64,000 nt of DNA, taken from the NCBI RefSeq assembly GCF_000025985.1, contig NC_003228.3, positions 4,092,001 to 4,156,000 on the forward strand, given 5' to 3'. The notes beneath the pieces are model-generated. The model did no database searches. It was not told the origin of the DNA and saw only the letters and a program-made list of their open reading frames with translations. The stretch comes from Bacteroides fragilis NCTC 9343. GTDB taxonomy: Bacteria > Bacteroidota > Bacteroidia > Bacteroidales > Bacteroidaceae. Positions 1 through 64,000 of the stretch are shown here, piece by piece (within the stretch, counting starts at the first letter, position 1; each line of letters opens with the position of its first letter). Position numbers and translations under genes: made by a program.

Positions 1-2
1 GT

Positions 3-30
3 AAATAGGTCAGGTATACCTTACCTATTT
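3..30. repeat. 28-bp near-perfect palindrome at the window edge
   Basis: The left half (3-16) and right half (17-30) are reverse complements with a single mismatch (11 against 22) and no spacer. There is no T-run after it, so it does not look like a simple intrinsic terminator. It could be the end of the preceding gene's transcript or a protein-binding site; the upstream gene lies outside the window. Confidence 0.6.
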
Positions 31-104
31 GTTTAACGGAGCGAAACATCAATATAAAATAAACAATATACGCGTATATATAGAAATATCCATATAAGAA
101 CCAC

Positions 105-112
105 TAATTTTG
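105..112 (+). promoter_or_regulatory. Bacteroides-type -7 element upstream of the first gene
   Basis: TAATTTTG matches the -7 consensus TAnnTTTG of the Bacteroides primary sigma factor. No TTTG lies 19-21 bp upstream, so only half of the promoter is supported. A start site near 119 would give the gene at 181 a leader of about 60 nt. Confidence 0.4.
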
Positions 113-180
113 CATTCGTAATAAAAAAACTTATTAGACGAAATGAGCAAAAAAAACCGAATGAAGGAGTGGTATTAAAC

Positions 181-561
181 ATGGGAAATACCCCTTACGT
201 AGTAATCGTCAATGAAAAAAGTGACGAAGGACAGAAAGTGTTGGAAGCACTGGAAGAAAACATAGAAAAGATGGATATAGGCTCGCATAGGGAGCTTGTC
301 ATCTTCTTTTTCGTATGGCTGAACCATCAGCAGAAAGATCCCAAAAAGAGAAAAAACATACGGGAACTGGCAAAGATCATGCACCGGTCACTGTTCTTCG
401 GACAAAAACACAACAGCAACGAGGAGATGAAGCCGGATTCCATTGAAACTGAGATATTTAAGATACTAAGGATATTAAAAAGCATGAAAAAAGCGGAAGA
501 TAAAGACTTGATTATAAATCTATTAGACGATATCAGCCTGTTTCTGGATGAAAACGTCTAA
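181..561 (+). CDS. small hypothetical protein, 126 aa
   Basis: I do not recognise this family. The protein is charged and probably helical, without a signal peptide or membrane segment, and its centre is rich in Lys/Arg. The reading frame opens at a GTG at 169, but that codon directly abuts the purine-rich AAGGAG at 163-168. ATG 181, 12 nt downstream of that sequence, is the better start. It precedes the VapE-like gene in the same direction with a gap of 65 bp, but the latter has its own -7 element (583-590). The pair may therefore be co-inherited rather than strictly co-transcribed. A role in the same accessory element is an inference from position only. Confidence 0.6.
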   Translation: MGNTPYVVIVNEKSDEGQKVLEALEENIEKMDIGSHRELVIFFFVWLNHQQKDPKKRKNIRELAKIMHRSLFFGQKHNSNEEMKPDSIETEIFKILRILKSMKKAEDKDLIINLLDDISLFLDENV

Positions 562-582
562 CAGGGGTACAAAAAAGCCCCG

Positions 583-590
583 TACTTTTG
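583..590 (+). promoter_or_regulatory. -7 element for the VapE-like gene
   Basis: TACTTTTG fits TAnnTTTG and lies 37 bp before the ATG at 627. No good -33 TTTG is present at 19-21 bp. Confidence 0.4.
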
Positions 591-626
591 CAATCAAAGA
601 TTTATGTTAAACTTAAAAAATGAAAG

Positions 627-2786
627 ATGAAAAGCATTAGTATTACCACTTACAGGGGTTTCAGCAAAGTGAAAGGGAAATGTTCACTGCAGGAATTGAT
701 CGGATGGGTACGGAGCAGACAATACGCCAACCTGATAGAGAAAATAGGAAGGCTGGTCAGTGAAGGAAAAACCAAGGAGGCGGAGAATGTGAAGCGGCAA
801 CTGGACTACTTCACCGTCACGGCAAACTATCATGAATGCAGGCTGGCGCACAGCATAGCCGCATACAACGACACCAGCACCATCGACATCGACAAGCTGC
901 GGGAAGAGGAACTGGAACGCATACGGGCTCTGATAGAAGCCGACGAAGCGACGCTCGCCTGTTTCCTCACCGCCAAGCAGCACGGTTTCAAAATTCTGGC
1001 TTACCTGACAGACCTTGAGGCGGAGGCGTGGAGAAACTCGTTCTTCAAGACAGCAACCATCACCTACGACAGACTGGAACAGTATCACGCAGGCATCTAC
1101 GAACTGACCCGGAAACACTACGAGAAACTGCTGCAAACAGAGGTGGACACCAGCGGAAAAGACTTGTCGAGAGGTGTCTTCGCCTCGTATGACCCGAAGG
1201 CATTTTACTCTGCCGAAAGGGTGGCACGCATCCCCGAACGGACACTCACCATCGAAGCTCCCGAACCTGCACAAAGGGGAAGGAAGAAAAAGAAAGAACC
1301 CGAAACGGGACAGACGGGAGATATCAGCGCCTATACGTGTATGGAATTCAACAAATGCCTCTGCTCCACGCAAAGGCTGATGAAATATACGGAAGGAAGC
1401 CGCAATTCGTTCCTCTTCACCCTGGGAAACAAATGTTTCCGAAAAGGGCTCGAAGAGTCGGAAGTGAAGCGCCTGGCGGCGGAAAGGCTGGGAGACGGAG
1501 GAGGGATGGACACGGACACACCCATCGGAAACGCCTACACATATACCGACAGGACGGAACGGGCAGAGGAGAAGAAAAAGATACCACTCGTGGAACAGGT
1601 GATAGATTATCTGAACAAGAATTATGCTTTCAGGCGAAACACGGTGCTCGACCGCCTCGAGATGTGCGACTTATCCCAAACGGAAGAGAAATCTTTCTAT
1701 GCCATGCGGAACAAGGATTTCAACTCCATCTTCCTGAACATCAGCAGGCAGGGCATAGCTTATCCGCTCAACAGCCTGAAATCGGTCATCGACTCGGACT
1801 ATTCACCGGAGTTCAACCCCTTCACGCACTACTTCGAAGGAAATGCCCGGTGGGACAGGAAGACTGACCACATCAGAAAACTGGCGGACACCATACAGGC
1901 GGAAGATCAGGAGTTCTGGAGGGAGGGATTCCGGCGGTGGATCGTGGCCATGGTGGCCTCGGCCCTCCGACCGGGCAAAGCAAACCAAGAAGCACTGGTG
2001 TTGCACGGAGCACAGGGAAAAGGAAAAAGTACCTGGATAAGGCATCTGCTGCCTCCGGAACTGGCAGAATATTACCGAAACGGAATGATAGATCCGGCAA
2101 ACAAGGACGACCTCTTACTGCTGTCCACCCGCCTGCTGATCAACATGGAAGAGTTTGAGGGTGTGAAAACGGGGGACATCGCCGAACTAAAACGAATCAT
2201 CGGGCAAGAAAACGTCACCATCCGGAAAGTGTATGACACCCAGGCACAACTGTATCCACGCAGGGCATCGTTCATCGGAAGCACCAACAACATGCAGTTC
2301 CTCAAGGATTACGGAGGAAACCGGCGCTTCCTGGTCATTCCTGTAAAGACCATCGACTACCGCACCCCGGTAGACCACAAAGGGGTGTACGCGCAGGCGG
2401 TGCAACTGATAGAGGACGGTTTCCGCTATTGGTTTGAAGGAAACGAGATAGACGACATCAACACCCGAAACGAACGCCACCGCATGAAAGACCCACTGGA
2501 AGAGAACCTGTATGTTTACTTCCGTCCGGCAGGAGAAAAGGACTTTGAGGTGAAATGGAAACCCGCCGCCGCAATACTGGCTACTCTATCTGTATACGGA
2601 CGGACACAGGCCAACGCGCAAACGCAACAAGTGTTGGTACAGATTCTGGAAAGGGATACCTTCGGCAAGCGTGTAAACATCCATGGCATCATGGAGTATG
2701 CCGTAGTGGAACTCACACAACAGGAGGTGAGCGAAAACTTCAGGAAAAGGGATAAGGGAAAGGAAATGGATGAACTCCCGTTTTAA
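627..2786 (+). CDS. VapE/VirE-type P-loop ATPase (primase-helicase-like), 719 aa
   Basis: The N-terminal third (about residues 1-215) resembles the BT4734-like/VirE N-terminal domain, with the recognisable stretches IDIDKL and SGKDLSRGVFASYDP. A basic linker (GRKKKKEP) follows. The C-terminal half is a virulence-associated protein E-like ATPase of the SF3/AAA+ type: Walker A GAQGKGKST at 461-469, an acidic Walker B-like segment NMEEFE near 507-512, and a sensor-1-like GSTN followed by GGNRRF. Such proteins resemble replication proteins of phages and satellites, but in Bacteroides they recur as chromosomal cassettes next to DUF4248, HU-like and smalltalk genes. The same set is found here, split by an insert at about 2.8-5.4 kb. 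DNA unwinding or replication of a mobile element is the likely ancestral role; the present role is unknown. Length and motifs are intact. Confidence 0.85.
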   Translation: MKSISITTYRGFSKVKGKCSLQELIGWVRSRQYANLIEKIGRLVSEGKTKEAENVKRQLDYFTVTANYHECRLAHSIAAYNDTSTIDIDKLREEELERIRALIEADEATLACFLTAKQHGFKILAYLTDLEAEAWRNSFFKTATITYDRLEQYHAGIYELTRKHYEKLLQTEVDTSGKDLSRGVFASYDPKAFYSAERVARIPERTLTIEAPEPAQRGRKKKKEPETGQTGDISAYTCMEFNKCLCSTQRLMKYTEGSRNSFLFTLGNKCFRKGLEESEVKRLAAERLGDGGGMDTDTPIGNAYTYTDRTERAEEKKKIPLVEQVIDYLNKNYAFRRNTVLDRLEMCDLSQTEEKSFYAMRNKDFNSIFLNISRQGIAYPLNSLKSVIDSDYSPEFNPFTHYFEGNARWDRKTDHIRKLADTIQAEDQEFWREGFRRWIVAMVASALRPGKANQEALVLHGAQGKGKSTWIRHLLPPELAEYYRNGMIDPANKDDLLLLSTRLLINMEEFEGVKTGDIAELKRIIGQENVTIRKVYDTQAQLYPRRASFIGSTNNMQFLKDYGGNRRFLVIPVKTIDYRTPVDHKGVYAQAVQLIEDGFRYWFEGNEIDDINTRNERHRMKDPLEENLYVYFRPAGEKDFEVKWKPAAAILATLSVYGRTQANAQTQQVLVQILERDTFGKRVNIHGIMEYAVVELTQQEVSENFRKRDKGKEMDELPF

Positions 2787-2818
2787 AAGTACCGGAGGGA
2801 AGGAAATAGAAGAGAAAT

Positions 2819-2866
2819 GCCCCGTAAGAATATATGTAATCGAAATAACATATATTCTTACGGGGC
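2819..2866. repeat. perfect 19-bp inverted repeat (hairpin)
   Basis: Arms 2819-2837 and 2848-2866 (GCCCCGTAAGAATATATGT and its exact complement) enclose a 10-nt loop. The hairpin starts 33 bp after the VapE stop codon. The downstream flank is not a T-run, so it is not a canonical intrinsic terminator, though it could stop or protect the vapE transcript. It sits at the upstream border of the AT-rich insert. Confidence 0.75.
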
Positions 2867-3121
2867 AGGACATATATTGGCGTTTTATTGACAAAAAGAT
2901 ATTAGCTATTTTAATTAGACTCCACACCTACTACAAACGACATACATATCAACAATTTTATCCTTATAGGCTTGACATATGAACAACACAACAACTCCCA
3001 ATTCAAACCTTGTAATGGATTCTAATGATTCAGTTAAATATATTCAGATAGTATTATTCTATTAAAAACAACATATTTAAGAACAATGTAGAATAATCCA
3101 ATAATTGTATTTTTCAAAAAC

Positions 3122-3179
3122 AACTTTCATCTGGGTCGCAAATACCTAAATTTAGGTATTTGCGACCCAGATGAAAGTT
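3122..3179. repeat. 58-bp perfect palindrome with no spacer
   Basis: Positions 3122-3150 (29 nt) and 3151-3179 (29 nt) are exact reverse complements, centred on AAATTT. The core contains CTGGGTCGCAAATACC. The right half includes the TTTG (-33) of a consensus promoter for the peptidase gene at 3292. Possible explanations are an operator for a dimeric or tetrameric regulator, a cruciform, a bidirectional terminator of upstream transcription (A-rich before, T-rich after), or a recombination site. The sequence alone does not choose between them. Confidence 0.8.
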
Positions 3180-3189
3180 CGTATTTTTG
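3159..3189 (+). promoter_or_regulatory. full Bacteroides promoter for the C10 peptidase operon
   Basis: TTTG at 3159-3162, a 19-bp spacer, and TATTTTTG at 3182-3189 match the consensus TTTG-N19-21-TAnnTTTG. The predicted start near 3196 gives a leader of about 95 nt before ATG 3292. The -33 element lies inside the 58-bp palindrome. Confidence 0.65.
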
Positions 3190-3291
3190 TATTCAGAAAC
3201 TATTTAGGATTCATTAATATTTATACATTCATATTATTATTGGTTTCATTAAACCTTAGCAAACTATTTATTCATCATTAATAAAAAAACT

Positions 3292-4815
3292 ATGAAGTAT
3301 TATCTGCTGTTTTATTCACTTATTTTTTTATTTATTTTTTGTTCGTGTTACGATGAATCTCTTAATTTTGATCATGATATAATCCAAAAAGATCTTGATT
3401 CCAATTACACCTTTATTATGAACGAAGCAGATGCTCTAGATCTTGTTTCGTATTTTATAAATAGTATGGAAAACAGCCCAGCCACTCGAGTAGCTTCTTT
3501 AGATACCAGAGAAGTTGAAGGCATTGTTACCTTTCCTAAAACAAGGGCAAATCTCCTTCCGGAATGGTTACAAGAGTTCAATAAGAGATTTTATATTGTA
3601 AATATGAAAAATGACAAGGGATATGCTATAATTTCTAAAGACGAACGTGCATTCCCATTTTATGCTATTTTAGATCATGGACGGTTTAACTTTAATAGCA
3701 TTGATTCTGTTTCAACATCTATCTATCAAGGATTTATAAGAAGAAATAAGATAGATATTGAAAGATCAGATTCTCTATATTTAAACAAATCATTATTTCC
3801 CTTAACGCGTAGTAGCTTAGATGATAAAACCTTTTTTCAAATCAAAGAATTAAAGAAAGGACTATTCCGTGGGTTTGGAAGATCTTCTAATTATCTTCTA
3901 AAAACGAGATGGACTCAAAATGTTACGAGACCCAATATTTATTTGCAAAAAAGTGGAGCAACCTATTATGATGTATATGGTAATACCACGAGAAGCGCTA
4001 CAATAAATACAGGTGATGGTAGTATTCAAAGTACAAGATTATTTGGTTGTACTCCAGTTGCTTTTGGTCAAGTTTTGTATGGACTAAGAAGTCATAAAGG
4101 TGTCAAAGATTTATGCTATTCTAATGGACAACCAGTCTTATGGGACAGAATGGAAAAAGGTATGAATCCAGAGGTTGAACGTTTTCTAGGCTGGATCACA
4201 ATGAACTGTTCTCCAAAAGTTGTTGATATTACTTTTTTAGGAACTTCATTAACTAAACCCGGAGTAATGGTCCACAATGTAGATGCAAAAAATTTTATTA
4301 AAAAAATTCTAGGAGATTATTTAGATATTCAATATGATAATTGCGTTATATGGGCTGGTGATTTAAATGGCTTTACAGGAAATAATGAAGGAAAAAAAAT
4401 CGCAGAAAAGTTTTATACAACAAATAAAGAATGTTTTGCAATATTCACCGGATCCCAAAAGACAATGCCTTCCGACTACCACAGTTACGTTGTCGACAGA
4501 ATGTGTGAAATTCTAATGAAACATAGAGGGGTAATTGTTACGCCGAAGGAAATTGTTGAGAGCTTTACACCAACACAAACCAATATAATGAAAGAACAAG
4601 GATTGTTAGTAATAGAGACTAATCCTAATCGCATTATCTATCATGAACCTTATTCAGTGACAATTTGTCATGTAAACTATGGCTGGGGCAATAAACATAA
4701 TGGTTATTATTATTTTAATGAGAGAACCGATGGTGGATTAAAATATGAAGGTAATGAAGGGTTTAATAATAATTTCAACCACAATCTTGCTTATACTATT
4801 ATAACTCCGAAATAA
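3292..4815 (+). CDS. C10 family (streptopain-like) cysteine peptidase lipoprotein, 507 aa
   Basis: A secreted papain-fold cysteine protease of family C10, related to SpeB and the Bacteroides fragilis Bfp proteases. The N terminus is a lipoprotein signal with the lipid-accepting Cys at about 19 (FCSC), so the protein is probably anchored to the cell envelope. Residues about 40-200 form the propeptide. The catalytic Cys is about C253 (LFGCTPVAFGQ). The catalytic His is about H397 in HSYVVDR, which aligns with HAFVIDG of streptopain. The conserved segment HVNYGWGNKHNGYYYF at about 460-475 matches HVNWGWGG. It is AT-rich compared with its neighbours, which suggests transfer. A BACON-like lipoprotein gene follows 4 bp downstream. 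Activation presumably needs removal of the propeptide; substrates cannot be inferred. Confidence 0.88.
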   Translation: MKYYLLFYSLIFLFIFCSCYDESLNFDHDIIQKDLDSNYTFIMNEADALDLVSYFINSMENSPATRVASLDTREVEGIVTFPKTRANLLPEWLQEFNKRFYIVNMKNDKGYAIISKDERAFPFYAILDHGRFNFNSIDSVSTSIYQGFIRRNKIDIERSDSLYLNKSLFPLTRSSLDDKTFFQIKELKKGLFRGFGRSSNYLLKTRWTQNVTRPNIYLQKSGATYYDVYGNTTRSATINTGDGSIQSTRLFGCTPVAFGQVLYGLRSHKGVKDLCYSNGQPVLWDRMEKGMNPEVERFLGWITMNCSPKVVDITFLGTSLTKPGVMVHNVDAKNFIKKILGDYLDIQYDNCVIWAGDLNGFTGNNEGKKIAEKFYTTNKECFAIFTGSQKTMPSDYHSYVVDRMCEILMKHRGVIVTPKEIVESFTPTQTNIMKEQGLLVIETNPNRIIYHEPYSVTICHVNYGWGNKHNGYYYFNERTDGGLKYEGNEGFNNNFNHNLAYTIITPK

Positions 4816-4819
4816 AGTA

Positions 4820-5263
4820 ATGAAAGAATTAAAAAGACAGAACCAAATGGAAATATTAAAAAAAGGATATAAAATCTTTGTACTATTATTCAGTATAATT
4901 ATTATTGCCTATTCTTGTAGAGACGGTGGAGTAGCCGCTGTGGTTAATTTCAAGCCGAATCCTATCCGATTTTCAAAAGAAGGGGGAGAATATACCATCA
5001 AGGTCAAAGGGAGTCGCGGTCCGCAATGGGATTACACCAACTGTACCACCCATTCAGGTAAGGAGGAAACAATGAAAATGGATACCATTGATAATATTGT
5101 TCATATAAGCAATGATTGGATTGAGTTTATGTTTAATTCTGGAGCAAATTGTAAATACATTGATGTGAAAGTAAAGCCGAATAATTCTGATATGAGAAGA
5201 AGTTTGATATTCAATGTCTGGAGTGTCGCTTTACCTACACAACTGGCTGTTTATCAAGATTAA
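4820..5263 (+). CDS. small BACON-like lipoprotein, partner of the C10 peptidase
   Basis: The 147-aa product has an N-terminal hydrophobic segment ending IIAYSC and then a single beta-sandwich-like domain. The pattern is FSKEGGEYTIKVKG, a central W, DWIEF, KYIDVKVKPN, RRSLIFNVW and a final LAVYQD, which is the usual outline of a BACON or related Ig-like domain. Start is ATG 4820, or alternatively ATG 4847, which gives a more usual signal peptide length. It follows the peptidase by 4 bp, so the two are surely co-transcribed. C10 proteases in Bacteroides and Streptococcus are often encoded with a small inhibitor. An inhibitor or substrate-targeting role is therefore possible, but it is inferred from context only, as no propeptide-like sequence is obvious. 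Confidence 0.65.
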   Translation: MKELKRQNQMEILKKGYKIFVLLFSIIIIAYSCRDGGVAAVVNFKPNPIRFSKEGGEYTIKVKGSRGPQWDYTNCTTHSGKEETMKMDTIDNIVHISNDWIEFMFNSGANCKYIDVKVKPNNSDMRRSLIFNVWSVALPTQLAVYQD

Positions 5264-5351
5264 AATAAAAAAGCTTCATTACCACAAAAGAGAAAAGTAC
5301 GAACAAAATTTATTCCGGCTACTTTTATCTGTTTGATTGCTGAATACATAC

Positions 5352-5384
5352 AGATGATAAAGGTATTTGTATCATCTTATTTTT
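5352..5384 (+). terminator. probable terminator of the peptidase operon
   Basis: A short stem AGATGATA (5352-5359) with TATCATCT (5370-5377) is followed by TATTTTTG. It lies about 90 bp after the lipoprotein stop codon. Confidence 0.5.
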
Positions 5385-5411
5385 GAACTTGTGCATAAAT
5401 TGCACAAGTTC
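5385..5411. repeat. perfect 10-bp hairpin
   Basis: GAACTTGTGC (5385-5394) and GCACAAGTTC (5402-5411) flank a 7-nt loop. It directly follows the T-rich tail of the preceding terminator, in the gap between convergent genes. Confidence 0.6.
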
Positions 5412-5432
5412 AACTTCTTATCAAATCCTCCG

Positions 5433-5452
5433 AACCAATACCGGTATTGGTT
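5433..5452. repeat. 20-bp perfect palindrome
   Basis: AACCAATACCGGTATTGGTT is a perfect palindrome without a spacer. It lies 11 bp beyond the stop codon of the minus-strand DUF4248 gene. It may act as a terminator stem or a protein-binding site. Confidence 0.65.
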
Positions 5453-5463
5453 TCTCTCTAATT

Positions 5464-5709
5464 TTATGCTCCCGGTTCTCCCATATATCGAAAGATCAGA
5501 CGAACTTCCTTGGGCGTAAATGAATGGCGGTATTTATAGTATCCCACCTCCTCGAGCGCAGCCATCAGGAGTTTGTTGTGCCGCATCCAACGGCTGAGAT
5601 TATTGAGGGCGGCATTTTCAGACAAATGGGGTGCATAAAGCAGAGCCAACTCGACTTTTGTATATACACGGATAGGAAACTCTCTCTCGTCATCTTCTAA
5701 ATCTTTCAT
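5464..5709 (-). CDS. DUF4248 family protein, 81 aa
   Basis: A small charged protein with the pattern PIRVYTKVELALLYAPHLSE and a C-terminal LIFRYMGEPG, typical of the Bacteroidales DUF4248 family. Its biochemical role is unknown. These genes commonly lie divergent from an HU-like gene and near VapE-type genes, as here. The frame extends to a TTG at 5718, but ATG 5709 is preferred. The LALLYAP...LSRWMRHN section looks like a helix-turn-helix-type DNA contact, which is inference. It is divergent from the HU-like gene at 5977, with 267 bp between them. Confidence 0.75.
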   Translation of the reverse strand: MKDLEDDEREFPIRVYTKVELALLYAPHLSENAALNNLSRWMRHNKLLMAALEEVGYYKYRHSFTPKEVRLIFRYMGEPGA

Positions 5710-5888
5710 GTTTTTCAATTTTAAATTAATAAATAATCGGAACTTTACAATAGCATAAAGATAACAAAAACAAACGACATATCATAGCAGAAGTCATACT
5801 ATTTCACAAAACATTCATTGATTTTCAATCTTTTATCCATACCGCCTCAACCCACGTCAACAAACACAAAACAGAGGTTACAAAGCGG

Positions 5889-5896
5889 TATCTTTG
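5889..5896 (+). promoter_or_regulatory. -7 element of the HU-like gene
   Basis: TATCTTTG matches TAnnTTTG. It predicts a leader of about 75 nt for the HU-like gene. No -33 TTTG is seen at the right distance. Confidence 0.45.
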
Positions 5897-5976
5897 ACAT
5901 ACCGGAAGAAAGGGAAAGAGCTCGTCCGACCTTCCGGATGCATTCTTAATTATTAACCATAAAAAACTATCAGACA

Positions 5977-6447
5977 ATGGCAGTTCCATACAAAAAAATC
6001 GCGAGAAAAGATCCGCGAAAAACGGATGCTATAGAGAAATTTTATCCGCAACTGGTCACTTTAGGCCAAAGTGCAAGCCTGGAAAGCATTGCGTACGAAA
6101 TGAAGGAGAAAAGTTCGTTATCATTGGGAGATATTAAAAGCGTACTCACCAATTTTGTAGAAGCGATGCGCACCTCCCTCTATAACGGACAATCAGTCAA
6201 TATCCGGGATTTTGGAGTATTCAGCCTTTCGGCACGCACCAAAGGGGTGGATACGGAAAAAGAATGTACGGCCAAAAACATAATGGCAGTGAAAATAAAC
6301 TTTCGTCCGTCATCGAGTGTACGTCCGAACCTGACATCGACCCGGGCCGGTGATAAAATCGAATTCATCGATATCAAAGCCGCACTGGAAGGTAAAGAAT
6401 CTGAAAAAGGTGGAGACGGAGACATTGTGGATGACCCGACGGCATAA
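5977..6447 (+). CDS. HU-like DNA-binding protein (HU-HIG type), 156 aa
   Basis: A histone-like protein with the Bacteroidetes HU-HIG architecture. A short N-terminal extension (VPYKKIARKDPRKTDAIEKFYP) precedes the HU helices (SIAYEMKEKSSLSLGDIKSVL), the segment GQSVNIRDFGVFSLSA and the DNA-contacting arm with FRPSSSVRP. A low-complexity acidic Gly/Asp/Glu tail closes the protein. It probably bends or coats DNA as a dimer. It lies in the standard order DUF4248 (divergent), HU-like, smalltalk. In most such cassettes an N-acetylmuramoyl-L-alanine amidase follows; here a terminator and rpiA follow instead. Confidence 0.85.
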   Translation: MAVPYKKIARKDPRKTDAIEKFYPQLVTLGQSASLESIAYEMKEKSSLSLGDIKSVLTNFVEAMRTSLYNGQSVNIRDFGVFSLSARTKGVDTEKECTAKNIMAVKINFRPSSSVRPNLTSTRAGDKIEFIDIKAALEGKESEKGGDGDIVDDPTA

Positions 6448-6462
6448 ATCAGGATTACATAG

Positions 6463-6472
6463 AAAGGAGGTG
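6463..6472 (+). promoter_or_regulatory. unusually strong Shine-Dalgarno for the smalltalk ORF
   Basis: AAAGGAGGTG would pair over ten bases with the 3' end of 16S rRNA and lies 8 nt before ATG 6481. Most genes in this window have no recognisable Shine-Dalgarno, so this one stands out and supports translation of the very short ORF. Confidence 0.75.
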
Positions 6473-6480
6473 TTGAAGAA

Positions 6481-6576
6481 ATGAAAAAGTCAGGCTGGAG
6501 TACGGTTCTAAAGGTAATGATCGCAGTGGCATCTGCCATACTGGGAGTCCTTGGAGGTAATGCAATGAACTTGTAG
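6481..6576 (+). CDS. smalltalk protein, 31 aa
   Basis: The predicted peptide starts MKKSGWSTVLKVMIAVASAI and ends LGVLGGNAMNL. A positive N terminus followed by one hydrophobic helix is the pattern of the Bacteroidales smalltalk family of very short proteins, which almost always follow an HU-like gene. It probably inserts in the inner membrane. The function is unknown; because the usual next gene is an amidase, a holin-like helper role has some appeal, but that amidase is missing here. A ten-base Shine-Dalgarno supports expression. Confidence 0.75.
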   Translation: MKKSGWSTVLKVMIAVASAILGVLGGNAMNL

Positions 6577-6582
6577 GCAACG

Positions 6583-6637
6583 AAAACTAAATGGGAGAGG
6601 TGATATCCGCGTGGTATCACCTTTCCCATTTAGTTTT
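6583..6637. terminator. strong hairpin terminator after the HU/smalltalk operon
   Basis: Arms 6583-6605 and 6615-6637 pair over 23 bp with one mismatch and a 9-nt loop. The outer pairs are AAAA with TTTT, so it can work for both the plus-strand operon and the converging rpiA transcript, which ends at 6661. Confidence 0.8.
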
Positions 6638-6660
6638 CATACTATCAACCGCTCCTGATC

Positions 6661-7362
6661 TTATTTTGCTACCATCACCTCGACATCATATCCCATAAAC
6701 AATCCATTCTCGACAACTCCTGTGATTGATTTTATCTCTTTCTCGAGAGACGAATGAATATTGCCGAACCAGGCATCGAGAATCAGATTTCCATTTTCGG
6801 TAATTACAGGACCGTCTTTACCTTTAGCAAGCCTCAACTCCGTACGCAAAGCTCCCATAGTAAGCACTTCCCGCTCCACATAAGGCAGAGCCATCGGAAA
6901 CACTTCGATAGGAACAGGAAAACGGCTTCCCAGAAAAGAAACCTGCTTGCTTTCGTCCACCAAAATGAAAGTACGATTACTGCTGCATATCAAAAGTTTC
7001 TCCTTGAATAACGCTCCGCCTCTACCTTTGATCAGGTTATGATCGGGATCTACTTCATCGGCGCCGTCGAACGTCCAATCGGGGCGACACATCCATAAAG
7101 TAGTCTGCGGAATGCCCAAACGGACACACTCCATCGATATCTCCATCGAGGCAGGGATCACGGTGACATGCAGATTCTCCGTACGTATCCTTTCGGCAAT
7201 AGCGAGCAATGCCAGATATACGGTCGATCCGGAACCTGCCCCAATAATCTCCCCTTCTTGCACACGCATGGCAATCATACGGGCTAACTGCTCCTTACTC
7301 TCCCGGTTGGTGATCGTGTCCGACCATTGGAGATGCTCCACCAAGCTACTTTCCCATTTCAT
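6661..7362 (-). CDS. rpiA: ribose-5-phosphate isomerase A
   Basis: Interconverts ribose-5-phosphate and ribulose-5-phosphate in the non-oxidative pentose phosphate pathway. The 233-aa product shows the family signatures GAGSGSTVYLAL near 41-52, DWTFDGADEVD near 94-104 (substrate-binding Asp residues) and LIKGRGGALFKEKL, with the catalytic Glu/Lys region. The length is normal. The start at 7362 keeps the N-terminal helix before KEQLARMIA. It converges on the terminator of the HU/smalltalk operon and follows the tiny basic ORF and the 334-aa gene on the same strand, so all three may share a transcript. Confidence 0.95.
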   Translation of the reverse strand: MKWESSLVEHLQWSDTITNRESKEQLARMIAMRVQEGEIIGAGSGSTVYLALLAIAERIRTENLHVTVIPASMEISMECVRLGIPQTTLWMCRPDWTFDGADEVDPDHNLIKGRGGALFKEKLLICSSNRTFILVDESKQVSFLGSRFPVPIEVFPMALPYVEREVLTMGALRTELRLAKGKDGPVITENGNLILDAWFGNIHSSLEKEIKSITGVVENGLFMGYDVEVMVAK

Positions 7363-7391
7363 ACTAACACTTGTTTATAACAGGTAACAAC

Positions 7392-7532
7392 TTATTTCAC
7401 CCTACGGTTCAGTTGGTTATTGGCTTTTGAGGGCTTTGATTTTCCGATCCGTTTACCGGAAGGTTTCTTACCTCCCGAGGCTTTGGGCCGTCCGCTACCC
7501 GGACGGGCACTGCTATTTCCGCTCTTCTTCAT
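7392..7532 (-). CDS. tiny basic protein, 46 aa (tentative)
   Basis: ATG 7532 opens a frame of 46 codons ending at TAA 7392-7394. The peptide starts MKKSGNSSARPGSGRPK and ends NQLNRRVK. It is almost entirely Lys, Arg, Gly, Ser and Pro, so it would be a disordered, nucleic-acid-binding type of peptide. It overlaps the last 20 bases of the upstream gene in another frame, as translationally coupled genes do, and fills what would otherwise be a gap of about 150 bp before rpiA. The regular basic composition over the entire frame argues for coding. Alternatively, it is the C-terminal tail of the upstream protein put out of frame. I do not recognise a family. Confidence 0.4.
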   Translation of the reverse strand: MKKSGNSSARPGSGRPKASGGKKPSGKRIGKSKPSKANNQLNRRVK

Positions 7533-8517
7533 AAAAATCTTCATTATAATATTTGCCTAAATATCTGCGGGCTATAAAATCCCAGTTCTCGTGCAACACC
7601 CTCCTGCCATCCTCAAAAGGAAAAGTGACCTCGGACAATAAATCATGCTGCATGGCATAGTGCAACAAGTCGATGGGACAAAGTCCGGGAACATAAAGCA
7701 ACTCGGCCCCTTCTTGTTCGGCAATCCCGGGATTATATGTCGAGTTTCGTTCATCCCGGAAGCAAGCACCGATATTGGGAGCAAGCAAGATGCCTTTCGG
7801 ATTGGCAAAAAATACAAAATTTTCTTCATCGGCCAATTCGGGCATTAACGAATCGTCTTCGTCGGTCCACTCCAACGCATCGACACAGAAACGGCGCAAG
7901 CCCGCATAATCCTCAAAATAGACAAGCTGCTTCCCTTGGGTGGCATTCAGGAACTTGGTCACATCATGGGGAAGCTCCATTTCCGGGAAAATATCCAAAA
8001 CAGGTCCCGGAGGAGGCAACAGGGCACGAATCTCCGGAAGCCAGTCCATCGACTCGTCATCGGTAAGAGGGGCTTGTTCAAAATGGGCTTCAAGTAGCGC
8101 ATAAATATCAGTCGCAAGTCGAAGCAGAGATTTATCCGTCGGATTCCAAGGAACCGGAGAATCGTCTGTGACAGGAGAAAGAAGCGACCATAACAGGAAC
8201 GACACATCCTCAAAATTTATTTCATCATCGGCATACGCCCCTGTCAGGGTATAAAAGGGCAGAAAACGCCCGTACAACCGCTTGTGCAACCGGATGAACT
8301 TATTCCATCCACCGGAATTATTCACACAATCTTCCAGATACCAGGTGAAATAAAGAACGGCCCGGTTTTTATGAATCATCTGTCCGGTAAGCTCCGACTT
8401 CTCAAATAGGGGCAGCAGCCTGTTGGCAAAATCGACATACCATTGATCGGTATCTGCCGATTGCGGACGCGGATGGACTTCCATCCACAGTTGACGATAT
8501 ATTTTTTGCAGTTTCAT
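7513..8517 (-). CDS. conserved hypothetical protein, 334 aa
   Basis: An acidic cytoplasmic protein with many aromatic residues (QLWMEVHP, YVDFANRLLPLF, VLYFTWYLEDCVNNSGGWNKF) and no signal peptide or membrane helices. The style resembles DUF3843-type Bacteroidales proteins, but I cannot confirm the assignment. The C-terminal half includes a segment like a cofactor or nucleic-acid-independent fold (LVYFEDYAGLRRFC, NPKGILLAPNIG). No catalytic motif is recognisable. It is the first gene of a possible run with the 46-aa ORF and rpiA and is divergent from the GNAT gene. Confidence 0.7.
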   Translation of the reverse strand: MKLQKIYRQLWMEVHPRPQSADTDQWYVDFANRLLPLFEKSELTGQMIHKNRAVLYFTWYLEDCVNNSGGWNKFIRLHKRLYGRFLPFYTLTGAYADDEINFEDVSFLLWSLLSPVTDDSPVPWNPTDKSLLRLATDIYALLEAHFEQAPLTDDESMDWLPEIRALLPPPGPVLDIFPEMELPHDVTKFLNATQGKQLVYFEDYAGLRRFCVDALEWTDEDDSLMPELADEENFVFFANPKGILLAPNIGACFRDERNSTYNPGIAEQEGAELLYVPGLCPIDLLHYAMQHDLLSEVTFPFEDGRRVLHENWDFIARRYLGKYYNEDFYEEERK

Positions 8518-8572
8518 GAATTGGAGTGTTGATTTACGGAAACAAATGTACTTCTTTTCTGATAAGATTGGC

Positions 8573-8580
8573 TACATTTG
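8573..8580 (+). promoter_or_regulatory. -7 element that fixes the GNAT start
   Basis: TACATTTG fits TAnnTTTG. Transcription would start near 8587, which rules out an ATG-like codon at 8578 and favours ATG 8605. Confidence 0.5.
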
Positions 8581-8604
8581 CACCAATTTATGAACTTTAC
8601 GGCA

Positions 8605-9123
8605 ATGGATATTACGCTCAGAACGCTCACGGAAAACGACTTGCCTTTTGTAAAAGACATCTACGACTATTATACCCTCCACACGACAGTGGTGTACTTT
8701 GTACACTGCGCCAGCATCGACGAACTAAAAAACTACATACCCGTAGGCGATCCCGTCTACCGGTCGTTCATCATTGAAACTCCCGAAGGAGCACCCTGCG
8801 GATTCTGCTATTTCGCACGCTTCAAGCCCCGAGAAGCCTTCCGCATCTCGGTAGAGCTGACCCTCTACCTGAAACCGGAGTTTACAGGAAGAGGATATGG
8901 AAAACAAGCCATACTCCGACTGGAAGAGATCATCCGCCAAGAAGGCTTCAGCAACATAATGGCACTGATTTCGGGAGAGAACGAAGCCAGCATCCGCCTG
9001 TTCGAAAAATGCGGTTTCGAATGTTGCGCAAACATCCGGCAGGTAGCGGAGAAGTTCGGCAAAAAACTGGATTTGAGGATGTATCAGAAAATTATTTCAG
9101 ACAATTCACATCTCACTCCCTGA
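8605..9123 (+). CDS. GNAT family N-acetyltransferase
   Basis: The 172-aa product has the full GNAT fold. An N-terminal strand (MDITLRTLTENDLPFVKDIY) is followed by the acetyl-CoA-binding motif A, with VELTLYLKPEFTGRGYGKQA (the Q/R-x-x-G-x-G/A pattern as GRGYGK), and motif B with NEASIRLFEKCGF. The set is closest to phosphinothricin/L-amino-acid N-acetyltransferases (Pat/YncA type), but the substrate cannot be assigned. In-frame starts exist further upstream, but the -7 element at 8573-8580 and the domain start favour ATG 8605. Confidence 0.85.
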   Translation: MDITLRTLTENDLPFVKDIYDYYTLHTTVVYFVHCASIDELKNYIPVGDPVYRSFIIETPEGAPCGFCYFARFKPREAFRISVELTLYLKPEFTGRGYGKQAILRLEEIIRQEGFSNIMALISGENEASIRLFEKCGFECCANIRQVAEKFGKKLDLRMYQKIISDNSHLTP

Positions 9124-9222
9124 AAGCCGATGATAGAAACACATCCACACAAGAAGTTCTCTTCAAATCTGAAAGCACGATTAGATAAAGAACTATAAGT
9201 GAGCAAACATTGTGTGGCAATA

Positions 9223-9254
9223 TTTGTATATACAAGAAATTATCGGTACTTTTG
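9223..9254 (+). promoter_or_regulatory. full consensus promoter of the Xre-ImmA-PIN operon
   Basis: TTTG at 9223-9226, a 20-bp spacer and TACTTTTG at 9247-9254 match the Bacteroides consensus exactly. Transcription near 9261 gives a 20-nt leader to ATG 9281. The spacing also rules out the in-frame start at 9212. Confidence 0.75.
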
Positions 9255-9280
9255 CCACAAAAATCAGAAGAAGAGCAGTA

Positions 9281-9634
9281 ATGAAAACGGTTAATCAAAT
9301 TATTGGAGAGAATCTAAAAAAAATTAGAGAGTTATCCGGTTTTACACAAGAACAAGTAGCCCAATCTATTAAGATAGAACGCTCTACTTACAGTAATTAT
9401 GAAGGAGGAACCAGAGAGATTCCTTATACCATTTTGGAAGATATCTCAAATTTATTCGGTTGTGAACCTTTTATATTGTTTGAGGACAATATTCAGACGA
9501 ATAATGAAATTATGGCTACAGCTTTCAGAATTTCAAATTTAGGAGAAAATGATTTGAAAGAAATAGCAGCTTTCAAAGATATCGTAAAGTCTTATCTCAA
9601 AATGGAACGCATTGCCCAAAATGAAGCCGAATAA
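9281..9634 (+). CDS. Xre-family helix-turn-helix regulator, 117 aa
   Basis: Residues about 8-63 form a Cro/CI-type HTH (IGENLKKIRELSGFTQEQVA, then IERSTYSNYEGGTREIPY). The C-terminal tail is helical and acidic. It is probably the autorepressor of the operon: the promoter is immediately upstream and the next two genes overlap in sequence. The ImmA-like peptidase gene begins 14 bp before this stop codon. Such Xre/ImmA pairs act as cleavable-repressor switches in ICEBs1 and as predicted toxin-antitoxin or stress modules elsewhere. Confidence 0.88.
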   Translation: MKTVNQIIGENLKKIRELSGFTQEQVAQSIKIERSTYSNYEGGTREIPYTILEDISNLFGCEPFILFEDNIQTNNEIMATAFRISNLGENDLKEIAAFKDIVKSYLKMERIAQNEAE

Positions 9635-10358
9635 GTTTATCATAGAGAAGCAAGTCTCAGAGTTTCGTATGGACAATGGACTTAGCGCTACGGAGCCTAT
9701 CACTTTGAAAAGCTTACTTTTGAAACTAAACATACTCACTGTTTTCAGACCTTTATCCGACAACTTCTCAGGAATGTGTTTAAAAGATAATTCAGAGCAC
9801 CGTTTCATGCTTATCAATTCTAATCAACCACGAGGAAGGCAACACTTTACGATAGCTCACGAATTATACCACCTTTATATAGAGAAAAAACCGACTCCTC
9901 ACAAATGTAATCCGGGATGTGCCAGCAAAGATCCGATAGAACAATGTGCCGACATGTTTGCTTCCTCTCTATTAATGCCGGAGGGCGGTATATGCCAGTT
10001 AATACCCGAAATGGAATTAAAAACCAAAAACATTTCGATGGCAACAGTCCTAAAACTTGAACACTATTTTTCCGTTTCCCGTTCCGCTTTATTGTATAGA
10101 TTACAAAATATCGGACTTATAACAGAAAGTACACGTTCCCAATTGGCAGAAATAAAAGTAAAATACTCTGCCAAATGTTTCGGATATGACACAGCTTTAT
10201 ACGAACCGGCCAACGAAGGACTGGTTATCGGTGATTTTGGTGAAAAAGCCCGCAAGCTATTCGAACAGGAAAAAATTTCAGAAGGTCACTATATAGAGTT
10301 ACTCCATAAAATAAACATCAATGGAACACAAGAAAACGAAGATAGTACTCGATGCTGA
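9621..10358 (+). CDS. ImmA/IrrE family metallo-endopeptidase
   Basis: A COG2856-type zinc peptidase of 245 aa. The metal site is HELYH at about 80-84 (TIAHELYHLY), with a probable third ligand Glu at about 107 in IEQCADMFASSLLMPE, the pattern seen in IrrE and ImmA. It would cleave the neighbouring Xre repressor or another partner when triggered. ATG 9621 is chosen over a TTG at 9612. It overlaps the xre gene by 14 bp and the following PIN-like gene by 38 bp, so translation of the three is coupled. Confidence 0.88.
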   Translation: MKPNKFIIEKQVSEFRMDNGLSATEPITLKSLLLKLNILTVFRPLSDNFSGMCLKDNSEHRFMLINSNQPRGRQHFTIAHELYHLYIEKKPTPHKCNPGCASKDPIEQCADMFASSLLMPEGGICQLIPEMELKTKNISMATVLKLEHYFSVSRSALLYRLQNIGLITESTRSQLAEIKVKYSAKCFGYDTALYEPANEGLVIGDFGEKARKLFEQEKISEGHYIELLHKININGTQENEDSTRC

Positions 10359-10845
10359 TGTAATTATCCATTTCATGGAGGCTAATTATTTCTCAATATT
10401 ACCCGATATATTTCCTGAGTACGAATACTTGATATTGGATGTGGTATATAATGAAATTTCCCAAAATTCCGGTACAAAAGATTTTATAGATAAATATCTC
10501 CATTTCTTCCATAAATTGAAAAAAGAAGTTTTTTCCCCAAAGAGGGAATCAATGAAAGAGTTCTTTTTATTGCAACGCACTCTGGGAAAAGGAGAAAGTG
10601 CATGCATGATCTATTGCAGGGACAACCGAGACGTATTGGGAAGCAGTAACCTGAAAGACATAAAAGAATATTGCTCCAAGAATAATATTACCTATCTGAC
10701 TACACTTGATTTTTTATATTATGCTTACTGCAGAAAGAAAATGACAGAGCAAGAGTGTAAGGAATTCATGCAGGAAGTAAATAATGCGGGAAGCAAACTT
10801 CCGATCATCGATATAACCCAATATACATGTACCGTACAAATTTAA
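10321..10845 (+). CDS. PIN-like domain protein (putative ribonuclease toxin), 174 aa
   Basis: The N terminus KIVLDADVIIHFM carries the first acidic residue pair of the PIN nuclease fold. GKGESACMIYCRDN supplies the Glu of the second acidic cluster, and LGSSNLKDIKEYC resembles the D-x-x segment of PIN/DUF3368-like proteins, where the later Asp is followed by a helix. A C-terminal hydrophobic helix and strand (YLTTLDFLYYAY) follow. The start is the ATG at 10321, overlapping the peptidase gene by 38 bp. Makarova and colleagues predicted Xre-COG2856 operons with such partners as toxin-antitoxin systems. RNase activity is inferred; I did not verify all four acidic residues. Confidence 0.7.
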   Translation: MEHKKTKIVLDADVIIHFMEANYFSILPDIFPEYEYLILDVVYNEISQNSGTKDFIDKYLHFFHKLKKEVFSPKRESMKEFFLLQRTLGKGESACMIYCRDNRDVLGSSNLKDIKEYCSKNNITYLTTLDFLYYAYCRKKMTEQECKEFMQEVNNAGSKLPIIDITQYTCTVQI

Positions 10846-10892
10846 ACTCACACATTTCAAGAAAACAAGGCCAACACAACGACAAAGCCCTA

Positions 10893-10957
10893 TCGCAGAT
10901 TACATAAACAATCACATTCCCTTCCTCTGCGCTGTAACTCTATTATGCAATCTGCGA
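10893..10957. repeat. imperfect inverted repeat between convergent genes
   Basis: TCGCAGATTACATAA (10893-10907) pairs with TTATGCAATCTGCGA (10943-10957) with one mismatch and a 35-nt loop. It is similar in layout to the CCACAGATT hairpin family but has a different outer sequence. It may terminate transcription from both sides. Confidence 0.5.
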
Positions 10958-10981
10958 CAGCAATGCCCCCTCCGTCCGTTC

Positions 10982-11587
10982 TCAAAGTCTTTTTAAAGCC
11001 AGCTTAATGACTTTCTCCACCGGAGCATCGGGTTCTTCTTTCAATATGGCAAGCACCGCCTTCTGTGAAGGTGCAGCGGCAAATCCGAGCATGGTCAATG
11101 CAGCGATGGCCTCTTCCTGTACTTCCGCATTCATTGCCGGCAACAAAGCACCGGCAGCACCTCCCACGGCAGTTGCAGCCATGGCACCGGTTTTAATTTT
11201 ATCTTTCAAATCGACAATGACACGCTGTGCGGTCTTCAGTCCGATACCTTTCACCGTCTTCAGCATATTGGCATTTTCGGTACTGATCACATTCACCAGT
11301 TCGGCCGGTGAAAGAGCAGAAAGAATCATACGGGCCGTGTTTCCTCCAATACCCGAAACGGAAATCAGCAGCAGGAAAAGTTCCCGTTCCTGCTTGTCGG
11401 CAAAGCCATATAAAACGTAAGCATCTTCGCGGATGGCTTCGTAGATATAGAGTTTACAACTGCTCTTACCCTGAATGGCAGAATAAGTGTTGAGTGATAT
11501 ATTAACGGCATATCCTAATCCGTTACAATCGATAACTGCGGTTGCCGGACTCAGTTCGGCAATTTCGCCTTTGATGTATTCTATCAT
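10982..11587 (-). CDS. ruvA: Holliday junction branch-migration protein RuvA
   Basis: The DNA-binding subunit of the RuvAB complex, which migrates Holliday junctions during recombination repair. The N-terminal OB fold starts [12 protein letters not shown], and the two helix-hairpin-helix motifs are visible as [13 protein letters not shown] and [13 protein letters not shown]. Domain III, which contacts RuvB, is at the C terminus ([20 protein letters not shown]). The frame extends upstream to 11632, but ATG 11587 gives the usual 201 aa. A minus-strand TATCTTTG at 11614-11607 is a probable -7 element. Confidence 0.95.
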
Positions 11588-11695
11588 AATGGTTATAATC
11601 AGAACGCAAAGATAATAAATATTGTGCTTCACGAACCTTGAATAACAAAAACTAACTTTAACACCCTTAAGAGACCTGAAAACAAAGAAAATGAC

Positions 11696-11703
11696 TAATT
11701 TTG
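11696..11703 (+). promoter_or_regulatory. -7 element for ddh
   Basis: TAATTTTG. Transcription near 11710 leaves only 12 nt to the ATG at 11722 but 36 nt to ATG 11746, supporting the latter start. Confidence 0.45.
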
Positions 11704-11745
11704 CAACCGAAATAAAGAAATGTGTTAAACAAAACCAATAAAAAG

Positions 11746-12645
11746 ATGAAAAAAGTAAGAGCAGCCATCGTAGGTTATGGCAATATTGGTCGTTATGTGC
11801 TGGAAGCCCTCCAAGCGGCTCCCGATTTTGAGATAGCAGGTGTGGTTCGTCGTGCAGGTGCCGAGAACAAACCGGCTGAACTGAATGATTACGCAGTAGT
11901 TAAAGATATAAAGGAACTTCAAGGAGTAGACGTGGCTATTCTTTGTACTCCGACCCGCAGCGTTGAGAAATACGCAAAAGAGATTCTCGCAATGGGCATC
12001 AACACAGTAGACAGTTTTGATATTCATACAGGCATCGTTGACTTGCGTCGTGAACTGGGTGCTTGCGCCAAAGAACACGGAGCTGTATCGATCATCTCGG
12101 CCGGATGGGATCCGGGAAGCGACTCGATCGTACGCACCATGCTCGAAGCAATTGCCCCCAAAGGAATCACTTACACCAACTTCGGTCCGGGTATGAGTAT
12201 GGGCCATACGGTAGCCGTCAAAGCTATCGATGGAGTGAAAGCGGCTTTATCGATGACTATCCCTACCGGAACAGGCATTCATCGCCGTATGGTATACATC
12301 GAACTGAAAGACGGATATAAATTCGAGGAAGTGGCAGCAGCCATTAAATCGGACGCTTATTTCGTTAACGACGAGACACACGTAAAACAAGTGCCGAGCG
12401 TAGACGCACTGCTGGACATGGGACACGGTGTAAACCTGACCCGCAAAGGTGTATCCGGAAAAACCCAGAACCAACTGTTCGAATTCAATATGCGCATCAA
12501 CAACCCCGCACTGACCGCACAGGTATTGGTATGCGTAGCACGTGCTTCGATGAAGCAGCAGCCGGGATGTTACACCATGGTGGAAGTTCCGGTTATCGAT
12601 CTGCTTCCGGGCGACCGTGAAGAATGGATCGGCCACCTGGTATAA
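11746..12645 (+). CDS. ddh: meso-diaminopimelate D-dehydrogenase
   Basis: NADPH-dependent single-step conversion of tetrahydrodipicolinate to meso-diaminopimelate, for lysine and peptidoglycan. The 299-aa product has a Rossmann motif ([14 protein letters not shown]) and the Ddh-type sequences [28 protein letters not shown] and [13 protein letters not shown], which line the substrate site. The start at 11746 is preferred over an in-frame ATG at 11722 because of the -7 element at 11696-11703. Downstream, a hairpin at 12694-12751 separates it from the next gene. Confidence 0.93.
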
Positions 12646-12693
12646 AAAAGCCAAGTGTCTGATACAAACTATTTCCAAAGACAAGGAAAGGAC

Positions 12694-12751
12694 GACCGCA
12701 GATTCTCTTTTTAATTATCACCGATAATCGAAAAGATAAAAATCTGCGGTC
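12694..12751 (+). terminator. hairpin after ddh
   Basis: GACCGCAGATT (12694-12704) and AATCTGCGGTC (12741-12751) form a perfect 11-bp stem, with additional weak pairing inside (CTTTT against AAAAG). The trailing sequence is ATCTTTTATT. It probably ends the ddh transcript. Confidence 0.5.
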
Positions 12752-12786
12752 ATCTTTTATTAGATAAACACTCCGGCTTACACACA

Positions 12787-13437
12787 ATGAAGAACAAACG
12801 GTACTCACGCGGCGAAGAGCTGTCCAATACTTTAAGCCATGGCGCAGGCACCCTGCTGGGCATCACCGCAGGATATTTTCTTTTGGAAAAGGCGCTCGCC
12901 AACCCTCACCCCTATTGGGCAACAGGCTGTGTACTGGCTTATCTGGTGGGGATGCTGGCATCGTACATCAGTTCAACCTGGTATCACGGCTCCAGGCCCG
13001 GCAAGCGGAAAGAACTTCTGCGCAAATTTGACCACGGCGCCATTTACCTGCACATAGCAGGGACTTACACTCCGTTCACCCTGTTAGTGCTACGCCATGC
13101 CGGCGGATGGGGCTGGGGAATCTTCACTTTTGTATGGCTGTCGGCTATTGTAGGATTCATATTAGCCTTCAAAAAACTGAAAGAACACAGCAATCTCGAG
13201 ACGATCTGTTTTGTAGGGATGGGCTCTGCCATCCTGGTGGCCCTCAAACCACTAATGGACTGCCTATCCGCCATCGGAGCCTCTCCCGCCTTCTGGTGGC
13301 TTCTCGGAGGAGGAGCTTCGTATATCATGGGAGCCGTGTTTTACTCGTTGCGAAAACCTTATATGCACGCCGTTTTCCACCTGTTTTGTCTAGGCGGAAG
13401 CATAGGCCATATCATAGCCATCTGGTTGATTCTTTAG
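12787..13437 (+). CDS. hemolysin III / PAQR family membrane protein
   Basis: A 216-aa integral membrane protein with seven predicted helices. The family motifs are present: SHGAGTLLGI in helix 1, SSTWYHGSR after helix 2, KFDHGAIYLHIAGTYTPF in the third block and YMHAVFHLFCLGGSIGH at the C terminus. The conserved Ser, His and Asp residues form the putative metal site of the PAQR/CREST superfamily. The bacterial members (YqfA/TrhA) are linked to membrane energetics and fatty-acid metabolism; a hemolysin function is doubtful. A TTCTTGTT/AACAAGAA hairpin at 13522-13539 lies beyond the stop codon. Confidence 0.9.
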   Translation: MKNKRYSRGEELSNTLSHGAGTLLGITAGYFLLEKALANPHPYWATGCVLAYLVGMLASYISSTWYHGSRPGKRKELLRKFDHGAIYLHIAGTYTPFTLLVLRHAGGWGWGIFTFVWLSAIVGFILAFKKLKEHSNLETICFVGMGSAILVALKPLMDCLSAIGASPAFWWLLGGGASYIMGAVFYSLRKPYMHAVFHLFCLGGSIGHIIAIWLIL

Positions 13438-13559
13438 CAAACCCGATTCGCTTTTTCTCTCCAAAAGTTTCCCGTTTTGGAAAACTTTCTGTATCAGGAA
13501 GAAAGAAAAGTTCTCCAAAAATTCTTGTTAAAACAAGAACAACTTATTGCTTTAACTGT

Positions 13560-13567
13560 TACCTTTG
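13560..13567 (+). promoter_or_regulatory. -7 element upstream of the cobalamin riboswitch
   Basis: TACCTTTG fits TAnnTTTG and sits 8 bp before the first paired bases of the aptamer, which places the transcription start at the 5' edge of the riboswitch. Confidence 0.5.
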
Positions 13568-13574
13568 TAGCAGA

Positions 13575-13730
13575 TTTCAGTACTAAAAAGAGGTTTAGTC
13601 ATAAGGGAACGCTGTGCAAATCGGCGACAGTACCCGCTGCTGTAATTCTCTGAGAATCCGCACACTATGCCACTGCGCCCAGCGTGGGAAGGCGTTGCGA
13701 GGGAGAGATAAGTCAGAAGACCTGCTGAAA
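13575..13730 (+). ncRNA. cobalamin (AdoCbl) riboswitch in the nrdD leader
   Basis: The conserved blocks occur in order: AAGGGAA near 13613, the CGGCGACAGTACCCGCTGCTG arm (13622-13642), GCCACTGCGCCCAGCG, GGGAAGGCG and the B12 box AAGTCAGAAGACCTGCTG ending near 13727. TTTCAG (13575-13580) pairs with CTGAAA (13725-13730) to close P1. The gene start is 47 bp further on. B12-dependent regulation presumably lowers expression of the downstream B12-independent reductase when cobalamin is plentiful. No intrinsic terminator is evident in the short linker, so translation control is more likely. Confidence 0.88.
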
Positions 13731-13777
13731 AAGTAAACATATTTAAAAAAAATCTAAAGCTTTCGGGAGTTAAAGTT

Positions 13778-16171
13778 ATGAACTACGCGGAAATTTGTAT
13801 CATCAAACGAGATGGTAAAAGGGAGGACTTCTCCATCAGTAAAATCAAGAACGCTGTATCAAAAGCGTTTAGTGCCACAGGAATCAATGATGAACAGCAA
13901 TTGATTGCTGACATCACGATGAATGTAATCGGACAATTTGCATCTCCTACCATTACGGTAGAAGAAATTCAGGACCTGGTAGAAAAAGAGCTGATGAAGG
14001 TTCGTCCGGAAGTAGCCAAAAAGTACATCATCTATCGGGAATGGAGAAATACCGAACGAGACAAAAAGACCCAGATGAAGCATGTGATGGACGGTATCGT
14101 AGCCATTGACAAAAACGATGTCAACCTGAGCAACGCCAATATGAGCAGTCATACTCCCGCCGGACAGATGATGACATTCGCCTCGGAAGTAACCAAAGAC
14201 TATACATATAAATATCTGTTGCCGAAACGTTTTGCCGAAGCCCACCAACTGGGAGACATCCACATCCACGACCTGGATTACTATCCTACCAAAACGACGA
14301 CTTGCATCCAATATGACATGGATGACCTCTTCGAACGTGGATTCCGCACCAAAAACGGCAGTATACGTACCCCGCAAAGCATTCAAAGCTATGCTACCCT
14401 GGCTACCATTATTTTCCAGACTAACCAGAATGAACAGCACGGAGGTCAGGCCATACCGGCATTCGACTTCTTTATGGCAAAAGGTGTGAGCAAATCATTC
14501 CGTAAACACCTGGCATCATTCATCAGCTTCTATGTACAAATGAACAAGGGTGAAGAGATAGAAGAAAAGGCTATCCGTACAGTGATTGCCGAACATCTGT
14601 CGTCCATCAAAGCATCGGAACTGGAACGCGAAACGCTGCGCATGGCTCTGACTGCCCTACAGATCAATATCGACAAAGAACATCTGAACCAAATTATAGA
14701 GAAAGCATTTGTGCAGACTCAGAAAGATACGCACCAGGCCATGGAAGGCTTTATCCATAACCTGAACACAATGCACTCACGCGGCGGAAACCAGGTAGTG
14801 TTCAGTTCGATCAATTATGGAACAGACACTTCGGCCGAAGGACGCATGGTGATCGAAGAATTACTGAAAGCAACCGTAGAGGGACTGGGCACAAGGGGAG
14901 AAGTGCCGGTGTTCCCCATTCAGATATTCAAGATAAAAAACGGAGTATCGTACACAGAAGCCGATTATGAAAAGGCTATGGCTAATTTCGATGCTGCCAT
15001 GGAAGGTAAATTAAAATTTGAAGCACCCAACTTCGACTTGTTCCTGAAAGCTTGCCACACTACGGCAAAAGCACTCTTCCCTAACTTTATGTTCCTGGAT
15101 GCCCCGTTCAACCAAAACGAAAAATGGGACGCCAACGACCCGCAACGTTACCGTTACGAACTGGCCACCATGGGATGCCGTACGCGTGTGTTTGAGAATG
15201 TAGCCGGCGAGAAATCGTCTTTGGGACGCGGAAACCTTTCGTTCACCACGCTGAACATGCCTCGCCTGGCCATCGAAGCCCGTATCAAAGCAGAAAACAT
15301 GACGGAGGACGGACACAATAAAGATGCCGTCGAGAGAAAGGCTAAAGAAATTTTCATCGAATCGATACATGAAACGGCTACCTTGATAGCCGAACAACTC
15401 TACGAGCGATATCAATATCAGCGTACAGCCCTGGCACGCCAATTCCCCTTCATGATGGGAAATGATGTATGGAAAGGAGGAGCTGCCCTGAACCCGAACG
15501 AACAAGTAGGCGACGTGCTGCGCAGTGGTACGCTGGGTATCGGCTTCCTGGGCGGACACAATGCCATGGTGGCTCTCTATGGAGAGGGACACGGACACAG
15601 CCAGAAGGCATGGGACACCCTTTATGAAGCCGTGCTGGAAATCAACAAGGTGGCTGATGAATACAAAGCCAAATACAACCTGAACTATTCGGTACTGGCT
15701 ACACCGGCCGAAGGACTTTCGGGACGTTTCACCCGTATGGACCGCCGTAAATACGGAAAAATCAAAGGAGTGACAGACAACGATTACTATGTCAATTCTT
15801 TCCATGTGGATGTAAAAGAACCGATCAGCATTGTAGAGAAAATAAAAAGAGAGGCTCCGTTCCACGCCATCACCCGCGGAGGACACATCACCTATGTGGA
15901 ACTGGACGGAGAAGCCCAGAAAAACGTACGCGCCATTGCCAAGATCGTAAAAGTTATGTTTGACGAAGGAATCGGCTACGGCTCAATCAATCATCCGGTG
16001 GATACCTGCCACAATTGCGGATACAAGGGCGTGATCTACGATAAATGTCCGGTATGCCAAAGTGAGAATATTTTGCGCATGCGCCGCATCACAGGCTACC
16101 TGACCGGAGACTTGAGTTCATGGAATTCGGCCAAACGTGCAGAAGAAAAAGACCGTGTAAAGCACGGATAA
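13778..16171 (+). CDS. nrdD: anaerobic (class III) ribonucleoside-triphosphate reductase
   Basis: The oxygen-sensitive glycyl-radical enzyme reduces NTPs to dNTPs under anaerobiosis. An N-terminal ATP cone (residues about 5-95, IIKRDGKREDFSISKIKNAV) senses ATP/dATP. The catalytic barrel follows, then a zinc site with CHNCGYKG and CPVCQ. The glycyl radical is Gly773 in RRITGYL, close to the C terminus. Length (797 aa) is slightly above the E. coli enzyme (712 aa), mainly at the N terminus. nrdG follows after 6 bp, and a cobalamin riboswitch precedes. Confidence 0.96.
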   Translation: MNYAEICIIKRDGKREDFSISKIKNAVSKAFSATGINDEQQLIADITMNVIGQFASPTITVEEIQDLVEKELMKVRPEVAKKYIIYREWRNTERDKKTQMKHVMDGIVAIDKNDVNLSNANMSSHTPAGQMMTFASEVTKDYTYKYLLPKRFAEAHQLGDIHIHDLDYYPTKTTTCIQYDMDDLFERGFRTKNGSIRTPQSIQSYATLATIIFQTNQNEQHGGQAIPAFDFFMAKGVSKSFRKHLASFISFYVQMNKGEEIEEKAIRTVIAEHLSSIKASELERETLRMALTALQINIDKEHLNQIIEKAFVQTQKDTHQAMEGFIHNLNTMHSRGGNQVVFSSINYGTDTSAEGRMVIEELLKATVEGLGTRGEVPVFPIQIFKIKNGVSYTEADYEKAMANFDAAMEGKLKFEAPNFDLFLKACHTTAKALFPNFMFLDAPFNQNEKWDANDPQRYRYELATMGCRTRVFENVAGEKSSLGRGNLSFTTLNMPRLAIEARIKAENMTEDGHNKDAVERKAKEIFIESIHETATLIAEQLYERYQYQRTALARQFPFMMGNDVWKGGAALNPNEQVGDVLRSGTLGIGFLGGHNAMVALYGEGHGHSQKAWDTLYEAVLEINKVADEYKAKYNLNYSVLATPAEGLSGRFTRMDRRKYGKIKGVTDNDYYVNSFHVDVKEPISIVEKIKREAPFHAITRGGHITYVELDGEAQKNVRAIAKIVKVMFDEGIGYGSINHPVDTCHNCGYKGVIYDKCPVCQSENILRMRRITGYLTGDLSSWNSAKRAEEKDRVKHG

Positions 16172-16177
16172 GGAATC

Positions 16178-16636
16178 ATGAACATCTTGTACACGTATCC
16201 CGAAACAATCGTTGACGGAGAAGGTATCCGCTATTCGATCTATCTGGCAGGATGCAGGCACGGCTGTCCGGGTTGTCATAACCCGGAAAGCTGGAACCCG
16301 CAAGCCGGTGAGGAACTATCCGAAGGACGGCTGGCTTCCATCATCCGCGAAATAAACTCGAACCCGTTGCTCGACGGAGTGACTTTCTCCGGGGGCGATC
16401 CTTTTTATGATCCGGAAGCATTTTTGCCTGTCATCCGGAGAGTAAAAACAGAAACGGGACAGAATATCTGGTGCTACACAGGATATACTTACGAGGAAAT
16501 AGAATCGGATCCGAAACTGGCAGCCATATTGCCCTACATAGATGTACTGGTGGACGGGCGCTTCAAACAGGAACTTTATTCACCGCATCTGGAATTCAGA
16601 GGAAGCAGTAATCAGCGGATTATCAAACTGAAATAG
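16178..16636 (+). CDS. nrdG: anaerobic ribonucleotide reductase activating protein
   Basis: A 152-aa radical SAM enzyme that installs the glycyl radical on NrdD. The iron-sulfur cluster motif is CRHGCPGC near residues 26-33, followed by [13 protein letters not shown], which binds SAM. It is 6 bp downstream of nrdD in the same operon, so the B12 riboswitch controls both. Confidence 0.94.
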
Positions 16637-16660
16637 ATATAAATAAACAAGCGTCGAAAG

Positions 16661-16744
16661 CACCACAGATTGCACAAATATCAATGGTTTATCGGACGGA
16701 CTATCAACGATAACATTGGAAGTCGATCTGTGAAATCTGTGGTG
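16661..16744. repeat. CCACAGATT hairpin repeat, copy 1
   Basis: CACCACAGATTGCACA (16661-16676) pairs with TGTGAAATCTGTGGTG (16729-16744) with one mismatch around a 52-nt loop. It belongs to the dispersed family also seen at 18317, 21421, 40646, 43357 and 49741. Confidence 0.7.
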
Positions 16745-16870
16745 AAGACGACCTTCCACTCCCTCCCCATCAAGTTTCAATGTGTAAAAAAACTTATATA
16801 TCACTACCTCCCCCAACCGAAAAAGTCCGATTTTGTTTATTTTTGTAGCACTTCCATAAAAAAGTTCTTT

Positions 16871-18277
16871 ATGATTCTACATACACAAACTCCGGTAGTT
16901 GACGAAACAGACGGCCTTCCTCTCCCGCACCGTATATGGGCAGTTGTCGGTATTTCTTTTGCCTTATGCATGTCGGTACTCGATATCAACATTATCAACG
17001 TGGTACTCCCGACACTTTCTCACGACTTCGGAACTTCTCCGGCAGTCACGACCTGGATTATCAACGGCTACCAGCTTGCCATTGTCATCTCTTTGCTTTC
17101 ATTCTCGTCACTGGGAGAAATTTATGGATACCGCAAAATATTTCTTTCGGGAATAGCTATGTTCATCGTCACTTCCCTGATCTGCGCTTTGTCCCATTCA
17201 TTTTGGACATTGACCATTGCCCGCATTTTCCAGGGATTCAGTGCTTCGGCCATTACCAGCGTCAACACGGCTCAGTTACGTACGATTTACCCCCGAAAAC
17301 AAATCGGCCGGGGAATGGGGATCAATGCCATGGTAGTGGCCATATCGGCAGCAGCCGGCCCCTCGGTAGCCAGCGGAATTCTATCTGTCGCTTCCTGGCA
17401 CTGGCTATTCGCTATCAACGTCCCTCTCGGATTAGTTGCCCTGACTTTGGGATTAAAGTACCTGCCCCGAAAAGAGGAACGTTCAAACAGACAATTCGAC
17501 AAGCTGAGTGCCATAGCCAATGCAATCACCTTCGGACTCCTGATTTATACTTTGGATGGATTTGCCCACCACGAAAACAATGATTATATAGTGATACAAC
17601 TTGCTGTATTGGCAGTTGTCGGGACTTATTATGTGCGCAGACAGTTGAACCAACCGTCTCCTCTCCTTCCCCTCGACCTGTTGGGAATTCCCATTTTCAG
17701 GCTTTCCATTCTTACCAGTATCTGTTCGTTCACCGCTCAAATGCTGGCAATGGTCTCTTTACCCTTCTTCCTGCAAAACTCTTTGGGATACAGCGAGGTC
17801 ATGACCGGGCTATTGTTAACTCCCTGGCCTATAGCCACACTGGTGACAGCACCGGTAGCCGGATATCTGGTGGAACGCATTCATCCCGGCATACTGGGCA
17901 GCATCGGGATGGCATTGTTCTGTATCGGACTTTACTCTCTGTCTACATTAACGGCGGATTCATCGGTCACCGGCATCATCCTGCGATTGATGCTTTGTGG
18001 TGCAGGTTTCGGTCTTTTCCAGACACCGAACAACAGTACAATCATCTCTTCCGCCCCTACCCGACGTTCGGGAGGAGCCAGCGGAATGTTGGGTATGGCA
18101 CGGCTCTTGGGACAGACATTCGGTACGACACTGGTTGCTTTGCTCTTCAGTTTTGTAGTACACGAGAAGAGTACGGCGGTCTGTCTGATAGCCGGCAGCG
18201 GATTTGCTTTTGTCGCAGCAGTGGTAAGCAGCATGCGGCTTTCACAACCCTCCACATTAAAGACGAAGCCCCGATAA
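16871..18277 (+). CDS. MFS transporter of the EmrB/QacA (DHA2) type
   Basis: The 468-aa product has about 14 transmembrane helices. Motif-like segments include SVLDINIINVVLP after helix 1, WIINGYQLAIVISLL, and the loop GRGMGINAMVVAISAAAGPSVAS, which resembles motif C of drug:proton antiporters. It probably exports small toxic molecules through the inner membrane. The frame is open from 16670, but ATG 16871 starts just before the first helix. TATTTTTG at 16838-16845 is a -7 element. No membrane-fusion partner gene is adjacent. Confidence 0.88.
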   Translation: MILHTQTPVVDETDGLPLPHRIWAVVGISFALCMSVLDINIINVVLPTLSHDFGTSPAVTTWIINGYQLAIVISLLSFSSLGEIYGYRKIFLSGIAMFIVTSLICALSHSFWTLTIARIFQGFSASAITSVNTAQLRTIYPRKQIGRGMGINAMVVAISAAAGPSVASGILSVASWHWLFAINVPLGLVALTLGLKYLPRKEERSNRQFDKLSAIANAITFGLLIYTLDGFAHHENNDYIVIQLAVLAVVGTYYVRRQLNQPSPLLPLDLLGIPIFRLSILTSICSFTAQMLAMVSLPFFLQNSLGYSEVMTGLLLTPWPIATLVTAPVAGYLVERIHPGILGSIGMALFCIGLYSLSTLTADSSVTGIILRLMLCGAGFGLFQTPNNSTIISSAPTRRSGGASGMLGMARLLGQTFGTTLVALLFSFVVHEKSTAVCLIAGSGFAFVAAVVSSMRLSQPSTLKTKPR

Positions 18278-18316
18278 CCATCTCAATCCACGTATATCGT
18301 CCCACCGGAAGCCAGA

Positions 18317-18392
18317 GTAACACAAAGTGACACAGAAAGAACTTAAGCTATTCATAATATTGATCTGTGCAAATCCGTGTTATTTTGTGGTG
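18317..18392. repeat. CCACAGATT hairpin repeat, degenerate copy 2
   Basis: The right half, ATCTGTGCAAATCCGTG then TTATTTTGTGGTGAA, matches the family well. The left half (GTAACACAAAGTGACACAG) is decayed. It lies between the convergent MFS and phnW genes. Confidence 0.5.
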
Positions 18393-18441
18393 AATATAAG
18401 TTTTTTGAAGCCACCTCCATGTCAATCAATGAATGAAAAAT

Positions 18442-19530
18442 TTAGTACTCAGTCTCTCTAACCACCTCCACCAGACGGGCAAAGTCCTCCGGATGTACAT
18501 CTCCGATATTACCGATACGGAAAGTATCCGCTTTTGAAATTTTTCCGGGATAGATTACAAAACCCTTGGATTTAAGGGCGGTATAGAAGGCCTTAAAGTC
18601 GAATCCGGTTTTCGGATACAAGAATGAAGTGATAATAGGTGACTGGATTGCGTCATCGAGCAAAGTTACAAAACCGAGTGAACGCATACCCTCTACCAGT
18701 ACCCGGTGATTCTCACAATATCTCCGGTGACGGGCCTCCACTCCACCTTCTTCAATCAGTTCGGTAAGGGCCTGCTTGAAAGCACGCACCACATGGGTCG
18801 GTGAAGTAAAACGCCATTTACCATGCCCTTTTTCCATCGTTTCCCACTGGTCGTAAATATCCAGAGAAAGAGAACGGGCTACTCCCTTACAACGCACCAG
18901 TTCCGAACGGCGGGCTATGATAAATCCGAATCCCGGAACTCCCTGGATACATTTATTGGCACTGCTGATCAGGAAATCGATTCCCAACTCACTAACATCC
19001 ATCGGGATACCTCCAAAGCTGCTCATAGCATCCACAATCAGTTTCTTGCCAGGCATCTTCACTACATGTGCCAGCTCCTTCAACGGATTCAGGATACCGG
19101 TAGTCGTTTCGCAGTGAACGAAGGCCACATGAGTAACATCTGAATTATTGCTCAGATAGTCGTCCACATAGTCTACCGATACCTGTTCCGTTTCATCAAA
19201 AGCAAGGAGCTCGTAGTCGATATGATAATATTCGGCAATATTCCCCATCCGGTCACCATAAGCACCGTTACTGCAAATCAGAAGTTTATCATTCTTACCG
19301 ATGGCAGCACCAATCACGGCTTCTACACAATAGGTTCCGCTTCCTTGCAAAAGAACAGATGTATACTCTTCCGTATTGCGGGTAGCAATGCCGACCAGCT
19401 CTTTACGCAATGATTCGACAATGTGCAAATTATAGTCTTCATCCCATGTACACCAGTCGGTCATCATGGTTTCCTTTACAGTCTCTGAGGTAGTAAGTGG
19501 TCCGGGGGTCAATAACAAATAAGGTTTCAT
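18442..19530 (-). CDS. phnW: 2-aminoethylphosphonate-pyruvate transaminase
   Basis: A PLP enzyme that converts 2-aminoethylphosphonate and pyruvate to phosphonoacetaldehyde and alanine. The 362-aa product begins [14 protein letters not shown], as in this family, and has the PLP lysine in [13 protein letters not shown] (about K193). [10 protein letters not shown] and [11 protein letters not shown] are further aminotransferase class V landmarks. The gene lies 5 bp behind phnX in one operon, so this is the phosphonatase degradation route. No aepX/aepY biosynthetic genes are nearby. Confidence 0.95.
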
Positions 19531-19535
19531 ATCGA

Positions 19536-20327
19536 TTAATGATTTAGTTTTGAGTTAATTAGTTGAATCAGTGCGGGAAGTTCTTCAATGCTTCGAATGA
19601 CATACGAGGCTCCCGCAGCCAGCATACGTTGTTTCACTTCAGCAATACGGTTCTCGAGTTCGGCAGCCGGCAAGGCGTGCGTCTCTTCTTCGGTGAGTGC
19701 CATCTCGTTACTTCCGAGAACCACTCCCACACTCCATACTTTGGCATGTACACCTTCCTGAATATCGGCAATGGTGTCGCCTACCTTCACCACTGTATCC
19801 GGATCGGGAACCGCCAGTTTCGTGAGATTCTCAAAAATCATATAGGGAGCAGGACGACCGGCGGGCAGCAGATTCGGAGTGGCACAGTAATCCACCCGGT
19901 ATCCTTTGGCCTGTGCCTCGGGTAGTACCACATCCATCATCTCGCGGGTATAGCCTGTAGTAGAACCTATTTTCAGTCCTTCGGCACGCAACTTCTCCAA
20001 CGTAGGGATCACACCCGGAATAGGATCGGTATACTCTTTCAGTGAAGCAAAAAGATATTTCTCGAACAGGTGGTTCAGCTCTACGACATCCTCCTCTGTC
20101 CAGGCACGTCGATAACGGTTTATGAATTGTTCGTTTACTTCGGGCATAGTCAGCAATTCACGGATGTGCTGAATTTTCGGCAACCCCATAGGCTTACGAG
20201 TCTGCTCGACATCGATCGTGAGTCCCTTCCCGGCAAAAGCCTTGATGAAAGCAGCCACCGGAGCGAAACATCCGTAATCGACTGCCGTTCCTGCCCAGTC
20301 CATAATGATACATTCAATCTTTTTCAT
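19536..20327 (-). CDS. phnX: phosphonoacetaldehyde hydrolase (phosphonatase)
   Basis: A HAD-superfamily enzyme that cleaves the C-P bond of phosphonoacetaldehyde into acetaldehyde and phosphate. It has the nucleophile motif [13 protein letters not shown] near residue 9, [12 protein letters not shown] (motif II) and [14 protein letters not shown] (motif IV acidic pair). A Lys in the cap domain would form the Schiff base. ATG 20327 replaces an in-frame start at 20366. The pair with phnW allows use of 2-aminoethylphosphonate as a phosphorus source. Confidence 0.94.
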
Positions 20328-20488
20328 TTTATGTCTATAATTTCCTTGTTTTTGAATCTGATGCAAAAGTAGGGCATCCCGTACAGAGCAAAAATGAATT
20401 CCGCATGATTCATTTCATTCATATTCCGCACATTTCTTCCGAAATATTAATGTAACATTCATATCATGATTATATAATCCAAAAGTCA

Positions 20489-20496
20489 TATATTTG
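20489..20496 (+). promoter_or_regulatory. -7 element of the regulator-like gene
   Basis: TATATTTG. Transcription near 20503 excludes the in-frame ATG at 20494 and supports ATG 20524. Confidence 0.5.
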
Positions 20497-20523
20497 CAAT
20501 GTAAACAATGCGTCGATGTACTT

Positions 20524-21402
20524 ATGAACGAACTGGAAGATATATACAAACGAATCGAATATCTCCGTAACAACGGAGTGAAAATGAAAGAAATAGCCGA
20601 CTGGATACACATGGCTCCCAGTGTGCTGTCCGCACTCTACTCCAGTGTGCTGCCCACCTATCTGAACCTGCAAAAGACCAAGCCCCGGGAAGAGGCTCTG
20701 GACGAGGCACTGGCACTGGTAAACAATGTGTCGAAGAAACGGCTGCTCGGCAATCTGGGAGAAATGAAAGAACGGCTCTTCGATCTGGAACCCAATCAGG
20801 AAGCCAACATAACAGGAAATGCTTTTCTGAAATTACTGGAAAAGGAAATGCAGGAATCTGTGGGGGAAGTCTACAATTACAGTGGCACGTACCTGAGCTA
20901 CAGCCTTTCTTCATCGACAGACAGCCTCAAGGCAGAACCCTATCTGATCTGTGCATCAGAAAACAATGATTATGTGAAAGTAGGCATGATCAATGCCTAT
21001 AAATCAGTGCACTGGGGAAGTGGCATTATCAGTAATCATCAAAATTCATACCTGATGTTCAATGAACGGGAACTTCCGCAGTTTGCCCTGGTAACCATCT
21101 ATCTGCAATTACCCCATTATGAGTTTCCGCATATGCTGAAAGGATTATATCTCTGTCTGGACTATAACCATAACCCGATAGCCCGGAGAATTGTCCTGGT
21201 GAAGCAATCGGACAGCACAGACATAGACGAGTTCCTGAAAATGGAAGGAAAGTTAATCTCCAGATCGGAACTGACCCCTGAAGAAGAGATCTATTATAAT
21301 TATACATGCCAGGAAGGGGACTATATCAAGACTTGTACGGTACCCTCACCCAAACTGGATGAATCGGATCTGGAAAGAGAAAAAAAGATGCTGAAAATAT
21401 AA
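20524..21402 (+). CDS. putative HTH regulator divergent from phnXW, 292 aa
   Basis: The N-terminal section (YKRIEYLRNNGVKMKEIADW, then HMAPSVLSALYSSVLPTY) looks like a helix-turn-helix of the kind used by Xre-like or transposon-type regulators. The remainder contains a predicted alpha/beta domain (ESVGEVYNYSGTYLSYSL, PYLICASENNDYVKVGM, KGLYLCLDYNHNPIARRIVL) that I do not recognise. It could be a ligand-sensing domain. It is divergent from phnX with 196 bp between the two start codons, so local control of the phosphonate genes is plausible, but this is inference. Confidence 0.6.
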   Translation: MNELEDIYKRIEYLRNNGVKMKEIADWIHMAPSVLSALYSSVLPTYLNLQKTKPREEALDEALALVNNVSKKRLLGNLGEMKERLFDLEPNQEANITGNAFLKLLEKEMQESVGEVYNYSGTYLSYSLSSSTDSLKAEPYLICASENNDYVKVGMINAYKSVHWGSGIISNHQNSYLMFNERELPQFALVTIYLQLPHYEFPHMLKGLYLCLDYNHNPIARRIVLVKQSDSTDIDEFLKMEGKLISRSELTPEEEIYYNYTCQEGDYIKTCTVPSPKLDESDLEREKKMLKI

Positions 21403-21420
21403 AGCGACATACCCTAAAAA

Positions 21421-21500
21421 CACCACAGGCTACTCAGATTTAGTTATTGAACAGGAGTTATCCGAATAGATCCCCCCTGAAAACCTGAGTAGCCTATGGT
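21421..21500. repeat. hairpin repeat, copy 3 (bidirectional terminator position)
   Basis: ACCACAGGCTACTCAG (21422-21437) pairs with CTGAGTAGCCTATGGT (21485-21500) with one mismatch and a loop of 47 nt. It lies between two convergent genes. The outer ends (CACCACAG and TATGGTAAA) match the family, while the inner arms are different. Confidence 0.6.
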
Positions 21501-21528
21501 AAAAAATACTTTTCCGAGAACTCTCCTA

Positions 21529-22884
21529 TCAGAAGAAGAATCTCAATATATCATTGAAGTTAGCCCAAATCAAAAGGCCGAACAACAAAATCATACCCGC
21601 CATTTGTGCGTATTCCATAAATTTATCACTCGGTTTGCGACGGGCAATGATTTCATAGAACAGGAACAAGACGTGTCCGCCGTCCAACGCAGGAATAGGC
21701 AGAATATTCATAAAAGCAAGGATGATAGACAAGAATGCCGTCATATACCAGAACTGATGCCAATTCCAGGTTGCAGGGAAGATGCTTCCGATGGTTCCGA
21801 AACCGCCCAATTGTTTAGCTCCCTCTTTTGAGAAAAGATATTTCATGTTGCCTACATAACCTTTCAAAGTCTTCACTCCTAATGCTACACCGGCCGGGAA
21901 GGATTCAAAGAAACCATACTCTTTCCTGATTACAGGAAGAAGTCGATCCGTATATGGATTGACCGCTACTCCTATTTTGAAAGCTGAATCCGTAGTCAAA
22001 GTCAATACATCGGTCTTTCCGTCACGCACATAAGTCAATGAGATCTGGTGCGGATTGATACTGTCATTTTGTAACGCTTTCGCATTTTGTCTTCTTTCAG
22101 CCATAGCTGCCAGGAAGTCTGTATAAGAAACCGGCTTTCCGTCGAGAGCAATGATACTGTCGCCAGGCTGGATACCGGCCATGGCTGCAGGTGAATTGAC
22201 CATCACGCTATCGACTACATAGGGGAAACGGAATTCGGCAAAGCGAACACTGTCACCCAACAGACGCTGCATCATATCTTCAGGGATATATACAGATGCC
22301 TTCTTACCCTCACGCAACACCGTTACCTCCCGGGCATCAGCTATCTGGCTGAGCATATCGGGATCGTAGCGTACAAAATCGACTCCGTCGGCAGACAACA
22401 AAATATCTCCGTCCTGAAATCCCACCGCTTTGGCTGTTTCATTAAAGTCCATACCCAATGGGGCTTTCTGTACGGGAATGTATTGATCACCCCACTTAAA
22501 CAGAATCATTGAATAGATGAACAGAGCCAAAAGGAAGTTGAACAACACACCTCCCACCATAATCAACAGGCGCTGCCACGCAGGTTTAGAACGAAATTCC
22601 CACGGCTGTTCCGGTTGCTTCATTTGCTCGGTATCCATCGATTCGTCAATCATTCCGGCTATTTTGACATATCCCCCTAAAGGTAACCAACCGACAGCAT
22701 ATTCTGTCTCACTTTTCTTTGGCTTAAATTTAAATAGTGTGAACCAAGGATCAAAGAATAAACAAAACTTTTCTACCCGTACTTTGAACAGGCGGGCAAA
22801 GAGAAAGTGCCCTCCTTCGTGAATGATGACGAGCAAAGATAAGCTCATAATCAATTGCAGGGCACGGATTAAAAATGTTTCCAT
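21529..22884 (-). CDS. rseP: site-2 protease RseP (RIP metalloprotease)
   Basis: A membrane-embedded zinc protease that cleaves transmembrane substrates such as anti-sigma factors and signal-peptide remnants. The metal motif HEGGH lies in the first transmembrane helix (LVIIHEGGHFLFARLF), and the LDG-type motif with the third ligand is PIPALDGGHVLFLFYE near the C terminus. Two PDZ regions lie between (ETAKAVGFQDGDILLSADG and PAAMAGIQPGDSIIALDG). Length is 451 aa, typical. It is the last gene in the minus-strand run, 19 bp behind dxr. Confidence 0.94.
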   Translation of the reverse strand: METFLIRALQLIMSLSLLVIIHEGGHFLFARLFKVRVEKFCLFFDPWFTLFKFKPKKSETEYAVGWLPLGGYVKIAGMIDESMDTEQMKQPEQPWEFRSKPAWQRLLIMVGGVLFNFLLALFIYSMILFKWGDQYIPVQKAPLGMDFNETAKAVGFQDGDILLSADGVDFVRYDPDMLSQIADAREVTVLREGKKASVYIPEDMMQRLLGDSVRFAEFRFPYVVDSVMVNSPAAMAGIQPGDSIIALDGKPVSYTDFLAAMAERRQNAKALQNDSINPHQISLTYVRDGKTDVLTLTTDSAFKIGVAVNPYTDRLLPVIRKEYGFFESFPAGVALGVKTLKGYVGNMKYLFSKEGAKQLGGFGTIGSIFPATWNWHQFWYMTAFLSIILAFMNILPIPALDGGHVLFLFYEIIARRKPSDKFMEYAQMAGMILLFGLLIWANFNDILRFFF

Positions 22885-22903
22885 CAGATTATTTACAATT
22901 TAT

Positions 22904-24070
22904 TTATTTACATATTAATTCACGGGCAATCCGGCGTGCTTCCGCATCGGTTGCCACATAGTCGTCGTAAGTAGGAGTCTGTACGAAAGACACCTGCCCC
23001 ATGGTATGTTCTATCACATCACTCATGCCGAGAAAGCTGATTTCATCACGAAGAAAAGCCGCCACAACCACCTCGTTGGCCGCATTTACGATGCAAGGCA
23101 TATTCCCTCCCCTATACATCGATTCATAGGCCAATGCCAGATTACGGAACCGCTTGGTATCGGGTTGCTCAAAAGTAAGGTTCGTACATTTCGAAAAATC
23201 AAGCCGGTCGAAAGACGAATTGATACGATCGGGATAAGAGAAAGCATACTGAATGGGCAGACGCATATCGGGCATTCCCAACTGGGCCTTTATTGCTCCA
23301 TCCTCAAACTGCACCATCGAATGAATAACCGACTGCGGATGTACCACCACCTCAATCTGGCTGGGCTGTACGCCAAACAACCATTTGGCTTCGATCACTT
23401 CGAACCCCTTGTTCATCATCGAGGCAGAGTCAATAGTGATCTTAGCTCCCATTTCCCAATTCGGATGTTTGAGAGCCTGTACTTTTGTCACAGTCTTCAA
23501 CTGTTCCATAGTACATGTACGGAAAGGACCTCCGGAAGCAGTCAGGATAACTTTCTCTATCGGATTGCCTACCTCTCCGGCCAAACACTGAAATACTGCC
23601 GAATGTTCGGAATCGACAGGAAGAATCGGTGTACGGTATTGCCGGGCTAACTGATTAATCAACTCTCCGGCAACTACCAGTGTCTCTTTATTGGCAAGGG
23701 CAATGGCTTTTCCGGCACGAATGGCATTCATGGTCGGCTTCAATCCCGCATACCCCACCATAGCGGTCAGAACTACATCGATAGGGCCGGACTCTACAAT
23801 CTGGCATAACGCAGCAGCACCTGCATACACCTTAACAGGCAGGTCGCTGAGAGCCTCTTTCAGTTGGGCATATTTCTCTTCATTGGCTATAACTACAGCC
23901 TCAGGCATAAACTTACGTGCCTGGGCTATCAGGAGATCTACCTTATTATTGGCAGTCAGTGCATACACCTCGTACAGTTCGGGATGCTCTTCGATAACCT
24001 GCAAGGCCTGGGTACCAATAGAACCCGTAGAGCCTAAGATAGCTATTTGTTTCTTCTTTATCTCGTTCAT
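22904..24070 (-). CDS. dxr: 1-deoxy-D-xylulose-5-phosphate reductoisomerase
   Basis: The second step of the MEP isoprenoid pathway, NADPH-dependent. The NADPH-binding motif is GSTGSIGTQALQVI at about 13-26. The substrate and metal site is in PVDSEHSAVFQC, SGGPFRTCTMEQL, and PNWEMGAKITIDSASMMNKG. The 388-aa length is normal. Fosmidomycin targets this enzyme in other bacteria. The start is 2 bp beyond the stop codon of the M23 peptidase gene, so they are co-transcribed. Confidence 0.95.
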   Translation of the reverse strand: MNEIKKKQIAILGSTGSIGTQALQVIEEHPELYEVYALTANNKVDLLIAQARKFMPEAVVIANEEKYAQLKEALSDLPVKVYAGAAALCQIVESGPIDVVLTAMVGYAGLKPTMNAIRAGKAIALANKETLVVAGELINQLARQYRTPILPVDSEHSAVFQCLAGEVGNPIEKVILTASGGPFRTCTMEQLKTVTKVQALKHPNWEMGAKITIDSASMMNKGFEVIEAKWLFGVQPSQIEVVVHPQSVIHSMVQFEDGAIKAQLGMPDMRLPIQYAFSYPDRINSSFDRLDFSKCTNLTFEQPDTKRFRNLALAYESMYRGGNMPCIVNAANEVVVAAFLRDEISFLGMSDVIEHTMGQVSFVQTPTYDDYVATDAEARRIARELICK

Positions 24071-24072
24071 TA

Positions 24073-24933
24073 TTAGAATACAATGTATTTTTCAGGATTA
24101 ACCGGCCGTCCTCTGTGCCAAAGTTCAAAATGAAGATGCGGACCGGTAGTGAGCGTTCCGCTATTCCCAACCAAGGCAATAGCTTCACCTCCCTTCACAG
24201 TATCGCCTTCACGCTTCAGCAACGAACCGCAATGTTTATAGACTGATACAAAATCCTGGTTATGCTGTACCTCGATCAGGTAACCGGTTTCGGCCGTATA
24301 GGTACTCAATATGACTGTACCGTCCAAAGTGGCCAATACACTTTCGTTGGGATTGGCGGCAATATCGGTTCCAAAATGTTTCTTTTCGGCATCAAAATGA
24401 TCGGAAATCATGCCACGGGTCGGACGATAAAAAATCAGTCCGTTGACATCGGGCTGTGCGGTAATAGAGGTCAGATTATATTTTTCGGTCTCTTCATATT
24501 GACGACGGAAAGCTTCTTCACGTTCGGAACGGGCAATCAGCGAATCTTCACGCATGGCGGTCAATGAGTCCATTGACTGTACAGTATCCACCCGCACGGT
24601 GCCGCTGAAGATATCCTGTATATTCATGATATACATATTCTGACGGTCTACCAACTGTTGCAAAGAATCTACCCGCAAGGCATTTTCCACAACCTGAGCA
24701 CGAATATCACTATTCATATATCCCGGCAAATAGTTGCGTAAAGGAGTAAAAGTGATAATGGCAGCGGCAAACAGGAAAAGCACGGTCAGAACCGAAAGTA
24801 ACACGGAAAGACCATTCAGCTTGGATACATGAAGTCCCACCACCTCTTCGAGTGTATTCTCGTTGATGATAGTGAGTTTATACTTGAACTTGATATTGTT
24901 CCAAAAGGCTTTACTACGTTTCTTTTTCGGCAT
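24073..24933 (-). CDS. M23 family metallopeptidase
   Basis: A probable peptidoglycan endopeptidase or a divisome activator. It has one transmembrane helix at about residues 38-62, a coiled stretch rich in Gln/Ser/Arg (VDSLQQLVDRQNMYIMNIQ), and the LytM domain at the C terminus. Zinc ligands are in HFGTDIAAN (H and D) and HLHFELW (second H). The 286-aa protein thus has its domain in the periplasm. It lies in the run from tsaB to rseP. Confidence 0.9.
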   Translation of the reverse strand: MPKKKRSKAFWNNIKFKYKLTIINENTLEEVVGLHVSKLNGLSVLLSVLTVLFLFAAAIITFTPLRNYLPGYMNSDIRAQVVENALRVDSLQQLVDRQNMYIMNIQDIFSGTVRVDTVQSMDSLTAMREDSLIARSEREEAFRRQYEETEKYNLTSITAQPDVNGLIFYRPTRGMISDHFDAEKKHFGTDIAANPNESVLATLDGTVILSTYTAETGYLIEVQHNQDFVSVYKHCGSLLKREGDTVKGGEAIALVGNSGTLTTGPHLHFELWHRGRPVNPEKYIVF

Positions 24934-24998
24934 TATTATAGAATATCACGACAAATGTAAGCATTTCGCTTTACTTGCCGTCTGTTTCTTTATGCTAT

Positions 24999-25541
24999 TT
25001 AACTTTCTTCATCATCGCACTCGTCCAAAGACAGCAGGCCTTCGGGCAAATCGACTGTAATGATTTTGTGCTTCTGATCGATACCGGCAATTAATTCCTC
25101 TTGTGCAGGAATCAGCAATTCATCGCCATCACGGTCCACTACAAACAGTGTATTAACGGTAGACGTATCCACATCCGTCACCTTTCCCAAAGCACCGTGA
25201 CGGACATCTTCCACCCGGAATCCGACAAAGAAATCCCAGGACAACTCCCCGGGACCGGCTTCTTCGGCATGTTTCACCGGAAAATAAACTTCCACGTTGG
25301 TGAACATACGGGCACGTTCGGCAGTGTCTACACCTTCGAGTTTCACCAAAGCTGTGGAATCGGACCGGAAACGATACTCTTCTATAAAGAAAGGAACAAA
25401 AATATCATCTAACCGGCAAATCAGATAATCACAATCCGCCCGATCGAAAATATCGTCGGTAAAGGTGAACGACAATTCACCGTGTATGCCGTGTGGCTTA
25501 TTGAACAAGCCTATCTTGTATACATCTTCTCTTTTTATCAT
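24999..25541 (-). CDS. rimM: ribosome maturation factor RimM
   Basis: A 180-aa protein with an N-terminal RimM domain ([20 protein letters not shown], where GxHG is the family mark) and a C-terminal PRC barrel ([20 protein letters not shown] and LIPAQEELI). It binds S19 and assists 30S head assembly. Its ATG overlaps the murA stop codon by 4 bp (ATGA), so translation is coupled. Confidence 0.93.
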
Positions 25542-26842
25542 ATTCGTGTAATTCTTGCACCGATAGCGTTGAGTCGACCTTCGATATTTTGATATCCGCG
25601 GTCTATCTGCTCGATGTTATGAATCCGGCTGATACCTTCGGCGCTCATAGCCGCAATAAGCAAAGCGATACCGGCACGGATATCCGGAGAGGTCATATTG
25701 CCTCCCCGCAAAGTAAATCCATGATTATGTCCGATAACAACCGCACGGTGCGGATCGCAAAGAATAATCTGTGCGCCCATGTCAATCAGTTTATCGACAA
25801 AGAAAAGACGGCTCTCGAACATCTTCTGATGAATCAGTACACTACCTTTTGCCTGGGTAGCCACTACCAGCATGACGCTCAACAAGTCCGGAGTCAGTCC
25901 CGGCCAGGGAGCATCGGCAATGGTCATGATGGAACCGTCGATAAACGACTCGATCTGATAGCAATCCTGTGCCGGAACAAAAATATCATCTCCTCTCTGT
26001 TCGAGTTTAATACCCAGACGGCGGAAACTTTCGGGAATAATACCCAGATTTTCGTATGACACATTTTTGATTGTGATTTCGCTACGGGTCATGGCAGCCA
26101 TACCAATGAAGCTACCCACCTCGATCATATCCGGCAACACAGTGTGATCGGTACCGTGAAGTTCCTCCACTCCTTCGATAGTCAATAAGTTCGAAGCAAT
26201 TCCACTGATCTTCGCTCCCATCCGGTTCAGCATCTTACAAAGCTGCTGCAGATAGGGCTCACAGGCCGCATTATAAATCGTCGTTTTACCTTTGGCTAGT
26301 ACAGCGGCCATCACGATATTGGCAGTTCCGGTCACAGAAGCTTCATCGAGCAACATAGATGTACCTTTCAATTCTTCGGCCGAAATTTCGTATATTTCCC
26401 GCTCTTCATTATAAGTAAAATCGGCTCCCAGATTCTGGATTCCTATAAAATGCGTATCCAGACGCCGACGCCCGATCTTGTCTCCTCCCGGCTTTGAAAT
26501 CATGGCTTTACCGAAACGGGCGACCATAGGACCGATCAGCATCACAGATCCCCGCAGGCTGGAACACTTCTTCAGGAAGTTGTCACTTTCCAAATAGGCC
26601 AGATCGACATTCGCGGCCTTAAAACTATACGAATCGACACCTGTTTTTGCAACCGTCACGCCCATATCCCGCATTAACTGAATCAGGTTATTGACGTCCA
26701 GGATGTCCGGAATGTTATTCACTGTTACTTCTTCGGCAGTAAGCAATGTAGCGCAGATAATCTGCAACACTTCGTTTTTGGCACCTTGGGGATGAATTTC
26801 CCCACTAAGTCTGTGCCCTCCTTCGATTACAAATGAAGCCAT
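25538..26842 (-). CDS. murA: UDP-N-acetylglucosamine 1-carboxyvinyltransferase
   Basis: The first committed step of peptidoglycan synthesis, transferring enolpyruvyl from PEP to UDP-GlcNAc. The substrate motif is PQGAKNEVL at about 18-26. In the catalytic loop, residues 118-124 read PGGDKIG, where most MurA enzymes have PGGCAIG. The fosfomycin-alkylated Cys (Cys115 in E. coli) is therefore Asp121. Length (434 aa) and the remaining motifs are usual. It overlaps rimM by 4 bp. Confidence 0.95.
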
Positions 26843-26889
26843 GTTTCGAGGTGATTAGTGGTTAATGATAATGCTAATAATCACTTTGA

Positions 26890-27507
26890 TCAGAATTTTC
26901 TTCTCTGATTATTATTTCTCTGGTTATTGTTGTTATTCGTACGTGGACGGTAGTTCTGAGCAATACGTTCAGACATCAGACGCAGAATCTCGTCATCCAT
27001 CTGCAATTTGCCTCCCGAGAATTCGGCCAGGTCTTCGGCGATTTTCCGGTCGTCTACCGTATCTTTATTCCATGCCATATAGTCTTTCTTCATGTGATTG
27101 CAGATAAGGGCTACCAGATTCTTCTTTTCATCCCCTTCCTGAAATTCACACGCTTTTTTGATTAATATTTCCAATGTACGACCATAGTGGCGGTAGCGGA
27201 TCTTAGTACTTGGATAAGGAATCGGATCCGGTTTCGTTACCAGATTGTCTTTACGGATAATCTCGTAAGGATAATCGATATCAAGCTTAAAGTCGGCCAT
27301 AATAGCCAGATGATCCCATAATTTATGCTTGAAATCGGGTACATCTCTCAAATGGGGAAACATATTACCCATGATATTGATAATGGTATTGGCACAACGC
27401 TGACGTTCGGAACGATCCTGGATAGTCAACGCAAAGTCAACCATATTCTGGATACTGCGACCATATTCCGGCAGCGGCATTCTTTTCTGTTGAGTATTAT
27501 ACTGCAT
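26890..27507 (-). CDS. DUF4290 family protein, 205 aa
   Basis: A conserved Bacteroidetes protein, usually encoded next to murA. Recognisable features are MPLPEYGRSIQNMVDFAL at the N terminus, PHLRDVPDFKHKLWDHLAIM and YRHYGRTLEILIKKAC. It ends with a low-complexity Asn/Gln/Arg tail that could bind nucleic acid or be disordered. It is predicted to be helical and cytoplasmic. The function is unknown; conserved linkage to murA and rimM suggests a cell-envelope or translation task, which is inference. Confidence 0.88.
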   Translation of the reverse strand: MQYNTQQKRMPLPEYGRSIQNMVDFALTIQDRSERQRCANTIINIMGNMFPHLRDVPDFKHKLWDHLAIMADFKLDIDYPYEIIRKDNLVTKPDPIPYPSTKIRYRHYGRTLEILIKKACEFQEGDEKKNLVALICNHMKKDYMAWNKDTVDDRKIAEDLAEFSGGKLQMDDEILRLMSERIAQNYRPRTNNNNNQRNNNQRRKF

Positions 27508-27558
27508 GTAGTTAAATTATATTTTAAAAATAGTAAATCAAAAAAGGAGTGAAAAGCA

Positions 27559-28248
27559 TTAAAGTAACTTCTTGGGTTGCGAAGCCACAAACTCTTTCAG
27601 ATAGAAAGGCTCAAAATAGGCCACATCTTTATAGTCGTTGATTGCAACGGCCTTTTCTGCAAGCGGGAACATCATCTTTGCCAACGGATGAAGATCATCT
27701 ATAAAATGCGCATTGGGGTGCGTAATCTTTTCACGGCACTTTGCGGCTCCATTTCCAAAGAAATAGACAGGATGCTGTTCCAGATATTCAAGATAAGAAT
27801 TCTCGTCCACGATATCGGCGGAAATCTCACGCTTCACATTCAACGCACGGTCATAGATAGCCGCATATACCTCCATCCGCCGTGCATCAATCATCGGGCA
27901 TAGCAATGCATCTTCCGGCAATTCATGATAAAGCAGCACAGGTACACTCAACACTTCCAATGTCGGGATACCGATCAACGGGACATTACGTCCGTAACAA
28001 ATACCCTTTGCCATCGAAACGCCAATGCGAAGCCCGGTATACGATCCGGGACCACAACTGACGGCTACCGCATCCAAAGGAATGGCATGACTATCGATGA
28101 AAGACAACGCTTCATCCACAAATACTCCCAACGAAACGGCATGTGAAGGCCCCTTAAGGTCTTCTTTCACAAAAATATTCTGCCCGTCTTCACTTACTGC
28201 TACCGAACAAACGGCGGTAGAAGTCTCAATATGTAGGATACACGACAT
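27559..28248 (-). CDS. tsaB: tRNA threonylcarbamoyladenosine biosynthesis protein TsaB
   Basis: The non-catalytic dimerisation partner of TsaD in t6A37 synthesis. It has the ASKHA-type N terminus ILHIETSTAVCSVAV and the signature VSCGPGSYTGLRIGVSMAKG. The C terminus (EPFYLKEFVAS) is as usual. The start is ATG 28248: a minus-strand TAAATTTG at 28280-28273 would begin transcription near 28266, too late for the in-frame start at 28275. It is the first gene of the minus-strand housekeeping run. Confidence 0.93.
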   Translation of the reverse strand: MSCILHIETSTAVCSVAVSEDGQNIFVKEDLKGPSHAVSLGVFVDEALSFIDSHAIPLDAVAVSCGPGSYTGLRIGVSMAKGICYGRNVPLIGIPTLEVLSVPVLLYHELPEDALLCPMIDARRMEVYAAIYDRALNVKREISADIVDENSYLEYLEQHPVYFFGNGAAKCREKITHPNAHFIDDLHPLAKMMFPLAEKAVAINDYKDVAYFEPFYLKEFVASQPKKLL

Positions 28249-29246
28249 AAGAATCAGATTATTAAATTGACGCAAATTTACATGATTATTTTCAGATTAC
28301 CGCACCGAGATATAAATAAAGCGCATTTCCCTTCAAAATCATTGCATTAAATTAAGTTTTTACATACTTTATCAGACTGTTTTATACAAGCAAAAGACAA
28401 ATATAACAAGTTTTAAAACCTGCAATGAAACAGATACACTACTATATACTATTTCTATTTACTCGCAAGTCTGACGGGCCTCTCGATCACATTAACAAAC
28501 AGACCCAACGGATAAGGATCACATCGCTTTCTCCCGTTCAAAAGGCAGAATATTCGAAATAGTTACTATCAACTAATGGAATATGCAAATTTCCAAAAAA
28601 CTACCTTGCTTACTAAAGCATTAAATATCAGAGCACTACATTAGCAACAACAAGGGCGTTTGATACTGCGATTTTAGGAATGTAGAACTGGATACTCCAA
28701 CTCATAACTCAAGTTTAAGAAGTGAATTTACACCGTCTGAACCGGTATCTTCATCCTTATACCTTTTTTCAATTAACATTGTTAACGCCCTTTGCAGGTT
28801 GTCAGGTTCTTGTGCGCAAATAACAAGTCTTTTGCATTTAAAGAACATCTTATTCACATCCAAAGAACAAGTTTTAACCCTGTGTTAAAACAAAGCTTTT
28901 GAGGACAGAGATCTTACTTTTTAAAAGTGTTGATTTTTAGATGGTTTAGTCTGAGGTTCGCTTCTTTATCTCACGGATGGACTCTTCGGGCGAAAGCCGG
29001 GATACTTGCTTTTTTGTCAACTATAAACGAGGGCTTACACGTCCGAAAACTGAATTAGATTCCATGAGTAAAAGAAAACTTGCCACCCAATTTGAAGAAG
29101 AACCTTTTTCGTATGTGTTCGGTTGCCGCACCTTCGTTATCGAAATACCGGATTCTAAGATTATTATGGCAGAAATTTCAAAACAGTTTCTTCTAACCAA
29201 GATGTCTTTTTTATCCATTTACAGCGATTATCTTAAAATTATCCCG
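28249..29246. other. about 1 kb intergenic region without a convincing gene
   Basis: Apart from the promoter of tsaB (28273-28280, minus) this stretch shows no ORF with family resemblance, no long inverted repeat, no tRNA and no known riboswitch. It is AT-rich. A 99-codon frame at 28977-29276 and an antisense one look random, and the first overlaps the yicC start. It may hold a degraded gene or an RNA that is not recognisable by eye. Confidence 0.45.
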
Positions 29247-29254
29247 TATTTTTG
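29247..29254 (+). promoter_or_regulatory. -7 element of yicC-gmk-nadD
   Basis: TATTTTTG, 18 bp before the ATG at 29273. No good -33 sequence. Confidence 0.45.
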
Positions 29255-29272
29255 CACAAAACTTTTGGTAAT

Positions 29273-30151
29273 ATGATACAATCCATGACGGGATATGGCA
29301 AAGCAACTGCCGAACTTCCCGATAAGAAGATTAACGTAGAGATAAAATCGCTTAATAGCAAAGCGATGGATTTGTCGGCACGTATCGCACCGGCATACCG
29401 TGAAAAAGAGATGGAAATCCGCAATGAAATTGCACGTGTGCTGGAACGTGGAAAAGTTGACTTCAGCCTCTGGGTGGAAAAGAAAGAGTGTGCAGACGCT
29501 GCCACTCCCATCAACCAAGTATTGGTAGAAGGATATTACAACCAAATCAAAGCTATCTCCGAAAACCTCCACATTGCAGTACCTACTGACTGGTTTCAGA
29601 CTTTACTCCGTATGCCGGATGTAATGACCCGTACCGAAACACAGGAGTTGAGTGAGGAAGAATGGGGAATAGTGTACGCAGCAGTCAAAGAGGCTGTTTC
29701 ACATTTAGTCGATTTCCGAAAACAAGAGGGTGCTGCTCTGGAAAAAAAGTTCCGGGAAAAAATCGCGAATATCCATCGTCTGCTCGAATCGGTAACCCCT
29801 TATGAAAAAGAACGGGTAGATAAGGTTAAAGAACGTATCACCGATGCACTGGAGAAAACACTCAATGTGGACTATGATAAGAACCGTCTCGAACAGGAAC
29901 TGATCTACTACATCGAGAAACTCGATATCAACGAGGAGAAACAACGTTTGGGCAATCATCTGAAATACTTCATCAGTACGCTTGAAAGTGGCAGCGGACA
30001 AGGTAAAAAGCTGGGATTCATCGCTCAGGAAATGGGACGGGAGATCAATACACTCGGCAGTAAATCGAACCACGCTGAAATGCAAAAAATCGTGGTACAG
30101 ATGAAAGACGAACTGGAGCAGATCAAAGAACAGGTGCTGAATGTGATGTAA
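29273..30151 (+). CDS. YicC/YloC family endoribonuclease
   Basis: The 292-aa product starts MIQSMTGYGKATAEL, the hallmark of this family, and ends with the conserved KLGFIAQEMGREINTLGSKS segment plus a helical tail. YicC-type proteins are endoribonucleases of the YicC/YloC family. The C-terminal glutamate-rich EMGREINT block contributes to metal or RNA binding. The start is ATG 29273 rather than an in-frame ATG at 29252 because of the -7 element at 29247. It forms an operon with gmk (12 bp) and nadD (33 bp). Confidence 0.92.
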   Translation: MIQSMTGYGKATAELPDKKINVEIKSLNSKAMDLSARIAPAYREKEMEIRNEIARVLERGKVDFSLWVEKKECADAATPINQVLVEGYYNQIKAISENLHIAVPTDWFQTLLRMPDVMTRTETQELSEEEWGIVYAAVKEAVSHLVDFRKQEGAALEKKFREKIANIHRLLESVTPYEKERVDKVKERITDALEKTLNVDYDKNRLEQELIYYIEKLDINEEKQRLGNHLKYFISTLESGSGQGKKLGFIAQEMGREINTLGSKSNHAEMQKIVVQMKDELEQIKEQVLNVM

Positions 30152-30163
30152 TAACGATAGATT

Positions 30164-30778
30164 ATGAACCCAACTGAAAGAATAACTACCCCACACAAAA
30201 CGGGTGAAGCCAAAGTAATCATCTTTTCTGCTCCTTCCGGATCGGGTAAGTCAACAATCATAAATTATTTGTTGGCTCAAAAGTTGAATCTTGCATTCTC
30301 GATCTCAGCCACCAGTCGTCCCCCCCGGGGAAACGAAAAGCATGGAGTAGAATATTTTTTCCTCTCTCCCGATGAATTCCGTCAACGCATTGCAAACAAT
30401 GAATTCCTGGAATACGAGGAAGTATATACCGACCGGTTCTACGGCACTCTGAAAGCACAGGTAGAAAAACAGCTTGCTGCCGGACAAAATGTTGTATTCG
30501 ATGTAGATGTCGTAGGTGGCTGTAACATCAAGAAATATTATGGTGAACGGGCACTTTCGCTTTTTATCCAGCCTCCCTGCATTGACGAACTGCGCCGCCG
30601 TCTGATCGGACGCGGAACAGATACTCCCGAAGTGATCGAGAGTCGGATAGCCAAAGCCGAATATGAATTAAGTTTTGCTCCGAAATTTGATAAGGTTATC
30701 ATTAATGACGACCTGGAAACAGCCAAGGCACACGCATTGAAAGTGATCAAAGAGTTTCTGGGCATCGATACAGAATAA
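30164..30778 (+). CDS. gmk: guanylate kinase
   Basis: Phosphorylates GMP to GDP with ATP. The P-loop is APSGSGKST at about 24-32, and the GMP-binding and lid segments are SRPPRGNEKHGVEYFF and FDVDVVGGCNIKK. RLIGRGTDTPEVIESRI is the lid-region signature. The 204-aa length is normal. It has a short N-terminal extension before the P-loop strand (KVIIFSAP). Confidence 0.95.
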   Translation: MNPTERITTPHKTGEAKVIIFSAPSGSGKSTIINYLLAQKLNLAFSISATSRPPRGNEKHGVEYFFLSPDEFRQRIANNEFLEYEEVYTDRFYGTLKAQVEKQLAAGQNVVFDVDVVGGCNIKKYYGERALSLFIQPPCIDELRRRLIGRGTDTPEVIESRIAKAEYELSFAPKFDKVIINDDLETAKAHALKVIKEFLGIDTE

Positions 30779-30811
30779 TCTCCTACTCTTTCTTATTCGT
30801 GATTATAGCAT

Positions 30812-31417
30812 ATGGCAAAGACTAAAACCGGAATCTTCAGCGGCTCTTTCAACCCGATCCACATCGGACATCTGGCACTGGCCAACTATCTGTGCGAGTT
30901 TGAAGGGCTGGATGAAGTCTGGTTTATGGTCACCCCGCACAATCCTTTCAAGAATCAGGCTGATTTATGGCCGGACGAACTGCGTCTGCAACTGGTACAG
31001 CTTGCTATTGAGGGATATCCGCGATTCCGGGTATCCGATTTCGAATTTCATCTGCCCCGTCCTTCTTATACGATCCATACGCTCAATCGCCTGAAACAAG
31101 AATATCCCGAAAGAGAATTCCAGTTGATTATAGGCTCTGACAATTGGATGGTATTTGACCGATGGTTCGAATCGGAACGTATCGTCTCAGAAAATAAGAT
31201 ACTCGTTTATCCCCGTCCGGGATTCTCTGTAGATAAGTCACAGTTACCCCCGAACGTACACGTAGCAGATTCTCCCATATTCGAAATCAGTTCTACCTTC
31301 ATCAGAGAAGCCCTGGCTACCGGAAAAGATATACGTTATTTCCTTCATCCGGCTGTATATAAAAGAATTATACAACAGACCGACAGCATTGATTCTTCCC
31401 ACTCCTGCCATACCTGA
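30812..31417 (+). CDS. nadD: nicotinate-nucleotide adenylyltransferase
   Basis: Makes deamido-NAD from nicotinate mononucleotide and ATP. The nucleotidyltransferase motif is [14 protein letters not shown] at about 10-23, and the C-terminal [10 protein letters not shown] signature is present. The 201-aa product is the last gene of the yicC-gmk-nadD operon. It converges on the phosphoesterase gene with a 3-bp gap. Confidence 0.94.
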
Positions 31418-31420
31418 GAA

Positions 31421-32473
31421 TTATTCATTCCGGAGACGATGCAGTGTAATTATCACAATCTCGGCAGGTGCACCGATACGGATATTCTTATTTGAGGTAC
31501 CGATTCCATTGGTCACAATCATCGGAATCTTAGCCGAGTTATACTTCAATCCTGTCAGAAAACGGCTGCCATAGTGTGAAGGAATAATGGGAGCATATCC
31601 CAAAATCCGGACTTGCCCGCCATGTGTATGCCCTGCCAGGACCAAATCAGAATTAGCGACTGACACATCCTCGGCATAATCGGGTGTGTGTACCAATAGT
31701 ATTACGAAATCAGACGGAGAAAGGGACAAAGTAGGCGAAACTCCGTTATTGGCAAGGTCAAACGGATTGCGTACACCGGCCAAGATAATTTGTGCTCCAT
31801 CACGTCTCAACGTATCGATCTGATGTTCAAGAGGTCGCATGCCGTAACGTTGCATCTCACGGATAATTTCATCATGGCAACGTTCATAATCGTTATTTCC
31901 CATCACTCCATAAGTCCCCATTGGAGTTTTGACTTTAGCCAACGCCGCAAAGAGCTCGGGCACGTACTGACATCCCTCCTGGTAGTCACCTCCCATCAAC
32001 AGTACATCGGCATGCTGGGCATTCAACAAACGTACCAGACTCTCCAGACCTTTCTCCTTGAAAAGACTCTTATAATGTAAATCCGAAATAAAAGCAATAC
32101 GGAAACCGTCAAAAGCATCAGGCACATCACGATGGGTGAACTCGTACTTTTTCACCCGGTCGATACCCGGATAAACGGAAGATACGCTCACCGCAGAACT
32201 GGTAATACGAGTCCCCCGGGCTACAATGGAAGGAGCAGAGCGCGTTATAACAGGAGAGGCAACATGCGTTTTTTCTCTCTTCCGCTTGACTGAGAATTTT
32301 TTGAGTTCGGAGGTATCCGGCGAGAACAGCCGGGCCACTACATCGGAGCTATCCGGACGGACAGAATCAACATTCAATACCGGACGAGGAATCGGAGAAA
32401 CCAGATTCTTCTTCGATTTACAAGAGGAAAGCAGCAACAAAAGTGCCGCCAACAGGTATATTATCTTCTTCAT
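31421..32473 (-). CDS. calcineurin-like metallophosphoesterase lipoprotein
   Basis: The 350-aa product has a lipoprotein signal (LLAALLLLLSSC, Cys at about 18), a linker of about 90 residues rich in Ser/Arg, and then the phosphoesterase domain. The metal motifs are FISDLHY, GGDYQ, GNNDYE, HTPD and AGHTHGGQ. It is closest to the YkuE-type enzymes that act on envelope phosphodiesters. ATG 32473 is preferred over 32506, since a minus-strand TATCTTTG at 32501-32494 overlaps the latter. It is divergent from menA. Confidence 0.88.
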   Translation of the reverse strand: MKKIIYLLAALLLLLSSCKSKKNLVSPIPRPVLNVDSVRPDSSDVVARLFSPDTSELKKFSVKRKREKTHVASPVITRSAPSIVARGTRITSSAVSVSSVYPGIDRVKKYEFTHRDVPDAFDGFRIAFISDLHYKSLFKEKGLESLVRLLNAQHADVLLMGGDYQEGCQYVPELFAALAKVKTPMGTYGVMGNNDYERCHDEIIREMQRYGMRPLEHQIDTLRRDGAQIILAGVRNPFDLANNGVSPTLSLSPSDFVILLVHTPDYAEDVSVANSDLVLAGHTHGGQVRILGYAPIIPSHYGSRFLTGLKYNSAKIPMIVTNGIGTSNKNIRIGAPAEIVIITLHRLRNE

Positions 32474-32533
32474 ATTCTCTAATATCAGGAGCGCAAAGAT
32501 AGACAAAAAAGCAAAAATATACGTTTTTTGCCC

Positions 32534-32541
32534 TATCTTTG
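32534..32541 (+). promoter_or_regulatory. -7 element of menA
   Basis: TATCTTTG, 31 bp before ATG 32573. A minus-strand copy, 32501-32494, faces the other way for the phosphoesterase gene. Confidence 0.5.
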
Positions 32542-32572
32542 TTCTCTCAAAAACGGATGATAGAAAAAGAAA

Positions 32573-33469
32573 ATGGAAGAAGTGAAACGTAACTCGTTGC
32601 AGGCATGGATACTTGCGGCCCGCCCCAAAACACTGGCAGGTGCCATTACTCCGGTAATGATAGGTTGTGCATTGGCTTTTGCCGACGGAAAATTCAATTG
32701 GATACCGGCATTGATCTGCTGTTTGTTCGCCGGACTGATGCAGGTTGCCGCCAATTTCATCAACGATTTATTTGACTTTCTAAAAGGGACCGACCGCGAA
32801 GATCGTCTCGGACCGGAACGTGCCTGTGCACAAGGCTGGATTTCGGCAGCCGCGATGAAACAAGGTATCTTCATCACGGTAGGCCTGGCCTGCCTGATCG
32901 GGTGTACTCTCCTGTTTTATGCAGGATGGGAGTTGATTCTTATAGGTGCGTTGTGTGTATTGTTCGCCTTCTTATACACCACAGGACCTTATCCATTATC
33001 CTATAAAGGATGGGGAGACGTATTGGTCATTGTATTCTTCGGCTTCGTTCCGGTAGGGGGTACTTATTACGTACAGGCTCTCAATTGGACACCAAACGTC
33101 ACGGTTGCATCACTGGTATGCGGACTGATTGTAGATACATTACTGGTAGTTAACAATTACCGGGATCGGGATGCCGACCGAAAAAGCGGAAAAAAGACCG
33201 TTGTAGTCCGTTTCGGTGAATCCTTCGGCAGATACTTTTATTTACTGCTCGGCATTACAGCTGCCTGGCTTTGTTTCTGGTTTCTATTCAACGGGCACCT
33301 ATACGCAACTCTCTTACCCCAACTTTACCTGTTCTTCCACATTCGGACCTGGAAAAAAATGGTACAGATACATAGTGGCAAAAAATTAAACAGCATATTG
33401 GGCGAAACTTCACGCAATATGCTGTTAATGGGAATCCTATTGTCAATAGGACTTGTTATAAACGGTTAG
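32573..33469 (+). CDS. menA: 1,4-dihydroxy-2-naphthoate polyprenyltransferase
   Basis: An integral membrane UbiA-family enzyme that attaches the isoprenoid tail to DHNA in menaquinone synthesis, which Bacteroides needs for fumarate respiration. The first Asp-rich motif is NFINDLFDF (about 62-70) and the second is NNYRDRDADRKSGK (near 195-208). About nine transmembrane helices are predicted in 298 aa. It ends 4 bp short of the converging rfbB gene. Confidence 0.93.
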   Translation: MEEVKRNSLQAWILAARPKTLAGAITPVMIGCALAFADGKFNWIPALICCLFAGLMQVAANFINDLFDFLKGTDREDRLGPERACAQGWISAAAMKQGIFITVGLACLIGCTLLFYAGWELILIGALCVLFAFLYTTGPYPLSYKGWGDVLVIVFFGFVPVGGTYYVQALNWTPNVTVASLVCGLIVDTLLVVNNYRDRDADRKSGKKTVVVRFGESFGRYFYLLLGITAAWLCFWFLFNGHLYATLLPQLYLFFHIRTWKKMVQIHSGKKLNSILGETSRNMLLMGILLSIGLVING

Positions 33470-33473
33470 CAAG

Positions 33474-34613
33474 TCAACGTTTGCTATACATCCGTTCGTA
33501 ATATTTCTGATAATCACCACTGGTTACTTCTTCCACCCATTCCTGATTATTCAGATACCATTCGATTGTTTTCACAATGCCGACTTCAAATTTCGTTTCG
33601 GGATACCAACCCAAGGCATTAGTGATCTTTGTCGGATCGATGGCGTAGCGCTGGTCATGCCCCAGACGATCCTTGACAAACGTAATTAAATCTTCGTTTA
33701 TCCAGTCGATTGAAATTTCACCATCGGCATTTTTCTCTTTTTTCTTCAACACCTCACGATATTCGGGATGTTCTGCCATCAGGCGATGAATCGTTGCGAT
33801 TGTTAATTTTACAATCTCAAGATTAGTCTTCTCGTTATGTCCGCCCACATTGTATACTTCTCCTTCCACACCTTCACGAACTACCAGGTCGATAGCCTTG
33901 CAATGATCTTCCACGTACAGCCAGTCGCGCACATTGCTACCGTCTCCATACACAGGAAGTTTCTTACCTTCAAGAATATTCTTGATAATCAGCGGAATCA
34001 GTTTCTCCGGAAAATGATACGGACCGTAGTTGTTTGAACAGCGAGTGATAGTCACCGGCATCTTATAGGTATCGTGATAAGCCATTACCACCATATCGGC
34101 ACTGGTTTTCGATGCACTGTACGGGCTATGCGGACAGAGTGGAGTCGTTTCATGGAAATAGCCTTCGGCACCAAGCGAACCGTAAACCTCGTCGGTAGAT
34201 ACCTGATGATAACGTACCCCTTTACGCCAGGTAGGATATCCGTATTCATCTTTACCGGTTACCCATGCGCGACGTGCGGCATCCAACAGGTTTTGTGTTC
34301 CCAGAATATTGGTCATCAAGAAAAGTTGCGGATTCTCAATGCTACGGTCTACATGGCTTTCAGCAGCAAAATTCACTACATAGTCAAACTTGTACTCACC
34401 AAAAAGGCGGTCGGCCAGTTCACGATCGCAAATGTCACCTTTCACAAAAAAGCAACGTTCGTTATCAATGTCGTTGGCAATCGTTCCAAGATTTCCGGCA
34501 TAAGTCAGTGCATCGAGCACTACCACCTTGATATCACTGTGTTTAGCCAGAATATACTTCAGATAATTGGCACCGATAAATCCGGCAGCACCGGTTACAA
34601 GATAAGTTTTCAT
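33474..34613 (-). CDS. rfbB: dTDP-glucose 4,6-dehydratase
   Basis: An extended SDR enzyme of dTDP-rhamnose synthesis. The NAD motif is TGAAGFIGANYLKY at about 7-20. The catalytic Thr-Asp-Glu are in QVSTDEVYG, and the Tyr/Lys pair in YSASKTSAD. The 379-aa length exceeds the 355-361 typical of enterobacteria because of an insertion around KKKEKNADGEISIDWINEDL. It is 19 bp behind rfbA. rfbC and rfbD are not in the window. Confidence 0.95.
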   Translation of the reverse strand: MKTYLVTGAAGFIGANYLKYILAKHSDIKVVVLDALTYAGNLGTIANDIDNERCFFVKGDICDRELADRLFGEYKFDYVVNFAAESHVDRSIENPQLFLMTNILGTQNLLDAARRAWVTGKDEYGYPTWRKGVRYHQVSTDEVYGSLGAEGYFHETTPLCPHSPYSASKTSADMVVMAYHDTYKMPVTITRCSNNYGPYHFPEKLIPLIIKNILEGKKLPVYGDGSNVRDWLYVEDHCKAIDLVVREGVEGEVYNVGGHNEKTNLEIVKLTIATIHRLMAEHPEYREVLKKKEKNADGEISIDWINEDLITFVKDRLGHDQRYAIDPTKITNALGWYPETKFEVGIVKTIEWYLNNQEWVEEVTSGDYQKYYERMYSKR

Positions 34614-34632
34614 ATTCTTTATGATTGATTTA

Positions 34633-35496
34633 TTAATTTGCTAAGTCTATCAGATATTTACCGTATTCGGTCTTTTCCAATTTCTCGCCCAAAGCTTTTA
34701 ACTGAGCAGAAGAAATCCATCCGTTACGCCAGGCTATCTCTTCAATACAACTGACATAAAATCCCTGACGATTCTGGATAGTAGCCACAAAATTAGAGGC
34801 TTCGAGCAAACTGTTGCAATTCCCCGTATCCAACCAGGCAAAGCCACGGCCAAAGAGTTCGACTTTCAGTGTTCCTTCGTCGAGATATAGCTTGTTCAAA
34901 TCAGTTATTTCATATTCACCCCGGGCAGAAGGCTCCAAAGCAAGCGCTTTTTCAGTCACCGTAGCATCATAGAAATAAAGTCCGGGGACGGCATAATTGC
35001 TCTTGGGGACAGCAGGTTTCTCTTCCAACGAAACAACCTTTCCACTTCCATCAAATTCCACGACGCCATAGGCGCGAGGGTCCTTCACATAATATCCAAA
35101 GATGCAAGCTCCCTTTTCAATGGTAGCCGCCCGGCGAAGCATAGCTGAGAAACCTTGTCCGTAAAACAAATTATCTCCTAATATCAAACAGCCCGGTTCA
35201 CCATTCAGAAAATCGGCTCCCAGCACAAAAGCCTGGGCAAGTCCGTTAGGCTGCTCCTGCACCAGATATGAAAAGGACATTCCAAACTCTTCACCGCTCC
35301 CCAGAAGTTCACGGAACAACGGCAGATCACGAGGAGTAGAAATAACCAACACTTCCCGTATTCCGGCAAGCATCAATGTAGAAAGCGGATAGTATATCAT
35401 CGGCTTGTCATACACCGGCATCATTTGCTTCGATATGGCCTTTGACAACGGATAGAGTCGGGTGGCACTACCGCCGGCAAGAATAATTCCTTTCAT
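34633..35496 (-). CDS. rfbA: glucose-1-phosphate thymidylyltransferase
   Basis: Makes dTDP-glucose from dTTP and glucose-1-phosphate. The nucleotide-binding signature is [20 protein letters not shown], with Ala where many family members have Gly (GGSGTRL). Further motifs are [13 protein letters not shown] and [19 protein letters not shown]. The 287-aa length is normal. It is the upstream gene of the rfbA-rfbB pair. Confidence 0.95.
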
Positions 35497-35672
35497 ATTT
35501 TGAATGTTACAAGTTACGAGCTACAGATTACAAATCACAAGCTACAGTAAATTATATATAAACTCAATGCAAAATCCGCTTATTCATAACGGGTTGCTTA
35601 TAGCTTGTATCCCTAAACCTGTGACAAAGAACGGAAAGAATTCTGACGTGACAAAATAAAAATACAAATTTA
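35497..35672. other. intergenic stretch with short repeats
   Basis: It contains the degenerate direct repeat ACAAGTTACGAGCTACAG / ACAAATCACAAGCTACAG (35510-35546) and an 8-bp inverted repeat ACAAGCTA (35537-35544) with TAGCTTGT (35601-35608). No coding region is seen. Confidence 0.4.
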
Positions 35673-36164
35673 TTAGCCGGCCAGTTCAATCACTTCCAAA
35701 TCCTTAAACACACCATTATCTATGGCAAAACGAACCATGGTACGTACTTTATGAAATCCGGACATCCCTGCAGCACCGGGATTGATGTGAAGCATATCCA
35801 GCGTCTTATCATACTTTACCTTTAATATATGCGAGTGTCCGCTGATAAACAACTTGGGTGGATGCACCAATAGGCTTCCCTTGATGGACGGATCATAATT
35901 TCCCGGATACCCCCCGATGTGCTTCATCAGAACTTCGGCACCGTCCACCGTAAAACGATTCACTTGAGGAAACATCCGGCGAATTTCCTGACCATCAATA
36001 TTACCGTACACAGCACGGAAAGGACGGAAAGCTGCCAACTTCTGTGCCACCTCCACTGAACCAATATCTCCGGCATGCCAGATTTCATCACAAGTTTCGA
36101 AATATTGCAAATATTTTTCGTCCCACCAACTGTGTGTGTCGGACAATAAGCCAACTTTTGTCAT
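35673..36164 (-). CDS. YfcE-like metallophosphoesterase
   Basis: A 163-aa cytoplasmic phosphodiesterase of the calcineurin fold. Metal motifs are LSDTHSWWD (D9/H11), HAGDIGS, YGNID, MKHIGGYPG and SGHSHILKV. It is homologous to YfcE/MJ0936-type enzymes with activity on phosphodiesters. The start codon overlaps the region of the ppk promoter (TTTG at 36171-36174), so the two divergent genes share a very short control region. Confidence 0.9.
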   Translation of the reverse strand: MTKVGLLSDTHSWWDEKYLQYFETCDEIWHAGDIGSVEVAQKLAAFRPFRAVYGNIDGQEIRRMFPQVNRFTVDGAEVLMKHIGGYPGNYDPSIKGSLLVHPPKLFISGHSHILKVKYDKTLDMLHINPGAAGMSGFHKVRTMVRFAIDNGVFKDLEVIELAG

Positions 36165-36170
36165 ACTTTC

Positions 36171-36202
36171 TTTGTTTATCTCTGCAAAGGTAACTATATT
36201 TG
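36171..36202 (+). promoter_or_regulatory. full consensus promoter of ppk
   Basis: TTTG (36171-36174), 20 bp, TATATTTG (36195-36202). The start near 36209 excludes the in-frame ATG at 36200 and leaves ATG 36221 with a short 12-nt leader. Confidence 0.75.
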
Positions 36203-36220
36203 GGCAAACCTTACGTGCAA

Positions 36221-38296
36221 ATGGAAAACAAATACCAATACTTCAAAAGAGATATTAGTTGGCTATCATTCAACTACCGGGTACTTCTGGAAGCTGACGA
36301 CGACCGGCTCCCACTCTACGAACGTATCAATTTTATCTCTATTTATTCCTCCAACCTGGAAGAGTTCTACAAAATCAGAGTAGCCGACCACAAAGCTGTA
36401 GCCTCCGGCGTAACAGATGGAACGGAAGAATCCCTGCAATCGGCCAAGGACCTGCTGGAAGAAATCAACCGGGAAGTGAACCGACAATTGGAGGATCGTA
36501 TCCACATCTATGAAAAAAAGATCATACCTGCATTACGCAAAAATCACGTTGTCTTCTATCAAAGCCGCAATGTAGAGCCTTTCCACCAACAATTCGTAAA
36601 AGACTTTTTCCGGGAAGAGATATTCCCTTACCTGCAACCGGTACCGGTATCCAAAGACAAAGTAATCTCTTTTCTGCGCGACAACCGGCTCTACCTGGCA
36701 GTTCGCCTGTTCCTGAAAGGTACAAACAAAGAAGATGCTGATCATCTGCAATATTTTGTGATGAAACTACCCTACAGTAAAGTGCCCCGCTTTATCGAAT
36801 TACCCAAGCATGGCAGAGATTATTATCTGATGTTTATCGAAGATATTATCAAAGCGAACATAGACGTCATTTTCCCCGGATACGAAGTAGATTGCAGTTA
36901 TTGTATCAAAATATCGAGAGATGCCGATATTATGATAGACGACACGATCAACAGTGTCGACCTGGTGGAACAAGTAAAGAAAAAAATCAAAAAGCGCAAG
37001 ATAGGTGCCGTATGCCGTTTCGTCTATGACCGCGCCATGCCCGATGATTTTCTGAACTTCCTGGTAGACGCTTTCCGAATCCGGCACGAAGAGTTGGTAC
37101 CGGGAGACAAACACCTTAACCTGGAAGATCTGCGTCACTTGCCGAACCCCAATCATTCCATTCCCCGGATTGAGAGACCGATCCCAATGAAACTGAATCG
37201 ACTGAACGACAAGGAATCCATTTTCAGTTATGTTGAAAAGAAAGATTTATTGTTATACTATCCTTACCATTCTTTCGACCACTTCATCCACTTCCTTTAC
37301 GAAGCAGTGCACAATCCCGAAACCCGTGAAATCATGGTAACCCAATATCGGGTAGCAGAAAACTCGGCTGTCATCAACACCTTGATTGCTGCTGCACAAA
37401 ACGGTAAAAAAGTCACGGTATTCGTGGAACTCAAAGCCCGTTTCGATGAAGAGAACAACCTCGCCACTGCCGAAATGATGAAAGCGGCCGGTATCAACAT
37501 TATCTATAGTATACCGGGGCTGAAGGTACATGCCAAAGTAGCTCTGATACGCCGTCGCAGCTTCACCGGTGAAAAGATTCACAGTTACGCTTATATCAGT
37601 ACCGGCAACTTCAACGAGAAGACGGCTACACTGTATGCAGACTGCGGACTGTTTACCAGCAATCCGGTCATCGTACATGACCTCACAAACCTGTTCCGTA
37701 CCCTCAGAGGCAAAGAGAATCCCCGATTCACCCGGTTGCTTGTGGCACGTTTCAACCTGATTCCCGAACTGAACAGGCTGATCGACAAAGAAATAGAACT
37801 GGCCGAAAAAGGAAGAGGCGGAAGAATCATCTTGAAGATGAACGCCCTGCAAGACCCGATAATGATAGACCGGCTCTACGAGGCCTCACAAAAAGGTGTA
37901 AAAATAGATCTGATCGTACGAGGCATTTGTTGCCTGATACCCGGACAAGAATATAGTTGTAACATACGTGTCACCCGTATTGTGGACAGTTTTCTGGAAC
38001 ATGCCCGCATCTGGTATTTCGGTAATGCCGGACACCCCAAAGTATATATGGGTTCACCGGACTGGATGCGTCGTAACTTATATCGACGAATCGAAGCGGT
38101 GGTACCCATTCTCGATCATGAATTACGGGAAGAAATCGTCGATATGCTTCATATCCAGTTATCGGACAATCAAAAGGCTTGCTTCGTCGATGATAAACTG
38201 AATAATATATTTAAATTCAAAACAAATGCCGCGCCCGTCAGAGCGCAGTATACCTTCTATAATTACCTAAAAGAGAAGAATGAAACATTTCTGTAA
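36221..38296 (+). CDS. ppk: polyphosphate kinase 1
   Basis: Reversibly polymerises the gamma-phosphate of ATP into polyphosphate. The 691-aa product starts YFKRDISWLSFNYRVL, has the N domain with NLEEFYKIRVADHKA, and contains two HxK motifs: LKVHAKVALIRR (the autophosphorylated His by homology) and GHPKVYMGSPDWMRRN. The consensus promoter at 36171-36202 defines the start. The following pit gene begins within the next 70 bp, linking phosphate import and polyphosphate storage. Confidence 0.95.
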   Translation: MENKYQYFKRDISWLSFNYRVLLEADDDRLPLYERINFISIYSSNLEEFYKIRVADHKAVASGVTDGTEESLQSAKDLLEEINREVNRQLEDRIHIYEKKIIPALRKNHVVFYQSRNVEPFHQQFVKDFFREEIFPYLQPVPVSKDKVISFLRDNRLYLAVRLFLKGTNKEDADHLQYFVMKLPYSKVPRFIELPKHGRDYYLMFIEDIIKANIDVIFPGYEVDCSYCIKISRDADIMIDDTINSVDLVEQVKKKIKKRKIGAVCRFVYDRAMPDDFLNFLVDAFRIRHEELVPGDKHLNLEDLRHLPNPNHSIPRIERPIPMKLNRLNDKESIFSYVEKKDLLLYYPYHSFDHFIHFLYEAVHNPETREIMVTQYRVAENSAVINTLIAAAQNGKKVTVFVELKARFDEENNLATAEMMKAAGINIIYSIPGLKVHAKVALIRRRSFTGEKIHSYAYISTGNFNEKTATLYADCGLFTSNPVIVHDLTNLFRTLRGKENPRFTRLLVARFNLIPELNRLIDKEIELAEKGRGGRIILKMNALQDPIMIDRLYEASQKGVKIDLIVRGICCLIPGQEYSCNIRVTRIVDSFLEHARIWYFGNAGHPKVYMGSPDWMRRNLYRRIEAVVPILDHELREEIVDMLHIQLSDNQKACFVDDKLNNIFKFKTNAAPVRAQYTFYNYLKEKNETFL

Positions 38297-38361
38297 CATG
38301 TATGACATTTCTCTGCAATACGAAAATCCGTCCTTTGCAGCCAGAAATAACATACACATTT

Positions 38362-40611
38362 ATGGAGACAATTTATCTATGTATTATTATCTTCCTATTC
38401 GTACTTGCCGTATTCGACTTGATGGTCGGTGTAAGTAACGATGCGGTAAATTTCCTCAATTCGGCTGTCGGAGCAAAGGCGGCATCTTTTAAAACAATAT
38501 TGTTCATTGCAGGTGCCGGTATCTTCATCGGAGCGTCCTTATCAAACGGTATGATGGACATCGCAAGACACGGCATCTACCAACCGGAACATTTCTATTT
38601 CGCCGAAATCATGTGCATCCTGCTTGCCGTAATGCTGACAGACGTCGTTCTGCTCGATGTATTCAACTCTATGGGAATGCCTACCTCGACCACCGTTTCA
38701 ATGGTATTCGAACTTTTGGGAGGTACTTTTGCCCTGGCACTTATCAAAGTGCACAACAGTGATACACTGGGATTGGGTGATCTTATCAACACCGACAAAG
38801 CCTTGTCTGTCATCATGGCCATCTTTGTCTCCGTTGCCATTGCCTTCTTTTTCGGTATGCTTGTACAATGGCTGGCACGCATGGTGTTTACATTTAACTA
38901 CAAGAGCAATATAAAATACAGCATTGCACTATTCGGTGGCATCGCTTCTACTGCCATCGTTTATTTCATGGTGATAAAAGGATTGAAAGACAGCTCTTTC
39001 ATGACTCCTGAGAACAAGCAGTGGGTACAAGAAAACACGATGATGCTGGTAAGTTGTTTCTTTGTCATCTCTACCATCCTGATGCAGATATTACACTGGC
39101 TGAAAGTAAATGTATTCAAGGTAGTCGTTCTGCTGGGTACATTTGCATTGGCACTGGCATTTGCCGGTAATGACCTCGTCAACTTTATCGGTGTACCTTT
39201 AGCCGGTTATTCTTCGTTCATAGACTATACCGCCAACGGAACTTCTGTCGGACCGGACGGTTTCCTGATGACCTCTCTGATGGGTTCAGCCAAAACACCG
39301 TGGTATTTCCTGATAGGTGCCGGAGCCGTCATGGTATACGCCTTGTGTACTTCCAAAAAGGCACATGCCGTAATCAAGACCTCGGTAGACCTCTCCCGTC
39401 AGGATGAAGGTGAAGAAAACTTCGGAAGCACACCGATAGCCCGAACACTGGTGCGTTTCAGCCTCACACTGGCCAACGGTATTTCCCGCATTACTCCGCC
39501 GAGTGCCAAACGCTGGATAGATACCCGCTTCCGTAAAGACGAAGCCATCATTGCCGACGGTGCGGCATTCGACTTGGTTCGCGCTTCTGTCAATCTGGTA
39601 TTGGCAGGTCTGTTGATCGCCGTGGGTACTTCGTTAAAACTTCCTCTTTCTACAACCTACGTCACTTTCATGGTGGCCATGGGTACCTCACTTGCCGACC
39701 GTGCCTGGGGACGTGATTCAGCCGTTTACCGTATCACCGGTGTACTAAGTGTCATCGGCGGATGGTTCATCACTGCCGGAGCTGCCTTCACCATCTGTTT
39801 CTTTGTTGCCATGGTCATCCACTTCGGAGGAAGCATAGCTATCATAGCCCTGATCGGTCTGGCAGCATTCACTCTGATCCGCAGCCAGTTGATGTACAAA
39901 AAGAAAAAAGAGAAAGAGAAAGGAAACGAAACTTTGAAGCAATTGATGCAAGCCACAAGCAGCCACGAAGCTTTAGAGCTAATGCGTAAGCATACACGCG
40001 AAGAGTTGAGTAAAGTACTGGAATATGCAGAACAGAACTTTGAGCTCACCGTGACTTCATTCTTGCACGAAAACCTCCGCGGATTGCGCCGGGCAATGGG
40101 ATCTACCAAGTTTGAAAAACAACTGATCAAGCAGATGAAGCGCACCGGAACCGTAGCAATGTGCAAATTGGATAATCACACCGTACTTGAAAAAGGACTT
40201 TATTATTATCAGGGAAATGACTTTGCAAGCGAACTGGTATACAGTATCAGCCGCCTGTGCGAACCCTGTCTGGAACACATTGACAACAATTTCAATCCGC
40301 TGGATGCTATCCAAAAAGGTGAATTTGGAGATGTAGCCGAAGATATCACCTATCTGATCCAGCAATGCCGCCAAAAACTGGAAGGCAACAATTACAGCAA
40401 TCTTGAAGAAGACCTGCACCGGGCCAATGATCTGAACTCACAGCTATCACACCTGAAACGCCAGGAACTACAGCGTATCCAGAGCCAGACCGGAAGTATT
40501 AAAGTAAGTATGGTTTATCTGACCATGATCCAGGAAGCACAAAACGTAGTCACTTATACGATCAACCTGATGAAAGTAAGCCGTAAATTCCAGATAGAAA
40601 CAGATATTTAA
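38362..40611 (+). CDS. PiT-family inorganic phosphate transporter with a C-terminal PhoU-like domain
   Basis: The 749-aa protein has two PiT repeats with GVSNDAVNFLNSAVGAKA (the family signature GANDVAN-like) and AFAGNDLVNFIGVPLAGY, spread over about ten transmembrane helices. Residues after about 540 form a cytoplasmic helical domain (KQLMQATSSHEALELMRKHT, EQNFELTVTSFLHENLRGLR) like PhoU/DUF47. Two in-frame ATGs are possible (38302, 38362); 38362 lies immediately before the first helix. It is probably co-expressed with ppk. Confidence 0.9.
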   Translation: METIYLCIIIFLFVLAVFDLMVGVSNDAVNFLNSAVGAKAASFKTILFIAGAGIFIGASLSNGMMDIARHGIYQPEHFYFAEIMCILLAVMLTDVVLLDVFNSMGMPTSTTVSMVFELLGGTFALALIKVHNSDTLGLGDLINTDKALSVIMAIFVSVAIAFFFGMLVQWLARMVFTFNYKSNIKYSIALFGGIASTAIVYFMVIKGLKDSSFMTPENKQWVQENTMMLVSCFFVISTILMQILHWLKVNVFKVVVLLGTFALALAFAGNDLVNFIGVPLAGYSSFIDYTANGTSVGPDGFLMTSLMGSAKTPWYFLIGAGAVMVYALCTSKKAHAVIKTSVDLSRQDEGEENFGSTPIARTLVRFSLTLANGISRITPPSAKRWIDTRFRKDEAIIADGAAFDLVRASVNLVLAGLLIAVGTSLKLPLSTTYVTFMVAMGTSLADRAWGRDSAVYRITGVLSVIGGWFITAGAAFTICFFVAMVIHFGGSIAIIALIGLAAFTLIRSQLMYKKKKEKEKGNETLKQLMQATSSHEALELMRKHTREELSKVLEYAEQNFELTVTSFLHENLRGLRRAMGSTKFEKQLIKQMKRTGTVAMCKLDNHTVLEKGLYYYQGNDFASELVYSISRLCEPCLEHIDNNFNPLDAIQKGEFGDVAEDITYLIQQCRQKLEGNNYSNLEEDLHRANDLNSQLSHLKRQELQRIQSQTGSIKVSMVYLTMIQEAQNVVTYTINLMKVSRKFQIETDI

Positions 40612-40645
40612 TAATCCCCTTTAAAATAGGAAGGTATTTCATAAC

Positions 40646-40739
40646 TCACCACAGATTACAGGGATTTACACAGATAAATATTATGGGTTACCAGCAGATT
40701 AAAAATCGTTTTTGTGTAAATCCCTGTAATCTGTGGTGA
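40646..40739. repeat. CCACAGATT hairpin repeat, perfect copy 4
   Basis: Arms 40646-40672 and 40713-40739 are exact reverse complements over 27 bp, with a 40-nt loop. It lies between the convergent pit and response-regulator genes. The outer half is TCACCACAGATTACAGGG. There is no U-tract, so this is best viewed as a mobile hairpin element that may act as a bidirectional terminator. Confidence 0.8.
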
Positions 40740-40775
40740 ATATGAGTTTTGACATCTATTTTAATCAACGTCACC

Positions 40776-41174
40776 TCACCACTTGATCTCCGGAAAATAG
40801 CTGCTTAAACAACCTCGAAGTGCACTTACCGTAATGGGCTTCACCAATACTTCGGATGCACCGGCTTGCATGGCATTCTCCCGGTCTGAGCTAAAAGCAT
40901 AAGCAGTCTGCATAATAATAGGGAGGGAAGCTCCTTCTTCACGAATAATCCGGGTTGCTTCCAATCCGTTCATAATCGGCATTTTAATATCCATAAGGAT
41001 AGCATGTGCATCTTGAGTGTGTTCACGGTATAAGTTCAACATTTCTTCACCGTTCTTCGCCCACAGAATGTCACATTTCTTACCGATAATAGCTTTAATC
41101 AATTTGAAATTGCTATCATCATCTTCGGCCACAAGAATAAGGGGACGAAAATCTTTAATTTCTTCAATATCCAT
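40776..41174 (-). CDS. single-domain response regulator (CheY-like), 132 aa
   Basis: A stand-alone receiver domain. The acidic pocket is LVAEDDDSN (D19-21), the phospho-acceptor Asp is in ILMDIKMPIMNG (about D62), the Thr is in MQTAYAF and the Lys in LVKPITVSAL. No output domain follows; the stop comes directly after the last helix. No kinase is adjacent, so it probably acts through protein-protein contacts in a phosphorelay elsewhere. Confidence 0.92.
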   Translation of the reverse strand: MDIEEIKDFRPLILVAEDDDSNFKLIKAIIGKKCDILWAKNGEEMLNLYREHTQDAHAILMDIKMPIMNGLEATRIIREEGASLPIIMQTAYAFSSDRENAMQAGASEVLVKPITVSALRGCLSSYFPEIKW

Positions 41175-41252
41175 TTTATATAATAGGTTTGCTTTTTATT
41201 TCATCTTATTCGATTCAGCCCGCAAGGTATAAAAAAAAATCATAGATTTGAT

Positions 41253-41260
41253 TATCTTTG
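41253..41260 (+). promoter_or_regulatory. -7 element of the ABC-F gene
   Basis: TATCTTTG, 24 bp before the ATG at 41284, with no clear -33 element. Confidence 0.5.
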
Positions 41261-41283
41261 CGGCTAAAATTTAAAGAAGCGAT

Positions 41284-42918
41284 ATGATTTCAGTAGACGG
41301 ACTGGCCGTGGAATTCGGCGGAACCACATTATTTAGCGATATTTCATTTGTAATTAACGAAAAAGACCGCATCGCGCTTATGGGAAAGAACGGTGCAGGT
41401 AAGAGTACCCTACTCAAGATTCTGGCAGGCGTACGTCAGCCTACCCGTGGCAGGATATCTGCTCCCAAAGAGTGCGTCATAGCCTATCTGCCCCAACATT
41501 TGATGACAGAAGACGGGCGAACGGTTTTTGAGGAGACTGCCCAGGCCTTTGCCCATCTGCACGAAATGGAAGCTGAGATAGAACGCATGAACAAAGAGCT
41601 GGAGACACGCACAGACTATGAGAGCGACAGCTACATGGAACTGATAGAGAACGTGTCGACTCTCAGCGAAAAGTTTTATGCCATCGACGCCACCAACTAC
41701 GAAGAGGACGTAGAAAAGGCACTTCTCGGATTAGGCTTCATGCGCGAAGATTTCCACCGCCAGACCAGTGACTTCAGCGGTGGATGGCGGATGCGTATCG
41801 AGCTGGCTAAACTTTTATTGCAAAAGCCGGATGTGCTTTTATTGGATGAACCGACCAACCACCTGGACATCGAGTCTATTCAATGGTTGGAAGACTTCCT
41901 GATCAATAACGGAAAGGCAGTAATCGTCATCAGTCACGACCGCAAATTCGTAGATAACATCACTACCCGTACCATTGAGGTGACTATGGGACGCATTTAC
42001 GATTACAAAGTGAACTACTCCAAATATCTGGAATTACGCAAAGAACGTCGTGAACAGCAACAGAAAGCCTACGAAGAACAGCAGAAATTCATTGCTGAAA
42101 CCAAAGATTTCATCGAACGTTTCAAAGGTACCTATTCAAAAACACTCCAAGTGCAAAGCCGGGTAAAGATGCTCGAAAAACTGGAAATACTGGAAGTGGA
42201 CGAAGAAGACACATCGGCATTGCGTCTGAAGTTCCCGCCTTCACCCCGTTCGGGCAACTATCCCGTCATTATGGATGGTGTAGGCAAGAGCTATGGTGAT
42301 AAAGTTGTCTTCCGCAACGCCACTCTGACAGTAGAACGCGGTGATAAGGTGGCATTTGTCGGCAAAAACGGTGAAGGTAAATCGACACTGGTGAAATGCA
42401 TCATGAACGAAATAGAGCATGATGGAACACTGACTTTAGGGCACAACGTACAGATAGGATACTTTGCCCAGAATCAGGCATCGCTTCTGGATGAAAACCT
42501 GACTGTATTCCAGACAATCGATGATGTAGCCAAAGGCGAAATACGTAATAAAATACGCGACCTGCTGGGAGCGTTCATGTTTGGCGGACCGGAAGAGTCG
42601 ATGAAAAAAGTAAAAGTACTCTCGGGAGGTGAACGTACCCGCCTGGCCATGATCAAACTGTTGCTGGAACCTGTGAATCTGCTGATTCTTGACGAACCGA
42701 CCAATCACCTTGACCTGAAAACCAAAGATATCCTGAAACAGGCATTGAAAGATTTCGACGGTACACTGATCGTAGTATCACACGACCGTGACTTCCTGGA
42801 CGGACTGGTGACCAAGGTATACGAATTCGGAAACCAAAAGGTGACCGAACATTTATGCGGTATCTATGAATTCCTTGATAAAAAGAAAATGGATTCGTTA
42901 CGTGAATTGGAGAAATGA
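41284..42918 (+). CDS. ABC-F family ribosome-associated ATPase
   Basis: A 544-aa soluble protein with two ABC cassettes and no transmembrane domain. Cassette 1 has GKNGAGKST near 36-44 and a degenerate signature (DFSGGWRMR). Cassette 2 has GKNGEGKST and VLSGGERTRLAM, with LILDEPTNHLDLKT as Walker B. The linker (P-site tRNA interaction motif) is rich in Lys/Arg/Gln, YLELRKERREQQQKAYEEQQ. The closest branch is YbiT/Uup-type, rather than drug-resistance ARE proteins. It probably acts on the E site of the ribosome. Confidence 0.92.
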   Translation: MISVDGLAVEFGGTTLFSDISFVINEKDRIALMGKNGAGKSTLLKILAGVRQPTRGRISAPKECVIAYLPQHLMTEDGRTVFEETAQAFAHLHEMEAEIERMNKELETRTDYESDSYMELIENVSTLSEKFYAIDATNYEEDVEKALLGLGFMREDFHRQTSDFSGGWRMRIELAKLLLQKPDVLLLDEPTNHLDIESIQWLEDFLINNGKAVIVISHDRKFVDNITTRTIEVTMGRIYDYKVNYSKYLELRKERREQQQKAYEEQQKFIAETKDFIERFKGTYSKTLQVQSRVKMLEKLEILEVDEEDTSALRLKFPPSPRSGNYPVIMDGVGKSYGDKVVFRNATLTVERGDKVAFVGKNGEGKSTLVKCIMNEIEHDGTLTLGHNVQIGYFAQNQASLLDENLTVFQTIDDVAKGEIRNKIRDLLGAFMFGGPEESMKKVKVLSGGERTRLAMIKLLLEPVNLLILDEPTNHLDLKTKDILKQALKDFDGTLIVVSHDRDFLDGLVTKVYEFGNQKVTEHLCGIYEFLDKKKMDSLRELEK

Positions 42919-43036
42919 TATCTCCGGATCTTATTCCCGTAAATTTAATATTCGATAACTAACATACGGCAACTTTTACCTGTTAAGTAAAACAGAGAAG
43001 TACAAAACCCATTTAATCAATTAAAAAAGAAACCGT

Positions 43037-43312
43037 ATGAAGAAATTAGTTTTCTGTGCTGCTTTTATCGCAGCAATGTGCATGGCAGGCACTACTACTG
43101 CCCAAGCTCAGGACGTAAAAAAGAAAGAAGTCAAGAAAGAGCAATGTGACAAAAAAGACAGCAAAGCATGCTGTAAAAAGGAAGAAAAAGCATGTTGCAA
43201 GAAAGAAGCAGATAAGAAAACAACTGACGGATGTAAACACAAAGCTGATTGCAAGGCTAAAGCCGGATGCAAAGACAGCAAATGTACCAAAGACAAAGGA
43301 GGCAAAAAATAA
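43037..43312 (+). CDS. Cys/Lys-rich exported protein, 91 aa
   Basis: A Sec signal peptide (MKKLVFCAAFIAAMCMAGTT, cut after AQA) precedes about 66 residues that are mostly Lys, Cys, Asp and Glu. There are nine Cys in the mature part, in CC pairs (KACCKKEEKACCKKE) and as single Cys next to Lys and His (DGCKHKADCKAKAGC). It resembles a periplasmic metallothionein in composition but not a known family. It is upstream of the heavy-metal efflux genes on the same strand, which supports metal handling as a hypothesis. The overlapping antisense frame is compositional. Confidence 0.65.
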   Translation: MKKLVFCAAFIAAMCMAGTTTAQAQDVKKKEVKKEQCDKKDSKACCKKEEKACCKKEADKKTTDGCKHKADCKAKAGCKDSKCTKDKGGKK

Positions 43313-43356
43313 CAAACGTTTCCGACATTTCATTTAAGACAGGTATGTCGAAACTC

Positions 43357-43438
43357 ACCACAGAGGACACAGAGTAACATGGAGTCGATTTTCGGTCGTT
43401 GATCATTAACAAAAAAAGGCTCTGTGATACTCCGTGGT
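43357..43438. repeat. hairpin repeat, copy 5 (variant arms)
   Basis: ACCACAGAGGACACAGAG (43357-43374) faces CTCTGTGATACTCCGTGGT (43420-43438). The ends match the family; the arms carry GAGGACACAGAG in place of GATTACAC. Pairing is imperfect. Confidence 0.5.
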
Positions 43439-43482
43439 AAAAAGTACGACGCATCTGTCTTTTTGTTTTTTAAGTAACACCG

Positions 43483-43514
43483 TTTGTTTTTTATCCAATG
43501 ATAGACTATCTTTG
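43483..43514 (+). promoter_or_regulatory. full consensus promoter of the metal-efflux region
   Basis: TTTG (43483-43486), 20 bp, TATCTTTG (43507-43514). Transcription near 43521 gives a leader of about 17 nt to ATG 43538. Confidence 0.75.
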
Positions 43515-43537
43515 CCTCGCAATAATCTAAATTAAGA

Positions 43538-43939
43538 ATGAGGAATAAACGGTACATAGTCTCTTTTCTCCTTTTCATCAGCATGATCATGCTGGTCGTA
43601 CCTGTTATCCCCCATCATCATCATGCCGATGGCGTGATTTGCATGAAGAACGACTTGACACCGGAACCCCAGTGTCCTAAACATCATCATCCGGGCAACG
43701 ATTCGTGCTGCAATGACGGATGTATGACACGCCTCAACTCACCAACCCCTTCCGTACAGGCAGACAATAATCCTCATTACCTATTTACTGCCATCTTATT
43801 TACGGACTTTATCATAGAGAATTTATTCAGGCCCCAGGAGCGACGTATTAAGAATTATTACGCATACCGGGAGTCTCTCCACGGTACGGCTGTCAACCGT
43901 GCATTTGGCCTTCGTGCCCCTCCATACCCTGTTGTATAG
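43538..43939 (+). CDS. His/Cys-rich small exported protein, 133 aa
   Basis: An N-terminal hydrophobic segment (YIVSFLLFISMIMLVVPVIP) is followed by PHHHHAD, CPKHHHPGNDSCCNDGC and a hydrophobic stretch (YLFTAILFTDFIIENLF). The His and Cys clusters suggest binding of a soft or transition metal. It resembles the DUF6769-type proteins found before heavy-metal RND operons in Bacteroides, but I cannot confirm the assignment. It has its own consensus promoter and lies 171 bp before the adaptor gene. Confidence 0.65.
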   Translation: MRNKRYIVSFLLFISMIMLVVPVIPHHHHADGVICMKNDLTPEPQCPKHHHPGNDSCCNDGCMTRLNSPTPSVQADNNPHYLFTAILFTDFIIENLFRPQERRIKNYYAYRESLHGTAVNRAFGLRAPPYPVV

Positions 43940-43980
43940 GCTTCTAAGCCACATTTGGTAAGGTTAGGAATATCCGGACG

Positions 43981-44060
43981 GTTGGTTTAAAACCAACGGG
44001 AAGTTCCTTTAAAACCAACGACGCCTTGGTTTTAAGCCAAAGGTCTTTGGGTTTGAAACC
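43981..44060. repeat. cluster of GGTTTnAAACC-type palindromes upstream of the RND operon
   Basis: GTTGGTTTAAAACCAAC (43981-43997) is an 8-bp palindrome with one centre base. TTAAAACCAA (44009-44018) pairs with TTGGTTTTAA (44026-44035) around CGACGCC. GGTTTGAAACC follows at 44050-44060. AAAACCAACG occurs twice, 22 bp apart (43989 and 44011). These could be operator sites for a metal-responsive regulator or a structured leader. Confidence 0.6.
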
Positions 44061-44110
44061 TACAGAAACTCACTTTTCCGAATCATTAAAAGTAAAGAAT
44101 TTATATCATC

Positions 44111-45370
44111 ATGAAGAAACTTATCTTTATGGGAATCCTCGGATTGTTTATCCTGGGTTCCTGCAACAGTAAATCGGGTGGCAACCACGAAGGGCACGAC
44201 CATGGAACAGAAGCACACGACCATGAACACGAAGCACACGACCATGAACACGAAGGGCACGACCATGAACACGAAGGCGAAGACCATGAAGGACATGATC
44301 ACGAAGGTGACGAACACAGCCGGAGCAGTGAACCGGCTACCGGTCACAGTGACGAAATCATTCTGCCGAAAGCCAAAGCAGAAGCAGCCGGAGTGAAAAC
44401 AAGTATTATAGAACCGGAAGTATTTGAACAAGTGATAAAAACAAGCGGACAAGTACTGGCCGCACAAGGTGACGAATCCGTAGCAGTAGCCACCGTAGCA
44501 GGAGTAGTCAGCTTTCGCGGTAAAGTGACCGAAGGCATGAGTGTAGGCAAAGGTACTGCACTGGTGACCATTTCATCCAGTAACATTGCCGATGGTGATC
44601 CCGTACAACGCGCCCGTATCGCTTACGATATATCCAGAAAGGAATATGAACGTATGCAAGCGCTGGTAAAGAATAAAATCGTATCCGATAAGGAATTCGC
44701 ACAAGCCGAACAGAATTACGAAAATGCCCGGATCAGCTATGAGGCCCTTGCCAAAAATCATTCGGCAGGAGGACAGGCCGTAACCTCTCCCATCTCAGGA
44801 TTTGTAAAAAACATCCTGGTGAAAGAAGGTGATTACGTAACCATCGGCCAGCCATTGGTCAGCATCACTCAAAACCGTCGCCTCTTCTTGCGTGCCGAAG
44901 TTTCGGAAAAATACTATCCGTCTCTGCGCACCATCGGTTCGGCCAATTTCAAAACTCCTTATGACAATAAGGTATACGAACTGAAAGAACTGAACGGCCG
45001 TCTTTTGTCATTCGGTAAATCGGCAGGAGAAAATTCGTTCTATGTACCGGTCACTTTCGAATTTGATAATAAAGGAGACATCATCCCGGGCTCGTTCGTT
45101 GAAGTATATTTGTTGTCGTCTCCCATGGAGAACGTACTGTCGCTTCCCCGCACGGCGCTGACCGAAGAACAGGGGCTTTTCTTCGCATACCTGCAACTGG
45201 ATGAAGAAGGGTATAAAAAGCAGGAAGTCACCCTCGGAGCCGACAACGGCAAGAGCGTACAGGTACTTTCGGGTATCAAGGCCGGTGACCGGGTAGTGAC
45301 CCAAGGTGCCTACCAGGTGAAACTGGCTTCGGCAAGTAACGCAATACCTGCACACAGCCACGAACACTAA
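44111..45370 (+). CDS. RND efflux periplasmic adaptor (CusB/CzcB-like) with a His-rich N terminus
   Basis: A 419-aa lipoprotein (FILGSC, Cys at 18) with a His/Glu/Asp-rich segment at about 26-70, where three 7-residue units of the type AHDHEHE repeat in tandem. Then comes a typical membrane-fusion protein: barrel-sandwich hybrid, a helical hairpin (SRKEYERMQALVKNKIVSDK) and beta-barrel domains. The His-rich part probably binds metal, as in CzcB/ZneB-type adaptors. It is the first gene of the operon with the RND pump and the outer-membrane channel. Confidence 0.92.
   Translation: MKKLIFMGILGLFILGSCNSKSGGNHEGHDHGTEAHDHEHEAHDHEHEGHDHEHEGEDHEGHDHEGDEHSRSSEPATGHSDEIILPKAKAEAAGVKTSIIEPEVFEQVIKTSGQVLAAQGDESVAVATVAGVVSFRGKVTEGMSVGKGTALVTISSSNIADGDPVQRARIAYDISRKEYERMQALVKNKIVSDKEFAQAEQNYENARISYEALAKNHSAGGQAVTSPISGFVKNILVKEGDYVTIGQPLVSITQNRRLFLRAEVSEKYYPSLRTIGSANFKTPYDNKVYELKELNGRLLSFGKSAGENSFYVPVTFEFDNKGDIIPGSFVEVYLLSSPMENVLSLPRTALTEEQGLFFAYLQLDEEGYKKQEVTLGADNGKSVQVLSGIKAGDRVVTQGAYQVKLASASNAIPAHSHEH
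44213..44275 (+). repeat. three tandem 21-bp units coding AHDHEHE/GHDHEHE
   Basis: Codons 35-55 of the adaptor are three in-frame 21-bp repeats (GCACACGACCATGAACACGA and close variants). Variation in copy number would change the metal-binding tail. Confidence 0.75.
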
Positions 45371-45428
45371 CGACAAGGCGCCACAGCCCGGTTTCCATGT
45401 GGTGCATAACAACTAACGAAAAAAGAAT

Positions 45429-48400
45429 ATGCTAAATAAAATCATACATTTCTCACTTCAGAACCGTATCTTGGTACTTGTAGCCTCGGTACTGTTACTG
45501 ATTGGCGGAACTTATACCGCCATGCATACCGAAGTAGACGTGTTCCCCGACCTGAATGCACCGACGGTGGTCATCATGACCGAAGCCAACGGAATGGCAG
45601 CCGAAGAGGTGGAACAACTCGTGACTTTCCCCGTTGAAACAGCCGTAAACGGTGCCACCGGTGTGCGCCGGGTACGTTCATCTTCCACGAACGGATTCTC
45701 TGTCGTATGGGTAGAATTCGACTGGGGAACCGATATATACCTCGCCCGCCAGATTGTAAGCGAAAAGCTGGCCATCGTAGGTGAAGAACTGCCTTCAAAT
45801 GTAGGCAAACCGACACTGGGTCCCCAATCCTCCATTCTGGGCGAAGTCCTGATTATCGGATTAACCGCCGACTCGACCTCCATGCTCGACCTGCGTACCA
45901 TTGCCGACTGGACCATACGTCCGCGCCTGCTCTCTACCGGAGGTGTAGCACAGGTAGCTGTATTGGGAGGAGAGTTAAAAGAATATCAGATTCAACTCGA
46001 TCCGGAACGTATGCGTCATTATGGCGTATCTATGAATGAGGTGATGACCGTCACCCGCGGCATGAACCTGAATGCCAACGGAGGTGTACTTTATGAATAT
46101 GGTAACGAATACATTGTGCGTGGTGTACTCTCCACCGCAAACATAGAACAACTGGGTAAAGCGGTAGTAAAGAGTATCGACAGCGTACCTGTACTGCTGG
46201 AGGATATCGCTGATGTCCGGATCGGACCGAAAGCCCCCAAACTGGGAACGGCTTCGGAAAGAGGAAAACCTGCCGTACTGATGACCGTCACCAAACAGCC
46301 CGCCACCAGTACTCTGGAGTTGACCGACAAACTGGAAGCTTCGTTGCAAGACCTCCGGAAGAATCTTCCACCGGATGTAAAGGTATCTACCGATATCTTC
46401 CGTCAAAGCCGTTTCATCGACAGTTCCATCAGCAATGTAAAGAAGTCCCTTTTTGAAGGCGGTATCTTTGTAGTCATCGTCTTATTCCTGTTCCTTGCCA
46501 ACGTGCGAACCACGATTATTTCGCTGGTGACCCTGCCGCTCTCACTGCTGGTATCCATCCTGACTCTACATTTCATGGGACTGACTATCAATACCATGAG
46601 TCTGGGAGGTATGGCCATCGCCATTGGTTCGCTGGTAGACGATGCCATTGTCGATGTAGAAAACGTATACAAGCGCCTGCGTGAAAACCGTCTCCTCCCG
46701 GAGAATGAACGTCTTTCGGTCATCCAGGTGGTATTCAACGCCTCCAAAGAGGTCCGTATGCCTATCTTGAACTCTACACTGATCATTGTGGTCAGTTTCG
46801 TACCTCTCTTTTTCCTTTCCGGTATGGAAGGACGCATGCTGGTTCCGCTGGGCATTGCCTTCATCGTAGCATTATTTGCCTCGACGATAGTGGCATTGAC
46901 CCTGACCCCGGTACTTTGCTCCTACCTGCTGGGCAAAGAAAAAGGTGATAAGCTTCCGAAAGAAGCATTCGTAGCCCGCTGGATGAAAGGGGTATACGAA
47001 AAAGCACTGACTTGGGTGTTAATTCATAAACGCCTGACCTTGGGAAGCACCATCGGACTGTTCATCATTACCCTGGGATTCTTCTTCACGTTGGGACGCT
47101 CGTTCCTCCCTCCATTCAATGAAGGTTCATTCACCATCAACATCAGTTCGCTGCCGGGCATCTCACTCGAAGAGAGCGATAAGATGGGACACCGTGCCGA
47201 GGAACTTCTGCTCTCTATCCCCGAGATACAGACAGTGGCCCGCAAAACCGGACGTGCCGAACTGGACGAGCATGCTTTGGGAGTCAACGTCTCGGAAATA
47301 GAGGCACCGTTTGAACTGAAAGATCGTTCGCGCAACGAACTGATGGCAGACGTACGCGAAAAACTGGGTACTATCACCGGAGCAAACATCGAGATCGGAC
47401 AACCGATCAGCCACCGTATCGATGCTATGCTCAGCGGTACCAAAGCCAATATCGCCATCAAACTGTTTGGTGACGACCTGAATAAAATGTTCTCACTGGG
47501 CAATCAGATAAAAGAAGCCATCGGCAATATCCCCGGCATTGCCGACCTGAATGTGGAACAACAGATTGAACGCCCGCAGCTCAAAATCACTCCCAAACGT
47601 GAAATGTTGGCTAAATACGGCATTACCCTGCCGGAATTTTCGGAATACATCAATGTGGCACTGGCCGGAGAGGTGATTTCGCAGGTTTACGAACAGGGTA
47701 AGAGTTTCGACCTGATTGTGAAAGTAAAGAATAACTTCCGTGACGAAGCCGAAAAGATACGCAACCTGATGGTCGACACCCAAGACGGTAAAAAAGTGCC
47801 CCTGAGTTATATTGCCGACGTAGCCTCGTCCATGGGGCCGAATACCATCAATCGCGAAAACGTAAAACGTAAGATCGTGATTTCCGCCAACGTAGCCGAC
47901 CGCGACTTGCGGAGTGTGGTCAATGACATCCAAAAGCAAGTGGACGAACAAATCAAGCTCCCCGAAGGTTATCATATCGAATATGGTGGTCAGTTTGAAA
48001 GCGAACAGGCAGCCAGCCGTACATTGGCACTGACCTCCTTCATGTCCATCGTAGTGATCTTCCTGCTGCTGTATCATGAATTCCGCAGCGTGAAGGAATC
48101 GGCAGTTATCCTGATAAACCTGCCGCTGGCACTGATCGGCGGTGTGTTTGCCCTGCTGATCACAACCGGTGAAATCAGTATTCCGGCCATCATCGGTTTC
48201 ATTTCGTTGTTTGGTATCGCTACCCGTAACGGTATGTTGCTTATCAGCCATTACAACCACCTGCAACAGGTAGAAGGTTTGGGAGTATACGAAAGCGTAA
48301 TCCGCGGATCACTCGACCGTCTGAACCCGATTGTTATGACAGCCCTTTCGTCTGCCTTGGCACTGATACCGCTGGCATTGAGCGGAAGCCTGCCCGGTAA

Positions 48401-48515
48401 CGAGATTCAGAGTCCGATGGCAAAAGTGATTCTGGGCGGTCTGCTCACATCGACTTTCCTGAACGGATTCATTATCCCGATTGTTTACCTGATGATGAAC
48501 GGAAAAAGAAAATAA
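45429..48515 (+). CDS. heavy-metal RND efflux pump (CusA/CzcA family)
   Basis: A 1028-aa inner-membrane proton antiporter with 12 helices and two large periplasmic domains. The N terminus has the family pattern FSLQNRILVLVASVLLLIGG, the fourth helix holds AIGSLVDDAIVDVENVYKRL (acidic residues for proton/metal coupling) and the twelfth helix area holds SPMAKVILGGLLTSTFLNG. The acidic pair is like the HME group that handles divalent or monovalent metal ions; I cannot tell copper/silver from cobalt/zinc/cadmium. It is 58 bp behind the adaptor. Confidence 0.94.
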   Translation: MLNKIIHFSLQNRILVLVASVLLLIGGTYTAMHTEVDVFPDLNAPTVVIMTEANGMAAEEVEQLVTFPVETAVNGATGVRRVRSSSTNGFSVVWVEFDWGTDIYLARQIVSEKLAIVGEELPSNVGKPTLGPQSSILGEVLIIGLTADSTSMLDLRTIADWTIRPRLLSTGGVAQVAVLGGELKEYQIQLDPERMRHYGVSMNEVMTVTRGMNLNANGGVLYEYGNEYIVRGVLSTANIEQLGKAVVKSIDSVPVLLEDIADVRIGPKAPKLGTASERGKPAVLMTVTKQPATSTLELTDKLEASLQDLRKNLPPDVKVSTDIFRQSRFIDSSISNVKKSLFEGGIFVVIVLFLFLANVRTTIISLVTLPLSLLVSILTLHFMGLTINTMSLGGMAIAIGSLVDDAIVDVENVYKRLRENRLLPENERLSVIQVVFNASKEVRMPILNSTLIIVVSFVPLFFLSGMEGRMLVPLGIAFIVALFASTIVALTLTPVLCSYLLGKEKGDKLPKEAFVARWMKGVYEKALTWVLIHKRLTLGSTIGLFIITLGFFFTLGRSFLPPFNEGSFTINISSLPGISLEESDKMGHRAEELLLSIPEIQTVARKTGRAELDEHALGVNVSEIEAPFELKDRSRNELMADVREKLGTITGANIEIGQPISHRIDAMLSGTKANIAIKLFGDDLNKMFSLGNQIKEAIGNIPGIADLNVEQQIERPQLKITPKREMLAKYGITLPEFSEYINVALAGEVISQVYEQGKSFDLIVKVKNNFRDEAEKIRNLMVDTQDGKKVPLSYIADVASSMGPNTINRENVKRKIVISANVADRDLRSVVNDIQKQVDEQIKLPEGYHIEYGGQFESEQAASRTLALTSFMSIVVIFLLLYHEFRSVKESAVILINLPLALIGGVFALLITTGEISIPAIIGFISLFGIATRNGMLLISHYNHLQQVEGLGVYESVIRGSLDRLNPIVMTALSSALALIPLALSGSLPGNEIQSPMAKVILGGLLTSTFLNGFIIPIVYLMMNGKRK

Positions 48516-48534
48516 TAAGAACTTCAATAATTAT

Positions 48535-49713
48535 ATGAAACGAATAACCATACTTGCCGCTACCCTCTTCGCGCTATCCGGACTGCAAGCGCAAACCGGT
48601 ATAGACGGGGTGCTGCGCAACATTGAAACCAATAATAAAGAGTTGCAAGCCAATGCGCAATTGATTGCCTCTCAAAAACTGGAAACCCGGACAGACAACA
48701 ATCTGCCTGATCCGACTCTTTCGTATGCCCATTTGTGGAATAATAAAGACAAGAATAATACGATCGGAGAACTTGTAGTCTCCCAGAGCTTTGATTTTCC
48801 GAGCCTGTATGCTACCCGCAATCAACTGAACCGGCTGAAAGCCGGTGCTTTTGACGGGCAGAAGAGTGTATTCCGTCAGGGCATCCTGCTACAGGCAAAA
48901 GATGTGTGCCTGGATATCATCATGCTGCGAAAGCAACAGCAGATACTGACCGAACGGCTGCGAAACGCCGAAGAGCTCTCAGCCATGTACGCCAAGCGTT
49001 TGCAAACAGGAGACGCCAATGTAATCGAAACCAATAAGATCAATCTGGAATTGCTGAACGTGAAGACAGAAGCGTCACTAAACGAAACTGCTTTACGCAA
49101 TAAGATTCAGGAACTGACTGCACTGAACGGAAACATACCGGTCGTGTTTGAAGATGCTGACTATCCGGCTGTCATCTTCCCTTCCAACTACGAAGAACTG
49201 AAAACTGAAGTCCTGGCATCGGACTATACCCTCCAGGCACTCAACAGCGAAAGTGCCGCTGCCCGCAAACAGATTGCGGTCAACAAGTCGCAATGGCTAC
49301 CCAAGCTGGAACTAGGTTACCGTCGTAACACTGAATCGGGCGAGCCGTTCAACGGAGTTGTAGTAGGGTTCTCGTTCCCACTATTCGAGAATCGCAATAA
49401 AGTAAAGATAGCTAAAGCCCAGTCGCTCAATGTCGACCTGCAAAGGGCTAATACTTCGGTACAGGTAGAATCGGAACTGACCCAGCTCTATCGTGAAGCC
49501 CATACCTTGCGCACTTCAATGGAAGAATACGAGAAGACTTTTCAGGCGCAACAGGACTTATCCCTGCTGAAACAAGCATTGACGGGCGGACAAATCAGTA
49601 TGATAGAATACTTTGTAGAAGTATCGGTAGTCTATCAGAGCAAACAGAACTATCTGCAACTGGAGAATCAGTACCAGAAGGCAATGGCAAAGATATATAA
49701 GAATAAACTGTAG
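48535..49713 (+). CDS. TolC-family outer-membrane channel (CzcC/CusC-like)
   Basis: The 392-aa product has a signal peptide (MKRITILAATLFALSGLQAQ) and two TolC repeats with long helical segments (QAKDVCLDIIMLRKQQQIL, SVQVESELTQLYREAHTL). It completes the tripartite export complex with the two preceding genes and starts 19 bp after the pump. Its size is slightly below that of classical TolC, as usual for metal-efflux members of Bacteroidetes. Confidence 0.9.
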   Translation: MKRITILAATLFALSGLQAQTGIDGVLRNIETNNKELQANAQLIASQKLETRTDNNLPDPTLSYAHLWNNKDKNNTIGELVVSQSFDFPSLYATRNQLNRLKAGAFDGQKSVFRQGILLQAKDVCLDIIMLRKQQQILTERLRNAEELSAMYAKRLQTGDANVIETNKINLELLNVKTEASLNETALRNKIQELTALNGNIPVVFEDADYPAVIFPSNYEELKTEVLASDYTLQALNSESAAARKQIAVNKSQWLPKLELGYRRNTESGEPFNGVVVGFSFPLFENRNKVKIAKAQSLNVDLQRANTSVQVESELTQLYREAHTLRTSMEEYEKTFQAQQDLSLLKQALTGGQISMIEYFVEVSVVYQSKQNYLQLENQYQKAMAKIYKNKL

Positions 49714-49740
49714 AGAAGGAGGAATGTGCCAAAAATTGTA

Positions 49741-49834
49741 TTCACCACAGATTACACGGATTAACACAGATAAATATCTCTGATTATCTGTTGATTAATT
49801 TCATTCTGTGTTAATCTGGGTAATCTGTGGTGAA
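49741..49834. repeat. CCACAGATT hairpin repeat, copy 6
   Basis: Arms 49741-49770 and 49805-49834 pair over 30 bp with two mismatches and a 34-nt loop; the outer sequence is TTCACCACAGATTACACGGA. It is again between convergent genes (the efflux operon and the propeller protein). Confidence 0.8.
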
Positions 49835-49876
49835 TTATGGCACACCCGGTTATAGCTCCTGCCCGTTCATTGTTAG

Positions 49877-50917
49877 TTATTCCTCCATATCGGGCAAATA
49901 GAAATTAAACTCAGGCGAACGGTCTGCCACCAACTGCCCGTCCTTTATCAACAATTCTGCCACCTGTGCCGATGAACGGCGCAAATGATAAGGGATGTTA
50001 CCGTCTTCATCTTTGGTCTCTTCGGAATGTGCCTTACGCCCGGGATGGGTAAAATAGATAACATAAGCCTTATCTCCTACCACAACCACATCACCATGCG
50101 CACCGCTCGGCGTATCTTCGGGACGGGTACCGGGTTTATCTAGAATCACTCCCTGCTTCTCCCATGTGGTGGCATCTTTTGAACGATACACACGCATGCC
50201 GTGCCATTCGTCGGTAAGCATCCAGTAATAACCTCCGAAACGGAATACCTTAGGCCCTTCCTGGCGACTTTGGTCAATCACCGGTGTATCATTCAGCGTC
50301 CAGTGGAACAGATCATCACTTTCTGCCGTCATGATAGCCGCATTACGGGTTTCATCTTTATACCAGGCACGCCATTTTCCATCGGGCATCCGGAAGAAAG
50401 TCGCATCGATCGTTTTATCGGATGACAGCTTCACAAAGCCTTCAAATTTCCAGTCCCACATGTTCTTACTTGTATAGTGAGCCATGCGCGCATGTCCGCC
50501 CCAATCGGTTCGTACCCCCTCGATATAAGATACGAACAAATGATATACCCCATTGAAGTTTACCACCTCCGGAGCCCAGAAAGTGTTCTTTCCTCTCTCC
50601 ATATTGAGGTCGAGTACTCCACGATAAACCCACGTCCTGCCATGGTCACGGCTGGAAGCGATACCGATATCATTTCCATAGCAATAAGCTACGTTCCCGG
50701 CATTCACATTGGCCCGGCGCTGTGTATACAGCATCCACCAACTGCGGTCTTCTTTATTCCAGACTACGACCGGATCGGCCACTCCGTCATAAACAGGATC
50801 TCTGTAAAGAGGAGCCGGAGCAGTTTGTTTCACCTCTTCGGGATTTCCACCCGTCATTTGTGCGGATACGAACCCGCTGCATGCCAACAGGCATGACGCA
50901 ATCATTGTTCTAATCAT
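49877..50917 (-). CDS. exported five-bladed beta-propeller protein, GH43/GH117-like
   Basis: The 346-aa product has a signal peptide (MIRTMIASCLLACSGFVSAQ) and propeller-blade repeats of the glycoside hydrolase clan. Likely catalytic acids are in DPVYDGVADPVVVW, in FWAPEVVNFNGVYHLF and in DATFFRMPDGKWRAWYKDE, with TDEWHGMRVYRS and GAHGDVVVVGD further on. The substrate is unknown; a role in polysaccharide breakdown fits Bacteroides. No SusC/SusD pair is adjacent, so it is not in a classical utilisation locus here. Confidence 0.78.
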   Translation of the reverse strand: MIRTMIASCLLACSGFVSAQMTGGNPEEVKQTAPAPLYRDPVYDGVADPVVVWNKEDRSWWMLYTQRRANVNAGNVAYCYGNDIGIASSRDHGRTWVYRGVLDLNMERGKNTFWAPEVVNFNGVYHLFVSYIEGVRTDWGGHARMAHYTSKNMWDWKFEGFVKLSSDKTIDATFFRMPDGKWRAWYKDETRNAAIMTAESDDLFHWTLNDTPVIDQSRQEGPKVFRFGGYYWMLTDEWHGMRVYRSKDATTWEKQGVILDKPGTRPEDTPSGAHGDVVVVGDKAYVIYFTHPGRKAHSEETKDEDGNIPYHLRRSSAQVAELLIKDGQLVADRSPEFNFYLPDMEE

Positions 50918-50982
50918 TTGTGTTTTATTTTGAGAATTAAGTTTGTGTCTGTCAGCCGCTCCGTCACGGAACGGGCACGAAT

Positions 50983-51731
50983 TTAAAATATCCGGTATGA
51001 TAACTGGAAGTTAAGCACAGGATAAGCTTTAAAGTTTTTCAGGAACTTATTGAAACGGCTCAGGTCCTGATCGATCGCCTCTTCCACAATCTTTCCGGTA
51101 GTGGCTTCAATCTTCGGATTACCATGGAACATAGCTCCCAATTCGAACTTGAACCCTACGCGTGAATGAGCTACTGAACGTCCGAATCCAATACCTACAT
51201 AAGGTTTCACGGCATTGGTCTTCAAAGCTGCTTCCACACGTCCGTCCGCTCCCGGCTCGATAATGATATCTCCCACCTCTATCCGTTCGTCTGTCTGTCC
51301 CGATACTTTCAGGATGGATGAAGTACCGAACAGCAGTCCGGCGGTCACATGAAAGACGAATCTCTTGAATGGAAAATAGTCGAGCAAAAGCATGCCGTTT
51401 GTCATATTTGCTTTTGCTTTCAGAGGAACGGTATAGTATTTATCCGGATTGTAACCGGTACGAGTACCGGCATCCTGAATCAACTGATCATCACGAATTC
51501 CGTCATAATCGTAATTACACTTGAACTTCAGTAAAGAGAATCCGGCACGAAGTCCCAGATAGTCATTCAACAGAGCAGCAACCTGGAGTCCTCCCCCAGT
51601 GTTCCGGCATTCAGCGAAACGGATAAATGGCTGAAAGGCTTCACCTTATCCGGTCCCGTCTGGGCCATAACCGGGATGCCGACAACAAAGGCAACCAACC
51701 CAATTAAAAAACGACAGAAGTTTGTTTTCAT
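50983..51731 (-). pseudogene. outer-membrane beta-barrel protein, frameshifted at a 5-C run
   Basis: ATG 51731 begins a signal peptide (MKTNFCRFLIGLVAFVVGIP) and a barrel start (HLSVSLNAGTLG), but the frame runs into a stop at 51567. Adding one G to the run at 51593-51597 (GGGGG on the minus strand) restores a continuous protein: NAGTLGGGLQVAALLNDYLG, then GLRAGFSLL to the final FQLSYRIF. The C-terminal Phe fits an outer-membrane barrel of about 250 aa. This is either a true pseudogene, a slippage (phase-variation) site, or a sequencing error. The second part is intact. Confidence 0.7.
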
Positions 51732-51766
51732 AAGTAAGTTTGTTTGTGTGAATAATAAATTAACTG

Positions 51767-53185
51767 TCACAGAGTTCGTATGTCATCAGGCAGATATCCG
51801 CTTCGGATACGCCACTCCTGCGGATAAAGATTGTTGGCGCGATTGCCGATGTTCTTCACAAATCCCAAAGGAATCTCTTTATAAGTGACCAGTACATAAC
51901 CTTTGGGAACAGAAGGCGGAAGGACGATAGCCTCTTTCCGCAGATAGGCGATGGCTTGTTCGTAAGTCAATGCTTCGGTTGAAAAAACCGACGTTTTCAA
52001 CAGACGACTCATAGCAAGTCCATGTGCGGGAATCAGATCTTTGCCTTTTACTTCAGCCACTTCCGTACCGGCCTGGACGATGCGGAGAGACTGACGAAGC
52101 AGTGCCAGATCATTTTGGTAGTACACCGGAAAAGCAGTAATCGCAGTGCCGTTCACCAATAGATTATATTCGTCGGAAGACGCCAACCAACTTTTGGCAA
52201 TAGCCAGATTTTCTTTAGATACAGGTGAAGCAGCAGTGTCCCCCTTCGATTTCTTTTTCTTCGGAGAAAAAAGATCTGTATCCGCCTCCCTGTCTTCTTC
52301 CGGCTTACGAAGAGCGGCGAGAAAGAAACCTTCTCCCTGAGTCTTATGAGGCAAGAAACGATAGACAGGTGCATCGACCCCGACAAGCAAGCTACCGGTA
52401 ATGTTCCACTCCGTGGGAACGGCAAGCGGTAACGGCTCAGCACCGAACTCCTGCCTGATCCAGGTAATATTCTCTTCGTCTTCGCGCGTATTATAGGTAC
52501 AAGTACTGTATATCAGGATTCCTCCCGGCTTCAGGCAAGGCCAGATGTCAGTGATAATCCTGCGTTGGCGCTGCCAGCAAATCTCTACATTCTCGGGACT
52601 CCACTCTTCTATGGCACCGGGATCTTTACGGAACATTCCCTCGCCCGAACAAGGCACATCCGTCAGTATGACATCGAAAAAAGAACCGATCCGGGAAAAA
52701 TCAGAAGGATCGTTATTGGTAACCACAACATCGGCATATCCCCATTTCGTCAGATTTTCCGCCAGTATCTGCGAACGGTTGCGAATCACCTCATTGGCTA
52801 CCAGCAGACTGCCTTCGGGCAATACACTGCGGGCATGGGTCGACTTTCCACCGGGAGCGGCACAGAGATCGAGCATCTTGACAGGGGTTGTAACGTAACG
52901 GCGGAGCACCTGTTCCACAAACATCGACGAGGCTTCCTGCACGTAATAACATCCGGCATGAAAAAGGGGATCGAACGTAAACGTCAGGCGTTGGTTCAGA
53001 TAATAGCCTTCTGCCGCCCAGGGGATACGTCCTGAGATGGATGAACAGGCAGCTAAACCGGGAAACTTACTATTCAGCCGGACACTGGCAGGAGGTTCTT
53101 GCTCCAAGGCAACAGACAATTCTTGATACTCTTCATCTCCCATCAACGCACGGGTCGATTCGATAAATGATATAGGTAATTTCAT
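51767..53185 (-). CDS. 16S rRNA m5C methyltransferase, RsmF/RsmB-like
   Basis: A SAM-dependent NOL1/NOP2/Sun family enzyme (472 aa). The SAM motif is LDLCAAPGGKSTHARSVL. The PCSGEGMFRKDP segment holds the first catalytic Cys in the VPCSG motif, and the second in YSTCTYNTREDEEN. The C terminus is the RsmF-type PUA/FAU-like extension (LGFVKNIGNRANNLYPQEWR). The target is probably 16S rRNA C1407-like or a related site. It overlaps neither neighbour, but both flanking genes are frameshifted. Confidence 0.9.
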   Translation of the reverse strand: MKLPISFIESTRALMGDEEYQELSVALEQEPPASVRLNSKFPGLAACSSISGRIPWAAEGYYLNQRLTFTFDPLFHAGCYYVQEASSMFVEQVLRRYVTTPVKMLDLCAAPGGKSTHARSVLPEGSLLVANEVIRNRSQILAENLTKWGYADVVVTNNDPSDFSRIGSFFDVILTDVPCSGEGMFRKDPGAIEEWSPENVEICWQRQRRIITDIWPCLKPGGILIYSTCTYNTREDEENITWIRQEFGAEPLPLAVPTEWNITGSLLVGVDAPVYRFLPHKTQGEGFFLAALRKPEEDREADTDLFSPKKKKSKGDTAASPVSKENLAIAKSWLASSDEYNLLVNGTAITAFPVYYQNDLALLRQSLRIVQAGTEVAEVKGKDLIPAHGLAMSRLLKTSVFSTEALTYEQAIAYLRKEAIVLPPSVPKGYVLVTYKEIPLGFVKNIGNRANNLYPQEWRIRSGYLPDDIRTL

Positions 53186-53752
53186 TTTTCCTTATTATAA
53201 GATATAAAACCGATCGGATTACGAGTTTTTCCGCCTGCCTGTTTGTCTTTGGCCTGCAATTCAGCAATTGCCTGATTAATTAATTCAAGTTGCATCCTCG
53301 TATCTTCATTAATATCATTGTAATCGGCAAATGCCGCTTCTACATATTCTTTTAACTCTTTTATTTCATCTTGCAGCCTGGTGATGTCATTCACCGGAAG
53401 AGCCGAGACCAATTGGCGGACAGCTACAAAAGCTCGCATAATGGAAATATTCACTTCGATGGCGATCACTGTTTAACACTCCGGAGAGCATGGCCAGTCC
53501 TTGCTCGGTAAAGGCAAAGGGAAGTTTACGGGTACCTCCCCAACTTGATATCACAATTTGTGACTTCAAGATTTCCCATTCTTCCGTATTCAACTGGAAC
53601 ATAAGATCCGTAGGAAATTGTTTGCTGTTCCTCTTTACAGCCTGATTCAGGACACGGGTTTCCACCTGATATAATCCGGCCAAATCAAAGTCCAACATCA
53701 CTTTCTGTCCCCGTATCCCGTAAATCTTGCTCTGTATGATCTGTAGTTCCAT
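53182..53752 (-). pseudogene. ORF6N domain protein with a 2-bp deletion
   Basis: The N-terminal part ([54 protein letters not shown]) is an ORF6N/KilA-N-type DNA-binding domain. At about 53459-53466 the frame shifts: the expected [18 protein letters not shown] becomes LNSDRH in one frame and [14 protein letters not shown] in the next. The change is explained by loss of one GC dinucleotide (CGCGCC to CGCC). The C-terminal coiled coil is intact (ITRLQDEIKELKEYVEAAF). ORF6N genes occur on phages and genomic islands. Confidence 0.72.
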
Positions 53753-53870
53753 CACTTTTGTGTATTAATACCTGCAAATATCAAAAATATTTCGTCTCTT
53801 TGCAACTTTCTGTGGCATGAACTACGTCTAACAGACAAATAAACAAAAACAATTAAAAAACAACAGTAAT

Positions 53871-54497
53871 ATGAAACGTATCATTATCGCTTTGATGGTA
53901 GCCATAACTTTCTGTTCGCTGGCAATGGCACAGAACCCAACCATCACCCAAGACAACAAGAACTCTTCCGACTCCACCATCGTGACCGAATACACTGACA
54001 TAGTGGACAGCAGTACGGTTGACACCGACTACCAAAGCAGCAGTTTCGACTTCGGCAATGAATTTCCGTTCAACATAGACAAAGGGGCCATTAACGGAGG
54101 CATACTGACAGGATTGGTAGTTATCATACTGATATTCGGATTCCCCTTCTTTATCGTATTCATCGCCTTCTACTTCCGGTATAAAAACCGGAAAGCAAAG
54201 TACAGACTGATGGAACAGGCACTGGCAACCGGACAGCCTCTGCCGGAAGGTATCTTCAAAGATACTCTGCCGCAGGACTACCGGACGAAAGGCATCAAGA
54301 ACATCTGTACCGGAATCGGACTGTTCATCTTCCTCTGGGCCATCACAGACGAATTCAGCATAGGATGCATCGGATTGCTGGTGATGTTCACCGGAATCGG
54401 ACAGTGGATCATCTCACGCAATCAACAGCATGAACGGCCGGAAGACCCTTTCACACGCCCTACACACAAAGACGAAACTTTGAATGAACAAAAATAA
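53871..54497 (+). CDS. DUF6249-type membrane protein, 208 aa
   Basis: A signal peptide (MKRIIIALMVAITFCSLAMA) and a Ser/Thr/Asp-rich exported segment are followed by a strongly hydrophobic helix (GILTGLVVIILIFGFPFFIV), a basic cytoplasmic section (RYKNRKAKYRLMEQAL) and two further helices (GIGLFIFLWAITDEF, GCIGLLVMFTGIGQWII). The family occurs in Bacteroidales upstream of an ECF sigma gene. The stop (TAATG) overlaps the sigma start by 1 bp. A role as a membrane partner of the sigma factor is a reasonable guess. Confidence 0.75.
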   Translation: MKRIIIALMVAITFCSLAMAQNPTITQDNKNSSDSTIVTEYTDIVDSSTVDTDYQSSSFDFGNEFPFNIDKGAINGGILTGLVVIILIFGFPFFIVFIAFYFRYKNRKAKYRLMEQALATGQPLPEGIFKDTLPQDYRTKGIKNICTGIGLFIFLWAITDEFSIGCIGLLVMFTGIGQWIISRNQQHERPEDPFTRPTHKDETLNEQK

Positions 54498-55045
54498 TGA
54501 GCCAGCTCAATGATATATCGTTAGTCGCACAGGTCGTGGTGTTCAGAAACACCAGGGCCTTCGACCAATTGGTACAGAAATATCAGTCGCCTGTACGGCG
54601 CTTCTTTCTGAACCTGACCTGCGGCGACAGCGAACTGAGCGACGACTTGGCACAAGATACGTTTATAAAAGCCTACACAAACATTGCAAACTTTAAAAAT
54701 CTCTCAAGTTTCTCAACATGGCTTTACAGAATTGCTTATAACGTATTTTATGATTATATTCGCAGCCGAAAGGAAACAACAGACCTGGATGCCCGCGAGG
54801 TAGACGCTGCCAATAGTACCGAACAAGTAAACGTGGGTGAACAGATGGATGTTTACCAATCACTCAGAACGCTGAAAGAAATAGAACGCACCTGCATCAC
54901 TCTGTTCTATATGGAAGACGTAAGTATAGACAAGATTGCGGGAATAACGGGGTGCCCGGTAGGAACGGTCAAATCGCACCTTTCAAGGGCTAAAGATAAA
55001 TTAGCTATTTACTTAAAACAAAACGGTTATGACGGAAACAGATGA
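54497..55045 (+). CDS. ECF-type RNA polymerase sigma factor
   Basis: The 182-aa product has region 2 (YQSPVRRFFLNLTCGDSELS, DDLAQDTFIKAYTNIANFKN, STWLYRIAYNVFYDYIRSRK) and region 4 (LKEIERTCITLFYMEDVSID, KIAGITGCPVGTVKSHLSRA). It starts at the ATG inside TAATG, coupled to the preceding gene, and its end overlaps the next gene by 17 bp. No classical anti-sigma (FecR-like) gene is seen; the neighbouring membrane proteins may take that role. Confidence 0.9.
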   Translation: MSQLNDISLVAQVVVFRNTRAFDQLVQKYQSPVRRFFLNLTCGDSELSDDLAQDTFIKAYTNIANFKNLSSFSTWLYRIAYNVFYDYIRSRKETTDLDAREVDAANSTEQVNVGEQMDVYQSLRTLKEIERTCITLFYMEDVSIDKIAGITGCPVGTVKSHLSRAKDKLAIYLKQNGYDGNR

Positions 55046-55358
55046 TAAACTCCTGAAGCAATTCTTCGGCGAGCAAAAACAGGAAATAGAAGACAACGGA
55101 TTCAGCCGCCGCGTCATGCGTAACCTCCCGGGACGGAACCACCGGCTGGTTCAGGCATGGGGAGCAGCCTGCGCAGTAGTATGCGTCATTTTGTTCTTCA
55201 CTTTGGGAGGTCTGCAAGCCACCATCAGTACACTGCGCGAAGTATTTGTCTCGATGGTCCAGCAAAGTGCCACAACAGGATTCGACCCGAAGTCCCTGTA
55301 TATCGCCGCCCTGGTACTTGCCTTCTTCGGGGCGCGCAAGGCATGGTCGATGGCATAA
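55029..55358 (+). CDS. small membrane protein of the sigma cassette (DUF5056-like), 109 aa
   Basis: Starts MTETDDKLLKQFFGEQKQEI with FSRRVMRNLPGRNHR, then two transmembrane helices (WGAACAVVCVILFFTLGG and LYIAALVLAFFGARKAW). The N-terminal acidic helix plus a membrane anchor is the general layout of anti-sigma factors, and the overlap with the sigma gene argues for this function. The family name DUF5056 is from memory and not checked. Confidence 0.7.
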   Translation: MTETDDKLLKQFFGEQKQEIEDNGFSRRVMRNLPGRNHRLVQAWGAACAVVCVILFFTLGGLQATISTLREVFVSMVQQSATTGFDPKSLYIAALVLAFFGARKAWSMA

Positions 55359-55424
55359 CACGCAGAGATCATACGAAAGCAATGCAGGATATTCAATATA
55401 ACTGCCCGAAAAACAGACGAAAAA

Positions 55425-55456
55425 CTTGCTTTCGGACTCGGGATGTACTATCTTTG
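55425..55456 (+). promoter_or_regulatory. near-consensus promoter in front of a short terminated transcript
   Basis: CTTG (55425-55428), 20 bp, TATCTTTG (55449-55456). It predicts a start near 55463, followed by an intrinsic terminator at 55497-55529. Confidence 0.6.
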
Positions 55457-55462
55457 TAAACA

Positions 55463-55529
55463 AGATACATACAATATATTCAATTTAATATGAGGTAAAA
55501 GGGAGAAGTTTCAGCTTCTCCCTTTTTTT
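55463..55529 (+). ncRNA. candidate small RNA of about 66 nt
   Basis: A near-consensus promoter (55425-55456) is followed by an AU-rich segment and then the hairpin GGGAGAAG/CTTCTCCC with seven T residues (to 55529). No coding frame is evident. A transcript of about 66 nt is the simplest reading. It may also be the terminator of the sigma operon with a chance promoter in front of it. Confidence 0.5.
55497..55529. terminator. intrinsic terminator
   Basis: AAAAGGGAGAAG (55497-55508), a 6-nt loop, CTTCTCCC then TTTTTTT (55515-55529). The A-run on the left makes it able to work in both directions. Confidence 0.85.
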
Positions 55530-55659
55530 ATGGTATCATCGGCAAGTCTTCCGGCAGACGGTGTGTCCGGAGAGAATAGACGGTATCTTGGGGGGCGGAA
55601 GACGGTGAGTTTTCGTTAAAAGCAGTAATCATTCACCTCCGAAGCCCGGTTCTTCGACC

Positions 55660-55701
55660 CGATATCATCAGGAGATAAATGATTATCTCCTGATGATATC
55701 G
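55660..55701. repeat. perfect 18-bp hairpin
   Basis: Arms 55660-55677 and 55684-55701 (CGATATCATCAGGAGATA and its complement) enclose a 6-nt loop (AATGAT). There is no U-tract. It lies about 130 bp upstream of the cls-like gene's -7 element (55795-55802). Confidence 0.75.
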
Positions 55702-55833
55702 GAAGTTACTCCTATTCTTTTCCAAAGAAGTGCCAAATTGTTAATCTATACTAAATCTGCTCTTGACAAAAAGAAGGCAAGAACAGAGATGTTGTATCTT
55801 TGTTTTCTTGTAAACTAAATAAAGACTGAGGTT

Positions 55834-57108
55834 TTGAAATTATACGTTTTAATAATAGCGATCATTCTCTCTATAGGCACTGCCCGAACACAGAATATTG
55901 ACAGCCTGTTGATGCAGCGGGAGGACACCACACAATTCATCCGAAGCGACTCCCTCGTGTTACAATTTCTGGAATACTCGAATATCCCCATAACCGATAA
56001 TAATAAGGTGAAACTTATCAAAAGCGGACGGGAAAAATTTGAGGACTTGTTCGAAGCCATCCGTGGGGCAAAACACCACATTCATCTGGAATATTTTAAT
56101 TTTCGCAATGACTCCATAGCCAATGCACTGTTCGACCTGCTAGGCGAAAAAGTGAAGGAAGGTGTCAAAGTAAGGGCGATGTTCGATGCATTCGGTAACT
56201 GGTCGAACAACAAACCACTCAAGAAAAGGCATCTGAAAGCAATCCGGGAGAAAGGAATCGAAATCGTAAAATTCGATCCGTTCAAGTTCCCGTATATCAA
56301 TCATGCGGCTCACCGCGACCATCGGAAGATTGCAGTCATCGACGGCAAAATAGGATATACCGGCGGAATGAATATTGCCGACTATTATATCAACGGACTC
56401 CCCAAGATAGGCACCTGGCGCGATATGCATATCCGCATTGAAGGCGATGCGGTAAACATCCTTCAAGAAATCTTCCTCGACATCTGGAATAAAACCACCA
56501 AGCAAAACATCGTGGGCGAAGAATATTTTCCGAACCACCCGGAGCGGGCCGACAGCTGCAATACGGTCATTTCGATTGTAGACCGCACTCCGAAACGGAA
56601 TTCCCGCATGTTGAGCCATACGTATGCCATGTCCATCTATGCAGCGCAACATGATGTACGCATCGTGAACCCGTATTTCGTACCGACTTCATCCATCCGC
56701 AAGGCACTCAAAAGGGCTTTGAACCGGGGGACGAAAGTGGAAATTATGATTTCTTCCAAATCCGACATCCCTTTCACACCGGATGCTTCGCTCTATGCCG
56801 TACAGAAACTGATGAAAAAAGGGGCAATGATCTATTTGTACAACGGCGGATTTCATCACTCGAAAATCATGATGGTGGACGACCTGTTCTGTACCGTGGG
56901 TACAGCCAACCTGAACAGCCGCAGCCTGCGATATGATTACGAAACGAATGCGTTCATCTTCGACAAGGACATTACGCAACAACTGAATGACGTTTTCGAA
57001 GCCGACATGCTGCACTGCACCCGCCTGACCCCGGAAATGTGGAAACAAAAATCAGCCTGGAAGAAGTTTAAGTGCTGGTTTGCGAACTTATTCACACCAT
57101 TCCTGTAA
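55834..57108 (+). CDS. cardiolipin synthase-like phospholipase D family protein
   Basis: A 424-aa protein with two HKD motifs: HRDHRKIAVIDGKIGYTGGM (first) and HHSKIMMVDDLFCTVGTANL (second), separated by a long domain. The start is TTG 55834, the only plausible codon, because an in-frame stop lies shortly upstream and the signal-like stretch (KLYVLIIAIILSIG) starts directly after it. This signal peptide suggests a periplasmic or outer-membrane location. A cls-type role in cardiolipin synthesis is likely; nuclease or other phospholipase activity is possible. TATCTTTG at 55795-55802 is the -7 element. Confidence 0.82.
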   Translation: MKLYVLIIAIILSIGTARTQNIDSLLMQREDTTQFIRSDSLVLQFLEYSNIPITDNNKVKLIKSGREKFEDLFEAIRGAKHHIHLEYFNFRNDSIANALFDLLGEKVKEGVKVRAMFDAFGNWSNNKPLKKRHLKAIREKGIEIVKFDPFKFPYINHAAHRDHRKIAVIDGKIGYTGGMNIADYYINGLPKIGTWRDMHIRIEGDAVNILQEIFLDIWNKTTKQNIVGEEYFPNHPERADSCNTVISIVDRTPKRNSRMLSHTYAMSIYAAQHDVRIVNPYFVPTSSIRKALKRALNRGTKVEIMISSKSDIPFTPDASLYAVQKLMKKGAMIYLYNGGFHHSKIMMVDDLFCTVGTANLNSRSLRYDYETNAFIFDKDITQQLNDVFEADMLHCTRLTPEMWKQKSAWKKFKCWFANLFTPFL

Positions 57109-57127
57109 GTTATTCAGGCTGTTTTTG

Positions 57128-57135
57128 TAACTTTG
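57128..57135 (+). promoter_or_regulatory. -7 element of thyA-folA
   Basis: TAACTTTG, 38 bp before the ATG at 57174. Confidence 0.45.
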
Positions 57136-57173
57136 GCAGGAATTTTTAGTAACCCAAGAAGTATACCATTCGC

Positions 57174-57968
57174 ATGAAACAATATTTAGACCTGCTCGAC
57201 CGAGTGTTGACGGAGGGAATAGAAAAAGGTGACCGTACCGGAACGGGAACCATCAGTGTCTTCGGACACCAGATGCGTTTCAACCTGGACGAGGGATTCC
57301 CTTGCCTGACTACCAAGAAACTTCATCTGAAATCAATCATTTACGAACTACTGTGGTTCCTCAAAGGAGACACGAATGTGAAATATTTGCAGGACCACGG
57401 CGTACGCATCTGGAACGAATGGGCGGACGAAACAGGCGATCTGGGACATATATATGGATACCAGTGGCGTTCGTGGCCAACCTACGACGGAGGATTTATC
57501 GACCAGATCAGCGAAGCTGTAGATGCCATCAAGCACAATCCCGATTCACGCCGCATCATTGTCAGTGCATGGAATGTAGGAGACCTGGATCACATGAACC
57601 TCCCTCCTTGCCACGCATTCTTCCAGTTTTACGTAGCAAACGGACGGCTGAGCCTGCAACTCTATCAACGCAGCGCCGATATCTTCCTGGGGGTACCTTT
57701 CAATATAGCATCTTATGCATTGCTGCTGCAGATGATGGCGCAAGTCACCGGTCTGCAGGCAGGAGACTTTATCCACACACTGGGCGACGCACATATCTAC
57801 CTGAACCACCTGGAACAGGTGAAACTCCAGCTCAGCCGGGAACCGCGCCCACTACCACAAATGAAGATCAATCCGGACGTGAAAAACATCTTCGACTTCC
57901 AATTCGAGGACTTTGAATTAGTAAATTATGATCCGCACCCGCACATCGCTGGAAAAGTTGCGGTATAA
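57174..57968 (+). CDS. thyA: thymidylate synthase
   Basis: Converts dUMP to dTMP with methylene-tetrahydrofolate. The active-site Cys lies in [25 protein letters not shown] and [16 protein letters not shown] are further motifs. The 264-aa length equals that of E. coli ThyA. It is followed by folA after 13 bp, the usual pairing because ThyA consumes the folate that FolA regenerates. Confidence 0.97.
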
Positions 57969-57981
57969 TCCCCATCGGACT

Positions 57982-58482
57982 ATGAGTAGAATCAGCATTA
58001 TCGCCGCCGTAGACAGCCGGATGGCTATCGGCTTTCAAAATAAACTTTTATTCTGGCTGCCCAATGACCTGAAACGTTTCAAGGCGTTGACCACAGGAAA
58101 CACAATCATCATGGGACGCAAAACGTTCGAATCACTCCCGAAAGGGGCATTACCCAATCGCCGGAATGTAGTCCTTTCTTCCAATCCGGCAGCCGAATGT
58201 CCGGGAGCAGAAGTATTCACTTCGCTGGAAGCCGCTTTGGAAAGCTGCCAAGCCGAAGAAAAAGTATACATCATCGGAGGGGCAAGCGTCTATCGCCAGG
58301 CCATATCCCTGGCCGACGAGCTGTGCCTGACCGAAGTAAATGATACAGCGCCGGAAGCCGATGCCTTCTTCCCGGCTGTAGACACAACTATATGGCACGA
58401 AAAAAGCAGAGAAGTTCATCCTGCCGATGAAAAACATCTCTGCTCGTATGCTTTTGTAGATTACGTACGGGAGATCGATTAA
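57982..58482 (+). CDS. folA: dihydrofolate reductase
   Basis: NADPH-dependent reduction of dihydrofolate. The 166-aa product starts MSRISIIAAVDSRMAIG with the family N terminus, and contains the substrate segment LFWLPNDLKRFKALT and the nucleotide segment IIMGRKTFESLPKGALPNR. The frame is open from 57928, inside thyA, but ATG 57982 gives the normal N terminus. It overlaps the converging Lrp-type gene by 4 bp. Confidence 0.96.
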   Translation: MSRISIIAAVDSRMAIGFQNKLLFWLPNDLKRFKALTTGNTIIMGRKTFESLPKGALPNRRNVVLSSNPAAECPGAEVFTSLEAALESCQAEEKVYIIGGASVYRQAISLADELCLTEVNDTAPEADAFFPAVDTTIWHEKSREVHPADEKHLCSYAFVDYVREID

Positions 58483-58955
58483 TCCTCGTCCGTATCTACC
58501 ATAATCGGCATCTGCCGCTTGATGGCTTCATGGAATGAAATCAGCGTCTCGGTGCGAGCCAATCCCAACGGCTGGAGTTTATCATGAATCACACTCAAAA
58601 GATGGTGATTGTTCCTTGCGTATATCTTGATAAACATATCATATTTCCCGGTAGTGAAATGACATTCCACCACTTCCGGTATTGCTTCCAAAGCCTTGGT
58701 TACAGAATCGAACGACTCAGGATCTTTCAGATAAATCCCAATATAAGCACATGTCTCGTACCCGATCTTCTCCGGGTCGATGACATACTCCGAACCTTTC
58801 AATATACCCAGATTAGTCAACTTCTGTATGCGTTGATGAATAGCCGCACCCGAAACATTGCACGCTCTTGCCACTTCCAGGAACGGAATGCGGGCGTTGT
58901 CGGCAATCAACTTCAGAATCTGCTCGTCTAAAGTATCTAATTGATGATGTCCCAT
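58479..58955 (-). CDS. Lrp/AsnC family transcriptional regulator
   Basis: A 158-aa regulator with an N-terminal winged HTH (LDEQILKLIADNARIPFLEV, ACNVSGAAIHQRIQKLTNLG) and a C-terminal RAM ligand domain (AYIGIYLKDPESFDSVTKAL, HFTTGKYDMFIKIYARN). It responds to amino acids or related ligands by analogy. A minus-strand TAACTTTG at 59000-58993 is a likely -7 element. It is divergent from the M64 peptidase gene. Confidence 0.9.
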   Translation of the reverse strand: MGHHQLDTLDEQILKLIADNARIPFLEVARACNVSGAAIHQRIQKLTNLGILKGSEYVIDPEKIGYETCAYIGIYLKDPESFDSVTKALEAIPEVVECHFTTGKYDMFIKIYARNNHHLLSVIHDKLQPLGLARTETLISFHEAIKRQMPIMVDTDED

Positions 58956-59074
58956 TTTAAATCAATTTGTTTTAATATATCAATGTCTTATGCAAAGTTA
59001 GCTATTTCCCCGGCAATAAATACTATAGTTTATTACTTTTATTTGTAAAAATAGAATAAATCGGCAATAGTTAG

Positions 59075-59082
59075 TACCTTTG
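59075..59082 (+). promoter_or_regulatory. -7 element of the M64 peptidase gene
   Basis: TACCTTTG, 23 bp before ATG 59106. It lies near the divergent Lrp-type gene's -7 element (58993-59000). Confidence 0.45.
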
Positions 59083-59105
59083 TAAAAACAATAAATTCAC
59101 ACGAT

Positions 59106-60386
59106 ATGAAGCTGATATTAACCCTATTCACCTGTCTTTTCGTGACAGGATGTGCATACGCACAAAATTTCTCGGACTACTTCACGAACAAAACCCTACG
59201 CATCGATTATCTATTTACGGGGAATGCGGACAAGCAGTCGATCTGTCTTGATGAACTTTCGGAACTGCCCGTATGGGCAGGCAGGCGCCATCATCTGTCG
59301 GAATTGCCTTTGGAAGGAAACGGACAGATTGTGATGCGCGATGTGGCAAGTGGAAAAGTAATTTATACGACTTCGTTTTCTTCGCTCTTCCAGGAATGGC
59401 TCGAGACAGATGAAGCCAAAGAGGTCACTAAAGGATTTGAGAATACTTATCTCCTCCCCTATCCCATAAAGCCGGCCGAGGTAGAAATCACATTACGCAA
59501 TAACAAACGCGAAGTCAGTGCCAACCTGAAGCACGTCGTTAAGCCCGACGACATTCTGATACACAAAAAAGGGCTCACACACATCACTCCGCACAAGTAT
59601 CTGCTGAAAAGTGGAAATGAAGAACAATGTATCGATGTAGCCATCCTGGCAGAAGGGTATACCACAAGTGAAATGGAAACTTTCTATAAAGATGCCGCCA
59701 TCGCATGCGAAGCCCTGTTCTCACACGAACCGTTTCAGTCGATGAAGAATCGCTTCAACATCGTGGCTGTGGCCAGTCCTTCGGCAGACAGTGGGGTCAG
59801 CGCTCCCAAACAGGGAGCATGGAAGCACACGGCCTTCGGTTCCCACTTCGATACTTTCTATTCCGACCGCTATCTGACTACCAGCCGGGTAAAAGCAATA
59901 AACGACGCATTGGCAGGCATCCCTTATGAACATATCATTATCTTAGCCAATACGGAACAATACGGTGGGGGCGGCATCTACAATGCTTTCACACTGACCA
60001 CCGCACACCATCCCAATTTCCGTCCGGTAGTGGTACATGAGTTCGGTCATAGTTTTGGTGGCTTGGCCGACGAATATTTTTATGATGAAGACGTCATGAA
60101 CGGACTCTATCCTCTCAACATTGAACCATGGGAGCAGAACATTACCACCCGCATCAACTTTGCCTCTAAATGGGAAGATATGCTCACCAAAACTACTCCT
60201 GTTCCGACTCCGGTAGCAGATAAGGCCAAATATCCCATAGGCGTATACGAAGGAGGAGGCTACTCAGCCAAAGGTATTTATCGCCCGGCATTCGACTGCC
60301 GCATGCGTACCAACGAATATCCTACCTTCTGTCCGGTTTGCCAAAGAGCTATCCAACGGATCATAGAGTTTTACACAGGTAAATAA
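59106..60386 (+). CDS. M64 family (IgA protease-type) metallopeptidase
   Basis: A 426-aa secreted metzincin-like peptidase. The leader is MKLILTLFTCLFVTGCAYAQ, either a lipoprotein signal (Cys16) or a Sec signal cut after AYA. The N-terminal half is a beta-sandwich. The catalytic zinc motif is HEFGHSFGGLADEY, of the extended metzincin type. Families of this type in Clostridium cleave IgA; in Bacteroides the substrate is not established. Confidence 0.88.
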   Translation: MKLILTLFTCLFVTGCAYAQNFSDYFTNKTLRIDYLFTGNADKQSICLDELSELPVWAGRRHHLSELPLEGNGQIVMRDVASGKVIYTTSFSSLFQEWLETDEAKEVTKGFENTYLLPYPIKPAEVEITLRNNKREVSANLKHVVKPDDILIHKKGLTHITPHKYLLKSGNEEQCIDVAILAEGYTTSEMETFYKDAAIACEALFSHEPFQSMKNRFNIVAVASPSADSGVSAPKQGAWKHTAFGSHFDTFYSDRYLTTSRVKAINDALAGIPYEHIIILANTEQYGGGGIYNAFTLTTAHHPNFRPVVVHEFGHSFGGLADEYFYDEDVMNGLYPLNIEPWEQNITTRINFASKWEDMLTKTTPVPTPVADKAKYPIGVYEGGGYSAKGIYRPAFDCRMRTNEYPTFCPVCQRAIQRIIEFYTGK

Positions 60387-60395
60387 CCTGAACTT

Positions 60396-60528
60396 AATAT
60401 AGGAGTAGTGATGGAACTATCGTCTTGCACGCCAGCCAAACAGAATTAGAGAACCAACTTCCAACCGGTCAACAGGCGTATTGAACTTTAGCCCCTAAGA
60501 CCGTAAGTCTGATCACTACTCCTATATT
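60396..60528. repeat. element with 17-bp perfect terminal inverted repeats
   Basis: AATATAGGAGTAGTGAT (60396-60412) and ATCACTACTCCTATATT (60512-60528) are exact complements around 99 bp of unique sequence. The element is 133 bp long and starts 10 bp after the M64 peptidase gene. It could be a MITE or a long stem-loop RNA. No ORF of note lies within. Confidence 0.65.
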
Positions 60529-60703
60529 ATCTACTGTTCATTCGCCTCTACAATGCCTCCACTTTCCTTATTCCGGCTATCCATCATTTCAATCCACCAC
60601 CTGGCAATAATCCTCCCCTGCGTAATCCAATCGCACCAAGAACAGTAAACCGCTCTTCCTCTGAATCCATACAGATATTGTATACACAACTCTGAATAAA
60701 GCC

Positions 60704-60813
60704 TACGAATGAGATGATTCTACAAATACATGGCTCTACGAATAATATAGTTCCTATAAATACATAGCTTTACGAATGGTATAGTCCCTACGAATAACAC
60801 AGCACTACGAGAA
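60704..60813. repeat. degenerate 16-18-bp tandem repeat
   Basis: Six consecutive units begin TACGAAT or a variant (TACGAATGAGATGATTC, TACAAATACATGGCTC, TACGAATAATATAGTTCC, TATAAATACATAGCTTT, ACGAATGGTATAGTCCC, TACGAATAACACAGCAC), followed by a partial seventh. No coding frame uses the period. Confidence 0.65.
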
Positions 60814-60846
60814 CCTCTGCAGCCCCCAAACATACTCATAAAAAAA

Positions 60847-60878
60847 AAGCCGTCTGATTATCCTCAGACGGCCTTTTC
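60847..60878 (-). terminator. intrinsic terminator of the ExbB/ExbD operon
   Basis: On the minus strand AAAAGGCCGTCTGA, a 6-nt loop and TCAGACGGC are followed by a run of nine T. It lies just beyond the last exbD gene. Confidence 0.9.
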
Positions 60879-60894
60879 TATGTGTAGAATCAAC

Positions 60895-61359
60895 TTATTC
60901 GCGAGCTCTCGCAGAATAGTTAATTTTCAGTGCATAAGCTTGACGAAGAGCCTGTTTAATATCGGTAACGATACCCATCTTAGTATCCTGGTCAATTTTC
61001 AAAGACACAGTCATAAAGGGTTGGTCTTCCTCTTTCATACTTGAGCGCTCGTTAGTCACGTAAGCCTGAATCTCGTCAACTTCAGCATAAGCATCATTCA
61101 ACTGGATACGGCTTTCAGACCCCAGTTTTTTACGAAATTCTGCTGTCGGTTTACCTACGTAGATAAACGTAACCAAAGATTTCTTTTCAAGCTTTTCCAA
61201 CTCAGTACCTTGCGGAATCTTAAACTCAACCTTCAATGAAACTTCACGCATTGTTGTTACAATCATAAAGAAGAACAACAATGTAAAGATCAAGTCAGGC
61301 AGTGAAGAAGTATTCAGCGTAGGCATCCCGCGCTTACCTGTTTTATTAAATTTTCCCAT
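60895..61359 (-). CDS. exbD: ExbD/TolR family biopolymer transport protein (second copy)
   Basis: A 154-aa protein with one N-terminal helix, PDLIFTLLFFFMIVTTMREV, where the first Asp is the conserved proton-carrying residue. The remainder is a periplasmic dimer domain. With ExbB it powers TonB- or Tol-dependent transport. Its start overlaps the previous exbD stop codon by 1 bp (TAATG). The operon lacks tonB. Confidence 0.92.
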   Translation of the reverse strand: MGKFNKTGKRGMPTLNTSSLPDLIFTLLFFFMIVTTMREVSLKVEFKIPQGTELEKLEKKSLVTFIYVGKPTAEFRKKLGSESRIQLNDAYAEVDEIQAYVTNERSSMKEEDQPFMTVSLKIDQDTKMGIVTDIKQALRQAYALKINYSARARE

Positions 61360-61949
61360 TAATTATTCTTTTTTACTCCTTTAGGTTCAGCCTCAGATAT
61401 CTTCTGAGGAAAAATATCACGAATAGCCTTCTGCTGATCTTCATTTAAATCAGCATAATTCTTCTGCCACTTTTCCTGAGCCAATTCATCTCTTAACTCG
61501 TTATAAGCAGCAACCAGCTCATTCTGAACATCAAAATAGGCCTGATAAGAAGATCCACGGTCACTCTGCAAAGAGATTACATGATTCTCCGTAACCATGA
61601 CATTACCAAAGAAAGGCACATCTTTAGCGTGTTTTTCCGGTAATTTTTCATCGTTATATGGATTGGCAATGAACTCTTTGGCTTTTTCTCTCAATTGCTT
61701 CACATCAACAATTTCGCCACCGCACATCAGCTGATTCTGAAAGTTCAGAAAAATCTGCAAAACGTTACGGTCCTTAACAACTACGTCATTATCAACCTGA
61801 TCCTTTTCAGGAGGTGGGGGCAACTGTCTTGCCAAACCACGGTCAGTATCCATAGATGTCGTAATCAAGAAGAAGATAAGCAATAAGAAAGCAATATCCG
61901 CTGTTGAACTTGAATTAATCTCAGGAACTTTTCTATTTCCTTTTGCCAT
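61359..61949 (-). CDS. exbD: ExbD/TolR family biopolymer transport protein (first copy)
   Basis: A 196-aa protein with the N-terminal helix STADIAFLLLIFFLITTSMD, containing the conserved Asp, and a longer periplasmic domain. It has a long C-terminal extension (ALAQEKW-like, ending EAEPKGVKKNN) not found in the second copy. It is coupled to the next gene by TAATG. Confidence 0.92.
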   Translation of the reverse strand: MAKGNRKVPEINSSSTADIAFLLLIFFLITTSMDTDRGLARQLPPPPEKDQVDNDVVVKDRNVLQIFLNFQNQLMCGGEIVDVKQLREKAKEFIANPYNDEKLPEKHAKDVPFFGNVMVTENHVISLQSDRGSSYQAYFDVQNELVAAYNELRDELAQEKWQKNYADLNEDQQKAIRDIFPQKISEAEPKGVKKNN

Positions 61950-61985
61950 TGTAGTTACTGTATTTTATTGAGTTTCCTCAATTAG

Positions 61986-62456
61986 TTATGATAATTTCTT
62001 TTTGATACTACTTCCGATGATAGCAAGAACTGTTACCAACATTAAGAAATAGATACTATAAAGGAACATATCAGTCAGTTTTAACCAGAAAGGAACATTA
62101 TCCGTTCCCTCATATCCTTGAATGGTCAGTGTTTCACCACTACCCATAGACCATGCTACGACCAATACAAGAACCAGAAGAATAAGTCCGAGCAATGATC
62201 TGATAGCACCTTTAGGGTTATCTTTCAAAGCAGAACCGAACTGGAAGATAGCAGCAACCACAGTTGCAACTACAGCAATGCCAAACAGACCATACATCAA
62301 GTACAGCAAGGCATCTGTGTTTGCGGGATTATCCATGTCGTATACAATTGGAGTTTCCATTTGTCCACCGAAGTAGAACAAGCCCAATACGATCACGATA
62401 AGAGCAAACATCGCGTACAGTACGTAATACGATACTTTATATGTTAACTTACTCAT
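61986..62456 (-). CDS. hypothetical membrane protein of the ExbBD operon, 156 aa
   Basis: Four transmembrane segments: YYVLYAMFALIVIVLGLF, LMYGLFGIAVVATVVAAIF, SLLGLILLVLVLVVAWS and MFLYSIYFLMLVTVLAIIG. The proteins between ExbB and ExbD in Bacteroidetes operons have this layout. I do not know its role. It sits 6 bp behind exbB and 36 bp ahead of exbD. Confidence 0.8.
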   Translation of the reverse strand: MSKLTYKVSYYVLYAMFALIVIVLGLFYFGGQMETPIVYDMDNPANTDALLYLMYGLFGIAVVATVVAAIFQFGSALKDNPKGAIRSLLGLILLVLVLVVAWSMGSGETLTIQGYEGTDNVPFWLKLTDMFLYSIYFLMLVTVLAIIGSSIKKKLS

Positions 62457-62462
62457 CTCAGA

Positions 62463-63284
62463 TTATTTTTTGTATTTCAAGTTATATTTGATTACCATGT
62501 CAAGCAAAGAGATAGAAGAATCTTCCATTTCGCTTGTAAGAGCTTCGATTTTAGCAAGGATGTAGTTATAGAATACCTGAAGGATCAAAGCTACAACCAA
62601 ACCGAAGATAGTAGTAATCAAGGCAACCTTCATACCACCGGCAACAACTGTCGGAGAGATATCACCCTGCTGCTGAATCTTATCGAACGCCATAACCATA
62701 CCTACTACAGTACCCAAGAATCCTAATGACGGAGCCATTGCGATAAACAGTGTGATCCAAGAACATCCTTTTTCAAGGTAACCGGCCTGAACACCACCAT
62801 AAGATACTACTGATTTTTCAACAACATCGATACCCTGGTCGATTCTCATCAAACCCTGATAGTAGATAGAAGCAACAGGACCTCTTGTGTTACGAGCGAT
62901 GTCTTTTGCAGCTTCAACATCACCTTTTTCCAGAGCTGCTTCGATAGAAGACATAAATTTCTTAGTGTTGATTTCAGCCAAGCTCAAGTAAATGATACGT
63001 TCAATACAGAAAGCCAAACCAATAACCAATGCGATAGCAACCAAACTCATGAAAGATGCAGTACCTTCGATGAATTTTACTTTAATTTCTTTGTGGATAC
63101 CACCTTCTTCAGCGCCTGCAAGAGGAGCAGAAGCTTCAGCAGCCTCAGCTACAGCATCAGCAACCGGTTTGTCTGCTGCAGGAGCAGCTTGTTCGGTAGC
63201 AGCAGCATCCTGAGCCTGAACGAGTTGAGTTGAGCCAAATGTTAAGACTCCCATCACAGCAACAATTGCAAATAACTTTTTCAT
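62463..63284 (-). CDS. exbB: ExbB/TolQ/MotA family proton channel
   Basis: A 273-aa protein. It begins with a signal-peptide-like segment (MKKLFAIVAVMGVLTFGSTQ) and a long Ala/Glu-rich exported stretch (PAADKPVADAVAEAAEAS), followed by three transmembrane helices and the conserved cytoplasmic loop (MKVALITTIFGLVVALILQV). It forms the motor with ExbD. The N-terminal periplasmic extension is seen in Bacteroidetes forms. Confidence 0.92.
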   Translation of the reverse strand: MKKLFAIVAVMGVLTFGSTQLVQAQDAAATEQAAPAADKPVADAVAEAAEASAPLAGAEEGGIHKEIKVKFIEGTASFMSLVAIALVIGLAFCIERIIYLSLAEINTKKFMSSIEAALEKGDVEAAKDIARNTRGPVASIYYQGLMRIDQGIDVVEKSVVSYGGVQAGYLEKGCSWITLFIAMAPSLGFLGTVVGMVMAFDKIQQQGDISPTVVAGGMKVALITTIFGLVVALILQVFYNYILAKIEALTSEMEDSSISLLDMVIKYNLKYKK

Positions 63285-63362
63285 TGTGTGTCTAATTTTT
63301 AAGATTAATTAATTAAATTATTATTATTGTATTTACTTATCGTCTCTTGTTTATACTTCCTG

Positions 63363-63450
63363 CGGAGAGAGCGGGATTCGAACCCGCGATACACTTTTGG
63401 CGTATACACGCTTTCCAGGCGTGCCTCTTCAACCACTCGAGCATCTCTCC
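63363..63450 (-). tRNA. tRNA-Ser (GGA anticodon)
   Basis: The acceptor stem GGAGAGA pairs with TCTCTCC. The anticodon stem-loop is CACGC-CTGGAAA-GCGTG with anticodon GGA, reading UCC codons. The long variable arm is typical of serine tRNA, and the T-arm is CGGGTTCGAATCCCG. Length is 88 nt and the CCA end is not encoded. Confidence 0.95.
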
Positions 63451-63611
63451 AATTGGCGCTTTCTTCAAATCGGGTGCAAATTACAAAAAAAATGCGAACC
63501 ACAAGCGTTTTCAGCTACAAATGTATTCTTTTTTTTCTTCTTCTGCAGCATTATCCTTCTTTTATCTTTAATAAATCAACTAAATTAATAAAATTTAAAA
63601 TCTTGTGGAGC

Positions 63612-64000
63612 TTATTTGAGCATTCCAAACACTTTTAATGCGCTAACAGCGGTCAATTCCGCAACTTTTTCCGGATCTTCGTTATATATTTCGGCAACTT
63701 TTATTAATGTATCTTTCACATTCGCACTCTCATTTCTCTTTCCACGATTAGGAACCGGAGTGAGGTAAGGCGAATCGGTTTCCAATACGATACGTTCCAA
63801 CGGAACAGACTTCAATGTCTCCGGCAACGTTGACTTTTTGAAAGTCACCACACCGTTTATACCGATCTTAAATCCCGGAAACTCCATCATCCGGGCAGCT
63901 TCACCGGGAGTTCCCGTAAAGCTATGAAAGATTCCGGTCAGTCCACTATTTTTATAAGGTTGCAATACCTTATATATATAATCGAAAGCTTCGCGGCAAT
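63612..64000 (-). CDS. TatD family hydrolase (partial)
   Basis: The C-terminal 129 residues of a TatD metallo-dependent nuclease lie in the window; the 5' part is beyond 64000. Motifs are GIFHSFTGTPGEA and LETDSPYLTPVPNRGKRNES, with metal ligands His and Asp. The frame continues to the window edge (CREAFDYIYKVLQPY), so the internal start at 63965 is not real. Confidence 0.9.
   Translation of the reverse strand, partial: CREAFDYIYKVLQPYKNSGLTGIFHSFTGTPGEAARMMEFPGFKIGINGVVTFKKSTLPETLKSVPLERIVLETDSPYLTPVPNRGKRNESANVKDTLIKVAEIYNEDPEKVAELTAVSALKVFGMLK

What the first reader, a model, noticed from the sequence alone, without database searches (positions are those of the whole stretch)
3122..3179. 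58-bp perfect palindrome with no spacer overlapping a consensus promoter
The two 29-nt arms are exact complements with no loop, and the right arm contains the -33 TTTG of a full Bacteroides promoter (TTTG-N19-TATTTTTG) that would drive the C10 peptidase operon. A palindrome of this length is rarely neutral. It could be an operator for a multimeric regulator, a cruciform switch, a recombination site or a terminator protecting the insert from upstream transcription. Fold-back cloning or assembly artefacts should also be considered.
Basis: partly seen in the sequence, partly recalled or inferred. Interest (0 to 1): 0.7.

Follow-up and report, generated by a model that had tools for sequence, protein, structure and literature searches.

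The report
Regulator site inside long palindrome
A perfect 58-letter mirror sequence in front of a protease gene is built around a short site, probably bound by a regulator, that the same bacterial genus places at the same fixed distance from many other promoters; the rest of the mirror looks like a by-product of DNA copying rather than a new kind of switch.

Summary
The 58-bp zero-spacer perfect palindrome (3122-3179) and the TTTG-N19-TATTTTTG promoter (3159-3189) are real. The palindrome is single-copy in its genome, and no near-full copy turned up in 157 other genus genomes.

Its centre, TACCTAAATTTAGGTA (3143-3158), is a recurrent promoter site. In 158 genus genomes, TACCTN6AGGTATT with a -7 box 8-38 nt downstream gave 30 places; 24 lie exactly 23 nt from the -7 box, and the backwards control gave 0. 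Collapsed by hand to 19 gene groups, 14 are at 23 nt. Targets are mostly outer-membrane receptor- and porin-like proteins. I read the core as the operator of an unidentified regulator centred near -42, probably an activator, that brings the protease into this regulon.

The outer 21 nt of each arm are not shared: 43 other sites of this spacing pair 6.5 of 21 flank positions on average, near chance; the window pairs 21 of 21. The simplest origin is replication template switching seeded at the operator dyad. Recombination site and mobile repeat are not supported, terminator only weakly. Unresolved: the regulator, the sign of control, whether the outer arms do anything; long reads and sister strains could not be checked.

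The parts
3122..3179 (.). 58-bp perfect palindrome, arms 3122-3150 and 3151-3179
   Evidence: DNA fold -34 kcal/mol, z -13.8 for 3100-3200
3143..3158 (.). operator core TACCTAAATTTAGGTA
   Evidence: recurrent core at fixed 23-nt distance from the -7 box:
3159..3162 (+). -33 element TTTG, directly after the core
3182..3189 (+). -7 element TATTTTTG
3122..3142 (.). left outer arm, mirror copy of the region between operator and -7 box; not shared with other sites; no TAnnTTTG within 48 nt on the minus strand
   Evidence: (L119, minus strand)
3159..3179 (.). right outer arm, part of the promoter (-33 to just before -7); not conserved between sites beyond the first three bases
3115..3120 (.). CAAAAA, imperfect continuation of the symmetry, pairs with TTTTTG 3184-3189
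   Evidence: that the duplication once reached the -7 box is inference
3292..4815 (+). C10-type cysteine peptidase gene with Spi propeptide, 507 aa, downstream gene
   Evidence: PF13734 31.2 bits (cut-off 25), PF01640 21.3 bits (under cut-off 26); invariant Cys253 and His397 in 13 aligned sequences
4820..5263 (+). 147-aa lipoprotein-like gene, presumably the same operon
   Evidence: no Pfam or NCBIfam family
2895..5451 (.). low-GC (31.5%) cargo slot that holds all of the above
   Evidence: homology with G014 runs to 2894 and resumes at 5452 (L004)

Best explanation
The middle of the palindrome is the binding site of a regulator, most likely a dimer (TACC-N8-GGTA), placed so that its centre lies about 42 bp upstream of the expected start and its right edge touches the -33 element; a protein there most likely contacts RNA polymerase as a class II-type activator does. 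This puts the C10 peptidase operon in a regulon of mainly outer-membrane receptor- and porin-like genes. The perfect symmetry beyond the core is secondary: during replication the short operator dyad folded back, the polymerase copied the promoter half (to just before the -7 box) onto the other side, and the site became a 58-bp perfect palindrome. Shown: the shared core, the fixed spacing, the target genes, the lack of outer-arm symmetry at other sites. Inferred: dimeric protein, activation rather than repression, start-site position, template-switch origin.
For: 30 places of TACCTN6AGGTATT-N{6,36}-TAnnTTTG in 158 genus genomes, 24 at spacer 23, 2 at 24, backwards control 0; 14 of 19 hand-made gene groups at 23, P 1.3e-17 against a uniform spread over 31 spacers, 13 of 18 without the window. 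Own genome: 8 places of the relaxed form with spacer 22-24 allowed, all at 23, control 0. Own targets include a siderophore-type TonB receptor (TIGR01783, 297.4 bits, cut-off 223.5) and three more receptor or barrel proteins over Pfam cut-offs. Flank symmetry: window 21 of 21 pairs; 43 other spacer-23 sites mean 6.5, maximum 12, chance about 5.9; longest perfect arm elsewhere 8 nt. Template switching makes imperfect inverted repeats perfect in E. coli (PMC7202029, abstract and passages).
Against: The core word without the -7 box is not enriched across the genus: TACCTAN4TAGGTA 34 places against 42 in the backwards control in 60 genomes (hand sums), although 6 against 1 in the own genome. The regulator is not identified; none of five genes of CRP/Fnr-type hits nor the better Rrf2-like gene has the core in its fetched locus. 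The window has a complete -33, which an activator-dependent promoter need not have. No relative with the imperfect precursor was found. No protein binding, start site or expression was tested. Gene groups were made by hand.
Confidence: 0.62

Rival explanations
1. Same operator, but the protein is a repressor: it covers the -33 element and a signal releases it; otherwise the palindrome as above.
For: The core abuts a full -33 in the window. A 26-bp palindrome elsewhere in the genome also overlaps the -33 of a consensus promoter, in front of a 146-aa ORF (L076:15296-15321).
Against: A repressor does not need one strict distance, yet 24 of 30 places are at 23; most other sites have TTG or TTTC rather than a full TTTG at that position.
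Confidence: 0.2
2. The outer arms are functional: under negative supercoiling the whole palindrome extrudes as a cruciform that takes the operator and the -33 element out of the duplex, or they bind a second protein.
For: Very stable fold (-34 kcal/mol); the arms end two bases before the -7 box.
Against: None of 43 other spacer-23 sites has the outer symmetry; no conservation could be tested because only one genome holds the locus.
Confidence: 0.09
3. Assembly or fold-back cloning artefact: only the right half exists in the cell.
For: Perfect fold-back symmetry; only one genome record shows it.
Against: The assembly is near complete in 2 contigs and operator, -33 and -7 spacing are regular. 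Neither excludes it.
Confidence: 0.06
4. Terminator, recombination site or mobile repeat.
For: Terminator-like scan hits at the palindrome on the minus strand.
Against: No + strand terminator call there (the scan uses loops of 3-8 nt and at most 20 pairs); single copy in the genome, no exact arm in genome contigs or viral contigs; no segment between the arms to invert.
Confidence: 0.03

Closest known systems
Class II activator sites (CRP/FNR type, centre near -41.5; general knowledge)
   Same: Dyad site at a fixed distance from the promoter, edge at the -33/-35 element
   Different: Half-site TACC/GGTA is not a CRP or FNR half-site known to me; regulator unknown; perfect symmetry reaches 29 nt per side
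Cur (BT4338) sites of Bacteroides (PMC6989115, PMC3878776, passages)
   Same: Palindromic site near a -7 box, genus-wide regulon
   Different: Consensus wwwTATGTTnTAnAACATAwww does not fit the core
Quasipalindrome template-switch products (PMC7202029, abstract and passages)
   Same: An imperfect inverted repeat becomes a perfect one
   Different: Here inferred from one sequence; the E. coli cases are observed mutations
B. fragilis C10 protease genes bfp1-bfp4 (PMC2873492, passages)
   Same: Same peptidase kind; variable accessory genes, two of the four on insertions
   Different: Apparently a further gene: that paper lists only bfp1 and bfp2 for NCTC 9343; two C10 loci over cut-off lie at C1:123236 and C1:1915188 here and lack the core in the 320 nt upstream

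Membership tests
Bacteroides sigma-ABfr promoter | -7 box TAnnTTTG and TTTG about -33 | tested here: met
   3159-3189; consensus as quoted in PMC7366714 (passage)
Bacteroides sigma-ABfr promoter | transcription start a few bases downstream of the -7 box | not testable with these tools
   no expression data for this locus
TACC-N8-GGTA promoter operator (defined here) | core TACCTN6AGGTATT | tested here: met
   3143-3160
TACC-N8-GGTA promoter operator (defined here) | exactly 23 nt between core and -7 box | tested here: met
   24 of 30 places at 23, window among them
Class II activator site | bound by an activator that contacts RNA polymerase | not testable with these tools
   regulator not identified
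Cur (BT4338) regulon site | wwwTATGTTnTAnAACATAwww | tested here: not met
   consensus against 3122-3179
Rrf2-family operator | an Rrf2 regulator in the genome | tested here: inconclusive
   own genome has two matches, 27 and 21.2 bits, both under the cut-off of 30; no Rrf2 over cut-off in the 10 genus genomes searched
Intrinsic terminator | hairpin followed by a T tract | tested here: inconclusive
   scan hits on the minus strand only
Invertible promoter or recombination site | inverted repeats flanking a segment | tested here: not met
   0 nt between the arms
Dispersed repeat (REP, MITE, IS end) | further copies in the genome | tested here: not met
   single place in the own genome
Template-switch product | imperfect precursor in sister strains | not testable with these tools
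   only one genome per species held; no hit in viral contigs, plasmids or phages

The most novel reading that the evidence does not exclude
The perfect extension is itself selected: the operator sits in the middle of a 58-bp cruciform-capable palindrome whose extrusion removes operator and -33 from the duplex, so that supercoiling and the regulator jointly gate a horizontally exchanged protease, within a so far unnamed genus-wide receptor/porin regulon.
Probability: 0.09. Interest if true: 0.65.

Novelty: new member of a known kind. Interest (0 to 1): 0.45.

Why it matters
It turns an odd palindrome into a testable regulatory link: an exchangeable protease wired, through a 16-bp core at a fixed position, to the promoters of receptor- and porin-like proteins and, in a related form, of cysteine synthase. 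The core with its 23-nt rule defines a candidate Bacteroides regulon whose regulator is unknown here. I saw no description of it in the listings of paper searches or in the passages read from seven Bacteroidetes regulation papers; that is a narrow look at open-access papers only. It also offers a clean case in which a regulatory dyad may have seeded a long perfect palindrome.

Tried and rejected
Arms as dispersed repeat or element ends: exact scans of genome contigs and viral contigs empty (records of the own genome may be left out there); one place in the own genome; in 157 other genus genomes the best match is 33 nt at E 7.5e-4 and the listing is cut. Weak arm-like matches elsewhere were judged chance; three similar ones (L057, L060, L061, 82% over 33 nt, E about 0.05) sit in what looks like one orthologous coding region and were dropped.

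C10 relatives elsewhere: only distant ones apart from the gene's own cluster (P0001). In one search the two other C10 genes of this genome and two Prevotella relatives (four genes, six locus files) had neither core nor palindrome in the 320 nt upstream; for the bfp1-type gene that stretch lies within an upstream gene, so its operon promoter was not seen. L023 and L027, weak matches, were likewise without the core; for L022 and L024 the script found no proper gene, so they count for nothing. Plasmids, phages: no match. No Rfam match at the palindrome at gathering scores.

Regulator: Cur rejected by consensus. An iron-responsive reading was considered because of the siderophore-type receptor and because BT2450, first gene of a locus with a C10 gene, is in a B. 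thetaiotaomicron iron stimulon list (PMC10434189, passages); but another paper reports that fchA1 and fchA2 mRNA do not respond to iron or heme limitation (PMC5552952, passage; its Table S2 not seen; that L206 is fchA1 is my inference from position and FhuA-like matches), so iron is not claimed as the signal. Search for autoregulation: the five loci with HTH_Crp_2 hits (four over cut-off) and the better of two Rrf2-like hits carry no TACC-N6-10-GGTA; the second Rrf2-like locus (L228) was not examined.

Limits of the counts: gene groups were made by hand from protein starts and one (L191) had no gene called; several 'porin' members are grouped by resemblance without a family hit (L190, L192). 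One search lists only part of its matches and was used in numbers for the own genome only. Loci behind one search were partly fetched with patterns that require TT after the core, so conservation of those two T is partly by construction.

Full report
Observation. The window holds a 58-bp perfect palindrome without spacer at 3122-3179, 112 bp before the start codon of a 507-aa gene. In 800 kb of the same genome the longest zero-spacer arms are 17 nt; by base composition 29-nt arms are expected about 6.5e-10 times per genome. Long perfect hairpins with loops of 2-8 nt do occur (5 with arms of 22-32 nt in 800 kb), downstream of gene 3' ends, so length alone is not the remarkable part; the zero spacer and the promoter position are. 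Of the three zero-spacer palindromes with arms of 13 nt or more in the sample, one overlaps the -33 of a consensus promoter (L076), one lies between divergent ORFs (L087:12660) and one inside an ORF (L097). The promoter TTTG-N19-TATTTTTG (3159-3189) is as described.

Surroundings. The window lies at 4092001-4156000 of a 5,205,140-bp contig in a genome of 5,241,700 bases in 2 contigs; from memory these sizes are those of Bacteroides fragilis NCTC 9343 and its plasmid. The upstream gene encodes a VapE-type protein (PF05272) and is followed by a separate long hairpin (2818-2867). Alignment with the closest relative, G014, runs to 2894 and resumes at 5452; between these the window has low-GC cargo (31.5%) with the C10 gene and a 147-aa gene, G014 has different cargo that looks like a toxin-antitoxin pair (named from sequence). 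The C10 gene has a Spi propeptide (PF13734 over cut-off) and a C10 domain under the cut-off, with invariant Cys253 and His397 among 13 aligned sequences. It was found at full length only in the own genome among 158 genus genomes.

The core. Weak matches to the axis of the palindrome in other genomes led to a second look: in several promoters TACC-N8-GGTA stood exactly 23 nt before TAnnTTTG, as in the window. This was then tested. TACCWN6WGGTA with a -7 box 8-38 nt downstream occurs in 115 of 158 genus genomes; in the own genome there are 10 places, 7 of them at spacer 23, against 1 in the backwards control. The stricter TACCTN6AGGTATT form gives 30 places in 23 of 158 genomes: 24 at 23, 2 at 24, 2 at 8, 1 at 20, 1 at 28; control 0. 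By hand-made gene groups, 14 of 19 are at 23 (P 1.3e-17 for a uniform spread over 31 spacers), and 13 of 18 without the window. In the own genome the relaxed form with spacers 22-24 gives 8 places, all at 23, control 0. The core without the -7 box is not enriched across the genus (34 against 42 control places in 60 genomes, hand sums), so the signal is the linkage to the promoter, not the word itself.

Targets. In the own genome: a siderophore-type TonB receptor (TIGR01783, 297.4 bits, cut-off 223.5), a second TonB receptor whose subfamily is not resolved, an outer-membrane barrel protein with an LRR-like lipoprotein behind it (LRR under cut-off), a CarbopepD/Plug receptor, a 568-aa lipoprotein without family, a cysteine synthase (named from its sequence), and the C10 gene. 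In other species: Porin_O_P-like proteins, a PepSY_TM protein, a hemerythrin/PAS protein, short proteins without family. A related TACCA..TGGTA form precedes cysteine synthase at the same spacing in 12 loci of other genomes, and a spacer-18 form precedes a lipoprotein gene in 6 loci; in 3 of those the divergent neighbour looks like an O-acetylhomoserine sulfhydrylase (names from sequence).

Function. With the -7 box ending near -4 (assumed from its name) the core is centred near -42, where class II activators sit (general knowledge). Strict spacing across unrelated genes and incomplete -33 boxes at most other sites favour an activator; the full -33 here leaves repression possible. The regulator was not found: the Cur consensus differs; the genome has four CRP/Fnr-type genes over cut-off and two Rrf2-like matches under it; the six loci examined have no core. 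A paper reports fchA1 mRNA as not iron- or heme-regulated, so an iron signal is not claimed.

The outer arms. Among 44 distinct spacer-23 sites held as loci, the window alone has a long perfect arm (29 nt; next 8). The other 43 pair 6.5 of 21 flank positions on average, maximum 12, chance being about 5.9. The outer arms are therefore not part of the shared site. The right arm is the promoter itself (-33 to just before -7); the left arm is its mirror copy and has no -7 box for the other strand. Quasipalindrome template switching, known to make imperfect inverted repeats perfect (PMC7202029, abstract and passages), explains this with the operator dyad as seed. The weak continuation CAAAAA/TTTTTG suggests that the copy may once have reached the -7 box (inference).

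Verdict. Most likely a real operator of a receptor/porin-type regulon at a canonical position, enlarged to a perfect 58-bp palindrome by replication template switching. The palindrome is a new member of a known kind; the regulon rule is the part worth following.

Noticed in passing
window 2818-2867: A 23-nt-arm hairpin (TGCCCCGTAAGAATATATG...) after the VapE-type gene; similar hairpins occur at C1:1602128, C1:1450511 and C1:3061971 of the own genome and in G014 and G017: a dispersed terminator-like inverted repeat.
   Followed up: partly
window 2895-5451: Cargo slot between the VapE-type gene and a small 84-aa ORF: low-GC C10 cassette here, different cargo in G014 with clean borders on both sides (L004).
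   Followed up: partly
window 3292-4815: A C10-type peptidase beyond the two genes that the 2010 survey lists for NCTC 9343 (PMC2873492, passages); it falls under the Pfam cut-off.
   Followed up: partly
L149, L153, L154, L156, L160, L164: TACC-N8-GGTA at 18 nt (not 23) from the -7 box of a conserved lipoprotein gene, divergent from sulfhydrylase-like or MnmA-like genes; possibly a sulfur-metabolism site.
   Followed up: no
L151, L152, L162, L174 and similar: Cysteine-synthase promoters carry a third half-site (GGTA-N6-TACC-N8-GGTA) upstream of the core.
   Followed up: no
window 55659-55702: Another strong inverted repeat, 20-nt perfect arms with a 4-nt loop.
   Followed up: no
window 13561-13743: Cobalamin riboswitch (RF00174, 105.3 bits) directly before a 797-aa gene that looks like an anaerobic ribonucleotide reductase (named from sequence).
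   Followed up: no
L073:19036-19086 and L089:13401-13471: Two long hairpins of the own genome share the sequence AAGTTAACTTT in their arms.
   Followed up: no
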